Source: Loripinus fragilis (lineage: Eukaryota; Mollusca; Bivalvia; Lucinida; Lucinidae). From it: a DNA stretch of 64,000 nt. Of this stretch, positions 1 to 64,000 are shown in pieces. The notes under the pieces are model-generated. The model was not told the DNA's origin. It was given only the letters and a program-made list of their open reading frames with translations, and ran no database searches. Made by a program: the position numbers and the translations under genes. The stretch is taken from NCBI GenBank assembly GCA_964019695.1, contig OZ026525.1, positions 68,369,753 through 68,433,752 of the forward strand. Direction: 5' to 3'. Within the stretch, counting starts at the first letter, position 1; each line of letters begins with the position of its first letter.

Positions 1-16
1 AAGATGTTTGAAAATG

Positions 17-75
17 TTGACGGACGGACGGACGGACGGACGGACGGACGACGGACGGACGGACGGACGACGGAG
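17..75. repeat. (GGAC)n microsatellite
   Basis: Tetranucleotide run of ggac with two interruptions. Confidence 0.95.
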
Positions 76-237
76 TGACTGGTATACTATTAGCTCACCC
101 ATGAGCCTTCGGCTCAGGTGAGCTAAAAAGGCCTGTATTTTCCAAAGTTTGGAGTTTTTTTCCCCACCTGAGGATTTTATTGGGATTTATTCCCAAATTC
201 TAAAGGCACATGCTGTTTCACCAAAAAAATCACTGAA

Positions 238-316
238 CCAAAACATATGTTGTGTGTACTTGAAAGAACTGTCTCAATGAGACGGTTCTTTTGAGCACCC
301 AAAACAAATGTTTGAA
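238..316. mobile_element. Foldback MITE, family A
   Basis: Arms run from AACATATGTTGTGGGTACTC into AAGAACCGTCTCA, then mirror back through TGAGACGGTTCTTTTGAG to ACCCAAAACATATG. This is the most abundant repeat of the window (about 13 copies); full copies extend into outer arms ending in AT-rich sequence. Confidence 0.8.
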
Positions 317-567
317 TTGATGTATAAGAAAATATTAACAATTTTACGCTTCAAATGTTAACAATTTTACGCTTCAATTTTTGTTTATCTGGAGGCTTGT
401 ATTAACCTGAGTTTTTCTTGTAATTGACAAACCTAAGTGCTTATAAACAATGCCAAGGCTAAAACAAGTAACTGAACTGTATTGCACTTCAGTATGACAG
501 CAGGAGAGTAGGGTAAGGCATGAATTAAACCTTTTCATTCTAGATATCGGTAAACAGGTACTTTGGC

Positions 568-630
568 AAACAGTGAAGACCCTGATGAAATGCCGCATAA
601 GGCGGCATTTCATCAGGGTCTGCACTGTTA
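568..630. mobile_element. Foldback MITE, family C
   Basis: Near-perfect palindrome with arms AACAGTG...GATGAAATGCCGC around a 4-base loop. Further copies lie at 17229-17296 and 33911-33973 (decayed). Confidence 0.75.
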
Positions 631-2687
631 GCTATTAAGAATAAAAACAATCTTCTGGGGACAGAAATACATCATTTGAGCCGCGGCATGTGATTTAAAA
701 CAATTTGGTATGTGCGACCAGCAAAGGCTCAGACCAGCCTGCGCATACTTGCAGTGATCAGAGCCTTTGCTAATCCCTTGAATATTCTATGAGTGTTAAG
801 CTACCGGTGAACATCATTTGAAGCTTCTAAGCTTAACAGGAGGCTAAACAGGCTCTTCTGAGTCTACACTTTTCAAAATGCCACATTGTTGGAAATCACA
901 TGTCAGGGCTCATTTTATTGTAATTTTGACCAAAACCCCTTAAAATACGAAATGGGCAATTCCATACTTATGATTGCATCAATATGTATAGTATGGATCA
1001 ATCCATCTGAATGAAAAGGGTTAAGTAACTTCAGGATTAAGATAGACATGTTGATCTAGTTCAACCAAATAGAACTGCGTATATATGAGGCAGCACATGA
1101 AATTGTACCAAAATATGAGCCGCGACGCGCAGAAAGGGTCCTTAACGTTATTAATGACATTACGAGATATTAACGTCAGAAGCGACGACAAGTTTACGCC
1201 ATGTTTTAGTTGCCGATTATTGACGTCAGCGCTTTCTTTGATTTTCAAGTTTAACGTTTTCGGTCTCCTGATGCCTTCTATTTCTTACAGGGTGACCATA
1301 GTGGCATCACCAGCAGTTCAAATAAAACTATATACAGAATATAATAATACAAATGGCTTTGATTACCAGTTAAGTCAAAGCACTGAAAGCCGATGATTCG
1401 ATTTTCCGTTTACCGAGGCCTCCGCAAATACAAGTACGATATCTATAGAGCACACACGTTGCAAACCCTAAATTTTGGAGAAAGGTTCTCTGGCTGTTTC
1501 CCGCCGTTATCCACGCCCCGTCGTGTTTGAGAAATTAAAGCTGTGGGACAGTAGTAGTTAGAATTTTAAATGTCATCAACCACGCAGGAATATGAACGAC
1601 ACAAGTTATTTTTGCTCTAAGCTGTAATTAAAAATTAAGAAACTATATAAACAAAAAAAAAGATTAAAAAATATACGCTTTCAAACAACGCATAACTATT
1701 TAGTCTTCACATTTATTTTACAAATCAAACAATATAAATAATAACATCGTGTAAAATAATAAACATTTAGATATGTTTTCTTTCCAGACTGATTAATCTT
1801 ACAATTACATGTAATGAGCTTCTTTGGTCAAATTCAATTAGCTTTTCTTTTCTTTTTGTTTTCCTTTCTTACAAGGGAAATAACTCAATCCGAGAGTAAG
1901 TATTACTTTTTTTTAATTCCGTATCTTACTTTTCTTGTTTGTTTCTATAGGCGCGTTCCGTGCTGTTAAGTGTTGTTGTTGTTGTTGCAAAAATGTATGT
2001 ATTGTTTATGAATATTGCCTTAGTATCAAGTGAAGGCACGGGCCCTATATTACAAACTTTCATTTAGATTTTTGCAATGAAATCTTTTTAAACTTCATAT
2101 GAATCTTCGCTAGGCTTAAGGTTTTGCGCCTTTATGGTGTTTTAAGCTAGTTTCAATCATAAAAAGATGCAAAGTTTGGTGATAAAATGAAGAATAAACA
2201 AACTCTTTTCGGACCGAAGAAATGCGAAAAAAATGACGCCTCAATGTTTTTCCATGCAGGCTAACCAATTGCTCCAATACAAAGCCGACACGTTTGTTTT
2301 TGACCGACGCCTTTAAAAACAAACTATTACACAAAACTTTAGAGGCTACAATCATGAACATAGAACAAAATTTACGCAATAAACAGATTTACATTGTGTT
2401 ATAGTTATAATGCATTGCGTTTTTGTACCAAAATTTCAATACTAACTTAAGGAAAAGTAGCCTAAAATGTCAAATATAGACGACGCCACAAATGGATGTA
2501 TAATGCCACTCGAATGTAACCGATTGAGTGTGCATTGAAGGTATTCCAGTTGTTTTATCGAGGGTTGGAAAACGCGGGGAAACCATGCCCCAACCCTCTA
2601 GGTAATGCTGCCTATTTGAACAAATCATATTTTACATTTGTATGCAAAATATCGGCCCTGGGGTAAGCGAAAGAGTAAGCGCCCGGG

Positions 2688-3060
2688 CGGGGGGGGGGGG
2701 GGGGGGGGTGAATACTCTCATCTTTTCTTCATACGTAGACTCGGGCCCAGCATCTACCATTCACCCCCAAAAAATATCAGGAATTTCAAGCAACCACAAA
2801 AAATATTTGAATTTTTTAGCAACCCAAAAAATTATCCCCCATTCTGTGCCTTGACCTAAAGAAGAGACCCTAAAATGCATAGAAATGACCCCTAAATATA
2901 GACCAATTTTGTGATGACCTAAAAATATCCACAAAGTCTTCATACCCCAAAACATATTCATTTTTCTGAAAACCCAAAAAATTTTGAATTTCAAAATTTT
3001 GAACCCCCCAAAAAATGACCCGAGCCTACGTATATGTATGAAAACATCAGAGTACCCCCT
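2688..3060. mobile_element. TIR element with G-run
   Basis: An inner arm at about 2,710-2,748 (ATACTCTCATCTTTTCTTCA and on to GACTCGGG) is mirrored at about 3,017-3,058. A poly-G run flanks the left arm. No coding capacity is credible. Confidence 0.6.
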
Positions 3061-3159
3061 CTCCCTCTGGGGGTTAGTGCTCCTCAGCCCTGGGTCCCTC
3101 AACCGTCTCTAAATCTCGTATGGCCGTTTCTTTGTTGGGGATGGTGGTGGTGTTAAATA

Positions 3160-3262
3160 TGTCTCAGTAAACATATATGGTCACGTCGAGACAGTGTCAG
3201 TTCATCTTATTAGCGACCCCGGGATCTGAGGGACTCGCTACCGACTGCGCTACGAGAACCGG
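3160..3262 (-). repeat. tRNA-derived SINE fragment
   Basis: Resembles the head of the second SINE family: an ACCGACTGCGCTACGA segment like a reversed A box. Confidence 0.5.
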
Positions 3263-3503
3263 TTTATATGGCCGTTTCCCTTTTTAAAGTTTCATAATAA
3301 CATTAATAAAACGGAAAGTTTCAGTTTGTGACAAACTGAAAATACGTGTTCGCCAGCGTGAGACCAAACATGCAATCTTCACTGAAATCAAAATACTTGG
3401 CATTTTTTTCTCACTTGACTAAGATCCCCCCCCCCCCCCCCCCCCCCCCCCCGCGAAAAAATAAATCATAAAAAGGAAAAAAAGATTGTTTTTTAAATAT
3501 ATG

Positions 3504-3535
3504 TTGGATGTACTCAAAAGAACCGTCTCAATGAA
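3504..3535. mobile_element. MITE family A, half copy
   Basis: Only one arm (tactcaaaagaaccgtctca) survives. Confidence 0.6.
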
Positions 3536-4717
3536 TCCAGCCCTACAGTAATGAAAGTGGGCTATCTTAATTTGACAAACATGATTGTATACATGTGTAG
3601 TACGGGAGTACCACGCGTGCGTTGAGGGCATCTATTTATATTTCATTTAAAAATTATTCAAAGTCGGCAGATTGGTTTTTGCACTTTTATCAAAGTATAT
3701 TACTGTGATGAACGACGGCGTAGTGTAGTCCACCATCTATGACATAGGCCAATAGAGTGTGCAGATACGCACGCAAGAACGCTTTGAGTAATCCACGTCT
3801 GACCGTGTTAAAATAAAATGAGTAGTAATAATTCAGTTTGAAAGACGGCGTACTGTGGCCTACCACCTGTGGCATAGGCCTATAGAGCGCATATGCTAGG
3901 CCCAGTTTTCAGGAACCCACCTACGCTTTGAGAAATCCATGTCTGGCCGTGTTAAAATAGAGATCCCCCATACCCTCTCGGGAGTGCGTTCTCTATAAAA
4001 TGCTCCAGGAACGCGCCTGGAAATCATATATAAATATGGAAATGCAGACGCCGATCTCCATCTTCTTTATACTATTGAGGTTCTAGCGAGACTGCGTGAT
4101 TGTGCTAGCTCGTGTCAGACAGAGATCACTGATCGCATTTCGCGACTTTACACTTATTTCTATTCCAGTTGAGACCGTACGCCCGAGCCTTTGTTGCTAA
4201 GTACAATTTTCTATGGAGATATGGAAAATAACGCAGATATGTAAATGCATAGATGCGTGTGTGGGGCTGTCTGGTGTTTCATGCTGAAAGTACCTGATAG
4301 TTGCATAATGCTTTGGTCCACTAACCCACGCGCAAACCATGTCATAGCTCCATAAGGCTGACATTCTGTGCAACCCTGAATTCCTAGATACCTAAATCAG
4401 GATAAACTGTAACGGAATTAAAAAAAAAACAGAGATGAAAAAACAGGGCTGTCAAAGACCTGCGTGTTTCTTGTCAAGCCCAAAGGCCAATTACGTCCAC
4501 AAAATAGCATATCAAATTATTGACGTCGTCAAGTGACGTCATAAGTTTGTACCAATGTCTATTAGGGTATATAACTTTGAAGAGCTCTAGAAATGGTTAT
4601 AATAGGGGTACGGCCACCATATTTTCACAAGTTGCTAAGAATAAATAGTTCTTTTGAAATTGGATGAAAACTGAATTTCGAAAAAAAATACGTTAAGGAC
4701 CTTTCTGCGTGTCGCGG

Positions 4718-4790
4718 CTCATATGTTGTGGGCACTCAAAAGAACCGTCTCATTGAGTTGGCTCTTTTGAGCACTTCAAACATAGGTTTA
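4718..4790. mobile_element. MITE family A
   Basis: Both arms are present around an ATTGAG centre. Confidence 0.75.
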
Positions 4791-5378
4791 CACTGACGGA
4801 TTAAGAGATAATCACAAATTTATGATCAATTATTGAACTTGTCATAACTGGAATTGTGACTGAACTGGCTGAAAAACAGAAGTTAGTGTGACATGCAGGA
4901 CATGGTTTAGTTAAAATCAATAATTAATGAAGCTATAAGTTTAAATCAAACGACCCGCGAGTTACAATGCCCAAAGCAATAGTTATGAACACATGTCCTA
5001 TTTCATAATTCCTGACAAGTCTATAACTTTGAAACCTAGCATAACCTATATCATCTGCATGATTAGGCTTAAGTATATAAAACTTTTTTCATGCTGAGCA
5101 TGAAATTTATCCTGCTCATGTTACAATGCCTTACATTTATAAGCATGATATACGTATACAATATCTGAGTTTGAACTTAAGTCATTATTTTTCAGCATTT
5201 TAATTTTTATGAGAACTTCAAATTTCATGCTCAGTTGTGAATGAATACCTTTTATAACTTGCTGCCTGAATTCAGTCTGCTTGGCTAATCACCTTTGTAT
5301 TTTGTTTGGTTGCATTGATTGAATTACTTTTTGTGACAATTATTTCCCTCGAGTGCATGAAACTGTGAACCGGGATGG

Positions 5379-5600
5379 CTATGGTATGCCCTTCAAATGA
5401 GACTTCAATAATGACATTGGCTCCCTCTTGACGCCGTGTATGGGTTGGTTGGTAGCGTGATCCACGATGCTGAACACAAACTGAATACAGCCTACTTTGA
5501 TATAGCTGCCATGGTGTAGTAATGCTGTACCTTCCCATCCTGCCCCACTGCTCCCAATCAAACTCGAACTGCTACCACGGCAATTACAATAGCGTCTCAA
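5379..5600 (-). CDS. PHF12: PHF12 exon 15 (C-terminus and stop)
   Basis: 222 nt from acceptor ATTTCAG to a TAG stop. It encodes a Cys-containing [15 protein letters not shown] start, then [17 protein letters not shown] and CIQFVFSI, the most conserved C-terminal block of the family. Confidence 0.94.
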
Positions 5601-8600
5601 CTGAAATGAAAAGCAAAATTCAAGGTACACAGTAACACTATTTCAAATACTGCACAAGTCAAGTACGGTTAATCGCCCACTTTATACTTAACTTTGAAAC
5701 CAGTTTTAAGAATCACTGAAAGAATCAGTAGCCATGATTCTCAGCAGTCCTTAGTTTTCTAATACATAAGTTTTGTTTGATTTTATTCTTTACATCCCAT
5801 CAACAATCTTTCAGTTATAAAGGGACGGGTCTTCCTGGGTTGAACCAGTACTAAGCTAGGATTAATGTGTCTTGCTCAAGGACACAATGCAGTGACGCTG
5901 GTGAGGCTCGAACCCGCGGCCCTTCTGTCTCGAGCCAAGCACTCTACCACTGCGCTCCCAATAATACATAAGTCAAAGTTAATTTTTTTTATAAAATCCT
6001 GAACTTAAAAATTAAAATTTTAAAACTTGTGGTATGCCTACAAAACATCAAAAATTTCAAGTTTAAATGGTCAATTGTCATTACATAATCTGAAAACAAG
6101 TCAGAAGCTATTATAATCTGCCTAATTCAGCATTTTGAGGCCGACTTTTCACAGAAAGTCATCAACAGAAAGTCAGCCTTAAAATCCTGAATTCATAGAG
6201 CCGGTATCTAAATTTGACATCATGCAGGCACTTTTCAAACTTTTGTCAGTTAATCTAGAAACAGAATTAGGGAACAATAATCTCTACAAAAGAAAGTGGC
6301 CTGACCAAGATTTGAACTCACAACCACACCCTTCCCCCCCTTCCCATCCTCCTCCTCAAACAAGCAATCCATAAGTCAGATTACCCCCTTTCTAATGACA
6401 GCACCCATTCCATGAAAGCATATGTTGTGGGTACATACTCATCAGAAAACCTTTCCAATACTTTCCTACAGAAATACACATTGTGACAGTGATGGTTTTT
6501 TCATGTTTTTTTTTCATGGGAAAACATTTAAGACAGTAAAAAATAAAGCTTGAGTAAATATGTCTGTAATACAGGACTTTGGTTAAGAGTGCGTACCAGA
6601 AAAATAATTTTCTTATTTTTCAACCAAAACATATGTTGTGGGTACTCAATGAGACGGTTCTTTTGAGCACCCAAAACATATGCTAAACGTATGGGTAAGA
6701 AAATATTTGCAATTTTACGCTGAAAATGTTTGTTTATCTAAACCTATGGTAATACCTCACTACTTCTTGCAAACATGGTAAGTCGTTCATCCGCTTTCAT
6801 TTTTGGCCTGTCTTTAATGAGATTCCGTACTGATGCCACAATGGAAGTTGGTTGTGGAGTGGTTGCTGGTTTGTCAGAGAAATCACAAGAATATAAAACA
6901 TTGTCCACTGTTGTCCCATGCTCACTGTAGTTCAATAACTCGTAGTGTTTACTCGTCTAGAAAACAAGAATATAATTAACATGAGCCACAGCAAGAAAAT
7001 AGAGAAAAGCCTCAAAAATTCATAGAGCCAGTTAAGCCAAAAATGTCAGCGTAAAAGTGTGATTATTTTATTATTCATCAGTTTAAACATGTGTTTTGGG
7101 TGCTCAAAAGAACCGTCTCATTGAGACGGTTCTTGTGAGTACCCACAGCATATGTTTTGGTTGAGAAATAAGAAAATAATTTTCAGTTACACACTCTTAT
7201 CTGGGGGCCTGTAATTCAAAATTTTTAGTTTGAAGTACTCCATAATGCTATGTTTGGGTTCAATAGCAATTGTCTGTGTTATAAGTGAATTGTGTTGTAA
7301 AGGGACAATTTTCCTATAAATTCTTTGTAAAATGACATGGTAAAAAAATTTGGAGCCACACGACCATGTTAATACGTGTTATATCCAAATTCGTAGTATA
7401 ATGAGGCATATTATAATGCAGGCTTCATACAGGCAAGTTTGAGTAAAATTGAAGGACTTTTCAAGGACTTCTAAAGATTATCCTACAGTTTTCAAGGACT
7501 AAAAGTTTAGGAAAAATCCTGATTTAAGTGTTAAAATTCTACTTCAGAGATGCTAGACTGAGATAATGGAGATATTAGTACTGGAAAATTAGTATAAATT
7601 GTTGTGCTTTTATTTGGTGCAGCATTTGCTGCACCAAATAAATGCACAACAATTTTATAATGATTTAATCCTCTATCAACAGTGCTAAGTCCTACAGAAA
7701 ATAGTAGAATTCAAGGACTTTTCAAGGCTTTTGAGTGATTTTCCAGTACTTTTCAAGGCAAATTTAATTTTCAATGACTTTTCAAGACAGTCCTGTATAT
7801 TCAAGTACTTTTCAAACCTGTGCAAACCCTGTAAATTGTTTGTTTGATTTGATTTGATTCTTTACGTCCCAGTCAACAATTTTTCAGTTATGTCGGGACG
7901 AGTCTTCCTAGGTTATATCAGTACTAAGCAAGTATTAATGTGTCTTCCACAAGGACACAACGCAGTGACGCTCGAACCCGCAACCCGTCTGGAGTCAAGC
8001 AATCTACCAATGAGCCACTGAGCTCCCTGGTTCAACACCAGGGCTTTTTCCAGCAATTTTGGGAAAACGCCCCTAGCCAAATTGGGAAAATATGACGGAC
8101 TTAACATCAAAATTGGGAGAAATTAACTACATAGAAAACAAGGATAGCAAAAATATATCCTCAAAATCAAGTTATTTTAGATTGTATCATGTCAAACATA
8201 CCACTTAATCACAAGTGTTTAAGTATCATTCTGATATGGGTCATTGTTTCTCATAAGTAGTAGTGGTCTCTAAAAAAGACAAAAAAGAAAAAGAAAAAAT
8301 TTTTTTTTTTTTTTTTTACTTTTCTTCATTAGGAAAAACATACATGGTATTGGGAAAAAAGGTGGCTATTTTCGATTAGGAATTGGGCCAAAATAAAGAG
8401 AAGGGCAGAGAATCCCCTGAACACTTACCTCATCATAGAAGATGAAAGCATGTTTTGCTGAGATAAAATTGCACTGCCCATACTGGCCCAAACAAACATC
8501 CATGTCTGCCCCTGAAATGCATTTTAAACCCTTTGCATACTAATAAATTCAACCTGATATAATATGGGCTTCGACGCGAGAAAACCTGTCTTCGGGGGTT

Positions 8601-11600
8601 TGCGAAAACACAGGGGCAGACCAGCCAGTGCATCCGCACAGTCTGGTCAGCGCCTTTGTTGTTCGCTTTTTGGAAAGTAGCATGTTAACTTGCTTGAGGT
8701 GAAATTTCTATTTCTAGCTTGTCTCTGTAGCTGAGGGGACTGGTTTGAAACTTGCTTTGGGGGACACCCAATGACAGGTTTTCTCGCGGCGAGGCCAATA
8801 TTATACAATAATTCAAACTCAAAAATTTTATCGTTTATTCGCTGGTTTTGATTGGTCCAGCAAAAATAAATGGTTTTAACACTTCGATAACAACCCATAC
8901 ATGAATACTTGATATCTGCCTTGATTTCACAGAAATTGTTAATAATAACGAACAGTACATAAGTATTGTTGTGTCCGAGATAAAACATTCACCCAGCACC
9001 CTAGATAAGCAGTGTATTTGCGTAAATACGGAATTAAAATCATCAAAAAAGCAAATGAAATGAAATGTGTGCGTACCGAAAAGCAATTCTAACGATCGTT
9101 ATGCAATTACATGCGATGTCATTGCGTCCATTTTGTTTCCATTTGGTCAATAAACAAATGCCAGTCGGGTATTGATTTTGTTTTTACTAGCGAGCGCGCA
9201 ATTTACTCCAGTTTTATGAAAATATTGGTGCCCAGTCCATTATTCTGCGGAAAAACACTAAGAAACTCCATGCGGCATAAATGGGTTAATTGCCTACCTG
9301 TTCCAATTGAGAGAGTTCTATACGGCATAGGAACAGCCTCCCCTTTCCCCGACAAGGGACAGAGAACTGCTCTTGCTTGAACATCTTGAAGACCTGCAAA
9401 AACAAAATAAGTATTTGTTTGTTTGATTTGATTCTTTACGTCCCATCAACAATCTTTCAGTTAAACAGGGACGAGTCTTCCTGGGTTGAACCAGTACTAA
9501 GCTACGATAAATGTGTCTTGCTCAAGGACCACAACGCAGCCCTTCGGTCTCAAGGCAAGCACTCTACCACTGAGCCACTGCGCTCCCATGATCCAATGTA
9601 TCCAAGGTTATAATTTTTAAATTATAATGTAGTTCTTTCTCTGAAGATCGAGTTTGTTTTAGCAAACAGTGAAGACTGATGAAATGTTAGTGGTTTCCAA
9701 TCTTCAAAGTGTTAAGCTTAGTACAACTGCTTAAGACATCAAGTCAAGCCTCACCTGGTGACGTCAACAATCCGTTCAGCGTGGCCTTCTTCTGTCCTTC
9801 TGTCGCAGCTTTAGAAGGCATTAACTGTTGTAATCGCTGCCATGCCAATATCTGTATTAATTTCTCATCTAATTTGCTCAATTCCAGATCTGCAATGGAA
9901 AAATTACGTGGTAGTGTAGTGTTATTTAAAATGGGAGCTATACAGTAACAAGACCAAACTCTGCTCTGGATCTGCATTGTCGGTGCACATCTTCAATGTG
10001 TGAACAATCACTATGCAAAGTTTGAATATAAAGGAATGAAATCTGTTTGAGTTACACACAAATAAACAATGTAAGCACAAAAAAAGGAGGTGCACATGTT
10101 AAATGTATAAATTATCATTATGCAAAGCTTAAATATTTAGGAATGAAAACTATTGGAGTTACAGATTACACAAACCAGACACCCTCTTAGTATTTTACAG
10201 AAAAAAATGTTCAAGACCCCCAAAAATGAAAAAAAAATCACGAAATGTGTTCAAAATAGATAGTACACATCTTCAATGTATGAACAAATTTGAAGATAAA
10301 GGAATGAAAACTGTTGGTGTTACAGATTACACAAGCCAGACATCCCCTAAGCATTTTGGATGGAAAAAATGTCTAAGTTCAACACTCATAAAAATGAGAA
10401 AATATTTATCAAATGTGCACAAAATGGGAGGTGCACATCTTCAATATGTGATCAGCCACTATGCAAAGTTGGAATACAAAGGAATGAAAACTTTTGGAGT
10501 TACACAAACTAGACACCACAAAAGTGTTGCGGACAGACAGACGGACAAAGGGACGGACAAAGGGACAGACAGTGTGGACCCACTACTAGACCTGCTTTGG
10601 CTAAAGTGACGCAGGTTATAAGCTGAGCCCATAAGTTGGAGACCTCTTATTGAACAGTGTAGATCCAGATCAGCTGGCTTCTGATGAAGGTTCACTAGAA
10701 TTTTGTATAGTATGAACAACACAAAAAGTATCAAGTGTGCAGTTATACTTATAAGGTTGAAAACCGTATTGTTAGAACTTAAAGTGTCAAAGGACCTCGG
10801 ACAGTCTCCAATTCAATCTGCCCAAATTCTGACAGCCTGTGGCTAGTGCATACTTGACAACTATATTTTTGCGCTTAAATTAAATCCTTATATTTGGTGT
10901 ACCTAGCACAATAAAATATTTTGAAAATATTTCATGATTATGGCAGGGCATTCAGGTTTAAGGGGTGGGGGTATTTTTTGTGACCCAATTTTATTTCACA
11001 GAAAATTTAAGTTTCGCCGGGTATTGACCTAAATACATGGAAATATAATGTTTGGGGCATAAAACTTGAGACGAAAGTGATTCGTTTGCATAAAATTCAG
11101 GGTGAAAAGATTTCATCGCTTCTTCTAAATGAGTATGCTGTCCACAACTTTTGACAATTACCTGTCGTGTATCAAGTTTAGCCAGTTTGTCATGTTCACT
11201 GAGGTGTATCATAACTGCATACTGTATATGTCATAGTCTAGATATGTACAATTTTTTAGCTTAAAATTATAAATATTTTCTTAATCATCAGATTTAACCT
11301 ACAATTTGGTGCTTAAAAGAACCGTCTCATTGCGACGGTTCTTTTGAGTACCCACAACATATGTTTTGGCTGAGAAATAAGACAATTAATTACTTTGTAC
11401 ACAATCATAACTGAAGCACTGATACATGTCATTGTAAATTGATATTTACCTACAGGTTTGTACAAAATAAGTTCCTTTTTTTGTTTAAGAATAAATTGTT
11501 TTTGAGCATTTTGACATCGTTCCCCACCCCCCCTTTTACAGATATTTCGAGAGGTAAACCTACTATCTTTTTGATGGAAAAACTATCGTTTTCTTCGAAA

Positions 11601-14600
11601 CTTTTTTCTGGCCATTTTTATGGGCAATCCTTAATCAAGACTGTCCGAGGTCCTTAATTATGTTATATATATTTCCGGTCAGGGTGGCATTTTGCTTACT
11701 ACTCCTACAACCTATCTAAATATAAGGTTATGAAATGATCAAGCACAGAAACGCTTACCTGCTGAACCTTCCAAACACTGTTGTAAGGTGTTGTTGAGAG
11801 TGATTATTGCTGCAGAACTCTGATTGCTCTTACCTGCTGAACCTTCCAAACACTGTTGTAAGGTGTGGTTGAGAGTGATTATTGCTGCAGAACTCTGATT
11901 GCTCTTACCTGCTGAACCTTCCAAACACTGCTGTAAGGTGTTGTTGAGAGTGATTATTGCTGCAGAACTCTGATTGCTCTTACCTGCTGAACCTTCCAAA
12001 CACTGCTGTAAGGTGTTGTTAAGTGTGATTATTGCTACAGAACTCTGATTGCTCTTACCTGCTGAACCTTCCAAACACTGCTGTAAGGTGTTGTTGAGAG
12101 TGATTATTGCTGCAGAACTCTGATTGCTACCCACACTTTGAGACTTTAATGTAGGAAGTGACTTGGATGCTACAAAAAATAAAGCATTCATCAGGCCAAA
12201 TACAAAAATAAGTGTGTTTGGGTAACAGGTCTGAAAATTTTAGGTTGGGTAGGCACACATATTTTTTTAACTATTTTTTTCTGAAAAAAAAAAATTATTC
12301 TATACATTTTGAAAGGCATAATTTCGCCTTTCAAAATGCATAAAATTATATATTTTTTAAACATGTTCCTCATGTCAAGTGAAAGACATTCGGAAAACTC
12401 AGGTGTCAAAAAGCACAAAACAGTCTTGGCAGAACACTATGCCATAAGTATCAAAATCTCATGAACTGGCCCATATCAGGGGACAAAAATTCTACTCGTC
12501 CGCTTGTTATTATGAGTGAAATCTAGAAAGGACGAGTAATTCTCAGGGCTCCAGATAAGAGCGGGTTAAGGGTATTTCAGCATTGATTTTTTTAATTCAG
12601 CATTGAAAATTAAATTGAAGGGTAAAAATACCCTTTGCGGTTTGAGGTTTCAGTGCTGATATTCAATTTATGTGGTGAAATCTTTTATTCTTAGTAAGAA
12701 AAAACTAATTAATATACACCAATTGTAAAAATCTTGGAAGTTTTCCTAAAAACGCAACATGTATTTGATACAAGCAACTTTTCTTAAAAATATGTTAAGC
12801 AAATATTGGGTCATTTTCCAAGGCTTCATTTTCTGCAATTTGATATTTTAAATATGGAGGAAAATACTCATTAAATTAAAAAGTAGATAGTGAAATACCC
12901 ATTGGTCCAAATCCTTATCTAGACCACTGAATTCTTCCCAAAGCACTCATCCTGTAGGACAAGTCCTTTGGAAAGAATTACTTGTGGAAGTCATATTACA
13001 CATTACTCCCTTATGTTCTTTATTGCATACGCTTTTAAAGGACAAGTGCATGTGTTTGCAGGACGAGTGCAATATTTAAATATTTTTGTCCCCTGTATAT
13101 CTTTGTCAAATTCAAAATGTTAAACAAATTTGTATAAAACAAGTGCATGTTCTTTAAATTCACTTTTCACATACGGTAAAAAACCTGTGTAAAACAGCCA
13201 CTCAAAAATAGACAAAACAAAGATCTTCAATTCTTTATGACAAATGGTAGCTTAATGAAGGTCGGAAGTATTGCAGAATGCTCCCCTTGGAGCATTCTGC
13301 AATACTTTCGACCTACATTAAGTGATACCAATTTTTGGTCTTTTTGAAGAGTGGCCGTTTTACACAGGTTTTACTGTACCATTCTCAAAACAAACTATTG
13401 AGAATATAGACAAATGCATGGGTGAAAGCTAAAAAATCAAACCTTAAAACTTACAGTACAGTAAAACCTGCGTAAAACGGCCACTCAAAAAAAAGCCAAA
13501 ACAAAGATCTTAACGCCAAATGGATGCTTAATAAAGGTCAAAAGTATTGCAGAATGCTCCTTGGTGCATTCTGCACTACTTTTGACCTGCATTAAGTGAG
13601 TGCTAATTGGTCTTGAAAACCAATTTTTGGTCTTTTTGAGAGTGGCTGTTTTACAAAGGTTTTACTGTACACCTACAAAATGGTGAAATGTCTTCTGAAA
13701 GGTAATCAGTAAATCAATCAGAAGCTTTTACAATCTGCCTAATTCACTATTTCGAAGCTGAATTTCTATGCCATGTCTTTAGTTAAGAGTGTGTAACGAA
13801 AAATAAGCTTCTTATTTCTCAACCAAAACATATGTTGTGGGTACTCAAAAGAACAGTCCCAATGAGACGGTTCTTTTGAGCGCCCAGAACATATGTTAAA
13901 ACTGATGGATAAGAAAACATTTACAATTTCACGCCCAAAAATTGTGCTTTATATCTAAACCTGTCTAAAAAATACTGAATGCAGTAACAAGGTTCATACA
14001 GGAAAGTTGTGTAAAATTCAAGGACTTCTAAAATACTTTCCCACTGTTTTCAAAGACTGAAAACTTATGAAAAATATTGATTTACACATTAATAAGATAT
14101 TTGTTTTAGAAAATTAGTATAAAATGGTGGAGTCTTGATTTGGTGCAGCATAAGCTGCACCAAATAAATGCACCACAATTTTATACTGATTTAGGTCTCC
14201 AAAAACAGTGTTGTATCCTCCTGTAAATGGTAAAATTCGAGGACTTTTCAAGGCCTTTGAGTCAGTGTTTTTCAAGTACTTTTCAAGGTAAATTTAATTT
14301 TCAAGGACTTTTCAAGACAGTCCTGTATATTTTAGTACTTTTCAAGCCTGTGAGAACCCTTAGGAATACTACTGAAAATTTTCATCCATGCAAATGGCTA
14401 AACACTGTAGACCTTGATCAGACTATTCATTAATCTAATCTGGATCTACAAAATTGTTATTCTGGCCATATTTTTCAAGTAGTTTTAAAAAACTGGAAAA
14501 ATATTTTGCAAGAAATTCATGTGATTTGACATCTTTTTCACGACTTCTTTTGATAACTCTGTCGGTGACTTATGCCATCTGCTGATAACCTTTCCAAACA

Positions 14601-17600
14601 GTGAGGGCCCGGATACGACAGAATATTGATTATGATCTGGATCAACATCGCTTCTTCTACTTTTTGAAAAAGAGAATTTTGAAAAAAAGACAAAGCTTGA
14701 AAAATGTCCCAGCATGCAAAGAATTGACTCTTCCGCAGCTAATTGTGACTAAATCACAGGAGCAGTTAAGCAAAAAAATTAACGTAAAAGTGTGATTTTT
14801 TTCTTATCTATCAGTTTAAACATGTGTTTTGGGTGGGCAAAAGACGGTTCTTTTGAGAACCTACAAAATATATTTCCGCTGAGAAATAAGAAAAATAATT
14901 TTCAGTTACGCACTCTTATCTGGGTCCCTGTAAGTGTCATCTGCTGGTCCTATTAAAATGTCTCTATAGCAAATAGTGTGGACCTATATCAGTGCTCCGC
15001 TAGAAACAGTCTGATCTGGGTCCACAATGTCTGCAGTGGACAAAAATTCCACTCGTCCGCTCGTATTGACGAGTGGATTTTAGAAAGGACGAGTGATTCT
15101 TCCCAAAGCACTCGTCCTACAGGACGAGTGCTAAAATCTGCGTGTGAAACTAGCATTTTCTGAATGGCAGGAAGAGTTTTCATTGAGCCAAATACCTTTT
15201 CAATTCCGAAAGTAGAAACCGGATGTTGTGATTGCAAATGGCGAAAATAGAAGCTGCGCAGTATAATGCGCTGTAGTGTGGTAGACTGTATCGAAGTAAA
15301 TATTGATTCTTTCGGAGCACGTTTTCATCAATGAATTGTTTGTATAGTGACAGACTGTATCGCTGTAATTATCTATTTTTCTTCTTGATAACTGAATGTT
15401 GACAGGCGTAATAGATTTAAAAACCAGTCAAACTGGGGTTCTGCTAAAATGTCTGACATACCACAGTTCCTGCATAAAAAGCGGAAAGTAAACGCGATTT
15501 TGAGAAAAGTCGCAACATGAGTATTGAATGTAAAACTCTTTTTGTCAGTGTATGAGATGCAGTTATGAAACTGACTGCAGTGGGTAATATCATTTTAGCA
15601 GTGATATAAGGAACTTCAAAAACATCAAATTACCCCCCCTCCCCCCTTCTTTATTGCATACAATTTTAAGGACGAGTGCATGTGTTTGCCGGACGAGTGG
15701 AAATTGTAAGTCGCTCGTCCTGCAGGGCAAGTGCAAAATTGAAATATTTTTGTCCCCTGGTCTGTATGCCAAAATGAGTCCTTTACGTAAGCATTTAAAT
15801 GCAGCAGATGACTTCAGCAGATGACATTTTCAGATGCATTTTTTTTTTTTTGTAGCAGGGGAAGGTATAATATAAAGAGGAAACAAGAAGTTTTAGGATT
15901 GGCCCTGGCAGGTAAGAAACAGTAAAACCTGTCTAAAACGGCCACTCTCAAAAAGACCAAAAATTGTTTTTAAAGACCAATTTTCCTTTATTTGTTTGTT
16001 TGATTTGATTCTTTACATCCCATCAACAATCTTTCAGTTAAACAGGGACGGGTCTTCCTGGGTTGAACCAGTACTAAGCTAGGATAAATGTGTCTTGCTC
16101 AAGGACCACAAGGCAGTGACGTGGGTTGAGGCTCATCCTCTCAAGGGGAGCATTCTGCAATACTTTCGACCTTCATTAAGCTACCATTTGTCATTTTTGA
16201 CAAGTTTTACTAAATATATCATAAGGTGCCTGCCTCAGTTGATAATCACATTCCTCAGGATGATATTTTTGACTATCACCCTCTCAGGAAATGTAATATA
16301 ACATTTATATAATACAAACCTGTTGGTGGAGCACTAACTGTGATGACTTTGGTTGATGATGACGATGATGATGACGGTGATGGCCCTGATATTGAGTTTG
16401 ACCTGGCGAGTGTTGCGCTGCCTAGTTTAACTGTCTGACTCCCCGCCCTTGGAGACAGTATTGACGTGGGCCCCGACACGAGCTTACTGCCGGACACCAC
16501 ACGTGAATATGTACTGTTTTGTTTGTTTATTGTACTAATAACAATGTTTCTATTTCCTGAAGTCTGGTTGGTTAAATTACTAATTGTCTGTTGTTTGTCG
16601 CCTCCCGGCCACGCAACTTTCATCACATTTGATTGCAAAAAATCCCCTGATCCGCCTAGCACATTAGAGTCTGGTTTAGATTTACTGTAGTCCGACATTT
16701 CTACATCGCCATTTATAGAGCTACAAGCACTAGGTTTAAGTAATGACACTGCCCCTCTGTTGATCTCAAGTGGTCCATTATTTAAAACTTCCGGACTAGA
16801 CATCAACGGTCCATTTGATAAAATTTGTTCACTGTCACTAGTTTGAGATTTTAAATCGCCTCCTTTAGTCTGGTTACAGTCTGAATTTGAACTAGACTGG
16901 TCTGCGAAGTCTCTATTTAGCACTGGTTGCACTGATGCTGTGGGTTTCTCTGGTTTTGATGTGGAATTACCGTCCACAGAATTGCCTCTTTCCAGCTGCT
17001 TTTTGGTCAGGAACTGAGCTATACTTGTTTGTAATGAGACCACAGATTTTAACCACTGAAATAAAAGAAAAAGAATTGAACAATGAGATACACTTTCTCC
17101 CAACCCTTTGTATACTAATAAATTCTTCCATCTGGTTTAATACAAGGAGCCCCAGATGGTTCATTATGTATATCAAACGGTCACAGGTTAGGATTTCAAA
17201 ATTAAGATGCACTTAGTTTAAAAATCCTAGCAAACAGTGCAGACCTTGATGAAATGCTGCATTAAGCAGCATTTCATCAGGGTCTTCACTGTTTGCCAAA
17301 GTACTCGTTTAGGCGTTCCCAAATACAAAGGATCGAGTCATCCATTAACACTTTTTGAGTCTTGGACTAGACTTTCCAATCTAGATTGATATAATTTTTT
17401 AAGGCTTGGATGGTCGTTTTATATATTATAAGGGGTCACAGGTTAGATTTTTCAAAATAATTCACATATATATCCGAGTTTCAACAGGCAGAACTAAACA
17501 AAATTCCTCCACATTTCCTTGAAACAAACTCAATTTCCCTGACATTTTTCTTGGTACATTTCAATATATGGTATTTTTTTCTAATTGATGAGTACTGTAC

Positions 17601-20600
17601 TCTTTTAAATCCTTCCAGGGGTAAAGGAGATATGAAGGGGATGCAAAAGGAGTTCTAGCGATAAGGCGTATATTTTCCCTAGTTGACATTACAAACACCA
17701 AATTTTCAAATTGCCCTAATGTTTTTAAAATTAGTGTAGTTTGGCAGTAAAATATGCACAGTAGGCAACAAAATACTTTTCAAAGGGATTCACCATTTAT
17801 AATACCATGAAAAGGTGCACTTTCTACTCCCATCCCTCATTTTATGTCTTTATACTGGGTGCCGTTTAGACCAGACTTTGAGTCTAGTTGCTAGTTTTAA
17901 AAAATAAAAGTGCTGAAATGTTAAGGATATAAGTGCTCTTCACTTCCAAAGCCTTACCATATTCCTTCTGTGCATGCATACAAAATAAACCTAAAATTTT
18001 GACGTTTGTCATTGGAAAGATGCAACTAGTGGCTTTCAGTTTGTTTGTAGATGCTTTCCCCTCACTAGACCCAACATGCCCTTTACATATGTTGTAAATG
18101 TTTATAGTGACATGTCGTTGTCCAAAGGGCATCTTGATGGGTAAGAAAATATTAAGAATTTTATGCTGGAATTGTTTATTGATCTAGTCCTATGGAACAA
18201 ATACTTACTTGTTCCTGATCCTCTGGAGAGACTTCAGGTTTGTTCTGTTCTGTTCTGTTTGGGTCAGGAGGATCTAACGATGACCAGTCCATTGTTGGAG
18301 CTGATAACTGGTTGGGAGGATTCTCGTAGAATGCTTTAATAGCTGATGGTACCTGAAATAAATCAATCAAATCTCAGACTTAATACATGTAATTGCTGTC
18401 GGCATATGAAGGGGTTAAATTCTTTGACTCTGGAGGCTGATAGAATTCATATATGAGACTCTTCATTTTATTAGAACAGGGTTCATACAGGCAAGTTTGA
18501 GTAAAATTCAAGGACTTCTAAAGAATATCCTACAGTTTTCAAGGACTAAAAGTTAAGGAAAAATCTTGATTCTACTTCAGAAATGCTAGACTGAGATAAT
18601 GGAGACATTTGTACTGGAAAATTAGTATAAAATTGTTGTGCCTTTATTTGCTGCAGCATTTGCTGCAGCAAATAAAGGCACAACAATTTCATACTGATTT
18701 AGTTCTCTATCAACAGTACTACAGAAAATAGTAGAATTCAAGGATTTTTCAAGGCTTTTGAGTGATTTTCCAGTTCTTTAAGGCAGATTTAATTTTCAAG
18801 GACTTTTCAAGAAACCCTCTAAATTCAAGTACTTTTCAAGGCTGTGCGAACCCTGTAGAAATGTTCACTGCTTCCTAATGCAGAAATATTATTATACATT
18901 TCACTGCAGTAGCTTTCATAAATGCAGAGGTCCCAGGCTCAATTCTTTGTTTTGATTGGTTACGCCCCAGTCAACCATTTTTCAGTCATGTCTGGACAGG
19001 TCTTCGTGGATTGAACCAGTAGTAAGCAGCAGATATGGTGTCTTGCTCAAGGACACAACACAGTAACTACGCCGTCGATGAGATTCAAACTAGGAACCCA
19101 GCCTTCCATCCCCATTCTAAGGCTCTACCAACTGAGCCACTGCGCTCCTCATCAGGCCTTTAGAATCCATGATGGCTGTATTAGAATTTTATTTTACATT
19201 AGCCTATCATATAACATCACCACCGACGTGACTGTCATGTTTAGTACAGAGGGTGATTATGCCAGGCATTAAAGATGATAATCTAGTATGAAGATTAGTT
19301 AGGTAAAGTCTTGTAATAGAGGCCAATAACAAGAACGCATTTATGTATGGCAAGGTCTATATTATTGAATTTATTAAACTTCTTGGGAAACTGATAATAT
19401 GTTCAGCAATTCTTGCATTAATCATTTTGTTCCAACAATTTTTGGTCTTTTGGAGAAAGGCTGTTTTACAATGGTTTTACTACAACATGTATATGTTTGG
19501 TTGAGAAGTAAGAAAAAAATAAATTACTCTTTATTATCTCCCCTGAGATGACTCAAGGGTACTAATGTCATGCCAACCAAGAGTGACAGTGACGTAATAT
19601 TTTGTTCACAATTGTTAAGTAAAGCAGCATTTTGTACACTCCACTTCAGCTAACGGAAATCGATAGATCACTTGTGTATTAATCCTATCCTGTGGATAGG
19701 ATTAATACACAAGTGATCTATCTATTATAAGTCCCTGATAACTTTGTTAACAAAACATGACGTCACTGTCACTCTTGGCTGGCAGGACAGTAACTTACCA
19801 TGGAAGGCCGTCTTCTTGGATGTCTATATTTGATCCGGAATGGCGGATGTTTTCTGTGTATTTTCTTTAAAAAATCCATCTTTACAGCATGGTGGTTGAT
19901 CCGTTCATCAAACTTATCCCAGAGTTTTACACGTTCTGTTACACTAACAGTTTGTAATAATTTTTCATCCTGTAAATAGTTGAAATTTATATATATGAGC
20001 TGCGATCTGTGAAAACCTGCCTTAATGACATATAGGACTTTTTATGTAAAAATCATTTGAAAAACACCAAAAATTAAGAAATTTGACATGTTTCTATATT
20101 GCCTTAAAACCTATTCAGGTGGATAGTAGAATACAACTGGCAATTATTTCTGATTAAACTTCTTCGGTATCACGTCATAAGTTTCCATGGCAACAACATG
20201 ACCTTAGCAACTGTCAGAATTCTTAAAGTATGGTCAGTCGTTTTCAGATCATGCAAACTTCAGGCAAAAATGAATCAGTGTCAAATTTTCTGAATATTCC
20301 ATTGCACACATGCTAAGGATAATAAAAAAGTATGTTAGAAATAACTAGCATGTTTTTCATGCACCCGACTAACCCACAAATCAGGAATTTAACTTTGACG
20401 TCATTAGTAACATCATGACGTTTCCAACATTGCGTGTTAAAGTTTAGACAGTGTATAGTTTCAAAAGACCATATTTCCATGAATAATGGAGACAATTTCA
20501 TAAAATTTGCAGGATAACTTCTTAACACTTCTTAGATTAAGTGTGTGTAATTAACTAAATTTTGACGACTTCGTCATTAGACTGGTTTTCACAGATCGTG

Positions 20601-23600
20601 GCTCATATCAAATAAACATTGGAGAAAATAATGAGCAGCAATACGCCTACAAAATAAATATACTTAAGGAATAAAGAAACGCAACAAACACTTCGAGCCA
20701 TTGTAAGTATACAATATGATGCAAGAATCTAGTGCAAATGATATCTATCTATAGGAGCAGTATGTGTCCGTCAAATTACAGCAGGTTCAACTTAATTATC
20801 GATTAGGTAATCATTTTGGTATGCGCGTAACCAGCCTGACCCCCCATAGTAAATTTCTGAAACAGGGTCAATAAAAGCAAAGATTGAATCAACCATCGCT
20901 TTATTGTTTAAAAAAGTCTTGGCATAGATTGTGGATCAAGGGAATGATCAAATGTTGACGTTTCTGTAGGATTCTGAAACGGCTTAATGTCATTAACGTC
21001 AACTCTGAATACTGCTTGACTTTCTTTTCTGCTTGAGATTTATTCATTACAAGGACGTTTTGTTCAAGAATTATGACTTGAGATCTTCAGACGTCAAAAA
21101 ACCTCAATTCTGACGTCAATTTTCGATATCCTACGTTTTAATGGTTTCCATGATGTTTATGTGTTTTTCTATTGATAAAATGGTCCAGTGACAAAGTTTA
21201 GGTTACAGTTAATAAGTTTGCTGTTAATTCTCGGCATGTAATCAGATGTGTTCTCGTGCATTATGCCGTGTTTTGTTTGGCTAACGTCAATATAAACACA
21301 TTACCAGCCTATTTCTACAGTACCTGAAAAGTCAGTGTTTCCCAAGAAAGCATGTTCTGATGTCTCTAGGTTTACCTTATTCCGTATTTTCACCAGCGAC
21401 CCAAACCCGCCGGCTCTAAGTGACGTTTACCGTTTATTCACTACCATTGTGTATCTTGCCATTCAAGTAGCGCGTTTTGACGCAATATTTTACTGCATTA
21501 CAAATATGATTGGACGTTTGTTTAATTCGCACATTGTCAAGTCGACGCCAAATAACCAAACATGGAAAAGATGGGGTTTCTTGATCTTCAATTTGACGTT
21601 AATGTCAAATTTTACGTTTTCATATGTTTTCATCTTGTAGCGTTAAAAGTAGCGTTAAAATGACGTTTTGGTATTTCATCATATGCTATAAATACTCAAT
21701 AAGAAATTTTCAAAAGAGATTTCACCAAACCGTCATTCAAACACGCAAAAATTATGTTTTTGTCTGTTGCATTTCTTTATTCCTTAAGTATATTTTCATG
21801 TTTAACTGGTGATTTTTTTGTGAGATAATCTACAAAATAAATCAAAGGAGCTATCAAAATCTGCCTAATTCATTTGTTGAGGGGACTTTCTATGGAAGGT
21901 CACCCGCAAAAGTCCTACATTACAAACAATCCTGAAAACTTTCACCAGGGTTCTACGCTAACGTTTTAACCCACTAGCCCAGTCGGACAAGGACCTTGAT
22001 AAATGTACTTGTCCTGACCTAAAATGAACTAGCCCTGACCAAAAATGTGTTAATTTCAAGTTGTTAACAAATTGTACATTGCATGCATTAAAATGTCAGA
22101 CCAAATCATAATTGGGTTCTTTTCAATTGACCATACATTTGTAATTGTTTTCAAACTGAAATAAAAGCAGGGCTCTCGATCACCCGATTTTGGGGCCGAA
22201 ATTCTGCCCCATTACCATTGACAAAAAGTATGTTTTTCCCCAAATTCCAGACAAAAATTTCCAATTTGACAATTTTCTTTTCTACTCACCATCTTTATTT
22301 CATATAATAATAATACAAATACAGAACATATTGTTACATAATTAAAATTTGAAAGTGATTAACTTTAAACTTAATACATAACGAGTCATTAAGGACAATG
22401 TCAAATTTCTCAATTTTAGTTAAAACGCTGCTAATTTTCCCAATTACATGGGCCCCGGCCCGGCCCCATTCCCAAAAAGGGGTGTAAGAGCCCTGAAAAA
22501 AAAACTCAACAGCATTTATTTGAAATTTATGACCAATGACCCCTGGATCTGTAAACTGCTTAGACCAAGATCTATTTATTTTTAAGAGCCCTGTTCACCC
22601 ATGCATTAAACCAATAAAAAAATAGTATTTCTGGTTTCCTGACCCTCTGTAAGGGCCAGCACTTAACAAAGTAAAAGTCTCTTGCAATTTGAACTTTTGA
22701 CTAAATTGCAGCTGATGCACTGACAACCAGCCAGTTCAGGGGACAAAAATTCAACACGTTCGTTCGTAACTTTTGTTTGTTTATTTGCTTTAAGTCCCAA
22801 GTCAACAGCTATGGTCATGGTGGGACAGTCAGTTCACCTAACTACACTTTTTTCTGGGCAAGCTAGAACAAGCGGTTAACCAGTATTTCATGCACATACT
22901 TTTGCTTATAACTGACAACAACCCTTCTTGAACGATTCAGCTGAAGGGAGGAGAATGACCGTAGAAATTATTTCATGATCAATCTCCACAAAAGAAGGAA
23001 CCAACCAGGATCGAACTTGTGACCCCTGAATCAGCAGTCAGACTTGTATCTGTAGCCAGACACGTTACCAACTGCGCTACCCTGCCCGGTACCACTCGTA
23101 ATTAAGAATGAAATCTAGAAAAGACGAGTCATTCTTCCCAAATCACTCATCCTGTAGGACGAGAGCTTTGGGAAAGATTACTCGAGGAAGTCATATTGCA
23201 TATTACTTCCTTATGTTCTTTATTGCATACACTTTTAAAGGACACGTGCATGTGTGCGCAGGACGAGATTTTTGTCCTCTGCTGAGTTAGTTTTCATTGA
23301 TGAACATTGGTCCTGTTGAGAAAAGTTGACGAACGATTGACGGCCAACGGACACCAGAGTCATTGATATACTATTCGCTCACCCAGGAGCAGTCAACATT
23401 TTCAAACATCTCTGGAACCACTGGGCCAATAGAACCCAATTTTTTTATAATTCTTTATTAGCATACATGGGTGAAAGTTCAAAATTCACAAAATCCTGAA
23501 CTTTAGAATATCAGAATTTAAAACTTGCTGTACGCCTCCAAATTATCAAAAATTCAAGTTTAATGGTCAAATACCATTACGATAGACTTAAACTAAATCA

Positions 23601-26600
23601 GAAAAGGTATTATTACCTGTAGAATTCAAGACTTTGAGGCTGACTTTCCATTTCCATGGAAAGTCAGCCTCAAAATCCTGAATTCAGGAATAATCCTGTT
23701 AACTTTCACCCATGCATATAGTGTTTATATATTTACAACACAATCCAAATTCAACCCAATTTTATGTTTGTTCAAAGGTCCTGGTCACATGACCAAGAAA
23801 GCCGCCAATCTTATGGTAAAAACCATTTACAAACATTCTCCAGAACCAGTTAGCTGATGACTTTGGGACTTGGTATGTAGCATTGTGGATATGGGTCTAC
23901 CAAGTTTGTTCAAATGATCAACCTAGGTTGACCTTGACCTACTTAATGTGAAGGTCAAATCTGCTTCCTATAGCATTAGAATGGGAATTTTACTTTATCA
24001 AGTTGATTTTTTTAAAAAAAAGTTTAGACTAACATGAAAACTCCACAGTTTCATGGAGATGACCACAAAACGCTCACAACTTAATGTCGGATCCCATTCT
24101 CTAATGTTCTTCTATTGTATTTGGCTGCATACAACCACCCAATAGAATTCATCCAATCTCCATTTTTTCAGATTAGGGCTAAAACGTTGAGTTGCGGATA
24201 GAAGATCAGGGCAGGTTGTATGTCGCCATATACGGTTTTATCGTAAAGACTTTATATGTATTAATATAGATAAATAAAATATATTGTTTAAACTGAACCA
24301 GTTCAAGAATTGCAAAACTTTCATTTAAGTATTAACATACTTGTTCGAGCTGATACTCACTACTATGTTTTCTATGTGGTTTGGACACAGCCATCTGCCA
24401 GTCGGTACTGATGTGAGAGGGGGATCTAGGCAGTCGAGATGAAACATACATGGACAGTAGTCACATGGCAGTAAGGGAGCCACACGGCAACTCCTGAAAA
24501 TATCAACAGAAATATTCTCATAGGGTCAGGAAAGCAAAAAGAATTTTAAAGTGAAATCGCACCAGTAAAACACTTAATATTTGTGGCATCAAAATTTGGA
24601 GACGACATGTTGGCAAAGTTTAATAATTGAATGCCCTTTAAAGTTATTTTCTATTCTCACAGGCCATTAAAGGAAAGAATGTGCTCCCTATCCCTATTGG
24701 CTAGGATTGTTTTTTGGGGAGATTGTGAAAGATTCGCTCATTTTTCTGCCAAAAATCTCATTGAAATTGGTTTGATGGGAGAAAAATCTCATAAGAAAAT
24801 GTGATTATGCAAAAGATTTGCTTAAATTTTTCGCTAAAAATTCATAATTTATTGTTAGTTTTGGATGAATGGGATATTTTCTCCCATGATATTCTGAGTC
24901 AGAATTATCCCTGCTATAGGGAGCATATTCTTTCCTTTAATAGTTGCCATATGGGGAACATATTCTTTCCCCTTTAAGACGTAGTTTTCTGAATGTGAAA
25001 ACAGACTCTATAAGAGACTATTCAAAAGTTGGTTTATTGATACTGACACCAACACGATGTGTGTCCATTTATGGTTTAACTGAATTCGAAAGTGATTTTT
25101 CGCGGTTTTATAATTTGGCTTTTTGCTTATACTGCCAAATAGCGCCAAATAAAAGTACCCCCCAAATATAACTGTTTTACAGTATTATTTTCTTAACCAT
25201 CAGTGGAAACTGTTCAAACCTGTTTTGGTTGCTCAAAAGATAATTTTTAGCTTCCCCAAGTACTCAATGCTAACTCAGTCAGGCATGCCCTCCCTGCTGC
25301 TTTTTCTAAATTTTGTACAGAGATGAGAGTTCATATGCAGGATGTGTCAAATCACCCGTCTACAGGGTTCTGCCAAGACTGCATTTTTGCGCCATTTGAA
25401 ACATAAACGTTCCAAGTTTCCACTTAGTTTAGTTAGACCAAAAATATGTGTTTCAGGTAACAGGTCTGAAAATTTTAAGTAGGGTTGGTAACTTGGTAGG
25501 CACACATTTTTTTCTGACAGAAATGCCTTTCAAAATGCATAAAATTATATATATATTTCAAGAAAACCTGAAAAAATCCTAGGTTAGCACAATTATGGTG
25601 TTAAAATACTCACCTTTTACATATGAAACACAGCTTGGCTGGAAGTGGAACCATCCCATTGTCTAATTCATGAGCATGCTTCTTTTGTGCGTTTTTATCT
25701 TTACCCCACCATTTTCTTTTACTGGAACCTGTAACACATTTCAGAAGTTGAGAACAGTGCCGTGTACTGATTAATAAGAGATTTAACCCTTTGTTCATAC
25801 TGGATATCCTAGGTGCAGATCACAACATTTTGGGATTAATATGACAGTTTTAAACCTTAAAGCGCCAATCACTACTGCAGCAGACACGAGTTTTGCTACA
25901 TCTTTCCTAATTTTCGAAAAAAAATAAGGTATGATAGACGATTCTCATGGAACATCATACCTTATTTGTTATTATCGAAAAAGTGGCAAAATTTGAAATT
26001 GTCGTCTGCTGCAAATTATAGGTGGCGCTTTATGGGTTGACATTTGTTTCCAAATATTTTCATGGAGAACCATACAAACATGATTTTCATTGAAAATCTC
26101 TGTTATTAACTCTTTCCTCGGCGACTACTGATGACCCCAAACAGAAACAGATTGGACCCCGATCCGGCCGGACAAATCCGACAAAATGTATAACACTGAA
26201 GATAGTCCGGAATTTTTTTAAATCTGTAGACAACAAAACAAAAAGCCGTCTCCACAGTTTGCTTGTACATGGGTTAAGATAAACAAAAATTTTGAGCGTA
26301 AAATTGTAAACATTTACTAGCTATAACAAGTGTTTTTGATTCTCAAAGAACTGTCTCATTGAGACAGTTCTTTTGAGCACCCACAACATATATTTTGGTT
26401 GAGAAATAAGAAAATTAATTTTTTGGTACACTCTTAGCTAAAGGCCTGCTTGTAGAATGTTTTTTTAAGATTCCATTAAAAATGAAAAAAACTACCCAAA
26501 GTTGAACCCTTAAAACAGAAATGGACTGGTCTGATTAATAAGATTGGGAAATTCCATTCAGCGTATATGGGTTAAAATGGACAGGTCAAACAGTCTAGCT

Positions 26601-29600
26601 GGGCTCATGATTCACATTTTCAATGCTTCTGGACTGTGGTACATACACATTATTACTTTAGTAACTTGATCAGATAGGTCAGATCACGTCGAGTGGGTGC
26701 ACCAAGAACAGTCGAGTGGGGCACCAAGAACAACCGGATCATACAACACATGAACCAACCCATCGGATCAAGTTACTAAGGTAATGATGCATTTATTATA
26801 TACCTACAAAAAGTAGTACATGTAATACATCAGTTGTTCCCTGCAGAAAGAATTGGAAGACTGTATTTTGAAAATCAGCTTCCTTGAGTCAACCTTAGAA
26901 TTCCAAATGTCTGTAACTTTCTTACTAGTGAATGAAAACAAAGTGTGGGTAGTCACTTTCTGAACTAGACCGTATGGAACATTTTGGTACCAAATTTACT
27001 GTGTTTATAATTTTTGATTTGTGAGGTTCAGAAACCTTATGCAACGTCATCGCATATATATGATGTCATTTGAGATGTCAAAAGTGCAGATAACCGTTAT
27101 GTCTTTCGTTCGAGCATATAATATGTATATACAATAATAAGGGTAGTTTAAATGAACGATAAATTGAACAATTTAACAAGAACAGTGGAATTGTTAATAT
27201 TTGATTCAGATTCTGTCCCGTTTCTGGGTTTTACCCATATACAGTATCAGTGCAAAAATAGTTTGTTTTGTTGCTTTATGTCCCAAGTCAACAGCTATGG
27301 TCACGGCGGGATGGTCAGTTCACCTAACCACACTTTTTCCTGTGCAAGCTTGAACAAGCAGTTAACCAATACTTCGTGCACAGACTTTCGCTTGTAACTG
27401 ACAACAACCCTTCTTGAATGATTCAGCGGAAGGGAGAAAAATGACCGAAGAAATTATTTCATCATCAATCTCCACGAAAGTATGGGACCAGACAGGATGG
27501 GTAAAATATGTAGGATGGTGATACGGAATCAAAAAACCCTGGTAGGGTGATACAGGATATTGTATTTTTGTGTAGGAATAGGTAATATCAAAGGGTATTT
27601 TTTAACTTTTTACTCACCAGGTAGTGGCGTGGTACATGCAAGATCCTTCGGCAAATCAAACTGCATAGGGTTGAGAAGTTTGGCTGCCTCCACAAGTTGC
27701 TGTAATGGGTTGCCTGTAGTAACTGGAAGAAAAGGAACTGGCGGGATATATTTACTATTTTTTCCACTATTGGAACTTCCGCTTTTGGTCGAGGATGCAT
27801 CATCATCTTTCTGAAAATAGATTTCAACACAGGTTTAGATAAAAAAAAATTCAGGGTAAAATTGTAAATATTTTCTTACCCATCAATTTTAACATATGTT
27901 TTGGGTGCTCAAAAGAACTGTCTCATTGAGACGGTTCTTTTGAGTACCCACAACATATGTTTTGGATGGTAAATAAAGAAAATTAAATTTCCGTTACACA
28001 CTCTTAACTAAAGTTCCGTTTCAAATAAGAGCCACACCAGAAAATCAATCATTAAAAACCTATCAGCTTACAGGCCCCTAGATATAAGAGTGCTTAATAA
28101 CAAATCACTTTCTTATTTCTCACCCAAAAACAACGAAGGCATTTGAAATTTTACACGAAGCATGTGCATTATAATTTTTTGACGGAGAACATTATGTGTT
28201 TATCAGACTATGAAGATGCTGTCTGCAAAGAAACTAGCCAATAGCCATGCAAAGCTCAACTCACAGTACTCATTTAATCTGATCAGAACCACTAATCTGA
28301 TGTCTTTGATGTTATGCATGTATCAAATTAATACTTTGATGATGAAATCAAAGTTTTGCCAAGCCTGCTTTTTTGAGACATTTAGCACAAACAATTCCAA
28401 AATGACCCATTTTGTTTAATAAAATAAAAAATAATATACCACATTTATATAGCGCCCTTTTCATAAGTGTTCAAAAGCGCTTTACAATACATATCTACGT
28501 TATACAAAAAAGACAAAAATATTCTAAGATAGATAAAAATAGCATTTTAGAAAAAAAGCAATTCTGTGTGCAATAATAGCAATAATACATGTAATGTGCC
28601 TACAGTATTATACTTAAAATACTAAAACCTAGCATATCACAGAAGTTACAAAAATACACAATATGCAGCTAAATTTCAGGTACACTGTAAGTGATTGCAA
28701 TACTGAGAGTCTGAGAGTATGTGTCAGGAAGCTGTCTGATTGGAACAGGGGCCTATATAGATCGTTCCTGCCACAGGCCATCTGTCTGCAGGACACTGAT
28801 GAATTTAAAACTAACACTGTCTTATCAGGAATAAAAAATAACACTGTCTTATATTATATGTTCTACTTGTCCGAAAATATAATGCCATAGTCTTTTTGAA
28901 TTATTAACCATAGGACTGGGTAAATAAGTGAGTTTTTAGAGATCTTTTAAAAGAGTCTAATGTTTCACAGTCTCTGATTTTCGATGGCAATTCGTTCCAT
29001 AACTTGGGTGCAGCTGAAGCGAAGCATCTATCCCCATATTTAAATACCTTGGGTACAATTGAGTTCTGGGACTCAAAAAATAAAACAGTGCCTACGGAAA
29101 TCTTATATGAAAATCTAGTGGGACTCACAGGTAAATGAAACACTGGATCATATAGCCATGCATGAGGCTAAAATTAAAATTTGTTTCCCCTTACCCGACC
29201 GACCCTGAAAAAAGGCCCTACTCAAAAAATTTTATTTCAATTTTCAGTCAGGAATATTATTTTTTTTTAAATTTCATTGCAACCTGAGAGAATTGTCCAA
29301 TGTAAACATTGTTATCTCCGCAAATTGTGTATTTAATTTTATTGCCTATAGTAGGACTATACAGTAAAACCTGCCTAAAATGGACACTCAAAGATATAAG
29401 GTCATTAAGACAAATGAAATGGGCGCTAAATGCTTCGAAAGTATTGCAGAATGCTCCCTGGGAGCATTCTGCAATACTTTTGACCAGCATTATGCGATGT
29501 TTTTTTTGAGTTGCCTCTTAAGACAGGTTTTACTATATACAATTAAGTTTAAATGGGTATCCAATTTGAGATTTTTAGTTAAAAAAAAGTTTACGACCGA

Positions 29601-32600
29601 CCCATCCATAGCGGTAAAACAGGGTGGGGTAAGGGGAAACAAAAGTATATTTAAGGTTGGCCTTATCCAGATTATCCAAGTTTAAAACAGGAAGGTTCCA
29701 GATCATCTGGCTTCTGAGAAGATTCAGGCTGTTTTTCTATGTAATTTGCTTATATCTGGAATCTTAAAATTGGATAAAACTATATAAAACTATCCAGCAA
29801 GATAAGGCTCAAGACTTCATGGGTGAAAGTTAGAAAGTTCAAAATTATTGAACTAAAAACAAATCAGAGAAGCTCAGGGATTTTCCTAGGCCAGATTTGG
29901 GGCAGAATAACGGCCTGTTCCCAATTCAAAAATGAGCAAAAACTTCACAAAATGGTGTATATCATTCCCAAAATTTTAGTTCTTCATTTTGGTGAATCCG
30001 ATCAAAATTACAAAATTAACAGATGCATGAAAAAATGCATAGAAATGTGAATGAAAACAAGTTTTAATTCACATTTTTATGCAATTTTTCATGTATTTTT
30101 ATGGTGGACAATTAAAGCATCTTTACACTCCTTATTTCTTATAATGTTATCTAATCCATTTAAAATGGCGGTCCAGTTCTAGTTTTCCCAAATTCTTGGT
30201 CCAAATGCCTTTTTTCCAAATTCAACAGGCCCCTGGCCCCAACTTCAGAAAGGTAGGAAAATCCCTGAAACTATATAAATAATCTCCCTAAATCAGTATT
30301 TTGAGGCTGACATTCTATGATGAATAATTAATCCAGAAAACTTTCACTCTGCCATGAGACTGGCACTTCTAGAACATTTTACCTCTATCTTTGGTGGTGA
30401 AATCTTGCATCTATGACAGACCCATTCACCAGTGGGCACATCATCCTCTTCAAGTGGAGGGTCGCTGAAAGAGTAAGCCATGAAACTGAGCACATATGTT
30501 CTGTAAACAAATATATTGCATAGGATGATAGGAGTAGTTCTTTAATGTGTACATTCACTTATTTGACAGCATGTTAGTACAGTTAAGAAATGAGCCATGG
30601 CACGAGATTTCCAAAACTTTGATATTTTGACAAGTGTAGACTCGGACAAGCCTTTGCAGCCTCCTTTTAAGCTTAGAAACTCCAAATGGTGTTCAGTCAG
30701 TAGCTTAACAATCATAGAATACTCAAAAGACCAGCAAAGGCTCTGATCAGACTGCGCGTATGCGCAGGCTGATCTGAGGCTTTGCTAGTAACACTTACCA
30801 CATTGTTGGAAATCTCATGCACTGGCTCAAATTGAATTATTCGTCAAAGGTCAATCAATTCTGCCTAAATCAGGTGTTTCATTTAGAGGGTAGCGGGGAT
30901 TTACACATTCTTCACAGGTGTGTTTCCCCTGCTTCTTTTGATAAATTTGTATAGAGTTAATCAACTGCTCTAGTAGCACACAGTCTAGCAACCCGACAAA
31001 TCTAGTCTAATGTCAGGCATCCAGATAAGAGTGTGTAAACGAAAATATTTTTTTTCTTATTTCTCAACCAAAACATATGTTGTGGGTACTCAAAAGAACC
31101 GTCTCAATGAGACGGTTCTTTTTGAGCACCCAAAACATATGTTTAAATTGATTCCATCATGGGTTAGAAAATTATTTGACTTTTACATTAAAAATATTTT
31201 CCTTAACTTGACCTGATACTACTTACTGGCACTGAAGGTGGAATGACACTGGACAACGGTCACAGCACAATAGATCACCGCCTTCTAAACAGCTGTCACA
31301 GTAATCATGATTAATGGCCTTTCCATGACGACGGTACTCTTTAGGACCTCTCTTCTGTTTTCTTAGCGCTTCTTCACTGACTGGTGGAGCAACAAGCCGC
31401 TGTATCTCCTGGATGATTAAAGAACATATATTTTAGCTTGTACATTTGTAAGCTTTTTAACAGTTACCAATTTTAATAAACCTCAAGCTTCCCCTGACCT
31501 CTGCTTATGAAACTGACTGCTTAATTTTCAGACAGTCATCAAAAAATATGAAAAGACTCAAAAAGACTTCAAATTCAACAACAAAATCACTAAAAAATTC
31601 TACTATTACCAGTGATTTTTTTACAAACTTGCTTCTATGACCCTGGGACTCACTGGGCTAAAATTCTTTGCATCCCAAACTCGAAGTTCTGCATCCCTTA
31701 TGGGGCCCACTTTGAATCATAAATTTTGTGCATCCATTAGGGGCGCAATGATACGCCAAAAAGCGTATTACGATATATTGTGATATGGAAAACCCGTATT
31801 GCCATATATATTGTGATACACCTGGTATCTTTATTTCTGTCTATTAATGCCCCTAGTTCAGTATTATAATATATTTCAAGGGTCATGAAATTGACATCTT
31901 TTGCACACTGACATATTTTCAGCTACTCCTTCTGTCCCTCGGCTGCTTTTCAAGGAGAAATGATCTAATTTGTGCCTTCCCATTTAGATATTTCACTACA
32001 ATAATTCGTGATTGTCTGTCCGCCATCTTTTTTGAAAAAGTAAGTAGCTGTTGCCTGTTGCTCTAATTTGCAACACGAACAGATATATACAAGTTTTAAC
32101 AATAAGCGTCGGTATTTGATATGCTGAAATAGCTCGAAGGGATGGATAGAAAATGTGTAAGCTATCCATAAACAATATGTTAAAGTTCGCATTGATGTCT
32201 GTTGTACAGAATAAACATCTTCCAATGCTTGAAGGTAGGTGATATGCTGTTAGACACAGTCAACGCTTGTGTAGTTTGTGTCAGGAATTATACCACTGCG
32301 TTTTTTTTTTCTCTCCTTTTTTTTACCGCTTCCGGTTTTGAAAAAGACCTGACTTTTGGTCAATTTCAAAGCCAGTAATGGATATTTTCTTGCAAATTTT
32401 AGATGAAAACTAGCTTGATGACACATAGGGAAGGCTCTTGTACCGGTACAGTCAAAAGTGTACCGCGATACGATATTTATTTAGAGTGAATCGCGGTTTA
32501 CCGGTATATCGTTGCCTCCCTAGCATCCATACAATTCTGGTCCACTGGCATACTTTCTTACACTATAATTAAGATCAAACTTACTTTTTCATGTAAAATA

Positions 32601-35600
32601 ATAAAGATATAAAAACCAACCTGACTTTCTTATTAATAAAAAATTCAACTCCAGACAATAGATCTACCTTAATCATATTTTTATCTTTTGCTAAGAGTCA
32701 GACTTTTGTCTCGCAGTTTTCATATATTTTTTTAGAGCCGAGTTCATTAGCTCGTGTTCATCTAACTCTGCATGCCTACAAGTGCAGTGCTGAAAGTTAC
32801 TGCATTTGAGCCCTTGGACATACCATATTAATTTTTCTTTTTACCATCTGTGCACAGTACAGTCCATGTACTTCAGAAACTGTACTTCATGAGCCTGCAG
32901 TAATACTTTAACCATTCTATTGGTATTTGAAATACTCTGAATTTGTTTAACCTGTGCCATTTTCAGACTCTCTACTGGCATTTCCGAGGCATCAGATTCA
33001 TTTCCATGCCTCTTGCTAAGAACACCAGTGTGGCCTGTTTAGGGTCTATTTTTGGGACTTTTTTGGAGACATAATCTTCGTATGAAAGCACGCTGTGTTC
33101 ATTATGGAAAGGGTGTTTAAGCTTGCGGGTAAAACTCATTATTCCAATGTTTCATTTCGGGTCGGTAGTATTATCAGTACTGGTTTATCAGCACTGGTTT
33201 TTACAGGCACTGGCTTTTACCGGTAAACTCCCCTATAGAGGTGCATATCTGAAAACACGTGTTTTCCAAGGGAAGTAATGATCGCTATAATACTGTTGGG
33301 GAGTTTTTTCCCACCGGTTTTTACCAATATTATTCAAGACAGGGTACGCAAGTAAAAAAACATTCAAAACCAAAGTTGCAAATACTAAATGAAGACTTTT
33401 CGCCACAATTCTTAATGCGTCCTGCGGGCACTCTCATGGTTTAGAATCATGCGTCCTTTGTCAGTCTAGAGACAAGTGCTTTTGAAATTTGAAGAACTCA
33501 GATTCGAGTTCATAAATTTCGCCTATAATTGTGTTATCAACACTCTAAGATTAATTGTTTATTTAACTGGGTTCAGCATCTGAATTTAGAAATTACTCTG
33601 TCATAAGTTAGCTCCATGCATACAGCAAAACATAATTATGTATCATTGCCTTGTTTTTGTTGAATCTATTTTATCTATCAAAACCCAGACTAGACTGTTC
33701 CAGAAACTAACTTAATTTTAATAATATCCTACTGTATAAAAACAGCAAAGTATGTGACAAACAGCCACATACATAAAAAGAGGTAAGTCTATTGACCCTT
33801 CATGTGCCAATTGAATCTTCCATCTACATGGGATGTTAACTAGTACTAAATATACAGCAAACAACTTTAGCAGACGAGATGTTCAGATGTGTTTTGCTGG
33901 CCCTTCAATGGGTAACAGTGCAGATGCTGATCAAATGTCGCCAGATGTAGCATTACATCTGGGTCTTCACTGTTTAATGAAGTTCACTTGTATCCAAAGC
34001 TAATTAATCACTGGCCTCACGTTTTACATGCATGGAGATACGGCAAGCTTACAGAATTTATCTAGGCCGTTTATATTGAAAGCAAATCTGACAGAGTGTT
34101 GTAGATATATGTAATTTTTACTGCAGTGATTGTTTTAAAGTACAAGGACATCTTGTCCCTAGACTGTTGTGAGAATTATGCGTCTGAGACGCAGGACGCG
34201 CAGGTAAAAAAATCACTGTATTACTAGCCCTTGTGTTAAGCAGTGACCGGGAAAGGCATGCGCCATAGTCCCATTAAAAACGGAAATGTCACATCTTTTT
34301 TTGCAATGGATGCGCCCAGGTCTCTTTCCGATTTTTACGATAATTTTCGGTACAAAATAGGTGAGTACGAAATAGGTGAGTACGAATAAATAAATACAGA
34401 CGCTGTGATTCACGCTTTTCATTTACAATAAAGCGCCCGAGTAACTACACGTTTTAATGGCGTCATCGGTCTGTGCGAACGCTGCAAATAGTAAACATCG
34501 TCTGCGCTGTAACGATCACGGATCAAGAGTTATTTACTTTTGTTTTGACCATGCCACCTAAAAAAAAATTGAAAAGACCGGATAATCAGGGCCTAATCAG
34601 TAACTTATTTAAGTCATCCACTCAAGATAAGCCATTTAACCCAGTTTCATCTCAAACATTGCCTGGCCCCCGAGTCCGATAAACAACCTGTCACGAATGT
34701 CACAGAATCTGACTCCACGCAAATTGTAGACCGAGTGTCGTCGTCGTCTGAACAAGTCACTTGAACTATAATTGTGTGCAAATTCTAGTAATTTTGGGAT
34801 ATGTCACATTAGAGTTTGAAAATGTCACATTGGTTTTCAAAATGTCACATTGATTTTGGATTATGAAGGGCCATTGTCGCATAGAAAAAAAATCTTTCCC
34901 GGTCACTGGTTAAGCAAATTTAAGTTTTCCAAATTCCATTCTAAACAACCTTATGTAATATACAATGTTTATGGGCTCTTGAAGAAGAGGAGTACGACAT
35001 GTACAACAACACATCATCTTAGCTTGAGTCAAAGTAGTGACCATGACTTGACCTTCGGAGTCGGTGGCTTAGTGTTGTGCACAACACTCCATGCTATGGG
35101 TAATTATCACGTAAAGTTATAATGATTTTGGCGGGGGATAAAATACGAGAGCAGAATTTTTTTACATTGTTATTTCAGTGTCCAGGAGTCTTGCTATAGA
35201 TTTTGGACTGGGGCCTGGTGCCAATGAAATTGGGAAAAATACCGATGTTTTATCTGAAATTGGAAAAGATTAAATCATTTAACTTAATGTGATGTCATTT
35301 CAAAAAACACCTCAGAATTTAGCTGATCAAAAATCACACTGTTTCCTCTCTCAGGGATCAAATTTGAGACTTAACCACTTGCTAAAAATTGACGAGTGAC
35401 TATTTTTCTCACTTGCTAAAGAAGAGAGTAAAGATGCTGATCAACTTGCTTTTTCACTGAAAATGTTAGAACTATTTTTATAGTAACATTGCAAATTAGA
35501 AAACTTAACAAATTTAATTACATAGCATTAATTGAAGACAAAACCAATTTTAGCATATTTAGCTTTCTGAACCTATATTCAGGGGGGAACGGACAAAAGC

Positions 35601-38600
35601 CCACTGGGACAAAAGCCCACTAGGACAAAAACCCACTTGACAAAAGTCCAGGTAGCAAGTGCTAAAATTGATCCCCGCTCTCTATTCTGCAATGTTGTGC
35701 CTAGAGCGTGGCATTGCGGGATTCCTGCGATTTTAATGACAATGTCCCTTAATAACGCACACAGCGCGGACCTAAGGGCGCATCTCGAAAATCTGCTTAT
35801 TTTTTCGCTGTTTATTACCACTTCCGTATTTAGTGTAACCTAATAAAGGGAAGTAAATAGGGCAATTTAGACTGGCAAATGGTATTTACCTATTGGATAT
35901 TGATTTCTCAATTCTTAAACAAGCAGTTAACCAGTACTTCGTGCACATACTTTCCCTTAAACTGACAACTATCCTTTTTGAATGAATAAGCGGAAGGGAG
36001 GGGATGACCGCAGAAATTATTTCATAATCAATCTCCACGAAAGTATGGGACTGGACCGGGATCAACTCGCGAACCCTGGATCTTCATTCAGACTCCTTCT
36101 GTTGCCAGACAAGTTACCGACTTGTTAACCGCTTGTTCACGCATGCCTCCGAAAACAGTGTTTTCGTTAAGAGGAGGAAGCCGGCAAAAGTAGCCACCTA
36201 CTTTGCCTTCTGTGCCAGCTACTTTGATAGATTTGGTCCTTAGGTTGTACTATAAAGCAGTGAATTTGGCCGGGTTCCTGACAATGTCTGCCGGCTACTC
36301 CAAAACTTAGAGAAAACCCTGGAAAAGTGTGGTTTGGTTAACTGATCGTCCTGCCATGACCTTAGCTGTTGACTTGGGACGTAAAGCAAAAAATACACCA
36401 ATTGTTTTAATCTTTGAAGTTTTCCTAAAATTGTAACATGTATTTAATACAAGCAACTTTTCTTTAAAATATGCTAAGCAAATATTCGGTCGTTTCACTT
36501 TAAGTAGGGAATAAAATACTCATTAAATTAAAAAGTAGGGGGTGAAATACCCATTGATCCAAATCCTAAGGCATAAATGAAATGTATGTGTGGTTCCTGT
36601 TGCCTACCTACCCTAATTTTTTTAACCCTACCCTAAACATTAAAATGGTCTTTGGAGAAAAAATACCTAAAATGGGCACTTTTTCAGAATTTGTGACTAT
36701 TTTCTTTGCTAGATGTTATAACAAAATTTAACAATTTCCCTACCTACCTACCCTAAATTTTGTTGGTATGCAGTGTTCTGCCGAGGCCGAGATCCCGCGA
36801 GAATATCGCGGAAATTTCAGCAAAGTCGAGGCCGAAACACAGTAATTGCGAATCTTGTCGCAGCCGAATTTTTGTAAATGATAAGTCAATCTAAATTAAG
36901 TGTCTTATTGTTCTGAAATTTGCATATTTTAAATCCATTGTTAAATCACAGAGTGAACTTGGAGTTTAATGTAGCTCACCAAAACAGCATTTAAACCTAA
37001 TAATTATCCTTTAATATAAAAAATCACATTTCTTTTTTTTTTGTTTTTTCAAAAGTATTGAGCATTTGCCAACTACTTTTAGCATGTATAAAAAAAAAGC
37101 GCATTATCTCCTTTCCTATTGCTATATATATTAGCGTTATGCAGCATTTAGCTCCCTTATAAACAATTACTAGCTTAGCGGAAAAGTTTCAGCATCGATG
37201 TGCCGTGGGCAGGTGGGTGGGATATCGCCTTGTAGCGATCATGACCACTTATTACGCTGTGGGCAAACTTAGGCGCCCAGGTACCGCATTCTAAAGGAGT
37301 TCCAGTGTATTTTCAGGAAAAAAGCTAATGTCTCACTGATTTTAAAAATGTCCCCTAATTTTTAGGGCTGTTGAGACTTTTGTCCCCATGTCTTAGCAAC
37401 CTTGGTAGAACACTGGGCATGCAACAGGAACCACACATATATTTCATTTTGGCCTTATCTAGACGACTGATAAAGTGCACATATTTTCCTAACACCACAT
37501 CTATTTTTTTGCAAAAAAACAACAAAACAAAACCATGCAGTTAAGATGCTAGCATAATTGTCTTTTTAAGTATTTTCAAATAATAAAATGGGGGAAATGT
37601 CAGAAACCTTAACACTGCCTCTAATGTACAGTAGGAACTTAACCACATTGCAGATTTAAGTGTGAAAAGACATATTTTCAATAGTAAAATACATTTTGTC
37701 AGTCATACAGACCTGTTTACATTGAAAGTCGCGTATGTGTAGTCAAGGAGGTAGTTTTGTGTAGTTTTGAGTACTGATGTGTAGTCTATCATACGCAAAG
37801 TTTAACAAACTATATTGCCTTAAATAAAAGGCTAAAATAGATAAGAACTTAATTAACTTTTTACATACCCACCAAAAACTTAAAAGCCCATCAAAGTTCT
37901 CATAATAAAAAGATCATATGCAGCCCTGTTTACTTCAGGCTTCGCCCATGTAGTCAGAAAGTCAGTAAACCAGACAGGTATCAGTGGCGGATTTAGAGGG
38001 AACCCCCCTTTGAGACTAAAATATTTAATTTTCATGGAGAATTTTCAGAAAAATCAGGAAACATTGATAATTGATCTTATAAAATTAACAAATCGAAACC
38101 CCATTTGTAAATTGAACCCCCTATCAAGACATCCTGGATCCGCCCCTGTGTATAGTCGGTGGATTATTTGAACAAATATAGAAAGATGTATTGCCAAAGG
38201 CAGTATAAAGGGCTGAAGAATGCATCTTACAGGAGGAGAAAGACCCTGATCTGACTTATTTTTTTGCAAGCATTAAAAAGTCTAGAGGGAGAGAACTTAT
38301 GGTTTATTTGCCCCACTCACAGCAGCTGGTGAAATGTAAAATTGTTTTTCACCACTAAACTAGATCTTTCTGAGTCTTTTCAATCTTAAAAAGGCCGATT
38401 GAATATTTACTAAAACAGTTCATCTATCTATATTTACTGGCTCGCTCAATTTTAAACATTATGCCATCAAAATAAAATCAAAACAAACAAAAAATCTTGC
38501 ATGACAGACAATTGTTTTGGTCTAAACACAAGTAAGGATTGCCTATATAATATTTTGACCTCAAATACAGTCTCATTAACTATGAAAAGATACTCTTGAC

Positions 38601-41600
38601 GTTAAAGAGTAGGTCGCGAAAACCTATGACAATTACAACAATGGCATAAAACCAATGTTATTCAAGAAATGATTAAATGATAAGGCCGTATTATTGTCAT
38701 TCCTTACCAGTTTTGAGGTTGATTGGCACTAACTTGCTCACAAAGCATGACTAATTGGCTTGTTTGTTTACGGTAATTGACCAGCTGATAAACACAGTTA
38801 TGGATCAGTGGAAATTACCTCCCTTAAGCAGAGAAAAAAAGTCTTGAAATGAACCAAAATGGATAAAAATTGATAGAAAATCGGGATTTTGCTCTGTGCG
38901 TAGTTTTGCAATAGTGATCCGTAGAGCGTATTTTGAAGCTAAAAAGCGTAGAAAATACGCAAAAAACGTAGTAGTAAACAGATCTGGTCATAGATACACT
39001 TCATTAATTGATTTAACAGGTATTTGTTTAACAAACGATTAAAAGGGGGGTTGGTAAAGTGTCTATGTCTATATGAGCAGTAACTATTTCCGCGGATGCG
39101 TTAAAATGTCTCAACAGAAACGTGATATTTTCAACAATTGACAATAATAGCCAATTAACAGAACTAAACAAAATTTTAATCAAATTGCATCATTTAATTG
39201 CATTGTTTGATAACCATTTTACAATGGCCATGTAACACATGGATCTCTATTTGTAAAGCGGTCGGTCAATACCTGAATTTGGACGCGACAAAGATTGGGA
39301 AACAATTATTGGTAAATCCATTGGAGTAACATCTAGGTAAATTTAGGATCTATGACAAAACCAACGGCATGTTCACTCAACAGAAGTGGTCGGGTCTGAA
39401 AGCCCCTGCCGAGCCGAGCCGAGCCGAGCTGCCGACTCGCCGAGTCAAATTTTTATTTTCAAAAACATCATCCGAGGAGATAAATCATAAATATTTTTTA
39501 TATAAAATCATCACTTAGACCAAAAACAATAAGTGGAACATAAAGAAAAATTATAATTTTTTATAATTTTGATTTAATTTCCATTATATTCCTCGCAGGG
39601 GGTCTGAAAGCCCCTGCCGAGTGAATCGCGATTTCAGTTGATTTTCGAGATCTTAATTGGGAAATTGAGAAGTCTTCAAGCGATTTTGACCAATAATGTG
39701 AAATAAAAATATAAATGAAGATAATGTATAAAGATATCTTACGTAAAACTGCGTTAATTTCACGTAAAATGATAGTTTCATAACGGCCACTTCGATTTCT
39801 ATTTATTTACGACTTAATTAACAACAATGACCGAAAACGGACAAATGTAAACGGCCCAATACCACCACGTACGGTATGCAGTAAGCAAACTAGATCGGAT
39901 CACCATCGACCTGCCATCGAAACGTCTGGGCAGGGTTCAAGCTGGGCCCTGACTGCTCCCTCATAATTGGAAACTCACACAAAGCTGCACAGTCTGCTGC
40001 TATAGAATAATTAAGCACTTTTTCAGTTTGTTTTCGCAGTTTCAACTTCCTTCTCAATTTCGGAAAAGGCGTGAGTTCCATATTTTTAATACAGTTGTGG
40101 AGATGGTCTCTCATTCTCATAATGTCAAATTCAGCCAGCAACACCCCTTTTCGTTTAGTGTAGCAGTATTCTGTACAAAATGCTGTGGCGAATACTCCAC
40201 AGTCAACGAGATTTTTCTGTTGTTGAACTTTAGTAAAGATGCGTTTAATTTTTGTCTGTCGTGCAACTGCAAGAATTGCATCTCAACACTTGTGCTGAGC
40301 TGTCTGGAAGCTCCTATCATGCTGCCCACAACATTTATATCACTGGAAGATTCGAGGGTCTCCGTAGCTTCTTAATTAGTTCCCGAGTTAATATTTGTGC
40401 TTGTTTGCTTTTCGATTGTTTTTCTTTGGGGTTTAAGTCTATTGGTCCCTGTATTATTGGGACCACTGGGACTTTTTTTATGGGCCGTCTAACACCTTCC
40501 CCAGAAGCCCAGAGTATCTCCGACTCTTACCTCCCAAGAGGTCCCCACTCAAGATGTGACAAAGCTATTGGCTGGAGGGGGTGCCCCCACCCCTACCCCT
40601 ACCCAACAGGAACCCCTGATCTCGGGAATAGATCCCCCACCACACCACCGAGGGAATCCGTAGCAAACGCGGATAACAAATTGTCAACGGGGTTCACGCC
40701 AAAGACCCCAGAGCAGACCTTACATGAAGACGCATGCGACGTCAGTTTATCCCCAATAGGGTCCCCCTTCGCGTCCCCAATGCAACCCGCCCCATTATTA
40801 AATTCTAAGGGGAATCTCGCTACCCCGGCATTCCCTAATGAGGACTCGAACCCAATGGAAGCGTCGCGCTCATTGGAAGCGTCGCGCTCATTGGAAGCGT
40901 CGCGCTTATTGGAAGCGTCTTTCTCGGAGGACTCATTGTTGTCCTCCGAAAAATCCAACCCCTCATCTACATCAAACCCCATCGACTTACGCGCTTTATA
41001 TGATAATAAATTCGCGCTTTTATATAAGGAAGATGAGGAACTAAATGACCCTGCATTTCAGGCCCGAAAACGCGAAGAAAAACAAAAAAGAGCTCAAGAA
41101 ATCGCAGCAGCCCCCCTCAGGGACTACTGCATGCAAGTAAAACGACAATTAGAAGCGGAATGCAATGGCAACATGTCCGGGAACTTAGAAATTGAAATCC
41201 CAGAAAAAAATCCCCCAAGGGAGCAAAAAGTCCCAACCAGGAATGGGAGCATTCACGACTCCCAACCGAAAATTGGCGGAAAATGCAAACGAATCCACAC
41301 AAATAAACGGAAAGATCAGGAGAATCGCCACACCAAACAAGTTATCAAAAACAGGGACCACCGATGATTGGGTATTTTTTTGCTTTTAAAAGAGCAATTC
41401 TCATTAGTGTCAGATTGAAAGATGTTCAGGTACTTAAAATTTTAATCATACCATTTACTTTGTCGGACTTCTTTAATTAGCTGTATATCTGAACATATAT
41501 CATAAATATTAGTCAAGTCTAATTAATGAACTAAAATTATTAATCATAACATTATAATTACTAATTAATTTGTATTAGATTGATTTCACTAATTATTGTG

Positions 41601-44600
41601 TGACTGGTGGTCACCTTTAACGACTTTCAAATCGCTAATCAGCGGTATGGACGTTTCGGCTCAATTAAAATTGTTTTGCATAATTAGCGGCCGCTGAAAT
41701 CCGATTCGGATCGACTTTTATAGCTTGGCTCGGGATTGTCAAAATTTAATGAAAAATCGGAATATACTACATAGCAGGTAATTTTTCTTTCAATTGTTGT
41801 ACATATATCGATAAACTAATAAATTTGCATGGAAAAATATTAAAAAGGATGCATTCGTTGGTGTTTTGGCTGCATAGTAAGCTGAAAAGGGAATTTCCAC
41901 TCGGCAGGGGCTTTCAGACCCCCTGCGAGGAATAAAATGGAAATTAAATCAAAATTATAAAAAATTATAATTTTTCTTTATGTTCCACTTATTGTTTTTA
42001 GTCTAAGTGATGATTTTATATAAGGCACTGTCTCGGGGTCCGGTACCGGACCCCTAGACTACGGGGCTACGGGTCCGGTACCGGACACGCCTATGAGGAC
42101 TGTCTCGGAGTCCGGTAGTTTGTGAAACAACTACTCGGCATGTCTATGGATACGGGGATGCGTGTCCGTACCTGCACGTATATGTAGTAACTGTTATTTT
42201 ACCAACAAAAACTCGTGTTGAAGTTTCACTTTGCTTCGTCCGCCATCTTTGATCATCTGTATTTACTGTCACACTATTCAAACAAGTATAAGCTTATACA
42301 AAAAGTATAAGATTTTTAAGGGACAAGAGTGAATAAAAAACATAACTAGATATAATTTGTCTTATTTAATTCCTTTTATTTTTATTTTTCTTAATATCCT
42401 AATTTTTTCAATAAGGTCATTAATAAAGGTAATTAATACAAAAAGTATAAGATTTTTAACGGACAAGAGTGAATAAAAAACATAACTAGATATAAGTTGT
42501 CTTACTTTATTCCTTTTATTTTTATTTTTCTTATCCTAATTTTTTCAATAAGGTCATGAATAAAGGTAATTAATGCCAGGGGGACCTTACTTTCGCATCA
42601 GTGAATTGGCGCAGGGTTTGATGTCCTTTAATTGGTGTTTGTCTCAATGTTCTTATTAATTTATTGTTGTTATCTGTCTGCTTGATTATTAACCTAAAGG
42701 TACATACCAATTTGCACTTTCATTGAAGTAAGCAAACGGTGATTGCAGGTGCATTGTTTAATTGCTTTCATACCGGCCAATTGGTCACATAACTGTCTGT
42801 CTGTCTGTCTGTCCGCCCGTCCATCCACCACAACCACCAGTGAAACGCATGGGCCGATGGTGGTCCGAAGTTATTCAAAATAAAACAGCTCAAAACGTGG
42901 GCCGATTTTGGCCCGATATAACATGCTAGCACGGGAAGTTATTCACAGCGGTGAGACGGTTCTTTTGAGCACCCAAAAGCTTAAGACCAAATAAGCAAAC
43001 AAAATCAGACCACTGTCGAGCATCAGCCAAACGCATGGGCCGATGGTGGCTCGGTACTAGCATGCTTGCACAGGACGTTATTCACAACAAAACAGCTATA
43101 TATGACTATTGAGCTCTACGAAATGTGGTGCTCAGAAATTTATGATAGGGATCTAACATCAGTTGGGCGTATTCATGATGCGATGATCCAGAGTGGGGGG
43201 GCGGGGGGCAGGGGCTCCGGAGCCCCCTCCCCCTGAAAAATCATAAGAAATATATACTGATCAGGATCCCCTGAAAAATTAAAAAGCTACTAAGCCAGCA
43301 ATGTTGGGCCATCATTAGCACGCCAGCGAAACGCCATTTATGTTCTGCTAGATTATTCCAGTCCAGTCTTTGTAGCAAACAGTGTGGATCCGGATTAAAC
43401 TGCTCTCCTAAGAGCAGTCTGATTCAGGTTCACAATGTTTGTCTGTACGGATAAAATTAGCAATTGACGTAAGTATAATTTGCATTTTCCTTACATAACG
43501 ACCCATATGTCGTCTACTAGTTCGTTATTGAAAGACGTCTTTGAAGCATTCAATATTGACCCAGATCGCATAGGAGCAGTCTGATCCTGGTCCCAAATGT
43601 TTGTCTGTACGGGGATATTGGCCATTGACGTAAGCATAAGTTGCATTTCCCTGACACAACGACCCATAAGCCGTCTTTGTAGCAAACAGTGTGGACCCAT
43701 ATCAAACTGCTATCCTAGGAGTAGCCTGAACCGGATTCGCAATGTTTGTCTTCCGTAAGACGTCTTTGTAGCAAGCAGTTTGGACCCAAATCTGACTGCT
43801 CTCCTAGAAACAGTCTGATCAGGGTCCACGGCGAAATTAGCCGTTGGCGTAAGCATTAACATGTAGCAGATAACTCCAGCAGACGTAAATTTTAGATGCA
43901 TTTCCGCGATTGAGTCGTTCAACCTATGTAGATCAATTTGTAACGTCTCTGTAACAAATAGAGTGGACCGAGATTAGACTGTTATCATAGGAGCAGTCTG
44001 ATCTTGTTCATCACTGTCATTATTTTAGATGCATTTCCGCGATCGAGTCTTCAACCTTAGGATATCCATTTGTAACGTCTCTCTAGCAAACAGTGTGGGT
44101 CCAGATCAGACTGTTATCGTATGAGCAGTCTGATCTTGTTCAACACTGTTTGTATATATGCTAAAAAGTCATTGCCTTTTTGGACCATATCAGTTTTTTT
44201 TAAAAAAAAAGACAAAAAAAGACTCCGAGTCTTCTTATAAAGCTATGTCCGAATGTCAAAAGATACCAGCAAGATCCACTGCCGTTGTCCCAGTAGTGAG
44301 TCTCTTTGAAAGCTATAGTTGAATAATGAATCTACACTACAGACTATGTAAGCTTATTTGACACTGCTCACTCATCTCACTAATCAGCTGCCAACAAATA
44401 GTTTAATTGGTTCCTTTAATTGAAGATGTGAAGATAATTGATTTGTTACAGGTGAGCTAAGTTACTTTACCGTTATTATTTATATACCTTTTGTATAAGC
44501 TTAACTGTTTGAATAGTGTGACGCATGACAGTAAATACAGATTGGTTTCCCTTTGAGGATCAAAGATGGCGGACGAAGCAAAGTGAAACTTCAACAGGAG

Positions 44601-45295
44601 TTTTTGCTGGTAAAATAACTGTTACTACATATATACGTGCAGGTGCAGACACGTATCCCTTGACTTGTCAGTAGTTGTTTCACAAACTACCGGACCCCGA
44701 GACAGTCCTCATAGGCGTGGCTCGGAGTCCGGTACCGGACTCCTAGAATCAGTGTCTAGGGGTCCGGTACCGGACCCGTAGCACTGTAGTCTAGAGGTCC
44801 GGTACCGGACCCGGAGACAGTGCCTTTATATAAAAAATATTTATGATTTATCTCCTCGGATGATGTTTTTGGAAATAAAAATTTGACTCGGCGAGTCGGC
44901 AACTCGGCTCGGCTCGGCAGGGGCTTTCAGACCCGACCAACAGAAGTTGCAGCAAGAGATTGAAAAAGCCTATAGAAAAAAAACAAGACAAAATTCACTG
45001 CAAAACAACCAAAATCCCATGTAACTTGTATAATTTGTCAAGAAATATGTGTAAGTAGCCTAATACTGGTGTTCAGGACTATTATTTTATCACAATCCTG
45101 CACTTTCCTTCTGGCGGCCATGACACTTTTTGATATTGCCATTGTGCTGCTATGGGAAACCTGGCGAGAGTTTGTAAAAAATACGTTCTTCTGTTCTCTT
45201 AGATTGTTCTTATTGCATTCAGTAAGGAAATCATTTTTTCTAGCTACCTCCATCAAACCTCCTGACGTGTCTAAATCATACTCGCAGTTGTTCAT
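5379..45295 (-). CDS. PHF12: PHF12 (Pf1) orthologue, 15 coding exons, whole gene span
   Basis: PHD finger protein 12 is a nuclear chromatin factor that bridges Sin3/HDAC co-repressor complexes (family knowledge). Joining 15 minus-strand exons gives 2,952 nt, or 983 residues plus stop, close to vertebrate PHF12 at about 1,000. The order is: an N-terminal [11 protein letters not shown] motif; PHD1 (C53, C56, C65, C68, H73, C76, C93, C96); a conserved [15 protein letters not shown] segment; PHD2 (C202, C205, C217, C220, H225, C228, C243, H246); a basic [11 protein letters not shown] segment; a Ser/Thr-rich middle; an [10 protein letters not shown] helix; an FHA domain from about residue 800; and the conserved C-terminal [17 protein letters not shown] block. 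Every junction has GT/AG borders and compatible phase. An in-frame ATG at 45,343 could extend the N-terminus by 16 codons. UTRs were not placed; a possible ATTAAA poly(A) signal lies near 5,200. Confidence 0.93.
5772..5960 (-). repeat. tRNA-derived SINE, family 1
   Basis: The head on the minus strand has an A-box-like AGCGCAGTGGTAGAGTGC and a B-box GGTTCGAGCC. The tail ends in a TTTGTTTGATTT-type run on the plus strand. Not a functional tRNA: it has no complete cloverleaf. Confidence 0.85.
6627..6683. mobile_element. MITE family A
   Basis: One arm is shortened: GGGTACTCAATGAGACGG joins the arms directly. It lies in the PHF12 intron, about 70 bases from exon 14. Confidence 0.75.
6756..6956 (-). 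CDS. PHF12: PHF12 exon 14 (end of FHA)
   Basis: 201 nt (67 codons) between acceptor TTTCTAG and donor GTATTA. It encodes [20 protein letters not shown], the FHA NG/NGT-equivalent strand pair, followed by a Thr/Pro-rich tail. Confidence 0.93.
7085..7160. mobile_element. MITE family A
   Basis: Full hairpin with outer arms extending to about 7,215. Confidence 0.8.
7425..7830. mobile_element. TIR element, family E
   Basis: The left end TCATACAGGCAAGTTTGAG mirrors the right end AGTACTTTTCAAACCTGTGC. The centre is a palindrome around TTTGGTGCAGCA. Copies lie at 13,990 and 18,478. Confidence 0.75.
7838..8028 (-). repeat. tRNA-derived SINE, family 1
   Basis: Same body (TTACGTCCCAGTCAAC) with the head at the high-coordinate end. 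Confidence 0.85.
8429..8511 (-). CDS. PHF12: PHF12 exon 13 (FHA core)
   Basis: 83 nt between acceptor ATTTCAG and donor GTAAGT, found by phase and domain logic. It encodes [20 protein letters not shown] and AFIFYDE, the FHA core with the Ser and His region that recognises phospho-peptides. Confidence 0.92.
8560..8802. mobile_element. TIR element in intron 12
   Basis: AATATGGGCTTCGACGCGAG plus AAAACCTGTC is mirrored by GACAGGTTTTCTCGCGGCGA. It lies close to PHF12 exon 13. A long poly-T/A-rich stretch is at 8,299-8,316 on the other side of that exon. Confidence 0.7.
9298..9393 (-). CDS. PHF12: PHF12 exon 12 (start of FHA region)
   Basis: 96 nt between acceptor TTTGCAG and donor GTAGGC. It encodes [20 protein letters not shown] and TLSIGTG, the first strands of the FHA-like domain. 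Confidence 0.93.
9415..9588 (-). repeat. tRNA-derived SINE, family 1
   Basis: Same family, with a deletion around the B box. It lies just upstream of PHF12 exon 12, on the intron 11 side. Confidence 0.85.
9755..9889 (-). CDS. PHF12: PHF12 exon 11
   Basis: 135 nt between acceptor ATTGCAG and donor GTGAGG. It encodes [20 protein letters not shown] and QQLMPSK, a helical segment conserved in PHF12. Confidence 0.92.
9986..10530. repeat. Imperfect tandem repeat, three copies
   Basis: A unit of about 200 bp with GTGCACATCTTCAAT, ACTATGCAAAG and GGAATGAAAAC segments recurs from about 9,986, 10,225 and 10,430. It ends in a (GGACAAAG)n-like run at 10,530-10,575. Confidence 0.7.
10791..11657. mobile_element. 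TIR element, 0.87 kb
   Basis: Ends AAGGACCTCGGACAGTC and GACTGTCCGAGGTCCTT are perfect inverted repeats. A paralogue near 47.5-48.55 kb shares the body and the right end. Both contain a family-A MITE. Confidence 0.8.
11306..11372. mobile_element. MITE family A nested in a larger element
   Basis: Hairpin core inside the repeat at 10,791-11,657. A related larger copy near 48 kb has the same MITE at the same place. Confidence 0.75.
11754..12128 (-). repeat. 75-bp tandem repeat x5 inside exon 10
   Basis: Unit boundaries on the minus strand are about 12128-12054, 12053-11979, 11978-11904, 11903-11829 and 11828-11754. The length is an exact multiple of three, and each copy contains the 5' splice site. 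Confidence 0.9.
11759..12169 (-). CDS. PHF12: PHF12 exon 10 with five 25-aa tandem repeats
   Basis: 411 nt from acceptor TTTTGTAG to the last of five donors. After [14 protein letters not shown] come five near-identical 25-residue units, [17 protein letters not shown] followed by CLEGSAGK. Each unit ends in the nucleotide string CAGGTAAG, a consensus donor. Using any of the five donors leaves the same phase 1, so one to five units could be included by alternative donor choice. The units differ by only a few bases, so the expansion looks recent. Confidence 0.85.
12477..13095. mobile_element. Foldback element, family F
   Basis: Ends CAGGGGACAAAAAT and ATTTTTGTCCCCTG. The interior has ACTCGTCC-type palindromic arms. 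It is interrupted by a 386-bp element at 12,544. Other copies lie at about 15,037 and 22,737. Confidence 0.8.
12544..12929. mobile_element. 386-bp element nested in family F
   Basis: Flanked by the 6-bp duplication AATTCT (12538-12543 and 12930-12935). Ends are CAGGGCTCCAGATAAG and CTTATCTAGACCACTG. The uninterrupted host sequence (GTGATTCTTCCC) is visible at about 15,091. Confidence 0.8.
13173..13383. mobile_element. Foldback MITE, family D
   Basis: Ends near ACGGTAAAAAACCTGTGTAA and CAGGTTTTACTGTACC. The central hairpin is GCAGAATGCTCC/GGAGCATTCTGC. Confidence 0.8.
13452..13671. mobile_element. Foldback MITE, family D
   Basis: ACAGTAAAACCTGCGTAAAA end, same central hairpin. Confidence 0.8.
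13822..13896. mobile_element. MITE family A
   Basis: Hairpin with a few mismatches (GAACAGTCCCAATGAG). Confidence 0.75.
13990..14362. mobile_element. TIR element, family E
   Basis: Same ends and central GGTGCAGCATAAGCTGCACC palindrome. Confidence 0.75.
14813..14880. mobile_element. MITE family A, one arm shortened
   Basis: The GGGTGGGCAAAAGACGG centre lacks part of the left arm. Confidence 0.65.
15037..15757. mobile_element. Foldback element, family F
   Basis: Repeats the GACAAAAATTCCACTCGTCC end and TTTTTGTCCCCTG end; the centre contains unrelated sequence. Confidence 0.7.
15919..16213. mobile_element. MITE family D split by SINE
   Basis: The left arm CAGTAAAACCTGTCTAAAAC and right hairpin half GGAGCATTCTGCAATAC are separated by the SINE at 15,990. 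Confidence 0.7.
15990..16135 (-). repeat. SINE family 1, 5' truncated
   Basis: Body present, tRNA head lost. It is inserted into a family-D MITE whose remaining half follows at 16,140-16,213. Confidence 0.75.
16320..17055 (-). CDS. PHF12: PHF12 exon 9 (large Ser-rich exon)
   Basis: 736 nt between acceptor ATTTCAG and donor GTTTGT, ending in phase 1. It begins [20 protein letters not shown], likely a helix, and continues as a low-complexity Ser/Thr/Asn-rich region with a nine-serine run near the 3' end, presumably disordered. Confidence 0.9.
17229..17296. mobile_element. Foldback MITE, family C
   Basis: Arms gcaaacagtg and GATGAAATGCTGC are mirrored, in the intron between PHF12 exons 8 and 9. 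Confidence 0.75.
18209..18352 (-). CDS. PHF12: PHF12 exon 8
   Basis: 144 nt (48 codons, phase 0 at both ends) between acceptor TTTCAG and donor GTAAGT. It starts [13 protein letters not shown] and continues into an acidic, Pro/Asn-rich stretch. It could be skipped without a frame change. Confidence 0.9.
18478..18866. mobile_element. TIR element, family E
   Basis: Same layout, with central GCTGCAGCA palindrome. It lies in the intron between PHF12 exons 7 and 8, about 125 bases upstream of exon 8. Confidence 0.75.
18945..19149 (-). repeat. tRNA-derived SINE, family 1 (diverged)
   Basis: Ends TGAGCCACTGCGCTCC; the body is more diverged than in other copies. Confidence 0.75.
19541..19787. mobile_element. 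Large palindromic MITE at exon 7 donor
   Basis: CCAACCAAGAGTGACAGTGA at the left is mirrored by TCACTGTCACTCTTGGCTGG at the right, with a central GGATTAATACACAAGTGATC hairpin. The right end is about a dozen bases inside the intron after PHF12 exon 7. Confidence 0.8.
19799..19969 (-). CDS. PHF12: PHF12 exon 7
   Basis: 171 nt (57 codons, phase 0 at both ends) between acceptor TTTACAG and donor GTAAGT. It encodes the [15 protein letters not shown] segment typical of the family. A palindromic repeat begins about a dozen bases inside the intron after its donor. Confidence 0.92.
19990..20606. mobile_element. TIR element, ATATGAGC ends
   Basis: ATATGAGCTGCGATCTGTGA and on to AAAACC is mirrored by GGTTTTCACAGATCGTGGCT and CATAT. 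About 0.6 kb, intronic. Confidence 0.75.
20660..21830. mobile_element. 1.17-kb TIR element with 13-bp flanking repeats
   Basis: ATACTTAAGGAATAAAGAAA and on to CGCAAC is mirrored at about 21,765-21,790. CTACAAAATAAAT flanks both sides (20,647 and 21,831). Around ten GACGT half-motifs lie inside. No transposase is recognised. Confidence 0.55.
22178..22495. mobile_element. TIR element, CAGGGCTCT ends
   Basis: CAGGGCTCTCGATCACCC and GGGGTGTAAGAGCCCTG form imperfect terminal inverted repeats. Confidence 0.6.
22737..23283. mobile_element. Foldback element, family F, split by SINE
   Basis: CAGGGGACAAAAATTCAACA at the left and GGACGAGATTTTTGTCC near the right; the SINE family 2 copy sits between. 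Confidence 0.7.
22771..23090 (-). repeat. tRNA-derived SINE, family 2
   Basis: Minus-strand head with A-box-like TAGCGCAGTTGGTAACG and B-box GTTCGATCC. About 320 bp, inserted in a family-F foldback element. Related pieces lie at 27,261, 35,918 and 3,160. Confidence 0.85.
23468..23726. mobile_element. TIR element, CATGGGTGAAAGTT ends
   Basis: Left CATGGGTGAAAGTTC and right AACTTTCACCCATG. The central hairpin is around GGCTGACTTTCCATTTCCAT. A larger relative lies at 29,818-30,356. Confidence 0.75.
24361..24493 (-). CDS. PHF12: PHF12 exon 6 (PHD2)
   Basis: 133 nt between acceptor TTTCAG and donor GTGAGT. It encodes [14 protein letters not shown], the [14 protein letters not shown] segment and RWLCPNH, completing PHD2. 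The last ligand position is His. Confidence 0.94.
24667..24943. mobile_element. TIR element in intron 5
   Basis: TTAAAGGAAAGAATGTGCTC and CCTAT are mirrored by ATAGGGAGCATATTCTTTCC and TTTAA. Confidence 0.7.
25614..25728 (-). CDS. PHF12: PHF12 exon 5 (start of PHD2)
   Basis: 115 nt between acceptor TTACAG and donor GTGAGT. It encodes a basic stretch and [13 protein letters not shown], which gives the first two zinc ligands of the second PHD finger. Confidence 0.93.
25856..26034. mobile_element. Palindromic MITE near exon 5
   Basis: TTAAAGCGCCAATCACT, GCAGCAGAC and AAGGTATGAT are mirrored on the right side to GGTGGCGCTTTA. Confidence 0.75.
26325..26402. mobile_element. MITE family A
   Basis: Hairpin with variant arms AAGAACTGTCTCA and TGAGACAGTTCTT. 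Arm changes are compensated on both sides. Confidence 0.75.
27261..27500 (-). repeat. SINE family 2, truncated
   Basis: The CAAGTCAACAGCTATGGTCA body is shared with the 22,771 copy; the tRNA head is missing. Confidence 0.8.
27618..27810 (-). CDS. PHF12: PHF12 exon 4
   Basis: 193 nt between acceptor TTTTCAG and donor GTGAGT. It has a Ser/Lys-rich start, then IPPVPFLPV and [20 protein letters not shown], the conserved stretch between the two PHD fingers. It ends in phase 1. Confidence 0.93.
27890..27966. mobile_element. MITE family A
   Basis: Full hairpin, intronic, upstream of PHF12 exon 4. Confidence 0.8.
28430..29143 (-). pseudogene. LINE 3' fragment
   Basis: The minus strand encodes [20 protein letters not shown] and the [11 protein letters not shown] ending, the C-terminal signature of many non-LTR retrotransposon ORF2 proteins. 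It is followed by a 3' region with GTAAAGCGCTTTTGAACAC and GGGCGCTATATAAATG, a common LINE tail. It is 5' truncated with no reverse-transcriptase core, lying in PHF12 intron 3. Confidence 0.75.
29361..29537. mobile_element. Foldback MITE, family D
   Basis: CAGTAAAACCTGCCTAAAAT to AGACAGGTTTTACTATA with the standard central hairpin. Confidence 0.8.
29818..30356. mobile_element. TIR element, CATGGGTGAAAGTT ends (long)
   Basis: Starts CATGGGTGAAAGTTAG and ends AAACTTTCACTCTGCCATG. It lies directly beside PHF12 exon 3. Confidence 0.6.
30383..30464 (-). CDS. PHF12: PHF12 exon 3 (end of PHD1)
   Basis: 82 nt between acceptor TTTCAG and donor GTAAAA. It completes the finger with [19 protein letters not shown] and restores phase 0. 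Confidence 0.93.
31066..31149. mobile_element. MITE family A
   Basis: Full hairpin about 80 bases from the exon 2 donor. Confidence 0.8.
31227..31408 (-). CDS. PHF12: PHF12 exon 2 (first half of PHD1)
   Basis: 182 nt from acceptor CATCCAG to donor GTAAGT, ending in phase 2. It encodes a basic linker, then [17 protein letters not shown] and the CPVSFHLQC segment of a C4HC3 PHD finger. It lies about 13.8 kb downstream of exon 1; the intron between them is full of transposons. Confidence 0.93.
31738..32522. mobile_element. hAT-like element, 785 bp, 8-bp TSD
   Basis: Perfect 8-bp duplication GCATCCAT at 31,730-31,737 and 32,523-32,530. Ends TAGGGGCGCAATGATA and TATCGTTGCCTCCCTA are imperfect inverted repeats. 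The 8-bp TSD is typical of hAT elements (family knowledge). No transposase is seen. It contains AAGATGGCGG on the minus strand at 32,020-32,029. Confidence 0.88.
32531..34234. other. PHF12 intron 1, no gene seen
   Basis: Plain AT-rich intron. The only structure noticed is a decayed family-C palindrome at 33,911-33,973 and short inverted ACCGGTTTTTAC-like pieces at about 33,180-33,330. Confidence 0.6.
34241..34908. mobile_element. 668-bp TIR element, 6-bp TSD
   Basis: Terminal repeats CAGTGACCGGGAAAG and CTTTCCCGGTCACTG are flanked by GTTAAG on both sides (34,235-34,240 and 34,909-34,914). A short plus-strand ORF has an internal [20 protein letters not shown] stretch, which looks like the basic start of a hAT-type transposase. 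The rest is lost. Confidence 0.8.
34915..36390. other. PHF12 intron 1, no gene seen
   Basis: Contains a short (GGGACAAAAGCCCACT)n repeat at about 35,588-35,650, the SINE family 2 fragment and otherwise plain intron. Confidence 0.55.
35918..36123 (-). repeat. SINE family 2, partial
   Basis: The central body (GCAGTTAACCAGTACTTCGT) and part of the head remain; the tail is lost. Confidence 0.75.
36391..37470. repeat. Broken copy of the 12.5-kb nested element
   Basis: 36,391-36,571 and 37,456-37,470 align with 12,690-12,925. The break is filled by a separate TIR element. Confidence 0.65.
36572..37455. mobile_element. 0.88-kb TIR element
   Basis: AAATGAAATGTATGTGTGGT and TCCTGTTGC are mirrored by GCAACAGGAACCACACATAT and ATTTCATTTT, with outer AAGGC/GCCTT. 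The empty site is recognisable at 12,911-12,922. Confidence 0.75.
37708..38986. mobile_element. 1.28-kb TIR element, 6-bp TSD
   Basis: CAGACCTGTTTAC and GTAAACAGATCTG ends are flanked by GTCATA at 37,702-37,707 and 38,987-38,992. Subterminal GCGTAT/ACGTAG-like repeats point inward from both ends. No coding region is seen. Confidence 0.78.
39890..40380 (-). pseudogene. Ulp1-like (C48) cysteine protease fragment, frameshifted
   Basis: Downstream frame: [20 protein letters not shown] carries the Q-rich strand and the D-C-G-V-F catalytic cysteine block of Ulp1/C48-type peptidases found in many transposon proteins. It is followed by [18 protein letters not shown] and a basic tail, ending at a stop at about 39,890. 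Upstream frame (40,117-40,329): [16 protein letters not shown] matches the segment normally just before it, but in a different frame. A stop or frameshift near 40,245-40,285 separates them. The catalytic His/Asp part is not visible. It lies head-to-head with the plus-strand ORF at 40,480. Confidence 0.65.
40480..41367 (+). CDS. Unknown 295-aa protein carried by transposon
   Basis: Open frame from an ATG at 40,480; the same frame is open upstream from 40,252. I do not recognise the family. The N-terminal half is Pro/Ser/Thr-rich and probably disordered, with an 18-bp repeat giving SLEASR units around 40,855-40,915. The C-terminal half is charged and helical ([15 protein letters not shown], then [16 protein letters not shown]) and ends in a Lys/Arg-rich tail. 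It could be a transposon accessory or DNA-binding protein, or a captured host exon set. GC content is higher than the surrounding intron. It is divergent from the Ulp1-like remnant with about 100 bp between them. Confidence 0.55.
   Translation: MGRLTPSPEAQSISDSYLPRGPHSRCDKAIGWRGCPHPYPYPTGTPDLGNRSPTTPPRESVANADNKLSTGFTPKTPEQTLHEDACDVSLSPIGSPFASPMQPAPLLNSKGNLATPAFPNEDSNPMEASRSLEASRSLEASRLLEASFSEDSLLSSEKSNPSSTSNPIDLRALYDNKFALLYKEDEELNDPAFQARKREEKQKRAQEIAAAPLRDYCMQVKRQLEAECNGNMSGNLEIEIPEKNPPREQKVPTRNGSIHDSQPKIGGKCKRIHTNKRKDQENRHTKQVIKNRDHR
42295..42575. repeat. 140-bp tandem duplication
   Basis: Two copies starting ACAAAAAGTATAAGATTTTT at 42,298 and 42,438, differing at a few positions. Confidence 0.85.
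42949..42982. mobile_element. MITE family A, half copy
   Basis: The single arm GTGAGACGGTTCTTTTGAG lies inside the nested 2.8-kb element. Confidence 0.6.
43375..44160. repeat. Cluster of AGCAAACAGTG-type palindromic repeats
   Basis: Five or six units of about 85-190 bp, each pairing a GTAGCAAACAGTGTGGA start with GAGCAGTCTGAT and TTCACAATGTTTG ends. Confidence 0.7.
45248..45295 (-). CDS. PHF12: PHF12 exon 1 (coding part)
   Basis: Encodes [16 protein letters not shown], the conserved start of PHF12. It ends on GAG before the donor GTAGCT in phase 0. The preceding in-frame ATG at 45,343 is possible, but the chosen ATG matches the position of the family motif. A GC-rich stretch at about 45,540-45,620 with a GCGCATGC core (NRF1-like) lies upstream and could belong to the promoter. 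Confidence 0.82.
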
Positions 45296-45728
45296 CTTCG
45301 AGATTGCAAGACAACACCAAAGCGAAGACTGGTCAGTTTTCAAACCGAGAAAGTTGCACTTTTCTTGCCAGTTAAGAGCAAGTTTAAGCTTTCTCTCTGC
45401 AAACAGAGATGTAATTGGAGCACAAAATTGTGGGAAATTTATGTACGAAAGGCATCCAGGCCGTTGACAGGATGCATTCTGTACTGATTAGCTAAAAAGC
45501 AGTTTTTCTCAAAATCTTCAATGTTTTCCCCAGGAAACTTGGCGCAAAATGTCGGATAACGCAAGTGCGCATGCTCAAGTACGGGCACTTCTGTTGCGCA
45601 AGCGTACAGAAGCTATTGAAACAAGCAAAGAGTTTTGTAAAAAAAAAAAGAAGTTAATAACATGGGCGTAGATGTTCATTGCAGACTCCGGCATTCGATA
45701 GCCCCGTTTATCCCGTGCTAGCTTGTAT

Positions 45729-46911
45729 GGTCACTGGACATTTCGGCCCATAGCAATTTCGGCCCATGTCAATTTCGGCCCATAACCAAATCGGCCTATA
45801 CAATTTCGGCCCACATGTATAATAATATATAATTGGTATGTTTGTCTATAATTGGTATAATTAGATCGGCTTACCTGTAATTATCAACACAAACATAAAA
45901 ATTAATTAGAATGGTTCGTTTTAATTGCTCTTAGGAGTGTGTATGTTAGAGTAGAGTTCATCAAATAGGCAACGAGCAGCCAAGGCTCAGAGGAGCCTGT
46001 GCATTTGCGCATATTAGCCAGAGTGTTTCCTGCTCGCATCTGAAACGCAATCGATTCTTTCTTAATCCATTTATTCAGTTTAACTCACCGAACAAGTTGT
46101 ATTTGCTAATGAAAAATATATATGTGATTTATGATGCCAGTGACTAAGCGTTTAATAGCGTTTACTAGTTGCTAAAGTCAATCTATTTTCAGTATTTTTT
46201 TTCTCAATATAACTCTATTTATCAATTGTAAATATTTTCAATAATATATCATCTCTTTTGCAAATCCAGCCCAGCAAACATGCCTATATGGGTCCCATAT
46301 GGGCTACCCATATGGGACCCATATGGGGAGTGCAACCGGGTTTGGCATGGGTCCCATATGGGTTAGCCCATATGCGGGTTGCCCAGATGGGACCCATATG
46401 TGTCCCATATAACAGTCCCATAAAGAAAAAAGAAATGATATAATCATCTTTATATAAACTTATTTCCTTGTTTATAATGCATGGCTAGCTTCTACAGTTG
46501 CGGATACAGAGGGGATTCATGTGGTTTGCATGAACCCCCATTTGAGACAAAATTATTCCATTTTTGTGAGGAATTTCAAGCAAAATCAGCATAAACTATC
46601 AAATAAGCATGTACAATTTTCAAATAAAAACCTCCTTTGTAAATTTGAACCCCCTAGCAAGAAAACCTGGATCCGACCCTGCTTCTACCATTTATTTTAT
46701 TTTATTTACATGGGCCAGCCCATATGGGACCCATATGGAACCCGGTTGCACTGCCCATATGGGTGCCCACATGGGACCCATATGGGTCCCGTATAGATTG
46801 CTAGCTGGGAGGTTGACAGAATTTATGGGCCGAAATTGCTATGGGCCGAAATTGACATGGGCCGAAATTGACATGGGCCGATTTTGTTATGGGCCGAAAT
46901 GACCCGGAACC
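45729..46911. mobile_element. 1.18-kb TIR element, 8-bp TSD, upstream of PHF12
   Basis: 8-bp duplication GCTTGTAT at 45,721-45,728 and 46,912-46,919. Ends GGTCACTGGACATTTCGG and CCGAAATGACCCGGAACC. Each subterminal region has four to five iterations of the motif ATTTCGGCCCAT. The 8-bp TSD suggests hAT. It starts about 430 bp upstream of the PHF12 ATG. Confidence 0.87.
46270..46809. mobile_element. Nested element of CCCATATGGG repeats
   Basis: Left CCCAGCAAACATGCCTATAT and right ATAGATTGCTAGCTGGG. Both arms consist of CCCATATGGG/GGGACCCATATGG palindromic repeats plus GTGCAACCGGGT. It is nested inside the 45.7-kb element. The short ORFs it creates are repeat artefacts. Confidence 0.7.
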
Positions 46912-46916
46912 GCTTG

Positions 46917-47037
46917 TATGGATGGATGGATGGACGGGCGGACGGACGGGATAGATTGATGGACGGGCGGGCGGACGGGAGGGATGGATGGATGGATGGG
47001 CGCCGGGGCGAGCGGACGGATGGACGGACGAACGTAC
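46917..47037. repeat. (GGAT/GGAC)n microsatellite
   Basis: Irregular run of ggatggac/gggcggac units. Confidence 0.9.
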
Positions 47038-47996
47038 CCATGGTGGCTACAAATTATGTGGCGAAAACATATTTGTGGCTACTAATTTTAAGTGTCATTA
47101 TTCTTTCAATGAATTTAAGTGTCTATATTTTTAAATGGCTGAATTTTTAAGAGACTACAATTTTATGTGACAAATCATATACTTGACCCACAAGGGATTA
47201 ACATAAAACAAAATTTTGTTTTTCATTATATCAGGGCTACTCCAATACACCAGCTTTTGTAAAGTATTAATGGGCAATGAATCCAAGGCTTTTTTTTCTA
47301 TTTCAGTAGGTATGTAAGATCAAGGCACATAGTGTATAGACAAGCTGCCACGTAAGAGCAAGGCACATGGTGTACGGACATGATGCAACATCAAGCCAAG
47401 CCACATAAAGTATGACGGACAGTGTTTGACTTCAAATACAAGTGGACATATTGATTTCCAACCTTAAGTGCCTTGGTGTCAACCCCCTCCCCCCCCCCCT
47501 CTCCCCTAGTGGATTTTGATAGCCTGTGACTGGGATACTGCATCATGGACAACTATGTTTATATGCTTAAATCAAACCTGTACATTTTGTGCACCAAGCA
47601 AAATAAAAAAATATTTGGAAAATATTGCATATGAGTGCCAGGTCTTTAGGGTTAAGGGGGTGGGGGTATTTTTTGTGACAAAATTTTATTTCACAGAAAG
47701 TCAAAGCTTCGCCAGGTATTCACCTAAATACCTGGAAATATAATGTTTGCAGCATAAAACTCAAGACGAAAATGATCAGTTTGCATAAAATTGAGATTGA
47801 GAAGATTTCATCTTTTCTTCTAAATAAGTATGCAGTCCATGACTTTTGACTATTACCTGGAATATGTTTCAAGTGCATTCACTGAGGTGTATCATATCTA
47901 TATAGAACAGCATACTGTATACAACATACTCTAGATAAACACCGTTTTTGAGTGTAAAATTGTAAATGTTTTCTTACTCAATCGATTTAACCTATA

Positions 47997-48068
47997 ATTT
48001 GGTGCTCAAAAGAACCGTCTCATTTGGACGGTTCTTATGAGTACCCACAACATCTGTTTTGGTTGAGA
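47997..48068. mobile_element. MITE family A nested in a larger element
   Basis: Degenerate hairpin at the position equivalent to the 11,306 copy within the paralogous repeat. Confidence 0.7.
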
Positions 48069-48216
48069 AATAAGACAATTTATTACTTGGAACATAATCA
48101 TAACTAAAGCCCTGAAACATGCCATTGTAAAATGATATCTACCTACAGGTTTGTACTTTATTAGTTCCTTATAAGTTTTTATAATTAATTGTTTTTGAGC
48201 AAAATGTCAGCGTCCC

Positions 48217-48328
48217 CCCCCCCCCCCCCCCCCGTGACCAATCATGCCAATTTTATAAGATGTGTGAAATGTGAAACTACAATTGTATGCAAAAGGAATA
48301 GTTTGGTCACGGGGGGGGGGGGGGGGGA
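48217..48328. repeat. C-run and G-run in inverted arrangement
   Basis: A C-run ending CCGTGACCAAT and a G-run preceded by TTTGGTCACGG form an inverted repeat with a loop of about 60 bases. Confidence 0.8.
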
Positions 48329-48865
48329 AGCACTTCAGTTAAACTTTTTACATTGCCTATATGTTGTATAGCAAAAACAGTGTTTTCAACCCAAATTTTT
48401 TAATTGGTACTTGTCAAATGACAAAACACTTTTGCGGATAATTCGAGTGTTAAACCTACTATCTTTTTCATGGAAAAAATACCATTTTCTTTGAAACTTT
48501 TTCTGACCATATTTATGGGCAATCTTTCATTAAGACTGTCCGAGGTCCTTTAAAACCTAAAGGTTTTCTAAGATCTAGTTTGTCTACATATGATTTCTCT
48601 AATATCTTATACTAGATTGCCTCAAAATCTAATCAAAGCAAAACTTACTGAATGAATTCAACACGCTTTTAATAGAGAAGGTACATTTTTGGGCTTGTAA
48701 TGAGAAGCAAGCTTTTTTCACTTCTGAACAACCAACAAAATTATCTTTAGGCCATGTCAGAAAGTCTGTAACGCTCCTCATGATTTATCCACAACAAATT
48801 GCATAATTTCATCTGACATTTATGACAAACGAGATGATTTTAGTTAATTTTTTTTTTCTGAAAGG

Positions 48866-48868
<3 letters not shown>

Positions 48869-48924
<56 letters not shown>
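48869..48924. repeat. (CT)n microsatellite
   Basis: About 28 uninterrupted ct units. Confidence 0.97.
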
Positions 48925-48929
<5 letters not shown>

Positions 48930-50030
48930 GTGTAGATCTATAAATTTGCAGCGTGTTTCGTTTCACACCTGGTAGGCGGCAATCGAAAACGCTCTTAACA
49001 ATCGACGAATGCGGATCAAAAATCGCTAGAAGCAGTGTTTTCGATTGTCATTTGTCGCCTGTCGTTTAAGAGCCACTTCTTTGTTGCCTCACAGAACTTT
49101 AGCTAATTTGATTTGTTTCCAAAACAATGTGCTTGTGTTTACAAGAATCTAGAGCGAGCGAAGATTTGGCCAGTGAATATATTATGGGCCCCTGACTTTG
49201 TTGTATGCGAACAACAAAGGTGCAGACAAGCCTGCGCATCAGCACAGCCTGGTCAACCCCTTTGTTATTCACTTTCTACAAAGTTTAATGACTCCACTAT
49301 ATTCACGCAAAACATCATTATTCCAGCTAGTCTCTATAGCTGAGTAAGCTGGTTTGATTGATCTGATCAGAAATCCGGATGACAGGTTTTCTCAGTTTGA
49401 GACTTTGTTTGTTCACGCAAGAGAACCACTGTACTCGAACAGCACAGCCATCGCTGGTTGGTTGCAGTCGACGAGGACACAAATAGTGCACCTGGCTGTT
49501 AAATGGGTAAGATTTTTTGTTAATATTTTACTTCTGAAACATTCTTCGCTGATTCTTGTCACTTATATATCCAGCTGTATATCTGCTTTAATATATTTAT
49601 GTGAGTTGAGCGATACAGCGCCTGAGTTATGCCAAAAAGGTGACATTTTCATGAAAAAGAGGATGGAAAGGCATTTGTGTTTATGTTCTGGAATTTATGC
49701 TCACTAAAGATAAAATGCAAAATATCAGTACTTTAATACGCAAATAGTTTGAAATCTGAGGGCAGAGCAAGTTATCCAAGCTTTTCAAACTGTTTGCATA
49801 GTTCTGTATATCGGATGTTCTGGCCCACTGGTCGGTCGTCGACTGCAACATATTGATTTTATTTAGACCCTCAACGACTGGTACAATGCCCTTGACTACT
49901 CAAATTCTGCGTACAGCTACAAAATGGTGTGCGTCTCCGCAAATAATAAAAAGATGATAGTTGTTCAGTAGGCATATCTCTCTATAAGTTCCATCTGTAA
50001 AGAAAATGAAAAAAAAAACTTATCCACAAA
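48930..50030. other. Intergenic stretch, no gene seen
   Basis: Between the CT microsatellite and the LINE fragment. Small ORFs (e.g. 49,354-49,707) show no recognisable domain or splice context. Confidence 0.5.
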
Positions 50031-50075
50031 CACGTGCATAACTACTTACTATACAATAATATTATTACCTGTGTT

Positions 50076-50940
50076 CATTCTGGCTTCACTGCTGAGGACT
50101 CATCAGTTAATCAACTTGTTGAATTGTATAACACCTTTTGCCAGGCCCTGGACGAAGGCAAAGAAGCTCGTGCTGTTTTCTGTGATATAAGTAAAGCCTT
50201 CGACAGGGTCTGGCATAGGGGGTTAAACGCTAAATTGAAGCATTATGGTATATGTGGTCCGTTACTGAACAGGTTAACTAATAGATTTCAAGAGGTCTTA
50301 ATACTGGCGGTGTTTCACGTTGGCTTGAGATACTGTCTGGTGTACCTCAAGGCTCTATTCTTGGTCCTCTACGTTTTATTATGTTTATAAATGATATACA
50401 TGTAGTTAAAGAAATTCATCCAAACATACGTCTCTTTGCAGATGATACCAGCTTAAAATAGTTGTTGATTTTCCTGACTCTGGCGCACAGATACTAAATT
50501 TGAACTTAGAAATACTCTATAACTGGACAGTGCAGTGGCTTGTCAACTTTAACCCCATTAAAACTTAAAAATCATTATTGTTTTCTAGAAGGATTTATCT
50601 ACATGTCCATCCAACAATCTTCTTTAATGATGTTCCAATACAAGAAGTTGTATCTCATAAACATTTAGGGGTATATCTATCTCGACGTTGCGATTGGCAA
50701 ACACATATTGAATTTATCAAAGAAAAAGCTTGGTCACGATTGATGAATCTTCTCCGAATGCTAAAAATTACAATTAATCGGAAATCTATTGTACCAATAA
50801 CAGGTCAACTTTCCATATATTCGTTCTTTATTAGAATATGCTCAACTGTACACAGCAACAGTGAAATGAAATTGAAAAAAATCCAAATTGAAGCTGGACG
50901 TATTGTCACTGGTGCCACGAAACTGATAAACTCTATATAG
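50076..50940 (+). pseudogene. Non-LTR retrotransposon reverse transcriptase, broken
   Basis: Encodes AVFCDISKAFDRVWHRGLNA (RT motif with the first catalytic Asp) and LKHYGICGPLLN. After a frameshift near 50,280 come SGVPQGSILGPL and RLFADDTS, the FADD equivalent of the YADD box. The distal frame KHLGVYLSRRCDWQTHIE matches the thumb region. Several frameshifts and stops make it dead. It is 5' truncated and belongs to the jockey/CR1-type group by motif style. Confidence 0.88.
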
Positions 50941-51484
50941 AGCTTGGATGGATAAACAACCAAAACGATTTAAGTTCACCAATTGCAGCCAATTTTTGTC
51001 CCACATTGTTTTTGGCTTAGATTTTTATTTTTATGTTATTTTTTTACTTATTGGTATATGTCAATTAGATAATGATGTCTAAAAAATGTGCTCATTCACA
51101 AATTTTATTTCATTCAGCCTCACAAAGAGCACCACTGAATTTGAATGTGAATTATGTTACTGTGATGAAGTATACTTGTACATACCATATTTCTTACAAG
51201 ACTGAAATATTTAAGAGTTTTTATAACATGCACTTCTACTTGACTCTCTTGTTGATCAAATAAGCCTTTTATGTAGAATACATTTCATGTTTTTGCTTCT
51301 CAGCAGGGTTCAGCAGGTTTGTTATGAATTGACAGTGGAACTCAACTTTAATTCTATGAGTACAGTTATTGTTTTAATTGTATCCATCAAATTTGAAGAG
51401 TTGACAAGAAAAAAAAATAGTTTTGGAACAGTAGATGATGAATATTAAAAATTACATTCTTCTTTGATACTGGAAATAACAAAT

Positions 51485-51490
51485 TGTATT
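51485..51490. repeat. Target-site duplication TGTATT (left)
   Basis: Immediately precedes the AGTAGTATGT terminus; identical to 61,842-61,847. Confidence 0.9.
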
Positions 51491-51535
51491 AGTAGTATGT
51501 ATGGCACTTTAGCGCCAATGATGTCACGACGTCAG
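51491..51535. promoter_or_regulatory. Left terminal motif cluster
   Basis: The outermost bases contain TTTAGCGCCAAT followed by GATGTCAC, which resembles E2F, CCAAT and CRE sites in a row. The right end has the exact CRE TGACGTCA. Motif matches only. Confidence 0.45.
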
Positions 51536-51700
51536 ATCCAAGATGGCGGCCCCCACGACTTCCGGTCCAAGATGGCGGCCCCCACGACTTCCTGTCCAAG
51601 ATGGCGGCCCCCACGACTTCCGATCCAAGATGGCGGCCCCCACGACTTCCGATCCAAGATGGCGACCCCACGAAGTCAGATACGAGATGGCGGCCCCTGT
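51531..51700. repeat. Left subterminal 30-bp array with YY1-like sites
   Basis: Six units of about 30 bp, CCAAGATGGCGGCCCCCACG plus ACTTCCGGT. Four contain the exact AAGATGGCGGC, a core match to the YY1 consensus, and two are degenerate. Confidence 0.85.
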
Positions 51701-52012
51701 GACGCGTTCGGTTACACCTCGGAGGGTGAGTCAACGCCCTAGACCACGAGAAGGTAGCGTCACGTCCTAGAGCGCGGTGTCGTTCTTCTTCTCTATATAC
51801 AAGGGTGAGGGGCCTCTCATTTATTTTCGGGTGTTTTTTTTACTAAGTTCAGAACGAGATCCAGTCTTTAATGGTGTAGCGGGTCGCAGCGCTCGGTTTA
51901 TCCCGTTCCCCGGGTGGACCCTTTTTTTCAGCACGGTCCTTTCACGTCTTTTTCCACGTACTGATCGGCTTCGTAATTGGGTCGTAAAGGCTGAGAGGGA
52001 TATGATTGTCTA

Positions 52013-52191
52013 TCAACGTAGAACCGGCTCCTCGCCATGCATATGGCGTCGGGCTAACTTAGGAGCATATTGCGCAATTATTTGCTGTTCGTCCTTTAGT
52101 ATCTTAATGAATTCCAGTCCAAAGTTGCTGTCTTACGCCCTCTGTCCGTTATACTATCCTCTCCTTTTCGCTTAAGCTCCGATTTTGCCAT
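52013..52191 (-). pseudogene. Decayed continuation of the 76-aa ORF (left)
   Basis: Starts with MAKSELKRKGEDSITDRG in the same frame immediately after the TAA of the 76-aa ORF. It runs 31 codons and stops. A shifted frame then reads EFIKILKDEQQIIAQYAPK and ends at about 52,013. It looks like the rest of one longer protein. The identical state in both arms means it predates the inverted duplication or was homogenised. Confidence 0.5.
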
Positions 52192-52422
52192 TTATAAAGC
52201 TTGGGCTACTGGGGTGACCAGGTTCACTACGGGTTTTTCCTTTTGTCTCATTTCTTTCAACTCTCTGTATTTCCGTCCACTACCCACAATATAATGACCC
52301 TGACTGTTGCGTTCCGGGTAGCCATCTCTAACATCCAGCAAGTGCTGATACCATTTGTCGGGATCCGACACGTACGGAATCCACTTCTGCTGTTGGTAAT
52401 TGTAAACGAGTCTAGTGCCCAT
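52192..52422 (-). CDS. 76-aa conserved element protein (left copy)
   Basis: Starts MGTRLVYNYQQQKWIPYV, contains DKWYQHLLDVRDGYP and HYIVGSGRKYRELKEMRQK, and ends VVNLVTPVAQAL before a TAA directly followed by ATG. Tyr/Trp-rich and basic; family not named here. The left copy differs from the right by N/D changes. Last intact gene before the terminus, about 50 bp after the 50-aa ORF. Confidence 0.6.
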   Translation of the reverse strand: MGTRLVYNYQQQKWIPYVSDPDKWYQHLLDVRDGYPERNSQGHYIVGSGRKYRELKEMRQKEKPVVNLVTPVAQAL

Positions 52423-52472
52423 CTCTTTTGATCGATTTTCTCCTTCGTGCTCGAGTTATTCTTACGCTCTAT

Positions 52473-52625
52473 TCATACGAACGGGCGAGAGTCTAGTTCC
52501 TTATCCTCAAGCACCTCAATTAATCGCTCAGCAGCCTCTCTGGCTTCGCGTCGTAGTTGTCTACATCTCAACCGAAACAACAGTTCATCAAACAAAGCTA
52601 TACACATAAAAGTAATGGCGAACAT
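52473..52625 (-). CDS. 50-aa small protein (left copy)
   Basis: Too short for normal ORF cutoffs. A hydrophobic start, MFAITFMCIALFDELLF, is followed by an Arg/Glu-rich amphipathic helix (RQLRREAREAAERLIEVLED). It could be a small membrane-anchored or coiled-coil protein. It starts 36 bp after the PC4-type gene and is conserved between arms. Confidence 0.45.
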   Translation of the reverse strand: MFAITFMCIALFDELLFRLRCRQLRREAREAAERLIEVLEDKELDSRPFV

Positions 52626-52661
52626 ATTTACGCCTACTCAATACTTAATCCCTTTTCTTAG

Positions 52662-53147
52662 TTACCAGTTTTGATAGTCATTCGGGTTACACTCCGAACA
52701 CCGTAATGCGCCTAACTGATTCATGTGATCACTTTGCATGTAACAGGGTACGACCCCGTCTAGTTCGGGTAAGACCCTTCCAATTTCTGTTAAGAGTTCT
52801 TTGACGGCAATGTATTCTAGGGGTCTCAGGTATAATCCCTTTTTCGTAGGTATCACCTCTTCTTGCGGCTTCCAATACTGCCTTATATCCATACATGCGC
52901 TTCCCTCGGTGATGGTACAATAAACGTTCCCTCCAAGATGACTCTTATAGTTTTGTTTCTCTGTCCTCGCTTGATCCGCGTATTCTAAGTAATCCACCCA
53001 ATTCTTCCATCGCATCAAGGTTAAGCTGATACCTTTTTTGGTCGGTTTGTCATCTTTCCATTCTCTCAGGTCAACACACAGTTCACCTTTCCATTCTGTG
53101 ACCTCGATAAAGCGACCGTTTCCGAGACTGAATCTGCATCTAGACAT
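52662..53147 (-). CDS. Tandem PC4-like domain protein (left copy)
   Basis: 161 aa from the ATG at 53,147; an upstream in-frame ATG at 53,192 falls in the predicted 5' leader. Two similar modules, residues about 9-56 (GRFIEVTEWKGELCVDLREW ... TKKGISLTL) and about 72-120 (NVYCTITEGSACMDIRQYW ... TKKGLYLRP), each resemble the PC4/p15 single-stranded-DNA-binding fold with its KGISLT signature. PC4 acts as a dimer, so a tandem repeat may form the dimer in one chain. A likely role is in late transcription or ssDNA handling. The C-terminus has a CSEC motif. It is preceded by a CCAAT/TATA promoter. Confidence 0.65.
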   Translation of the reverse strand: MSRCRFSLGNGRFIEVTEWKGELCVDLREWKDDKPTKKGISLTLMRWKNWVDYLEYADQARTEKQNYKSHLGGNVYCTITEGSACMDIRQYWKPQEEVIPTKKGLYLRPLEYIAVKELLTEIGRVLPELDGVVPCYMQSDHMNQLGALRCSECNPNDYQNW

Positions 53148-53252
53148 GTTTACTGTTTGACTGTCAGAATAGATATGACTAGATTGCTGCAAAGCGCCTT
53201 ATATAGTGAGAGGTCTCTTCTGATTGGTCAATTATCCAGTCATCCGATTGGT
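53148..53252 (-). promoter_or_regulatory. CCAAT/TATA promoter of the PC4-type gene (left)
   Basis: Mirror of 60,080-60,184: two GACCAATC boxes, AGACCTCTCACTATATAAGG, then a TCTATTCTGACAGTCAAACA leader before the ATG. Confidence 0.65.
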
Positions 53253-53290
53253 CAACCTCCTCACTCCTGCTCCCTCCTCCTCATTCTCCT

Positions 53291-54598
53291 TCACGACGTA
53301 GTAGAGTCCTCTTGGTCTTTAGAGGCTTTCTCGGTTTCTATATTATGATTCGGCCATACGTCCATAAATAAATCTTTTCTGAGTTTGATGGCTTGTCTGA
53401 TAGAGTCCGCCTGATTCATATCGTGTTGGTTCTTGAACGTTTTAGCCGATTCCAGTATTCGCTGTTGAACAGGATCCTCTTGTAGCTCGTAATAATCTAT
53501 TAGAAATTGGGCGTAATCTCGTCTGAGTTTTTTGGGGAGAGAAGGCAAATCATCATTGGCTGCGAGATGAATAGCTTTATCCGAACTAAAACCTCGCTCT
53601 TCATAAGCATTCACTTTAGCTTTAAACTGCTCTACGTTCTCCTGCCTGATCGGATTTTGAAATCTCCTGTTCCAGATGTCGGGTTTAGAGCGCTCATCTC
53701 TTAGTTTTCTTCCTTTACCTGGAGGGCTTAAATCGCTAACCCTCCTATTCCATATATTCGGTTTATAACTTTCATCTCTTTCTTTATCCGGAGGGCTGAT
53801 AGAGCGTATATAATCTAGGGACTCCACACTGTCAGCATCTTCATCATCAGAAATATCTCTGTCATCAGGAGACTGTTGATCGACAAATATGTCAGTTTGT
53901 TGTCTGTCCTGTTCGGATGTACTCGATTTAAGATCTAGGACGAGGTAACCATGAGGTCTTGCCGTGGCATCTTCAAATTTCCTCATAAATGTGGCGCAAG
54001 TGGACGGATAAATTCTTCTTGCCAAGGTCGCAACTTGTTGTCTGTCGATCGGATTATTAAACAAGACCAAATATTGCGTATTTAAAGCGATATCCCTGCA
54101 AGCTCTACCTTGAGGAAATACGTTTTGAGTCAAATACACGATAGATATATTTCTGTGGTGACTGCCTTTCGTAAAAAGGTCGGCAATTCTCTGGTCACAC
54201 TTTGCTTCGGTCATCAGATCATCAAAAATGATTAGGTTCCTTTTTGAGGGATCGATAAACTGAGCATTATCCAGATAGTCTGGGATACCCCGTATAAATT
54301 CTATACACGGAATTCTCTTCTGAAGGTCTTCGTACAAGGGCTGCCATTGTCCAAAACACCATAAGAGTAGTTCCGGTGGCGGTTGTACTAACGTGGAAAG
54401 TAACAGTTTTCTAGTCCATTCCGTTTTCCCCGATCCACTGGGTCCAGTTACCATCATAGAGAATGGGTGTCTAAATGTCATTTTCTTCAATGGTTGTGAC
54501 TGGTCCGTATATTTCCCACTGCCATGGACATTGCATTCATGTCTTTGCAATGCATCACGCCTACTATAGGACTGGTTGCAGATCAAACACCTGATCAT
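53291..54598 (-). CDS. A32-like packaging ATPase with N-terminal zinc finger (left, intact)
   Basis: 435 aa. Residues 4-25 form a C2H2 finger (C4, C7, H20, H25). Residues 52-59 are Walker A GPSGSGKT, and 121-127 (NLIIFDD) are Walker B. LFTKGSHHRNISIVYLTQN (141-159) carries the sensor-like QN, and FPQGRACRDIALNTQYLVLF follows. This is the FtsK/HerA-A32 family that pumps genomes into capsids. The C-terminal 190 residues are basic and probably disordered, with duplicated KPNIWNRRV/KPDIWNRRF units. The start follows a (GGT)n tract directly. The right-arm copy is frameshifted. Confidence 0.85.
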   Translation of the reverse strand: MIRCLICNQSYSRRDALQRHECNVHGSGKYTDQSQPLKKMTFRHPFSMMVTGPSGSGKTEWTRKLLLSTLVQPPPELLLWCFGQWQPLYEDLQKRIPCIEFIRGIPDYLDNAQFIDPSKRNLIIFDDLMTEAKCDQRIADLFTKGSHHRNISIVYLTQNVFPQGRACRDIALNTQYLVLFNNPIDRQQVATLARRIYPSTCATFMRKFEDATARPHGYLVLDLKSSTSEQDRQQTDIFVDQQSPDDRDISDDEDADSVESLDYIRSISPPDKERDESYKPNIWNRRVSDLSPPGKGRKLRDERSKPDIWNRRFQNPIRQENVEQFKAKVNAYEERGFSSDKAIHLAANDDLPSLPKKLRRDYAQFLIDYYELQEDPVQQRILESAKTFKNQHDMNQADSIRQAIKLRKDLFMDVWPNHNIETEKASKDQEDSTTS

Positions 54599-54659
54599 TT
54601 TGTCTCAGTTAGTATTGCTTGTCTACCTTCATACGGGTGTCATCCTTCTTACGATCATT

Positions 54660-54895
54660 AGATCATTATTACCACCACCACCACCGACACCACCACCACC
54701 ACCGACACCAACCACCACCACCACCACAGACACAACCACAGACACCACCACCCACCACCACCACCACCACCTACACCACCACCACCCACCACCACCACCA
54801 CCACCGACACCACCACCAACCACCACCACCACCACCCACCACCACCACCCACCACCACCACCCACCACCATCCACCTCCATCACCACCACCACAT
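54660..54895. repeat. (CAC)n tract (left arm)
   Basis: Trinucleotide repeat with CGACAC interruptions, just upstream of the ATPase start. It differs in length from the right copy. Long ORFs reading poly-His/Pro or poly-Gly/Trp are artefacts. Confidence 0.95.
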
Positions 54896-54899
54896 GGTG

Positions 54900-55655
54900 G
54901 ACCATTGTGTCCTGACTGTACATTCACTACATCCTCACTGTATCCCACTGTACCCCAACTGAACCCTCACTGTGCCCCAATATATCCTCACTGTATCCTC
55001 ACTGTACCCACTGTACTCTCACTGTATCCTCCCTGTACCCTCACTGTATCCCACTGTACCCCAACTGAACCCTCACTGTGCCCCAATGTACCCTCACTGT
55101 ATCCTCACTGTACCCCACTGTACTCTCAGTGTATCCATAATGTATCCTCCCTGTATCCTCAATGTATCCTCCTTCTCTCCTCCTCCTCACCCTCTCCTCC
55201 TCCCTCCTAATCCCAATTTACCCCAACTGAACCCTCACTGTGCCCCAATGTACCCTCACTGTATCCTCAGTGTACCCCACTGTACTCTCACTGTATCCTC
55301 CCTGTACCCTCACTGTATCCCACTGTATCTCAACTGAACCCTCACTGTATCCTCACTGTGCCCCAATGTACCCTCACTGTATCCTCACTGTACCCCACTG
55401 TACTCTCACTGTATCACCACTGTATCCTCCCTGTACCCTCAATGTATCCTCCTTCCCTCCTCCTCCTCATCCTCTCCTCATCCCTCCTAATCCCACTGTA
55501 CCCCAACTGAACCCTCACTGTGCCCCAATGTACCCTCACTGTATCATCACTGTACCCCACTGTACTCTCACTGTATCCCCACTGTATACTTCCTGTACCC
55601 TCACTGTATCCTCCTTCCCCCCCCTACTCCTCACCCTCTCCTCCTCCCTCCTAGC
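54900..55655. repeat. CTGTACCCTCACTGTATCCT minisatellite (left arm)
   Basis: Irregular 10-15-bp units of ctgtaccccactgta type. Long ORFs across it are repeat artefacts. Confidence 0.93.
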
Positions 55656-55761
55656 TCCATTATGAATTTGAACTATCATGATCACTGTTTTTACGGCCAT
55701 TATACTCGTTGTAGAACGTTCTATCATCGTAGGTTCACCGGTAATTGTTGGTTGACCATGA

Positions 55762-55905
55762 TTATATAATGATTAAGCATAACAGTTTCGCTTTAAACAA
55801 CCAGTCGTCAGCATTTGCGCTATGTATAGTCTTAAGATGATGTACTATATTTAGCACATACTTTCTATCGCATATTGGACACTGGATCTTGTATCTATGA
55901 GGCAT
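55762..55905 (-). CDS. 47-aa C2H2 finger protein (left copy)
   Basis: Too short for the usual cutoff. MPHRYKIQCPICDRKYVLNI then VHHLKTIH forms one C2H2 finger (C9, C12, H23, H28), followed by a short hydrophobic tail. Identical in both arms. It may be a small regulatory or virion-core finger protein. It is related in layout to the finger fused to the ATPase. Confidence 0.55.
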   Translation of the reverse strand: MPHRYKIQCPICDRKYVLNIVHHLKTIHSANADDWLFKAKLLCLIII

Positions 55906-56121
55906 AGTTTTGATCTGTTTTTAAACACCATTTAAAACGAAACTTTATGTATACCAGCTTGCTGGGCAAGCCTTTCCTTTTAAATCGAAACTTTTATAAT
56001 ACAAACGCGAGCCTTACTTTTAAAACGACACTTTTATGTTTCAGCCGCGAAGATGAATCACGCTATGAAAAAAACGTGTGGTGTTCCAAATCACCAAACG
56101 TTTGAGCTACATCGTATCATT

Positions 56122-56218
56122 TAAACTTCAATTTGCTGTTCGATTGTCAGATTAGCTATGACTCGATTGCATGCGATGCGCAATATATAGCGAGAGGTCT
56201 TTTCTGATGGGTCAATTA
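56122..56218 (-). promoter_or_regulatory. Second copy of the promoter module (left)
   Basis: Mirror of 57,100-57,196: GACCCATCAGAAAAGACCTC then TCGCTATATATTGCGC. Confidence 0.6.
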
Positions 56219-56370
56219 AAAGTAATATCGTTATAAATGTATATCATAAGCCATACATCTCGCAATTCGACTCTAGACTATGAACAGTCGATACGTAAGT
56301 TGAATTTAGGGGTTAACTGTCTCATGTCCCTACCTGTACACGAACAGCGCAGACTCGCCCCTGCGCGAGT

Positions 56371-56947
56371 TAGGCTAGCTCTGTAATGCGATCATGAGTC
56401 GACTATTTAATGTCTACATACGATGATGTCATCCAAAATGGCTGCCGCCCATGCGCAATGAACACATTTAATTAAACAACATCTATATCCGTACTTTGTA
56501 CATTAGTTCTCAGGTAAATGTAGACGTCTAACCATGCGATCTAACAAAGGCGAACTCAGCAGACGAATGAATGAGAAGATATGAAATTGGTGTATTTATA
56601 TGCCCTAGACATTTCGAATGAAAAGGGCAAAATTGCCATCGCCTTTCCTAGTACATAACATAAAACGTTAGGTCCGATGGACAGGCTCATCTTGCAGACG
56701 TTAAATACCGCACTCTGATCAGTAAATTCGATGTTGAACAGCGAAGACCCAACGCAATGATACAGCAAAGTCGTGCGTATTGAAAAGGTGGGTTTTCCGT
56801 GGGCCTGTCTCAATTCATTCACCAATATAATCAATGCTGACCGGATGCCTTCACGCATCATAATTAATGATTTCCAAGTTCATTCAAAGTGTTGTGAAAT
56901 AGCTTATCGATTTTACAATTCAGGAGTAATGAATGAGTCAGCAGTTG
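56371..56947. other. Unique spacer of the palindrome
   Basis: 577 bp with no partner in either arm. It contains CCAAAATGGCTGCCGCC (YY1-like) and the 101-codon ORF at 56,556. Confidence 0.85.
56556..56861 (-). CDS. 101-aa unknown ORF in the spacer
   Basis: Starts MMREGIRSALIILVNELRQA and ends HSFVC. It has normal amino-acid mix and hydrophobic periodicity, unlike the repeat-derived ORFs. I do not recognise it. It could be the trimmed remnant of a longer gene cut when the palindrome formed. Confidence 0.35.
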   Translation of the reverse strand: MMREGIRSALIILVNELRQAHGKPTFSIRTTLLYHCVGSSLFNIEFTDQSAVFNVCKMSLSIGPNVLCYVLGKAMAILPFSFEMSRAYKYTNFISSHSFVC

Positions 56948-57099
56948 ACTCGCGCAGGGGCGAGTCTGCGCTGTTCGTGTACAGGTAGGTACATGAGACA
57001 GTTAACCCCTAAATTCAACTTACGTATCGACTGTTCATAGTCTAGAGTCGAATTGCGAGATGTATGGCTTATGATATACATTTATAACGATATTACTTT

Positions 57100-57196
57100 T
57101 AATTGACCCATCAGAAAAGACCTCTCGCTATATATTGCGCATCGCATGCAATCGAGTCATAGCTAATCTGACAATCGAACAGCAAATTGAAGTTTA
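57100..57196 (+). promoter_or_regulatory. Second copy of the promoter module (right)
   Basis: AATTGACCCATCAGAAAAGA, CCTCTCGCTATATATTGCGC and a TAATCTGACAATCGAACAGC leader align base for base with the promoter at 60,099-60,180. It drives the region before the 47-aa finger ORF (ATG 57,413). Confidence 0.65.
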
Positions 57197-57412
57197 AATG
57201 ATACGATGTAGCTCAAACGTTTGGTGATTTGGAACACCACACGTTTTTTTCATAGCGTGGTTCATCTTCGCGGCTGAAACATAAAAGTGTCGTTTTAAAA
57301 GTAAGGCTCGCGTTTGTATTATAAAAGTTTCGATTTAAAAGGAAAGGCTTGCCCAGCAAGCTGGTATACATAAAGTTTCGTTTTAAATGGTGTTTAAAAA
57401 CAGATCAAAACT

Positions 57413-57556
57413 ATGCCTCATAGATACAAGATCCAGTGTCCAATATGCGATAGAAAGTATGTGCTAAATATAGTACATCATCTTAAGACTATACATAGCG
57501 CAAATGCTGACGACTGGTTGTTTAAAGCGAAACTGTTATGCTTAATCATTATATAA
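57413..57556 (+). CDS. 47-aa C2H2 finger protein (right copy)
   Basis: Identical in translation to the left copy at 55,762-55,905; ATG at 57,413, TAA at 57,554-57,556. Its ATG lies about 280 bp after the TATA box, so another short exon or leader may exist. Confidence 0.55.
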   Translation: MPHRYKIQCPICDRKYVLNIVHHLKTIHSANADDWLFKAKLLCLIII

Positions 57557-57659
57557 TCATGGTCAACCAACAATTACCGGTGAACCTACGATGATAGAAC
57601 GTTCTACAACGAGTATAATGGCCGTAAAAACAGTGATCATGATAGTTCAAATTCATAAT

Positions 57660-58410
57660 GGAGCTAGGAGGGAGGAGGAGAGGGTGAGGAGTAGGGGGGG
57701 GGAAGGAGGATACAGTGAGGGTACAGGAAGTATACAGTGGGGATACAGTGAGAGTACAGTGGGGTACAGTGATGATACAGTGAGGGTACATTGGGGCACA
57801 GTGAGGGTTCAGTTGGGGTACAGTGGGATTAGGAGGGATGAGGAGAGGATGAGGAGGAGGAGGGAAGGAGGATACATTGAGGGTACAGGGAGGATACAGT
57901 GGTGATACAGTGAGAGTACAGTGGGGTACAGTGAGGATACAGTGAGGGTACATTGGGGCACAGTGAGGATACAGTGAGGGTTCAGTTGAGATACAGTGGG
58001 ATACAGTGAGGGTACAGGGAGGATACAGTGAGAGTACAGTGGGGTACACTGAGGATACAGTGAGGGTACATTGGGGCACAGTGAGGGTTCAGTTGGGGTA
58101 AATTGGGATTAGGAGGGAGGAGGAGAGGTTGATGAGGAGGAGAGAAGGAGGATACATTGAGGATACAGGGAGGATACATTAGGGATACAGTGAGAGTACA
58201 GTGGGGTACAGTGAGGATACTGTGAGGGTACATTGGGGCACAGTGAGGGTTCAGTTGGGGTACAGTGGGATACAGTGAGGGTACAGGGAGGATACAGTGA
58301 GAGTACAGTGGGTACAGTGAGGATACAGTGAGGATATATTGGGGCACAGTGAGGGTTCAGTTGGGGTACAGTGGGATACAGTGAGGATGTAGTGAATGTA
58401 CAGTCAGGAA
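57660..58410. repeat. Minisatellite (right arm)
   Basis: Mirror of 54,900-55,655: GGATACAGTGAGGGTACAG units. Confidence 0.93.
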
Positions 58411-58427
58411 ACAATGGTCCACCATGT

Positions 58428-58665
58428 GGTGGTGGTGGTGGAGGTGGATGGTGGTGGGTGGTGGTGGTGGGTGGTGGTGGTGGGTGGTGGTGGTGGTGGG
58501 TGGTGGTGGTGTCGGTGGTGGTGGTGGTGGTGGGTGGTGGTGGTGTAGGTGGTGGTGGTGGTGGTGGGTGGTGGTGTCTGTGGTGGTGTCTGTGGTGGTG
58601 GTGGTGGTGGTGGTGGTGGTTGGTGTCGGTGGTGGTGGTGGTGTCGGTGGTGGTGGTGGTAATAA
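58428..58665. repeat. (GTG)n tract (right arm)
   Basis: Mirror of the left (CAC)n tract; about a dozen bases longer. Confidence 0.95.
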
Positions 58666-58732
58666 TGATCTAATGATCGTAAGAAGGATGACACCCGTAT
58701 GAAGGTAGACAAGCAATACTAACTGAGACAAA

Positions 58733-60041
58733 ATGATCAGGTGTTTGATCTGCAACCAGTCCTATAGTAGGCGTGATGCATTGCAAAGACATGAACGCAA
58801 TGTCCATGGCAGTGGGAAATATACGGACCAGTCACAACCATTGAAGAAAATGACATTTAGACACCCATTCTCTATGATGGTAACTGGACCCAGTGGATCG
58901 GGGAAAACGGAATGGACTAGAAAACTGTTACTTTCCACGTTAGTACAACCGCCACCGGAACTAATCTTATGGTGTTTTGGACAATGGCAGCCCTTGTACG
59001 AAGACCTTCAGAAGAGAATTCCGTGTATAGAATTTATACGGGGTATCCCAGACTACCTGGATAATGCTCAGTTTATTGATCCCTCAAAAAGGAACGTAAT
59101 CATTTTTGATGATCTGATGACCGAAGCAAAGTGTGACCAGAGAATTGCCGACCTTTTTTACGAAAGGCAGTCACCACAGAAATATATCTATCGTGTATTT
59201 GACTCAAAACGTATTTCCTCAAGGTAGAGCTTGCAGGGATATCGCTTTAAATACGCAATATTTGGTCTTGTTTAATAATCCGATCGACAGACAACAAGTT
59301 GCGACCTTGGCAAGAAGAATTTATCCGTCCACTTGCGCCACATTTATGAGGAAATTTGAAGATGCCACAGCAAGACCTTATGGTTACCTCGTCCTAGATC
59401 TTAAATCGAGTACATCCGAACAGGACAGACTACAAACTGACATATTTGTCGATCAACAGTCTCCCGATGACAGAGATATTTCTGATGATGAAGATGCTGA
59501 CAGTGTGGAGTCCCTAGATTATATACGCTCTATCAGCCCTCCGGATAAAGAAAGAGATGAAAGTTATAAACCGAATATATGGAATAGGAGGGTTAGCGAT
59601 TTAAGCCCTCCAGGTAAAGGAAGAAAACTAAGAGATGAGCGCTCTAAACCCGACATCTGGAACAGGAGATTTCAAAATCCGATCAGGCAGGAGAACGTAG
59701 AGCAGTTTAAAGCTAAAGTGAATGCTTATGAAGAGCGAGGTTTTAGTTCGGATAAAGCTATTCATCTCGCAGCCAATGATGATTTGCCTTCTCTCCCCAA
59801 AAAACTCAGACGAGATTATGCCCAATTTCTAATAGATTATTACGAGCTACAAGAGGATCCTGTTCAACAGCGAATACTGGAATCGGCTAAAACGTTCAAG
59901 AACCAACACGATATGAATCAGGCGGACTCTATCAGACAAGCCATCAAACTCAGAAAAGATTTATTTATGGACGTATGGCCGAATCATAATATAGAAACCG
60001 AGAAAGCCTCTAAAGACCAAGAGGACTCTACTACGTCGTGA
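58733..60041 (+). pseudogene. Packaging ATPase, right copy, one-base frameshift
   Basis: Same gene as the left copy but 1,309 nt instead of 1,308. A run of five T is six T at about 59,153-59,159, just after Walker B, and shifts the frame at about residue 141. It truncates the product to 164 aa with an unrelated tail. The downstream frame is otherwise open to the natural stop. Walker A and Walker B remain in the short product. A few missense differences separate the arms (e.g. C22R, L122V). A homopolymer error in the assembly cannot be excluded. Confidence 0.8.
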
Positions 60042-60079
60042 AGGAGAATGAGGAGGAGGGAGCAGGAGTGAGGAGGTTG

Positions 60080-60184
60080 ACCAATCGGATGACTGGATAA
60101 TTGACCAATCAGAAGAGACCTCTCACTATATAAGGCGCTTTGCAGCATTCTAGTCATATCTATTCTGACAGTCAAACAGTAAAC
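60080..60184 (+). promoter_or_regulatory. CCAAT/TATA promoter of the PC4-type gene (right)
   Basis: CCAAT at 60,081-60,085 and 60,105-60,109, TATATAAG at 60,127-60,134, and the ATG at 60,185 about 50 bp further. It sits in the 143 bp between the ATPase stop and the PC4-type gene. Confidence 0.7.
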
Positions 60185-60670
60185 ATGTCTAGATGCAGAT
60201 TCAGTCTCGGAAACGGTCGCTTTATCGAGGTCACAGAATGGAAAGGTGAACTGTGTGTTGACCTGAGAGAATGGAAAGATGACAAACCGACCAAAAAAGG
60301 TATCAGCTTAACCTTGATGCGATGGAAGAATTGGGTGGATTACTTAGAATACGCGGATCAAGCGAGGACAGAGAAACAAAACTATAAGAGTCATCTTGGA
60401 GGGAACGTTTATTGTACCATCACCAAGGGAAGCGCATGTATGGATATAAGGCAGTATTGGAAGCCGCAAGAAGAGGTGATACCTACGAAAAAGGGATTAT
60501 ACCTGAGACCCCTAGAATACATTGCCTTCAAAGAACTCTTAACAGAAATTGGAAGGGTCTTACCCGAACTAGATGGGGTCGTACCCTGTTACATGCAAAG
60601 TGATCACATGAATCAGTTAGGCGCATTATGGTGTTCAGAGTGTAACCCGAATGACTATCAAAACTGGTAA
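60185..60670 (+). CDS. Tandem PC4-like domain protein (right copy)
   Basis: 161 aa, same as the left copy apart from E81K, V115F and an R-to-W change in the CSEC region. Fully open. The ATG at 60,185 follows the TATA box at normal leader distance; the upstream ATG at 60,140 is likely too close to the start site. Confidence 0.65.
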   Translation: MSRCRFSLGNGRFIEVTEWKGELCVDLREWKDDKPTKKGISLTLMRWKNWVDYLEYADQARTEKQNYKSHLGGNVYCTITKGSACMDIRQYWKPQEEVIPTKKGLYLRPLEYIAFKELLTEIGRVLPELDGVVPCYMQSDHMNQLGALWCSECNPNDYQNW

Positions 60671-60706
60671 CTAAGAAAAGGGATTAAGTATTGAGTAGGC
60701 GTAAAT

Positions 60707-60859
60707 ATGTTCGCCATTACTTTTATGTGTATAGCTTTGTTTGATGAACTGTTGTTTCGGTTGAGATGTAGACAACTACGACGCGAAGCCAGAGAGGCTG
60801 CTGAGCGATTAATTGAGGTGCTTGAGGATAAGGAACTAGACTCTCGCCCGTTCGTATGA
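60707..60859 (+). CDS. 50-aa small protein (right copy)
   Basis: Same translation as the left copy: a hydrophobic N-terminus then an amphipathic Arg/Glu helix. It lies 36 bp after the PC4-type stop and 50 bp before the 76-aa ORF. Confidence 0.45.
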   Translation: MFAITFMCIALFDELLFRLRCRQLRREAREAAERLIEVLEDKELDSRPFV

Positions 60860-60909
60860 ATAGAGCGTAAGAATAACTCGAGCACGAAGGAGAAAATCGA
60901 TCAAAAGAG

Positions 60910-61140
60910 ATGGGCACTAGACTCGTTTACGATTACCAACAGCAGAAGTGGATTCCGTACGTGTCGGATCCCGACAAATGGTATCAGCACTTGCTGGATG
61001 TTAGAGATGGCTACCCGGAACGCGACAGTCAGGGTCATTATATTGTGGGTAGTGGACGGAAATACAGAGAGTTGAAAGAAATGAGACAAAAGGAAAAACC
61101 CGTAGTGAACCTGGTCACCCCAGTAGCCCAAGCTTTATAA
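60910..61140 (+). CDS. 76-aa conserved element protein (right copy)
   Basis: As the left copy, with two Asn-to-Asp changes. The TAA at 61,138-61,140 is followed at once by an in-frame ATG. An AATAAA at 61,507-61,512 could end the transcripts of this arm. Confidence 0.6.
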   Translation: MGTRLVYDYQQQKWIPYVSDPDKWYQHLLDVRDGYPERDSQGHYIVGSGRKYRELKEMRQKEKPVVNLVTPVAQAL

Positions 61141-61319
61141 ATGGCAAAATCGGAGCTTAAGCGAAAAGGAGAGGATAGTATAACGGACAGAGGGCGTAAG
61201 ACAGCAACTTTGGACTGGAATTCATTAAGATACTAAAGGACGAACAGCAAATAATTGCGCAATATGCTCCTAAGTTAGCCCGACGCCATATGCATGGCGA
61301 GGAGCCGGTTCTACGTTGA
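61141..61319 (+). pseudogene. Decayed continuation of the 76-aa ORF (right)
   Basis: Same state as the left arm: 31 in-frame codons after the TAA, then a +1-type frame carrying EFIKILKDEQQIIAQYAPK to a stop at 61,317-61,319. Confidence 0.5.
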
Positions 61320-61636
61320 TAGACAATCATATCCCTCTCAGCCTTTACGACCCAATTACGAAGCCGATCAGTACGTGGAAAAAGGCGTGAAAGGACCATG
61401 CTGAAAAAAAGGGTCCACCCGAGGAACGGGATAAACCGAGCGCTGTGACCCACTACACCATTAAAGACTGGATCTCGTTCTGAACTTCGTAAAAAAAACA
61501 CCCGAAAATAAATGAGAGGCCCCTCACCCTTGTATATAGAGAAGAAGAACGACACCGCGCTCTAGGACGTGACGCTACCTTCTCGTGGTCTAGGGCGTTG
61601 ACTCACCCTCCGAGGTGTAACCAAACGCGTCACAGG

Positions 61637-61803
61637 GGCAGCCATCTCGTATCTGACTTCGTGGGGTCGCCATCTTGGATCGGAAGTCGTGGGGGCCGCC
61701 ATCTTGGATCGGAAGTCGTGGGGGCCGCCATCTTGGACCGGAAGTCGTGGGGGTCGCCATCTTGGACCGGAAGTCGTGGGGGCCGCCATCTTGGATCTGA
61801 CGT
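61637..61803. repeat. Right subterminal 30-bp array with YY1-like sites
   Basis: Mirror array; GCCGCCATCTT is exact in three units and degenerate in the other three. Confidence 0.85.
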
Positions 61804-61841
61804 CGTGACGTCATTGGCGCTAAAGTGCCACACATACTACT
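61797..61841. promoter_or_regulatory. Right terminal motif cluster
   Basis: Mirror of the left end: GTGACGTCATTGGCGCTAAA on the plus strand (CRE, inverted CCAAT and E2F-like elements overlapping). Confidence 0.45.
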
Positions 61842-61847
61842 TGTATT
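61842..61847. repeat. Target-site duplication TGTATT (right)
   Basis: Follows the ...ACATACTACT terminus directly. Confidence 0.9.
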
Positions 61848-63690
61848 CTTGTATAAAGAACATTGTGCCAATACGTCGGTAACGTAATTCACATACCTTA
61901 CACTCTGGGTTAATTTCCTGCGTAGAAACATATATTTTTCTGCAAAATATCAGGTTCTAATGTGTTGCTTAACACTTTTTACAACATCCTTTGCACATTG
62001 GAAGTATGCTGTTGCATCTAGTTTCATTAATCTTGTTGGAAAACCACTTTAAAATATGATTATAGAAAAATTATTTGAAATATTCCATATATTTGAAAAC
62101 TTCTTGTGGCTCACTACAAACTAAGACAATGCAGAATTAATAATTTAACTTCAATAAATGCCTTTTCATGTACATATATTGCAAAAAACAAAGTTTGCAT
62201 CATTCACAAAGATACGTCATTCTCAGGAAATGGCAAAATGTTCATGGTAACGTAATTCACATAGCCAATTTGCTCAATTCAATTGAAGATAAGAAGTTAT
62301 AAATTCAAGTTAACTATTTTATCTATCATATAAACCATAGAAGCTATCAACATAGTAAGTCATGAGAACATTTGAGGTCACTGTGATCAACTGGAATGGA
62401 CCAGGATGCAAAAGCGAGAGTGCCAATTTCAAAGTTTACACATAAACTCACCAATAAACCTCCTGTGGTAGCAGCAACTAGATAATATGGGATGAAAAAG
62501 ATAAAATAACATTGAACAACAAGTCAGAAACTTATAATCACCGCCGATTTGTTGCCTTAGACCCTTTGATTGGACTAATCTTGGGTTTTTGCAGAATGTG
62601 AATTACGTTACCTACTTGTGAATTACGTTACTTATGTTTAATCCAGCTCATTTCAAAAACCATACGAACAATCCTTTAGAGATTTACACTATTCTATTTT
62701 GTTTTTCAAACAGATTACTTTGCATATGTTGTGTTGATATAATGAGTCTCTTTGTAAGTTTCATGAACAGGGGAGTTGATGTACCCAGAGCATATAGGTA
62801 TATCCTTGTTAAAGTAAAATGACAACTGTAATATGGTTTAAATTGATCTTTATCAACTTGGACAGATTTGCTTTGATTAAAAACAAACATTGTGTTTCAG
62901 CTAGTGTATGCATTTAAAGAGGTATTTTGATTTTAGTAAATTTGTAGTAACGTAATTCACAGTAACGTAATTCACAAATTTAAGTTTCCACTTATTTTTT
63001 CTATCCAAACAACTTATTGTAAAGTTCTTGTATGGTTCGTTATATAGTTTGATTTTAGTCCTACATTGGCGTCAATTGCAATATTTGTTCCTCTTCTTAT
63101 ACAAATGATCCACATAGGGTAACGTAATTCACAAAACTGCAGGTTTTTTTTAGACAACCTCAGATATCTTTTCATCTGCGAAAACTTAAAAAATGTTTCC
63201 CCAAATTCGTTTCTTTTGTCCATGCACATATTAATCCTCTTGACATAGAGATGTTTGATGTGAGCTTAACATGCATGGTTTGTAATTTGTGAGATGGTTA
63301 AATTGGTAACGTAATTCACATTAGATTGTGGGACATTAATCTTCTACACTTCAAAAAAATTGTTTTTCACTTTTCAATCAAATGAGGGACATTAAATGAA
63401 AGGTATATATATGTGTGTCAATAAAATAAAGTTGAAAATTGCTTATAACAACAACCATTTGAGCATAATTCATTCTTAAAATTACATACTATGGCGATGG
63501 GACAGCATTTTATGGCAATTTGGGGGGTACTTGCTGTTGATAAACGTCGTAAGGAATGACTATTGGCCATTAACAATGCCTTTCTTTTACGTGATTGTTA
63601 AGACATAAACCAAAACTAAACTTATAAACCTTAAAGTTTTAGAAAATACATTGTTTACATGCTAAACTGGGGATGGGACACAAAAATTAC
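61848..63690. other. Intergenic stretch with eight copies of a 14-bp motif
   Basis: No gene seen. GTAACGTAATTCAC occurs at 61,879, 62,247, 62,947, 62,962, 63,119 and 63,306, and reversed at 62,598 and 62,618. The sequence between copies is not obviously repeated. Confidence 0.8.
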
Positions 63691-63900
63691 CGAATTGGTG
63701 AACTTAACTCGTGTTGGCTGTAAAACTCTCTGAGAGAAGTGATCTCCACAAACTTTTCTTGTTCTTTAAGATGAATCATGGTCTATCACCTCTTTATCTA
63801 TCAAATCTTTTCCCACCCCATGTTGGGGATGTATCTACCTATAGACTGCGTAATGCAGAAAACTATGTAGGCATTCATTTAAACACCTCCTTACACTAGA
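63690..63900 (+). pseudogene. LINE ORF2 C-terminal fragment
   Basis: ERSDLHKLFLFFKMNHGLSP and LYLSNLFPPHVG, then YRLRN, match the conserved region near the end of non-LTR retrotransposon ORF2. A stop follows at about 63,899; the piece runs toward the window edge with stops. Confidence 0.65.
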
Positions 63901-64000
63901 TACACCAAAAGTACCCAAATATTATCACTGTGATGATATATTGGAACAAATCTTACATGCACTTCTGAGAACAGAATGTAGTTCATTAAACCAGCATCTA

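What the first reader, a model, noticed from the sequence alone, without database searches (positions are those of the whole stretch)
51491..61841. Giant-palindrome Polinton derivative with a perfect 6-bp TSD
Seen: two 4.9-kb inverted arms around a 577-bp unique spacer, symmetric AG...CT ends, TGTATT on both sides, and the same five-ORF set duplicated head-out. Known: Polintons/Mavericks have 6-bp TSDs, AG ends and an A32-type ATPase, but terminal repeats normally of hundreds of bases and genomes of 15-20 kb with polB, integrase and capsids. Inferred: an inverted-dimer or terminal-repeat expansion that deleted the unique core but kept the packaging and regulatory genes in two copies and still integrated as a unit. 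This architecture would be a new non-autonomous type, comparable to defective palindromic virus genomes.
Basis: partly seen in the sequence, partly recalled or inferred. Interest (0 to 1): 0.93.

Follow-up and report, generated by a model that had tools for sequence, protein, structure and literature searches.

The report
Giant-palindrome Polinton satellite in clam-like genome
A virus-like mobile element that is a near-perfect 10-kb mirror image sits in many places of one large genome (probably a clam's), lacks genes for copying and inserting itself, shares its ends with a bigger virus-like element of the same genome that has such genes, and is therefore likely a satellite that borrows that element's machinery.

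Summary
Confirmed: arms 51491-56370 and 56948-61841 (98.9% identical), 577-bp spacer, AGTAGT...ACTACT ends, perfect TGTATT duplication. It is not a one-off. In the same 1.99-Gb genome 16 of 19 places read have such arms, 13 of 14 copies with both ends read have perfect 6-bp duplications, and 49 of 50 neighbouring PC4 hits face head-out. In 9 of 15 other two-armed copies the mirror runs on through the 'spacer' to a short loop; the window copy lacks one side. One end motif occurs in two size classes: 29 pairs of 6.5-11 kb, none with a listed polymerase hit, and 10 of 14.8-23.5 kb, 7 with one. PC4 hits lie in 18 of the 29 and none of those 7. A 16.4-kb copy encodes integrase, TBP, polymerase and another ATPase, and shares ends, a small gene and centre pieces with the palindrome. 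Old variants sit in both arms of a copy, which fits renewal from one arm. Best reading: an amplified palindromic Polinton satellite. Helper dependence and packaging are inferred.

The parts
51485..51490 (.). target-site duplication, left (TGTATT)
61842..61847 (.). target-site duplication, right (TGTATT)
51491..56370 (+). left arm of the palindrome (4,880 bp)
   Evidence: self-BLAST; divergence map
56948..61841 (-). right arm of the palindrome (4,894 bp, 98.9% identical to the left)
51491..51952 (+). outer part shared with the terminal repeats of a full-length Polinton (matches at arm 68-462 and 97-462, 88-89%); begins with (AGT)2
   Evidence: end motif in print
61380..61841 (-). mirror of the outer shared part
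51525..51697 (+). six 29-bp tandem repeats (CACGACTTCCGATCCAAGATGGCGGCCCC) near the end
61635..61807 (-). mirror 29-bp tandem repeats
51953..52023 (-). 71 bp 98.6% identical to the tail of a capsid-like ORF of the full-length Polinton
   Evidence: the capsid reading is recalled, not confirmed (searches gave no convincing match)
52192..52422 (-). 76-aa ORF; 184 bp of it 95.7% identical in the full-length Polinton; frame open in 33 of 34 arms by a rough test
60910..61140 (+). 76-aa ORF, right arm
52662..53192 (-). tandem PC4 protein, 176 aa (PF02229, E 1.6e-18, two stretches)
60140..60670 (+). tandem PC4 protein, right arm, open frame
53291..54598 (-). C2H2 finger plus A32-type packaging ATPase, 435 aa, open frame
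58733..60041 (+). same ATPase gene in the right arm, frame broken (two overlapping ORFs, 164 and 302 aa)
54671..55653 (.). simple and minisatellite repeats in the arm (not a supported gene)
57665..58660 (.). mirror simple and minisatellite repeats
56371..56821 (+). S segment: single here, on both sides of the centre in 9 of 15 other two-armed copies read
56822..56947 (+). central loop (69-110 bp in other copies) plus about 14 bp that may be the remnant of the lost second S

Best explanation
The feature is one copy of a multi-copy family of giant-palindrome elements that share their (AGT)2 ends, 6-bp target duplication, a small gene and parts of their centre with a co-resident larger Polinton (Maverick) that has polymerase and integrase genes, and they are likely copied and inserted by that Polinton's enzymes, with the palindrome probably re-made from a single arm in each round. 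Shown: no polymerase or integrase gene was found in the window copy; the two ends of a pair carry the same end variant in 37 of 39 pairs; old variants and two deletions sit in both arms of a copy while many others sit in one arm; variants that predate insertion are enriched for silent changes in the ATPase, PC4 and 76-aa frames, one-arm variants are not. Inferred: (i) the helper's protein-primed polymerase starts at the shared ends, and the displaced strand folds into a roughly 5.3-kb hairpin with a short loop; (ii) copying or repairing that hairpin makes both arms alike; (iii) the helper's integrase inserts the 10-11 kb product; (iv) the element's own A32-type ATPase favours packaging of its own DNA into helper capsids, and its PC4 acts in transcription next to the TBP that the helper encodes. 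The window copy then lost about 450 bp on one side of its centre, which leaves the 577-bp spacer.
For: Family: inverted arms at 16 of 19 places read; 6 of the 19 were chosen because a pair was visible, and of the other 13, 10 have both arms. Perfect 6-bp duplication in 13 of 14 copies with both ends read, 5 of 6 bases in the other; 31 of 33 ends begin AGTAGT. PC4 search, 150 of 1,186 candidates scored: 50 neighbour pairs within 20 kb, 49 head-out, 44 of those 3.1-8.5 kb apart. Shared ends: 135 forward and 131 reverse exact end patterns, 0 in the control; of the 100 places listed, 39 head-out pairs: 29 of 6.5-11.0 kb, 0 with a listed polymerase hit; 10 of 14.8-23.5 kb, 7 with one. PC4 hits in 18 of the 29 (12 in both arms) and 0 of those 7. 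Helper content in one long copy: rve integrase 1.6e-11, TBP 3.8e-25, A32-like ATPase, polymerase; arm pieces 1-462, 463-533, 758-941, 4473-4546 and parts of the centre recur in Polinton copies at 88-99%. Arm renewal: same end variant in 37 of 39 pairs against 16% expected; variants private to one copy but in both arms 37, 41 and 15 in three segments, and total both-arm instances 123, 66 and 34 against shuffled means 28, 11 and 6; deletions of arm 1226-1684 (C20) and 1294-1357 (C3) in both arms. Selection: both-arm or shared variants 42 silent to 53 changing, one-arm variants 52 to 166, Fisher p 0.0005; by gene p 0.055, 0.031 and 0.017. ATPase fold: viral packaging ATPases prevail among the best matches.
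Against: No replication intermediate, particle or transposition event was seen; helper dependence rests on shared ends and missing genes. One long pair without a listed polymerase hit (C5:29088980-29104774, 15.8 kb) has PC4 in both arms; its middle 1.4 kb matches nothing held here, so it may be a palindrome with an insert or a larger element with long repeats. Four more head-out PC4 pairs are 12.7-16.6 kb apart. Six stop codons private to one copy sit in both arms, so broken copies can move or arms convert. 2 of 39 pairs have unlike ends. Only 20 of 26, 16 of 24 and 17 of 22 arms have their partner as nearest or tied-nearest relative. In the window copy the arm differences are clumped (dispersion 2.0, p 0.007), which fits some conversion. 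The polymerase search scored 68 of 872 candidates and the PC4 search 150 of 1,186, so absences are weaker than they look. Only one long copy was read at both ends, its polymerase part not at all.
Confidence: 0.72

Rival explanations
1. A Polinton with grossly expanded terminal repeats: a full-length element with 5-kb repeats exists or existed, and the palindrome is its simple internal-deletion derivative, mobilised in trans without any satellite lifestyle.
For: The outer ~460 bp are the terminal repeats of the co-resident Polinton; asymmetric central losses recur; one 15.8-kb end pair has PC4 in both arms and was not resolved.
Against: The one long copy read at both ends shares only the outer ~460 bp and scattered pieces and has a different ATPase; 0 of 7 polymerase-bearing pairs hold a listed PC4 hit (capped search); the frames carry a signal of selection.
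Confidence: 0.2
2. The arms are alike because of gene conversion between them after insertion in the chromosome, not because they are re-made during replication.
For: Long inverted repeats are known substrates for conversion (established knowledge); six both-arm private stop codons; clumped differences in the window copy over its whole arm (p 0.007).
Against: In two arm segments, no significant clumping in 12 of 13 copies (one at p 0.039); the ends match up to the terminal bases, 10 of 14 copies identical over 30 bases and 4 with one difference (read).
Confidence: 0.25
3. A chromosomal inverted duplication or assembly artefact at one locus.
For: Palindromes are a known assembly hazard.
Against: Unlike flanks, and 13 other copies at other loci, 12 of them with their own perfect duplication.
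Confidence: 0.01
4. An autonomous mini-virus that uses host enzymes rather than a Polinton helper for copying and insertion.
For: It has conserved genes of its own.
Against: 6-bp duplications and (AGT)2 ends are Maverick hallmarks, and the same end variants occur on polymerase-bearing elements in the same genome.
Confidence: 0.05

Closest known systems
Polintons / Mavericks (autonomous)
   Same: (AGT)2//(ACT)2 ends, 6-bp target duplication, A32/FtsK-type packaging ATPase; PMC8097293, passages read.
   Different: Vertebrate Mavericks there measure 12.7-24.6 kb with terminal repeats of 46-1,447 bp; the 14 copies with both ends read here measure 7.7-11.1 kb, nearly all repeat, and no polymerase, integrase or capsid gene was found in the window copy.
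Polinton-like viruses and virophages (helper-dependent relatives)
   Same: Small dsDNA element with its own packaging ATPase, likely dependent on a bigger virus-like element.
   Different: Virophages code their own capsid and parasitise giant viruses (established knowledge; only search listings seen); this one shows no capsid gene and its presumed helper is a Polinton. A cryptophyte PLV survey screened for repeats of 100 bp to 8 kb, and the word palindrome does not occur in its main text (PMC12220804, passages).
Phage satellites (P4, PICI; recalled)
   Same: Logic: the satellite keeps packaging or regulatory genes and borrows helper structure.
   Different: Prokaryotic, unrelated genes, not palindromic.
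Palindromic defective genomes of protein-primed viruses (adenovirus inverted dimers; recalled, not read)
   Same: Inverted dimer arising from strand displacement and fold-back.
   Different: Those are transient products; this is a chromosomally amplified lineage whose genes carry a signal of selection.
Foldback (FB/Galileo) elements (recalled)
   Same: Very long inverted repeats with tandem repeats near the ends.
   Different: Other transposase family and longer target duplications (recalled); no viral genes.

Membership tests
Polinton / Maverick | 6-bp target-site duplication | tested here: met
   13 of 14 copies perfect, 1 with 5 of 6
Polinton / Maverick | (AGT)2//(ACT)2 or (AG)3 ends | tested here: met
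   31 of 33 ends read begin AGTAGT; motif in print
Polinton / Maverick | protein-primed family B polymerase | tested here: not met
   no such gene among the ORFs or the eight Pfam-scanned ORFs of the window copy; 0 of 29 short pairs hold a listed PF03175 hit (68 of 872 candidates scored)
Polinton / Maverick | retroviral-type integrase | tested here: not met
   none among the eight Pfam-scanned ORFs of the window copy; present in the long-class copy
Polinton / Maverick | packaging ATPase (A32/FtsK type) | tested here: met
   Pox_A32 6.7e-7; viral packaging ATPases prevail among the best structural matches, solved-structure matches are weak
Polinton / Maverick | major and minor capsid proteins, protease | tested here: not met
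   the ATPase is the only ORF of the window copy over 302 aa; the long copy's capsid-like ORFs match the arm only over a 71-bp tail; Pfam does not recognise that ORF type, so the Pfam test alone would not have sufficed
Polinton / Maverick | terminal repeats of tens to about 1,450 bp | tested here: not met
   repeats of about 4.9-5.3 kb that make up almost the whole element; range
Non-autonomous derivative of a resident Polinton | same ends as an autonomous family in the same genome | tested here: met
   same end variants in both size classes; outer part 88-89% in one long copy
Satellite virus / virophage | multiplies only with a helper virus | not testable with these tools
   needs experiment
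Satellite virus / virophage | is packaged in particles | not testable with these tools
   needs particle DNA

The most novel reading that the evidence does not exclude
A satellite virus of a Polinton whose genome is a self-complementary hairpin: a ~5.3-kb arm closed by a short loop, converted to a 10-11 kb palindrome before integration, which renews both arms from one in every cycle and carries its own packaging motor and PC4 to take over the helper's capsids. As far as the ten searches here show, it would be the first satellite reported to live on a Polinton.
Probability: 0.35. Interest if true: 0.93.

Novelty: new variant of a known kind. Interest (0 to 1): 0.83.

Why it matters
Whether Polintons really form particles and spread as viruses is a long-standing open question. 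A satellite lineage whose packaging ATPase carries a signal of selection while polymerase, integrase and capsid genes are missing would be expected if its helpers package DNA, so it gives an indirect, testable sign of Polinton virions. The palindrome is also a natural record of how protein-primed linear DNA may fold back, make its arms alike and persist as a lineage. The ten literature searches here listed no report of such an element in the open-access library; subscription papers and Repbase were not searched.

Tried and rejected
Spacer ORF as a capsid remnant: rejected. Its 16 protein relatives are short and in mixed frames, and several (P0124, P0127, P0128) read through the segment and then through its reverse complement, which pointed to the symmetric centre later seen in DNA. 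Loop orientation as a flip-flop signal: dropped, since insertion orientation is arbitrary in a palindrome. Same-contig ATPase pairs in the protein database as proof of arms: only suggestive (P0003 and P0011 share a private deletion; P0004 and P0019 do not look like partners). IMG/VR: four scans found no relative; phage records: none. GTDB genome contigs: two relatives, one in a mussel-symbiont bin with a finger-ATPase beside what I read as a polymerase exonuclease region (recalled reading). Other polymerase families: one copy of the 1585-aa family has an AGAGAG stretch, not AGTAGT, just upstream of its start; one copy each of four further families showed no clear end near the start, so they were not judged. 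Structure of the 76-aa protein: low confidence (54.8), not used. Capsid identity of the long-class ORFs: no Pfam match worth the name and no PDB match below E 0.2, so recalled only. Empty allele: not answered. TBP search of the genome: not answered. Search of the genome with the spacer: not answered.

Rows dropped: arms covering under 93% of a segment, unpaired arms, and columns with any gap in a paired arm; arms covering under 90% of a gene and columns with more than four missing bases; 22 of the 100 listed end patterns had no partner within 30 kb, and 50 of 150 PC4 hits had no neighbour within 20 kb. The end pattern admits only some end variants, so copies such as the window's own are outside it. 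19 of the 34 places in the listing were read, window included. In one search, 14 loci were examined and 3 (L013, L016, L025) gave no self-inverted row; that the loops are homologous was judged by eye in 7 copies, and the loop of C398 differs.


Full report
Observation. The window holds two inverted arms, 51491-56370 and 56948-61841, 98.88% identical with 41 mismatches and 3 gap openings, around 577 bp. The outer ends are AGTAGTATGTAT and ACACATACTACT, and TGTATT flanks both. The flanks differ, so this is an inserted unit, not a mirrored assembly. The element has higher G+C (0.455) than its flanks (0.381 and 0.322).

Genes. Each arm carries an ATPase with an N-terminal C2H2 finger (435 aa; Pox_A32 6.7e-7), a tandem PC4 protein (176 aa; 1.6e-18) and a 76-aa ORF, all transcribed toward the nearer end. 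The right ATPase frame is broken. The ATPase model (mean pLDDT 70.7, pTM 0.47) matches viral A32-like packaging ATPases, adenovirus IVa2 and an adintovirus FtsK-like protein; its matches to solved structures are weak P-loop ATPase matches. Homologous ATPases and PC4s are numerous: one 90% cluster of ATPases has 1,802 members, and PC4 relatives include annotated Ruditapes and Mactra proteins, so the host is probably a bivalve (inference).

Family. The window lies on contig C14 of a 1.99-Gb assembly. A 910-bp arm query had 1,261 first-look candidates, of which 40 were scored. I read 19 of the 34 places in that listing, the window included. In 16 of 19 the arms are inverted and paired; three hold one arm only. 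Six of the 19 had been chosen because a pair was visible; of the other 13, 10 are paired. For 14 copies both ends were read: 13 perfect 6-bp duplications, one with 5 of 6, all of different sequence; 31 of 33 ends begin AGTAGT; lengths 7.7-11.1 kb. A genome search with the PC4 family, which scored 150 of 1,186 candidates, gives 50 neighbour pairs within 20 kb: 49 face head-out and 1 is in tandem; 44 of the 49 are 3.1-8.5 kb apart and 5 are 12.7-16.6 kb apart.

Centre. Of 15 other two-armed copies read, 9 continue the mirror through what is the 'spacer' in the window, 1 does so in part, 4 have the segment on one side only and 1 lacks it. Where both sides are present the centre is a loop of 69-110 bp, homologous by eye in 7 copies. 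The window copy has the segment on one side, with about 14 bases that may be a remnant of the other. So the window copy is best read as a centre-deleted member of a more symmetric family.

Helper. A 24-base end pattern occurs 266 times exactly and never in the reversed control. The first 100 places give 39 head-out pairs in two classes: 29 of 6.5-11.0 kb and 10 of 14.8-23.5 kb. 7 of the 10 long pairs and 0 of the 29 short pairs contain a listed polymerase (PF03175) hit; 68 of 872 polymerase candidates had been scored. PC4 hits lie in 18 of the 29 short pairs (12 in both arms), 1.3-1.7 kb from the ends, in 0 of the 7 polymerase-bearing long pairs, and in 1 of the other 3 long pairs. That one, C5:29088980-29104774, has PC4 in both arms; its middle 1.4 kb matches nothing held here and the case stays open. 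The long copy at C4:1115049-1131456 has, at its left end, the shared terminal part (88%), an A32-like ATPase 36% identical to the palindrome's, a TBP (3.8e-25), an rve integrase (1.6e-11) and then polymerase. At its right end it has a relative of the 76-aa ORF (79%), capsid-like ORFs (recalled resemblance; one in-frame stop) and the shared terminal part. The palindrome's arm matches it at 1-462 (88-89%), 463-533 (98.6%), 758-941 (95.7%) and 4473-4546 (89%), and in parts of the S segment and loop (89-97%), but not over PC4 and the finger-ATPase. The unread part of that copy (1119401-1124499) holds polymerase hits. A second polymerase element (C14) has a terminal part, the 4473-4546 piece, the loop piece and S in line before its polymerase, and is 98.5% identical to the C4 copy over 1,694 bp between S and polymerase. 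The palindrome is thus a mosaic of Polinton ends and centre plus a PC4-ATPase block that these Polintons do not show.

How both arms stay alike. In three arm segments (13, 12 and 11 pairs), variants private to one copy are found in both of its arms 37, 41 and 15 times, and in one arm 134, 129 and 28 times; the total both-arm instances (123, 66, 34) exceed the maximum of 200 partner shuffles (58, 36, 20). Two copies have deletions present in both arms. The two ends of a pair carry the same variant in 37 of 39 pairs, against 16% by chance. The partner is the nearest or tied-nearest relative for 20 of 26, 16 of 24 and 17 of 22 arms. In two arm segments the arm-to-arm differences, 0.3-2.8%, show no significant clumping in 12 of 13 copies, but over the whole arm the window copy's differences are clumped (p 0.007). 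This fits renewal of both arms from one during replication, followed by independent decay; conversion between arms is a rival that is not excluded and may act as well.

Selection. Variants in both arms or shared between copies are 42 silent to 53 changing; variants in one arm only are 52 to 166, near the neutral expectation (27% silent) (Fisher p 0.0005; private both-arm variants alone p 0.011; by gene 0.055, 0.031, 0.017). The replicating lineage seems to have kept its proteins; single insertions decay. Against a strict need in cis, six stop codons lie in both arms of single copies, and only 13 of 30 ATPase and 18 of 30 PC4 arms look intact by a rough test, against 33 of 34 for the 76-aa ORF.

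Mechanism. Maverick end repeats are held to allow the jumping-back step of protein-primed copying (PMC8097293, passages). I infer that a helper polymerase starts at the shared ends, the displaced strand snaps into a hairpin, the hairpin is copied or repaired to a perfect palindrome, and the helper integrase inserts it with a 6-bp duplication. I infer that the ATPase selects the element's own DNA for packaging. None of these steps was observed.

Novelty. In the passages read, vertebrate Mavericks have repeats of 46-1,447 bp in 12.7-24.6 kb elements. Ten searches of the open-access library listed no palindromic or satellite Polinton; in the two passages found, a bivalve transposon survey mentions Mavericks only in general, and a term search of a survey of double-jelly-roll viruses found no PC4 or mollusc. 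I file it as a new variant of a known kind: the window copy fails the polymerase, integrase and capsid tests for an autonomous Polinton but the family passes the shared-ends test for a derivative of one.

Noticed in passing
L053:1910-2503 (G000 C4:1116858-1117451): The full-length Polinton encodes a TBP (PF00352, 3.8e-25), while the palindromic element encodes tandem PC4, a coactivator that works with TBP/TFIID in host cells (recalled): two transcription factors split between helper and presumed satellite.
   Followed up: partly
G000 C5:29088980-29104774 (L057 is its middle 1.4 kb): A 15.8-kb end pair with PC4 in both arms, among the strongest PC4 scores; either a palindrome with an insert or a larger element with long repeats.
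   Followed up: partly
L056 and L048 (G000 C14:41491300-41496300): A 1438-aa polymerase element in which the terminal repeat is joined almost directly to the centre region, so the capsid-side genes seen in the C4 copy are missing: perhaps another deleted class.
   Followed up: partly
L047:912-1327 (G000 C4:74052911-74053326): A 416-bp palindrome, about 90% self-complementary, upstream of a 1585-aa polymerase element whose candidate end is of the AGAGAG type.
   Followed up: no
window 11739-12239: A 166-codon open frame made largely of near-identical 25-residue tandem repeats (75-bp period, 97% identical).
   Followed up: no
G000 C3:2799722-2809400 and C3:118370223-118381058: Two short-class pairs whose two ends carry different end variants, possible recombinants or elements made without arm renewal.
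   Followed up: no
L002:2598-5041: A contig binned with a Bathymodiolus symbiont carries a related finger-ATPase beside a polymerase-like region (recalled reading), probably mussel DNA in a bacterial bin.
   Followed up: partly
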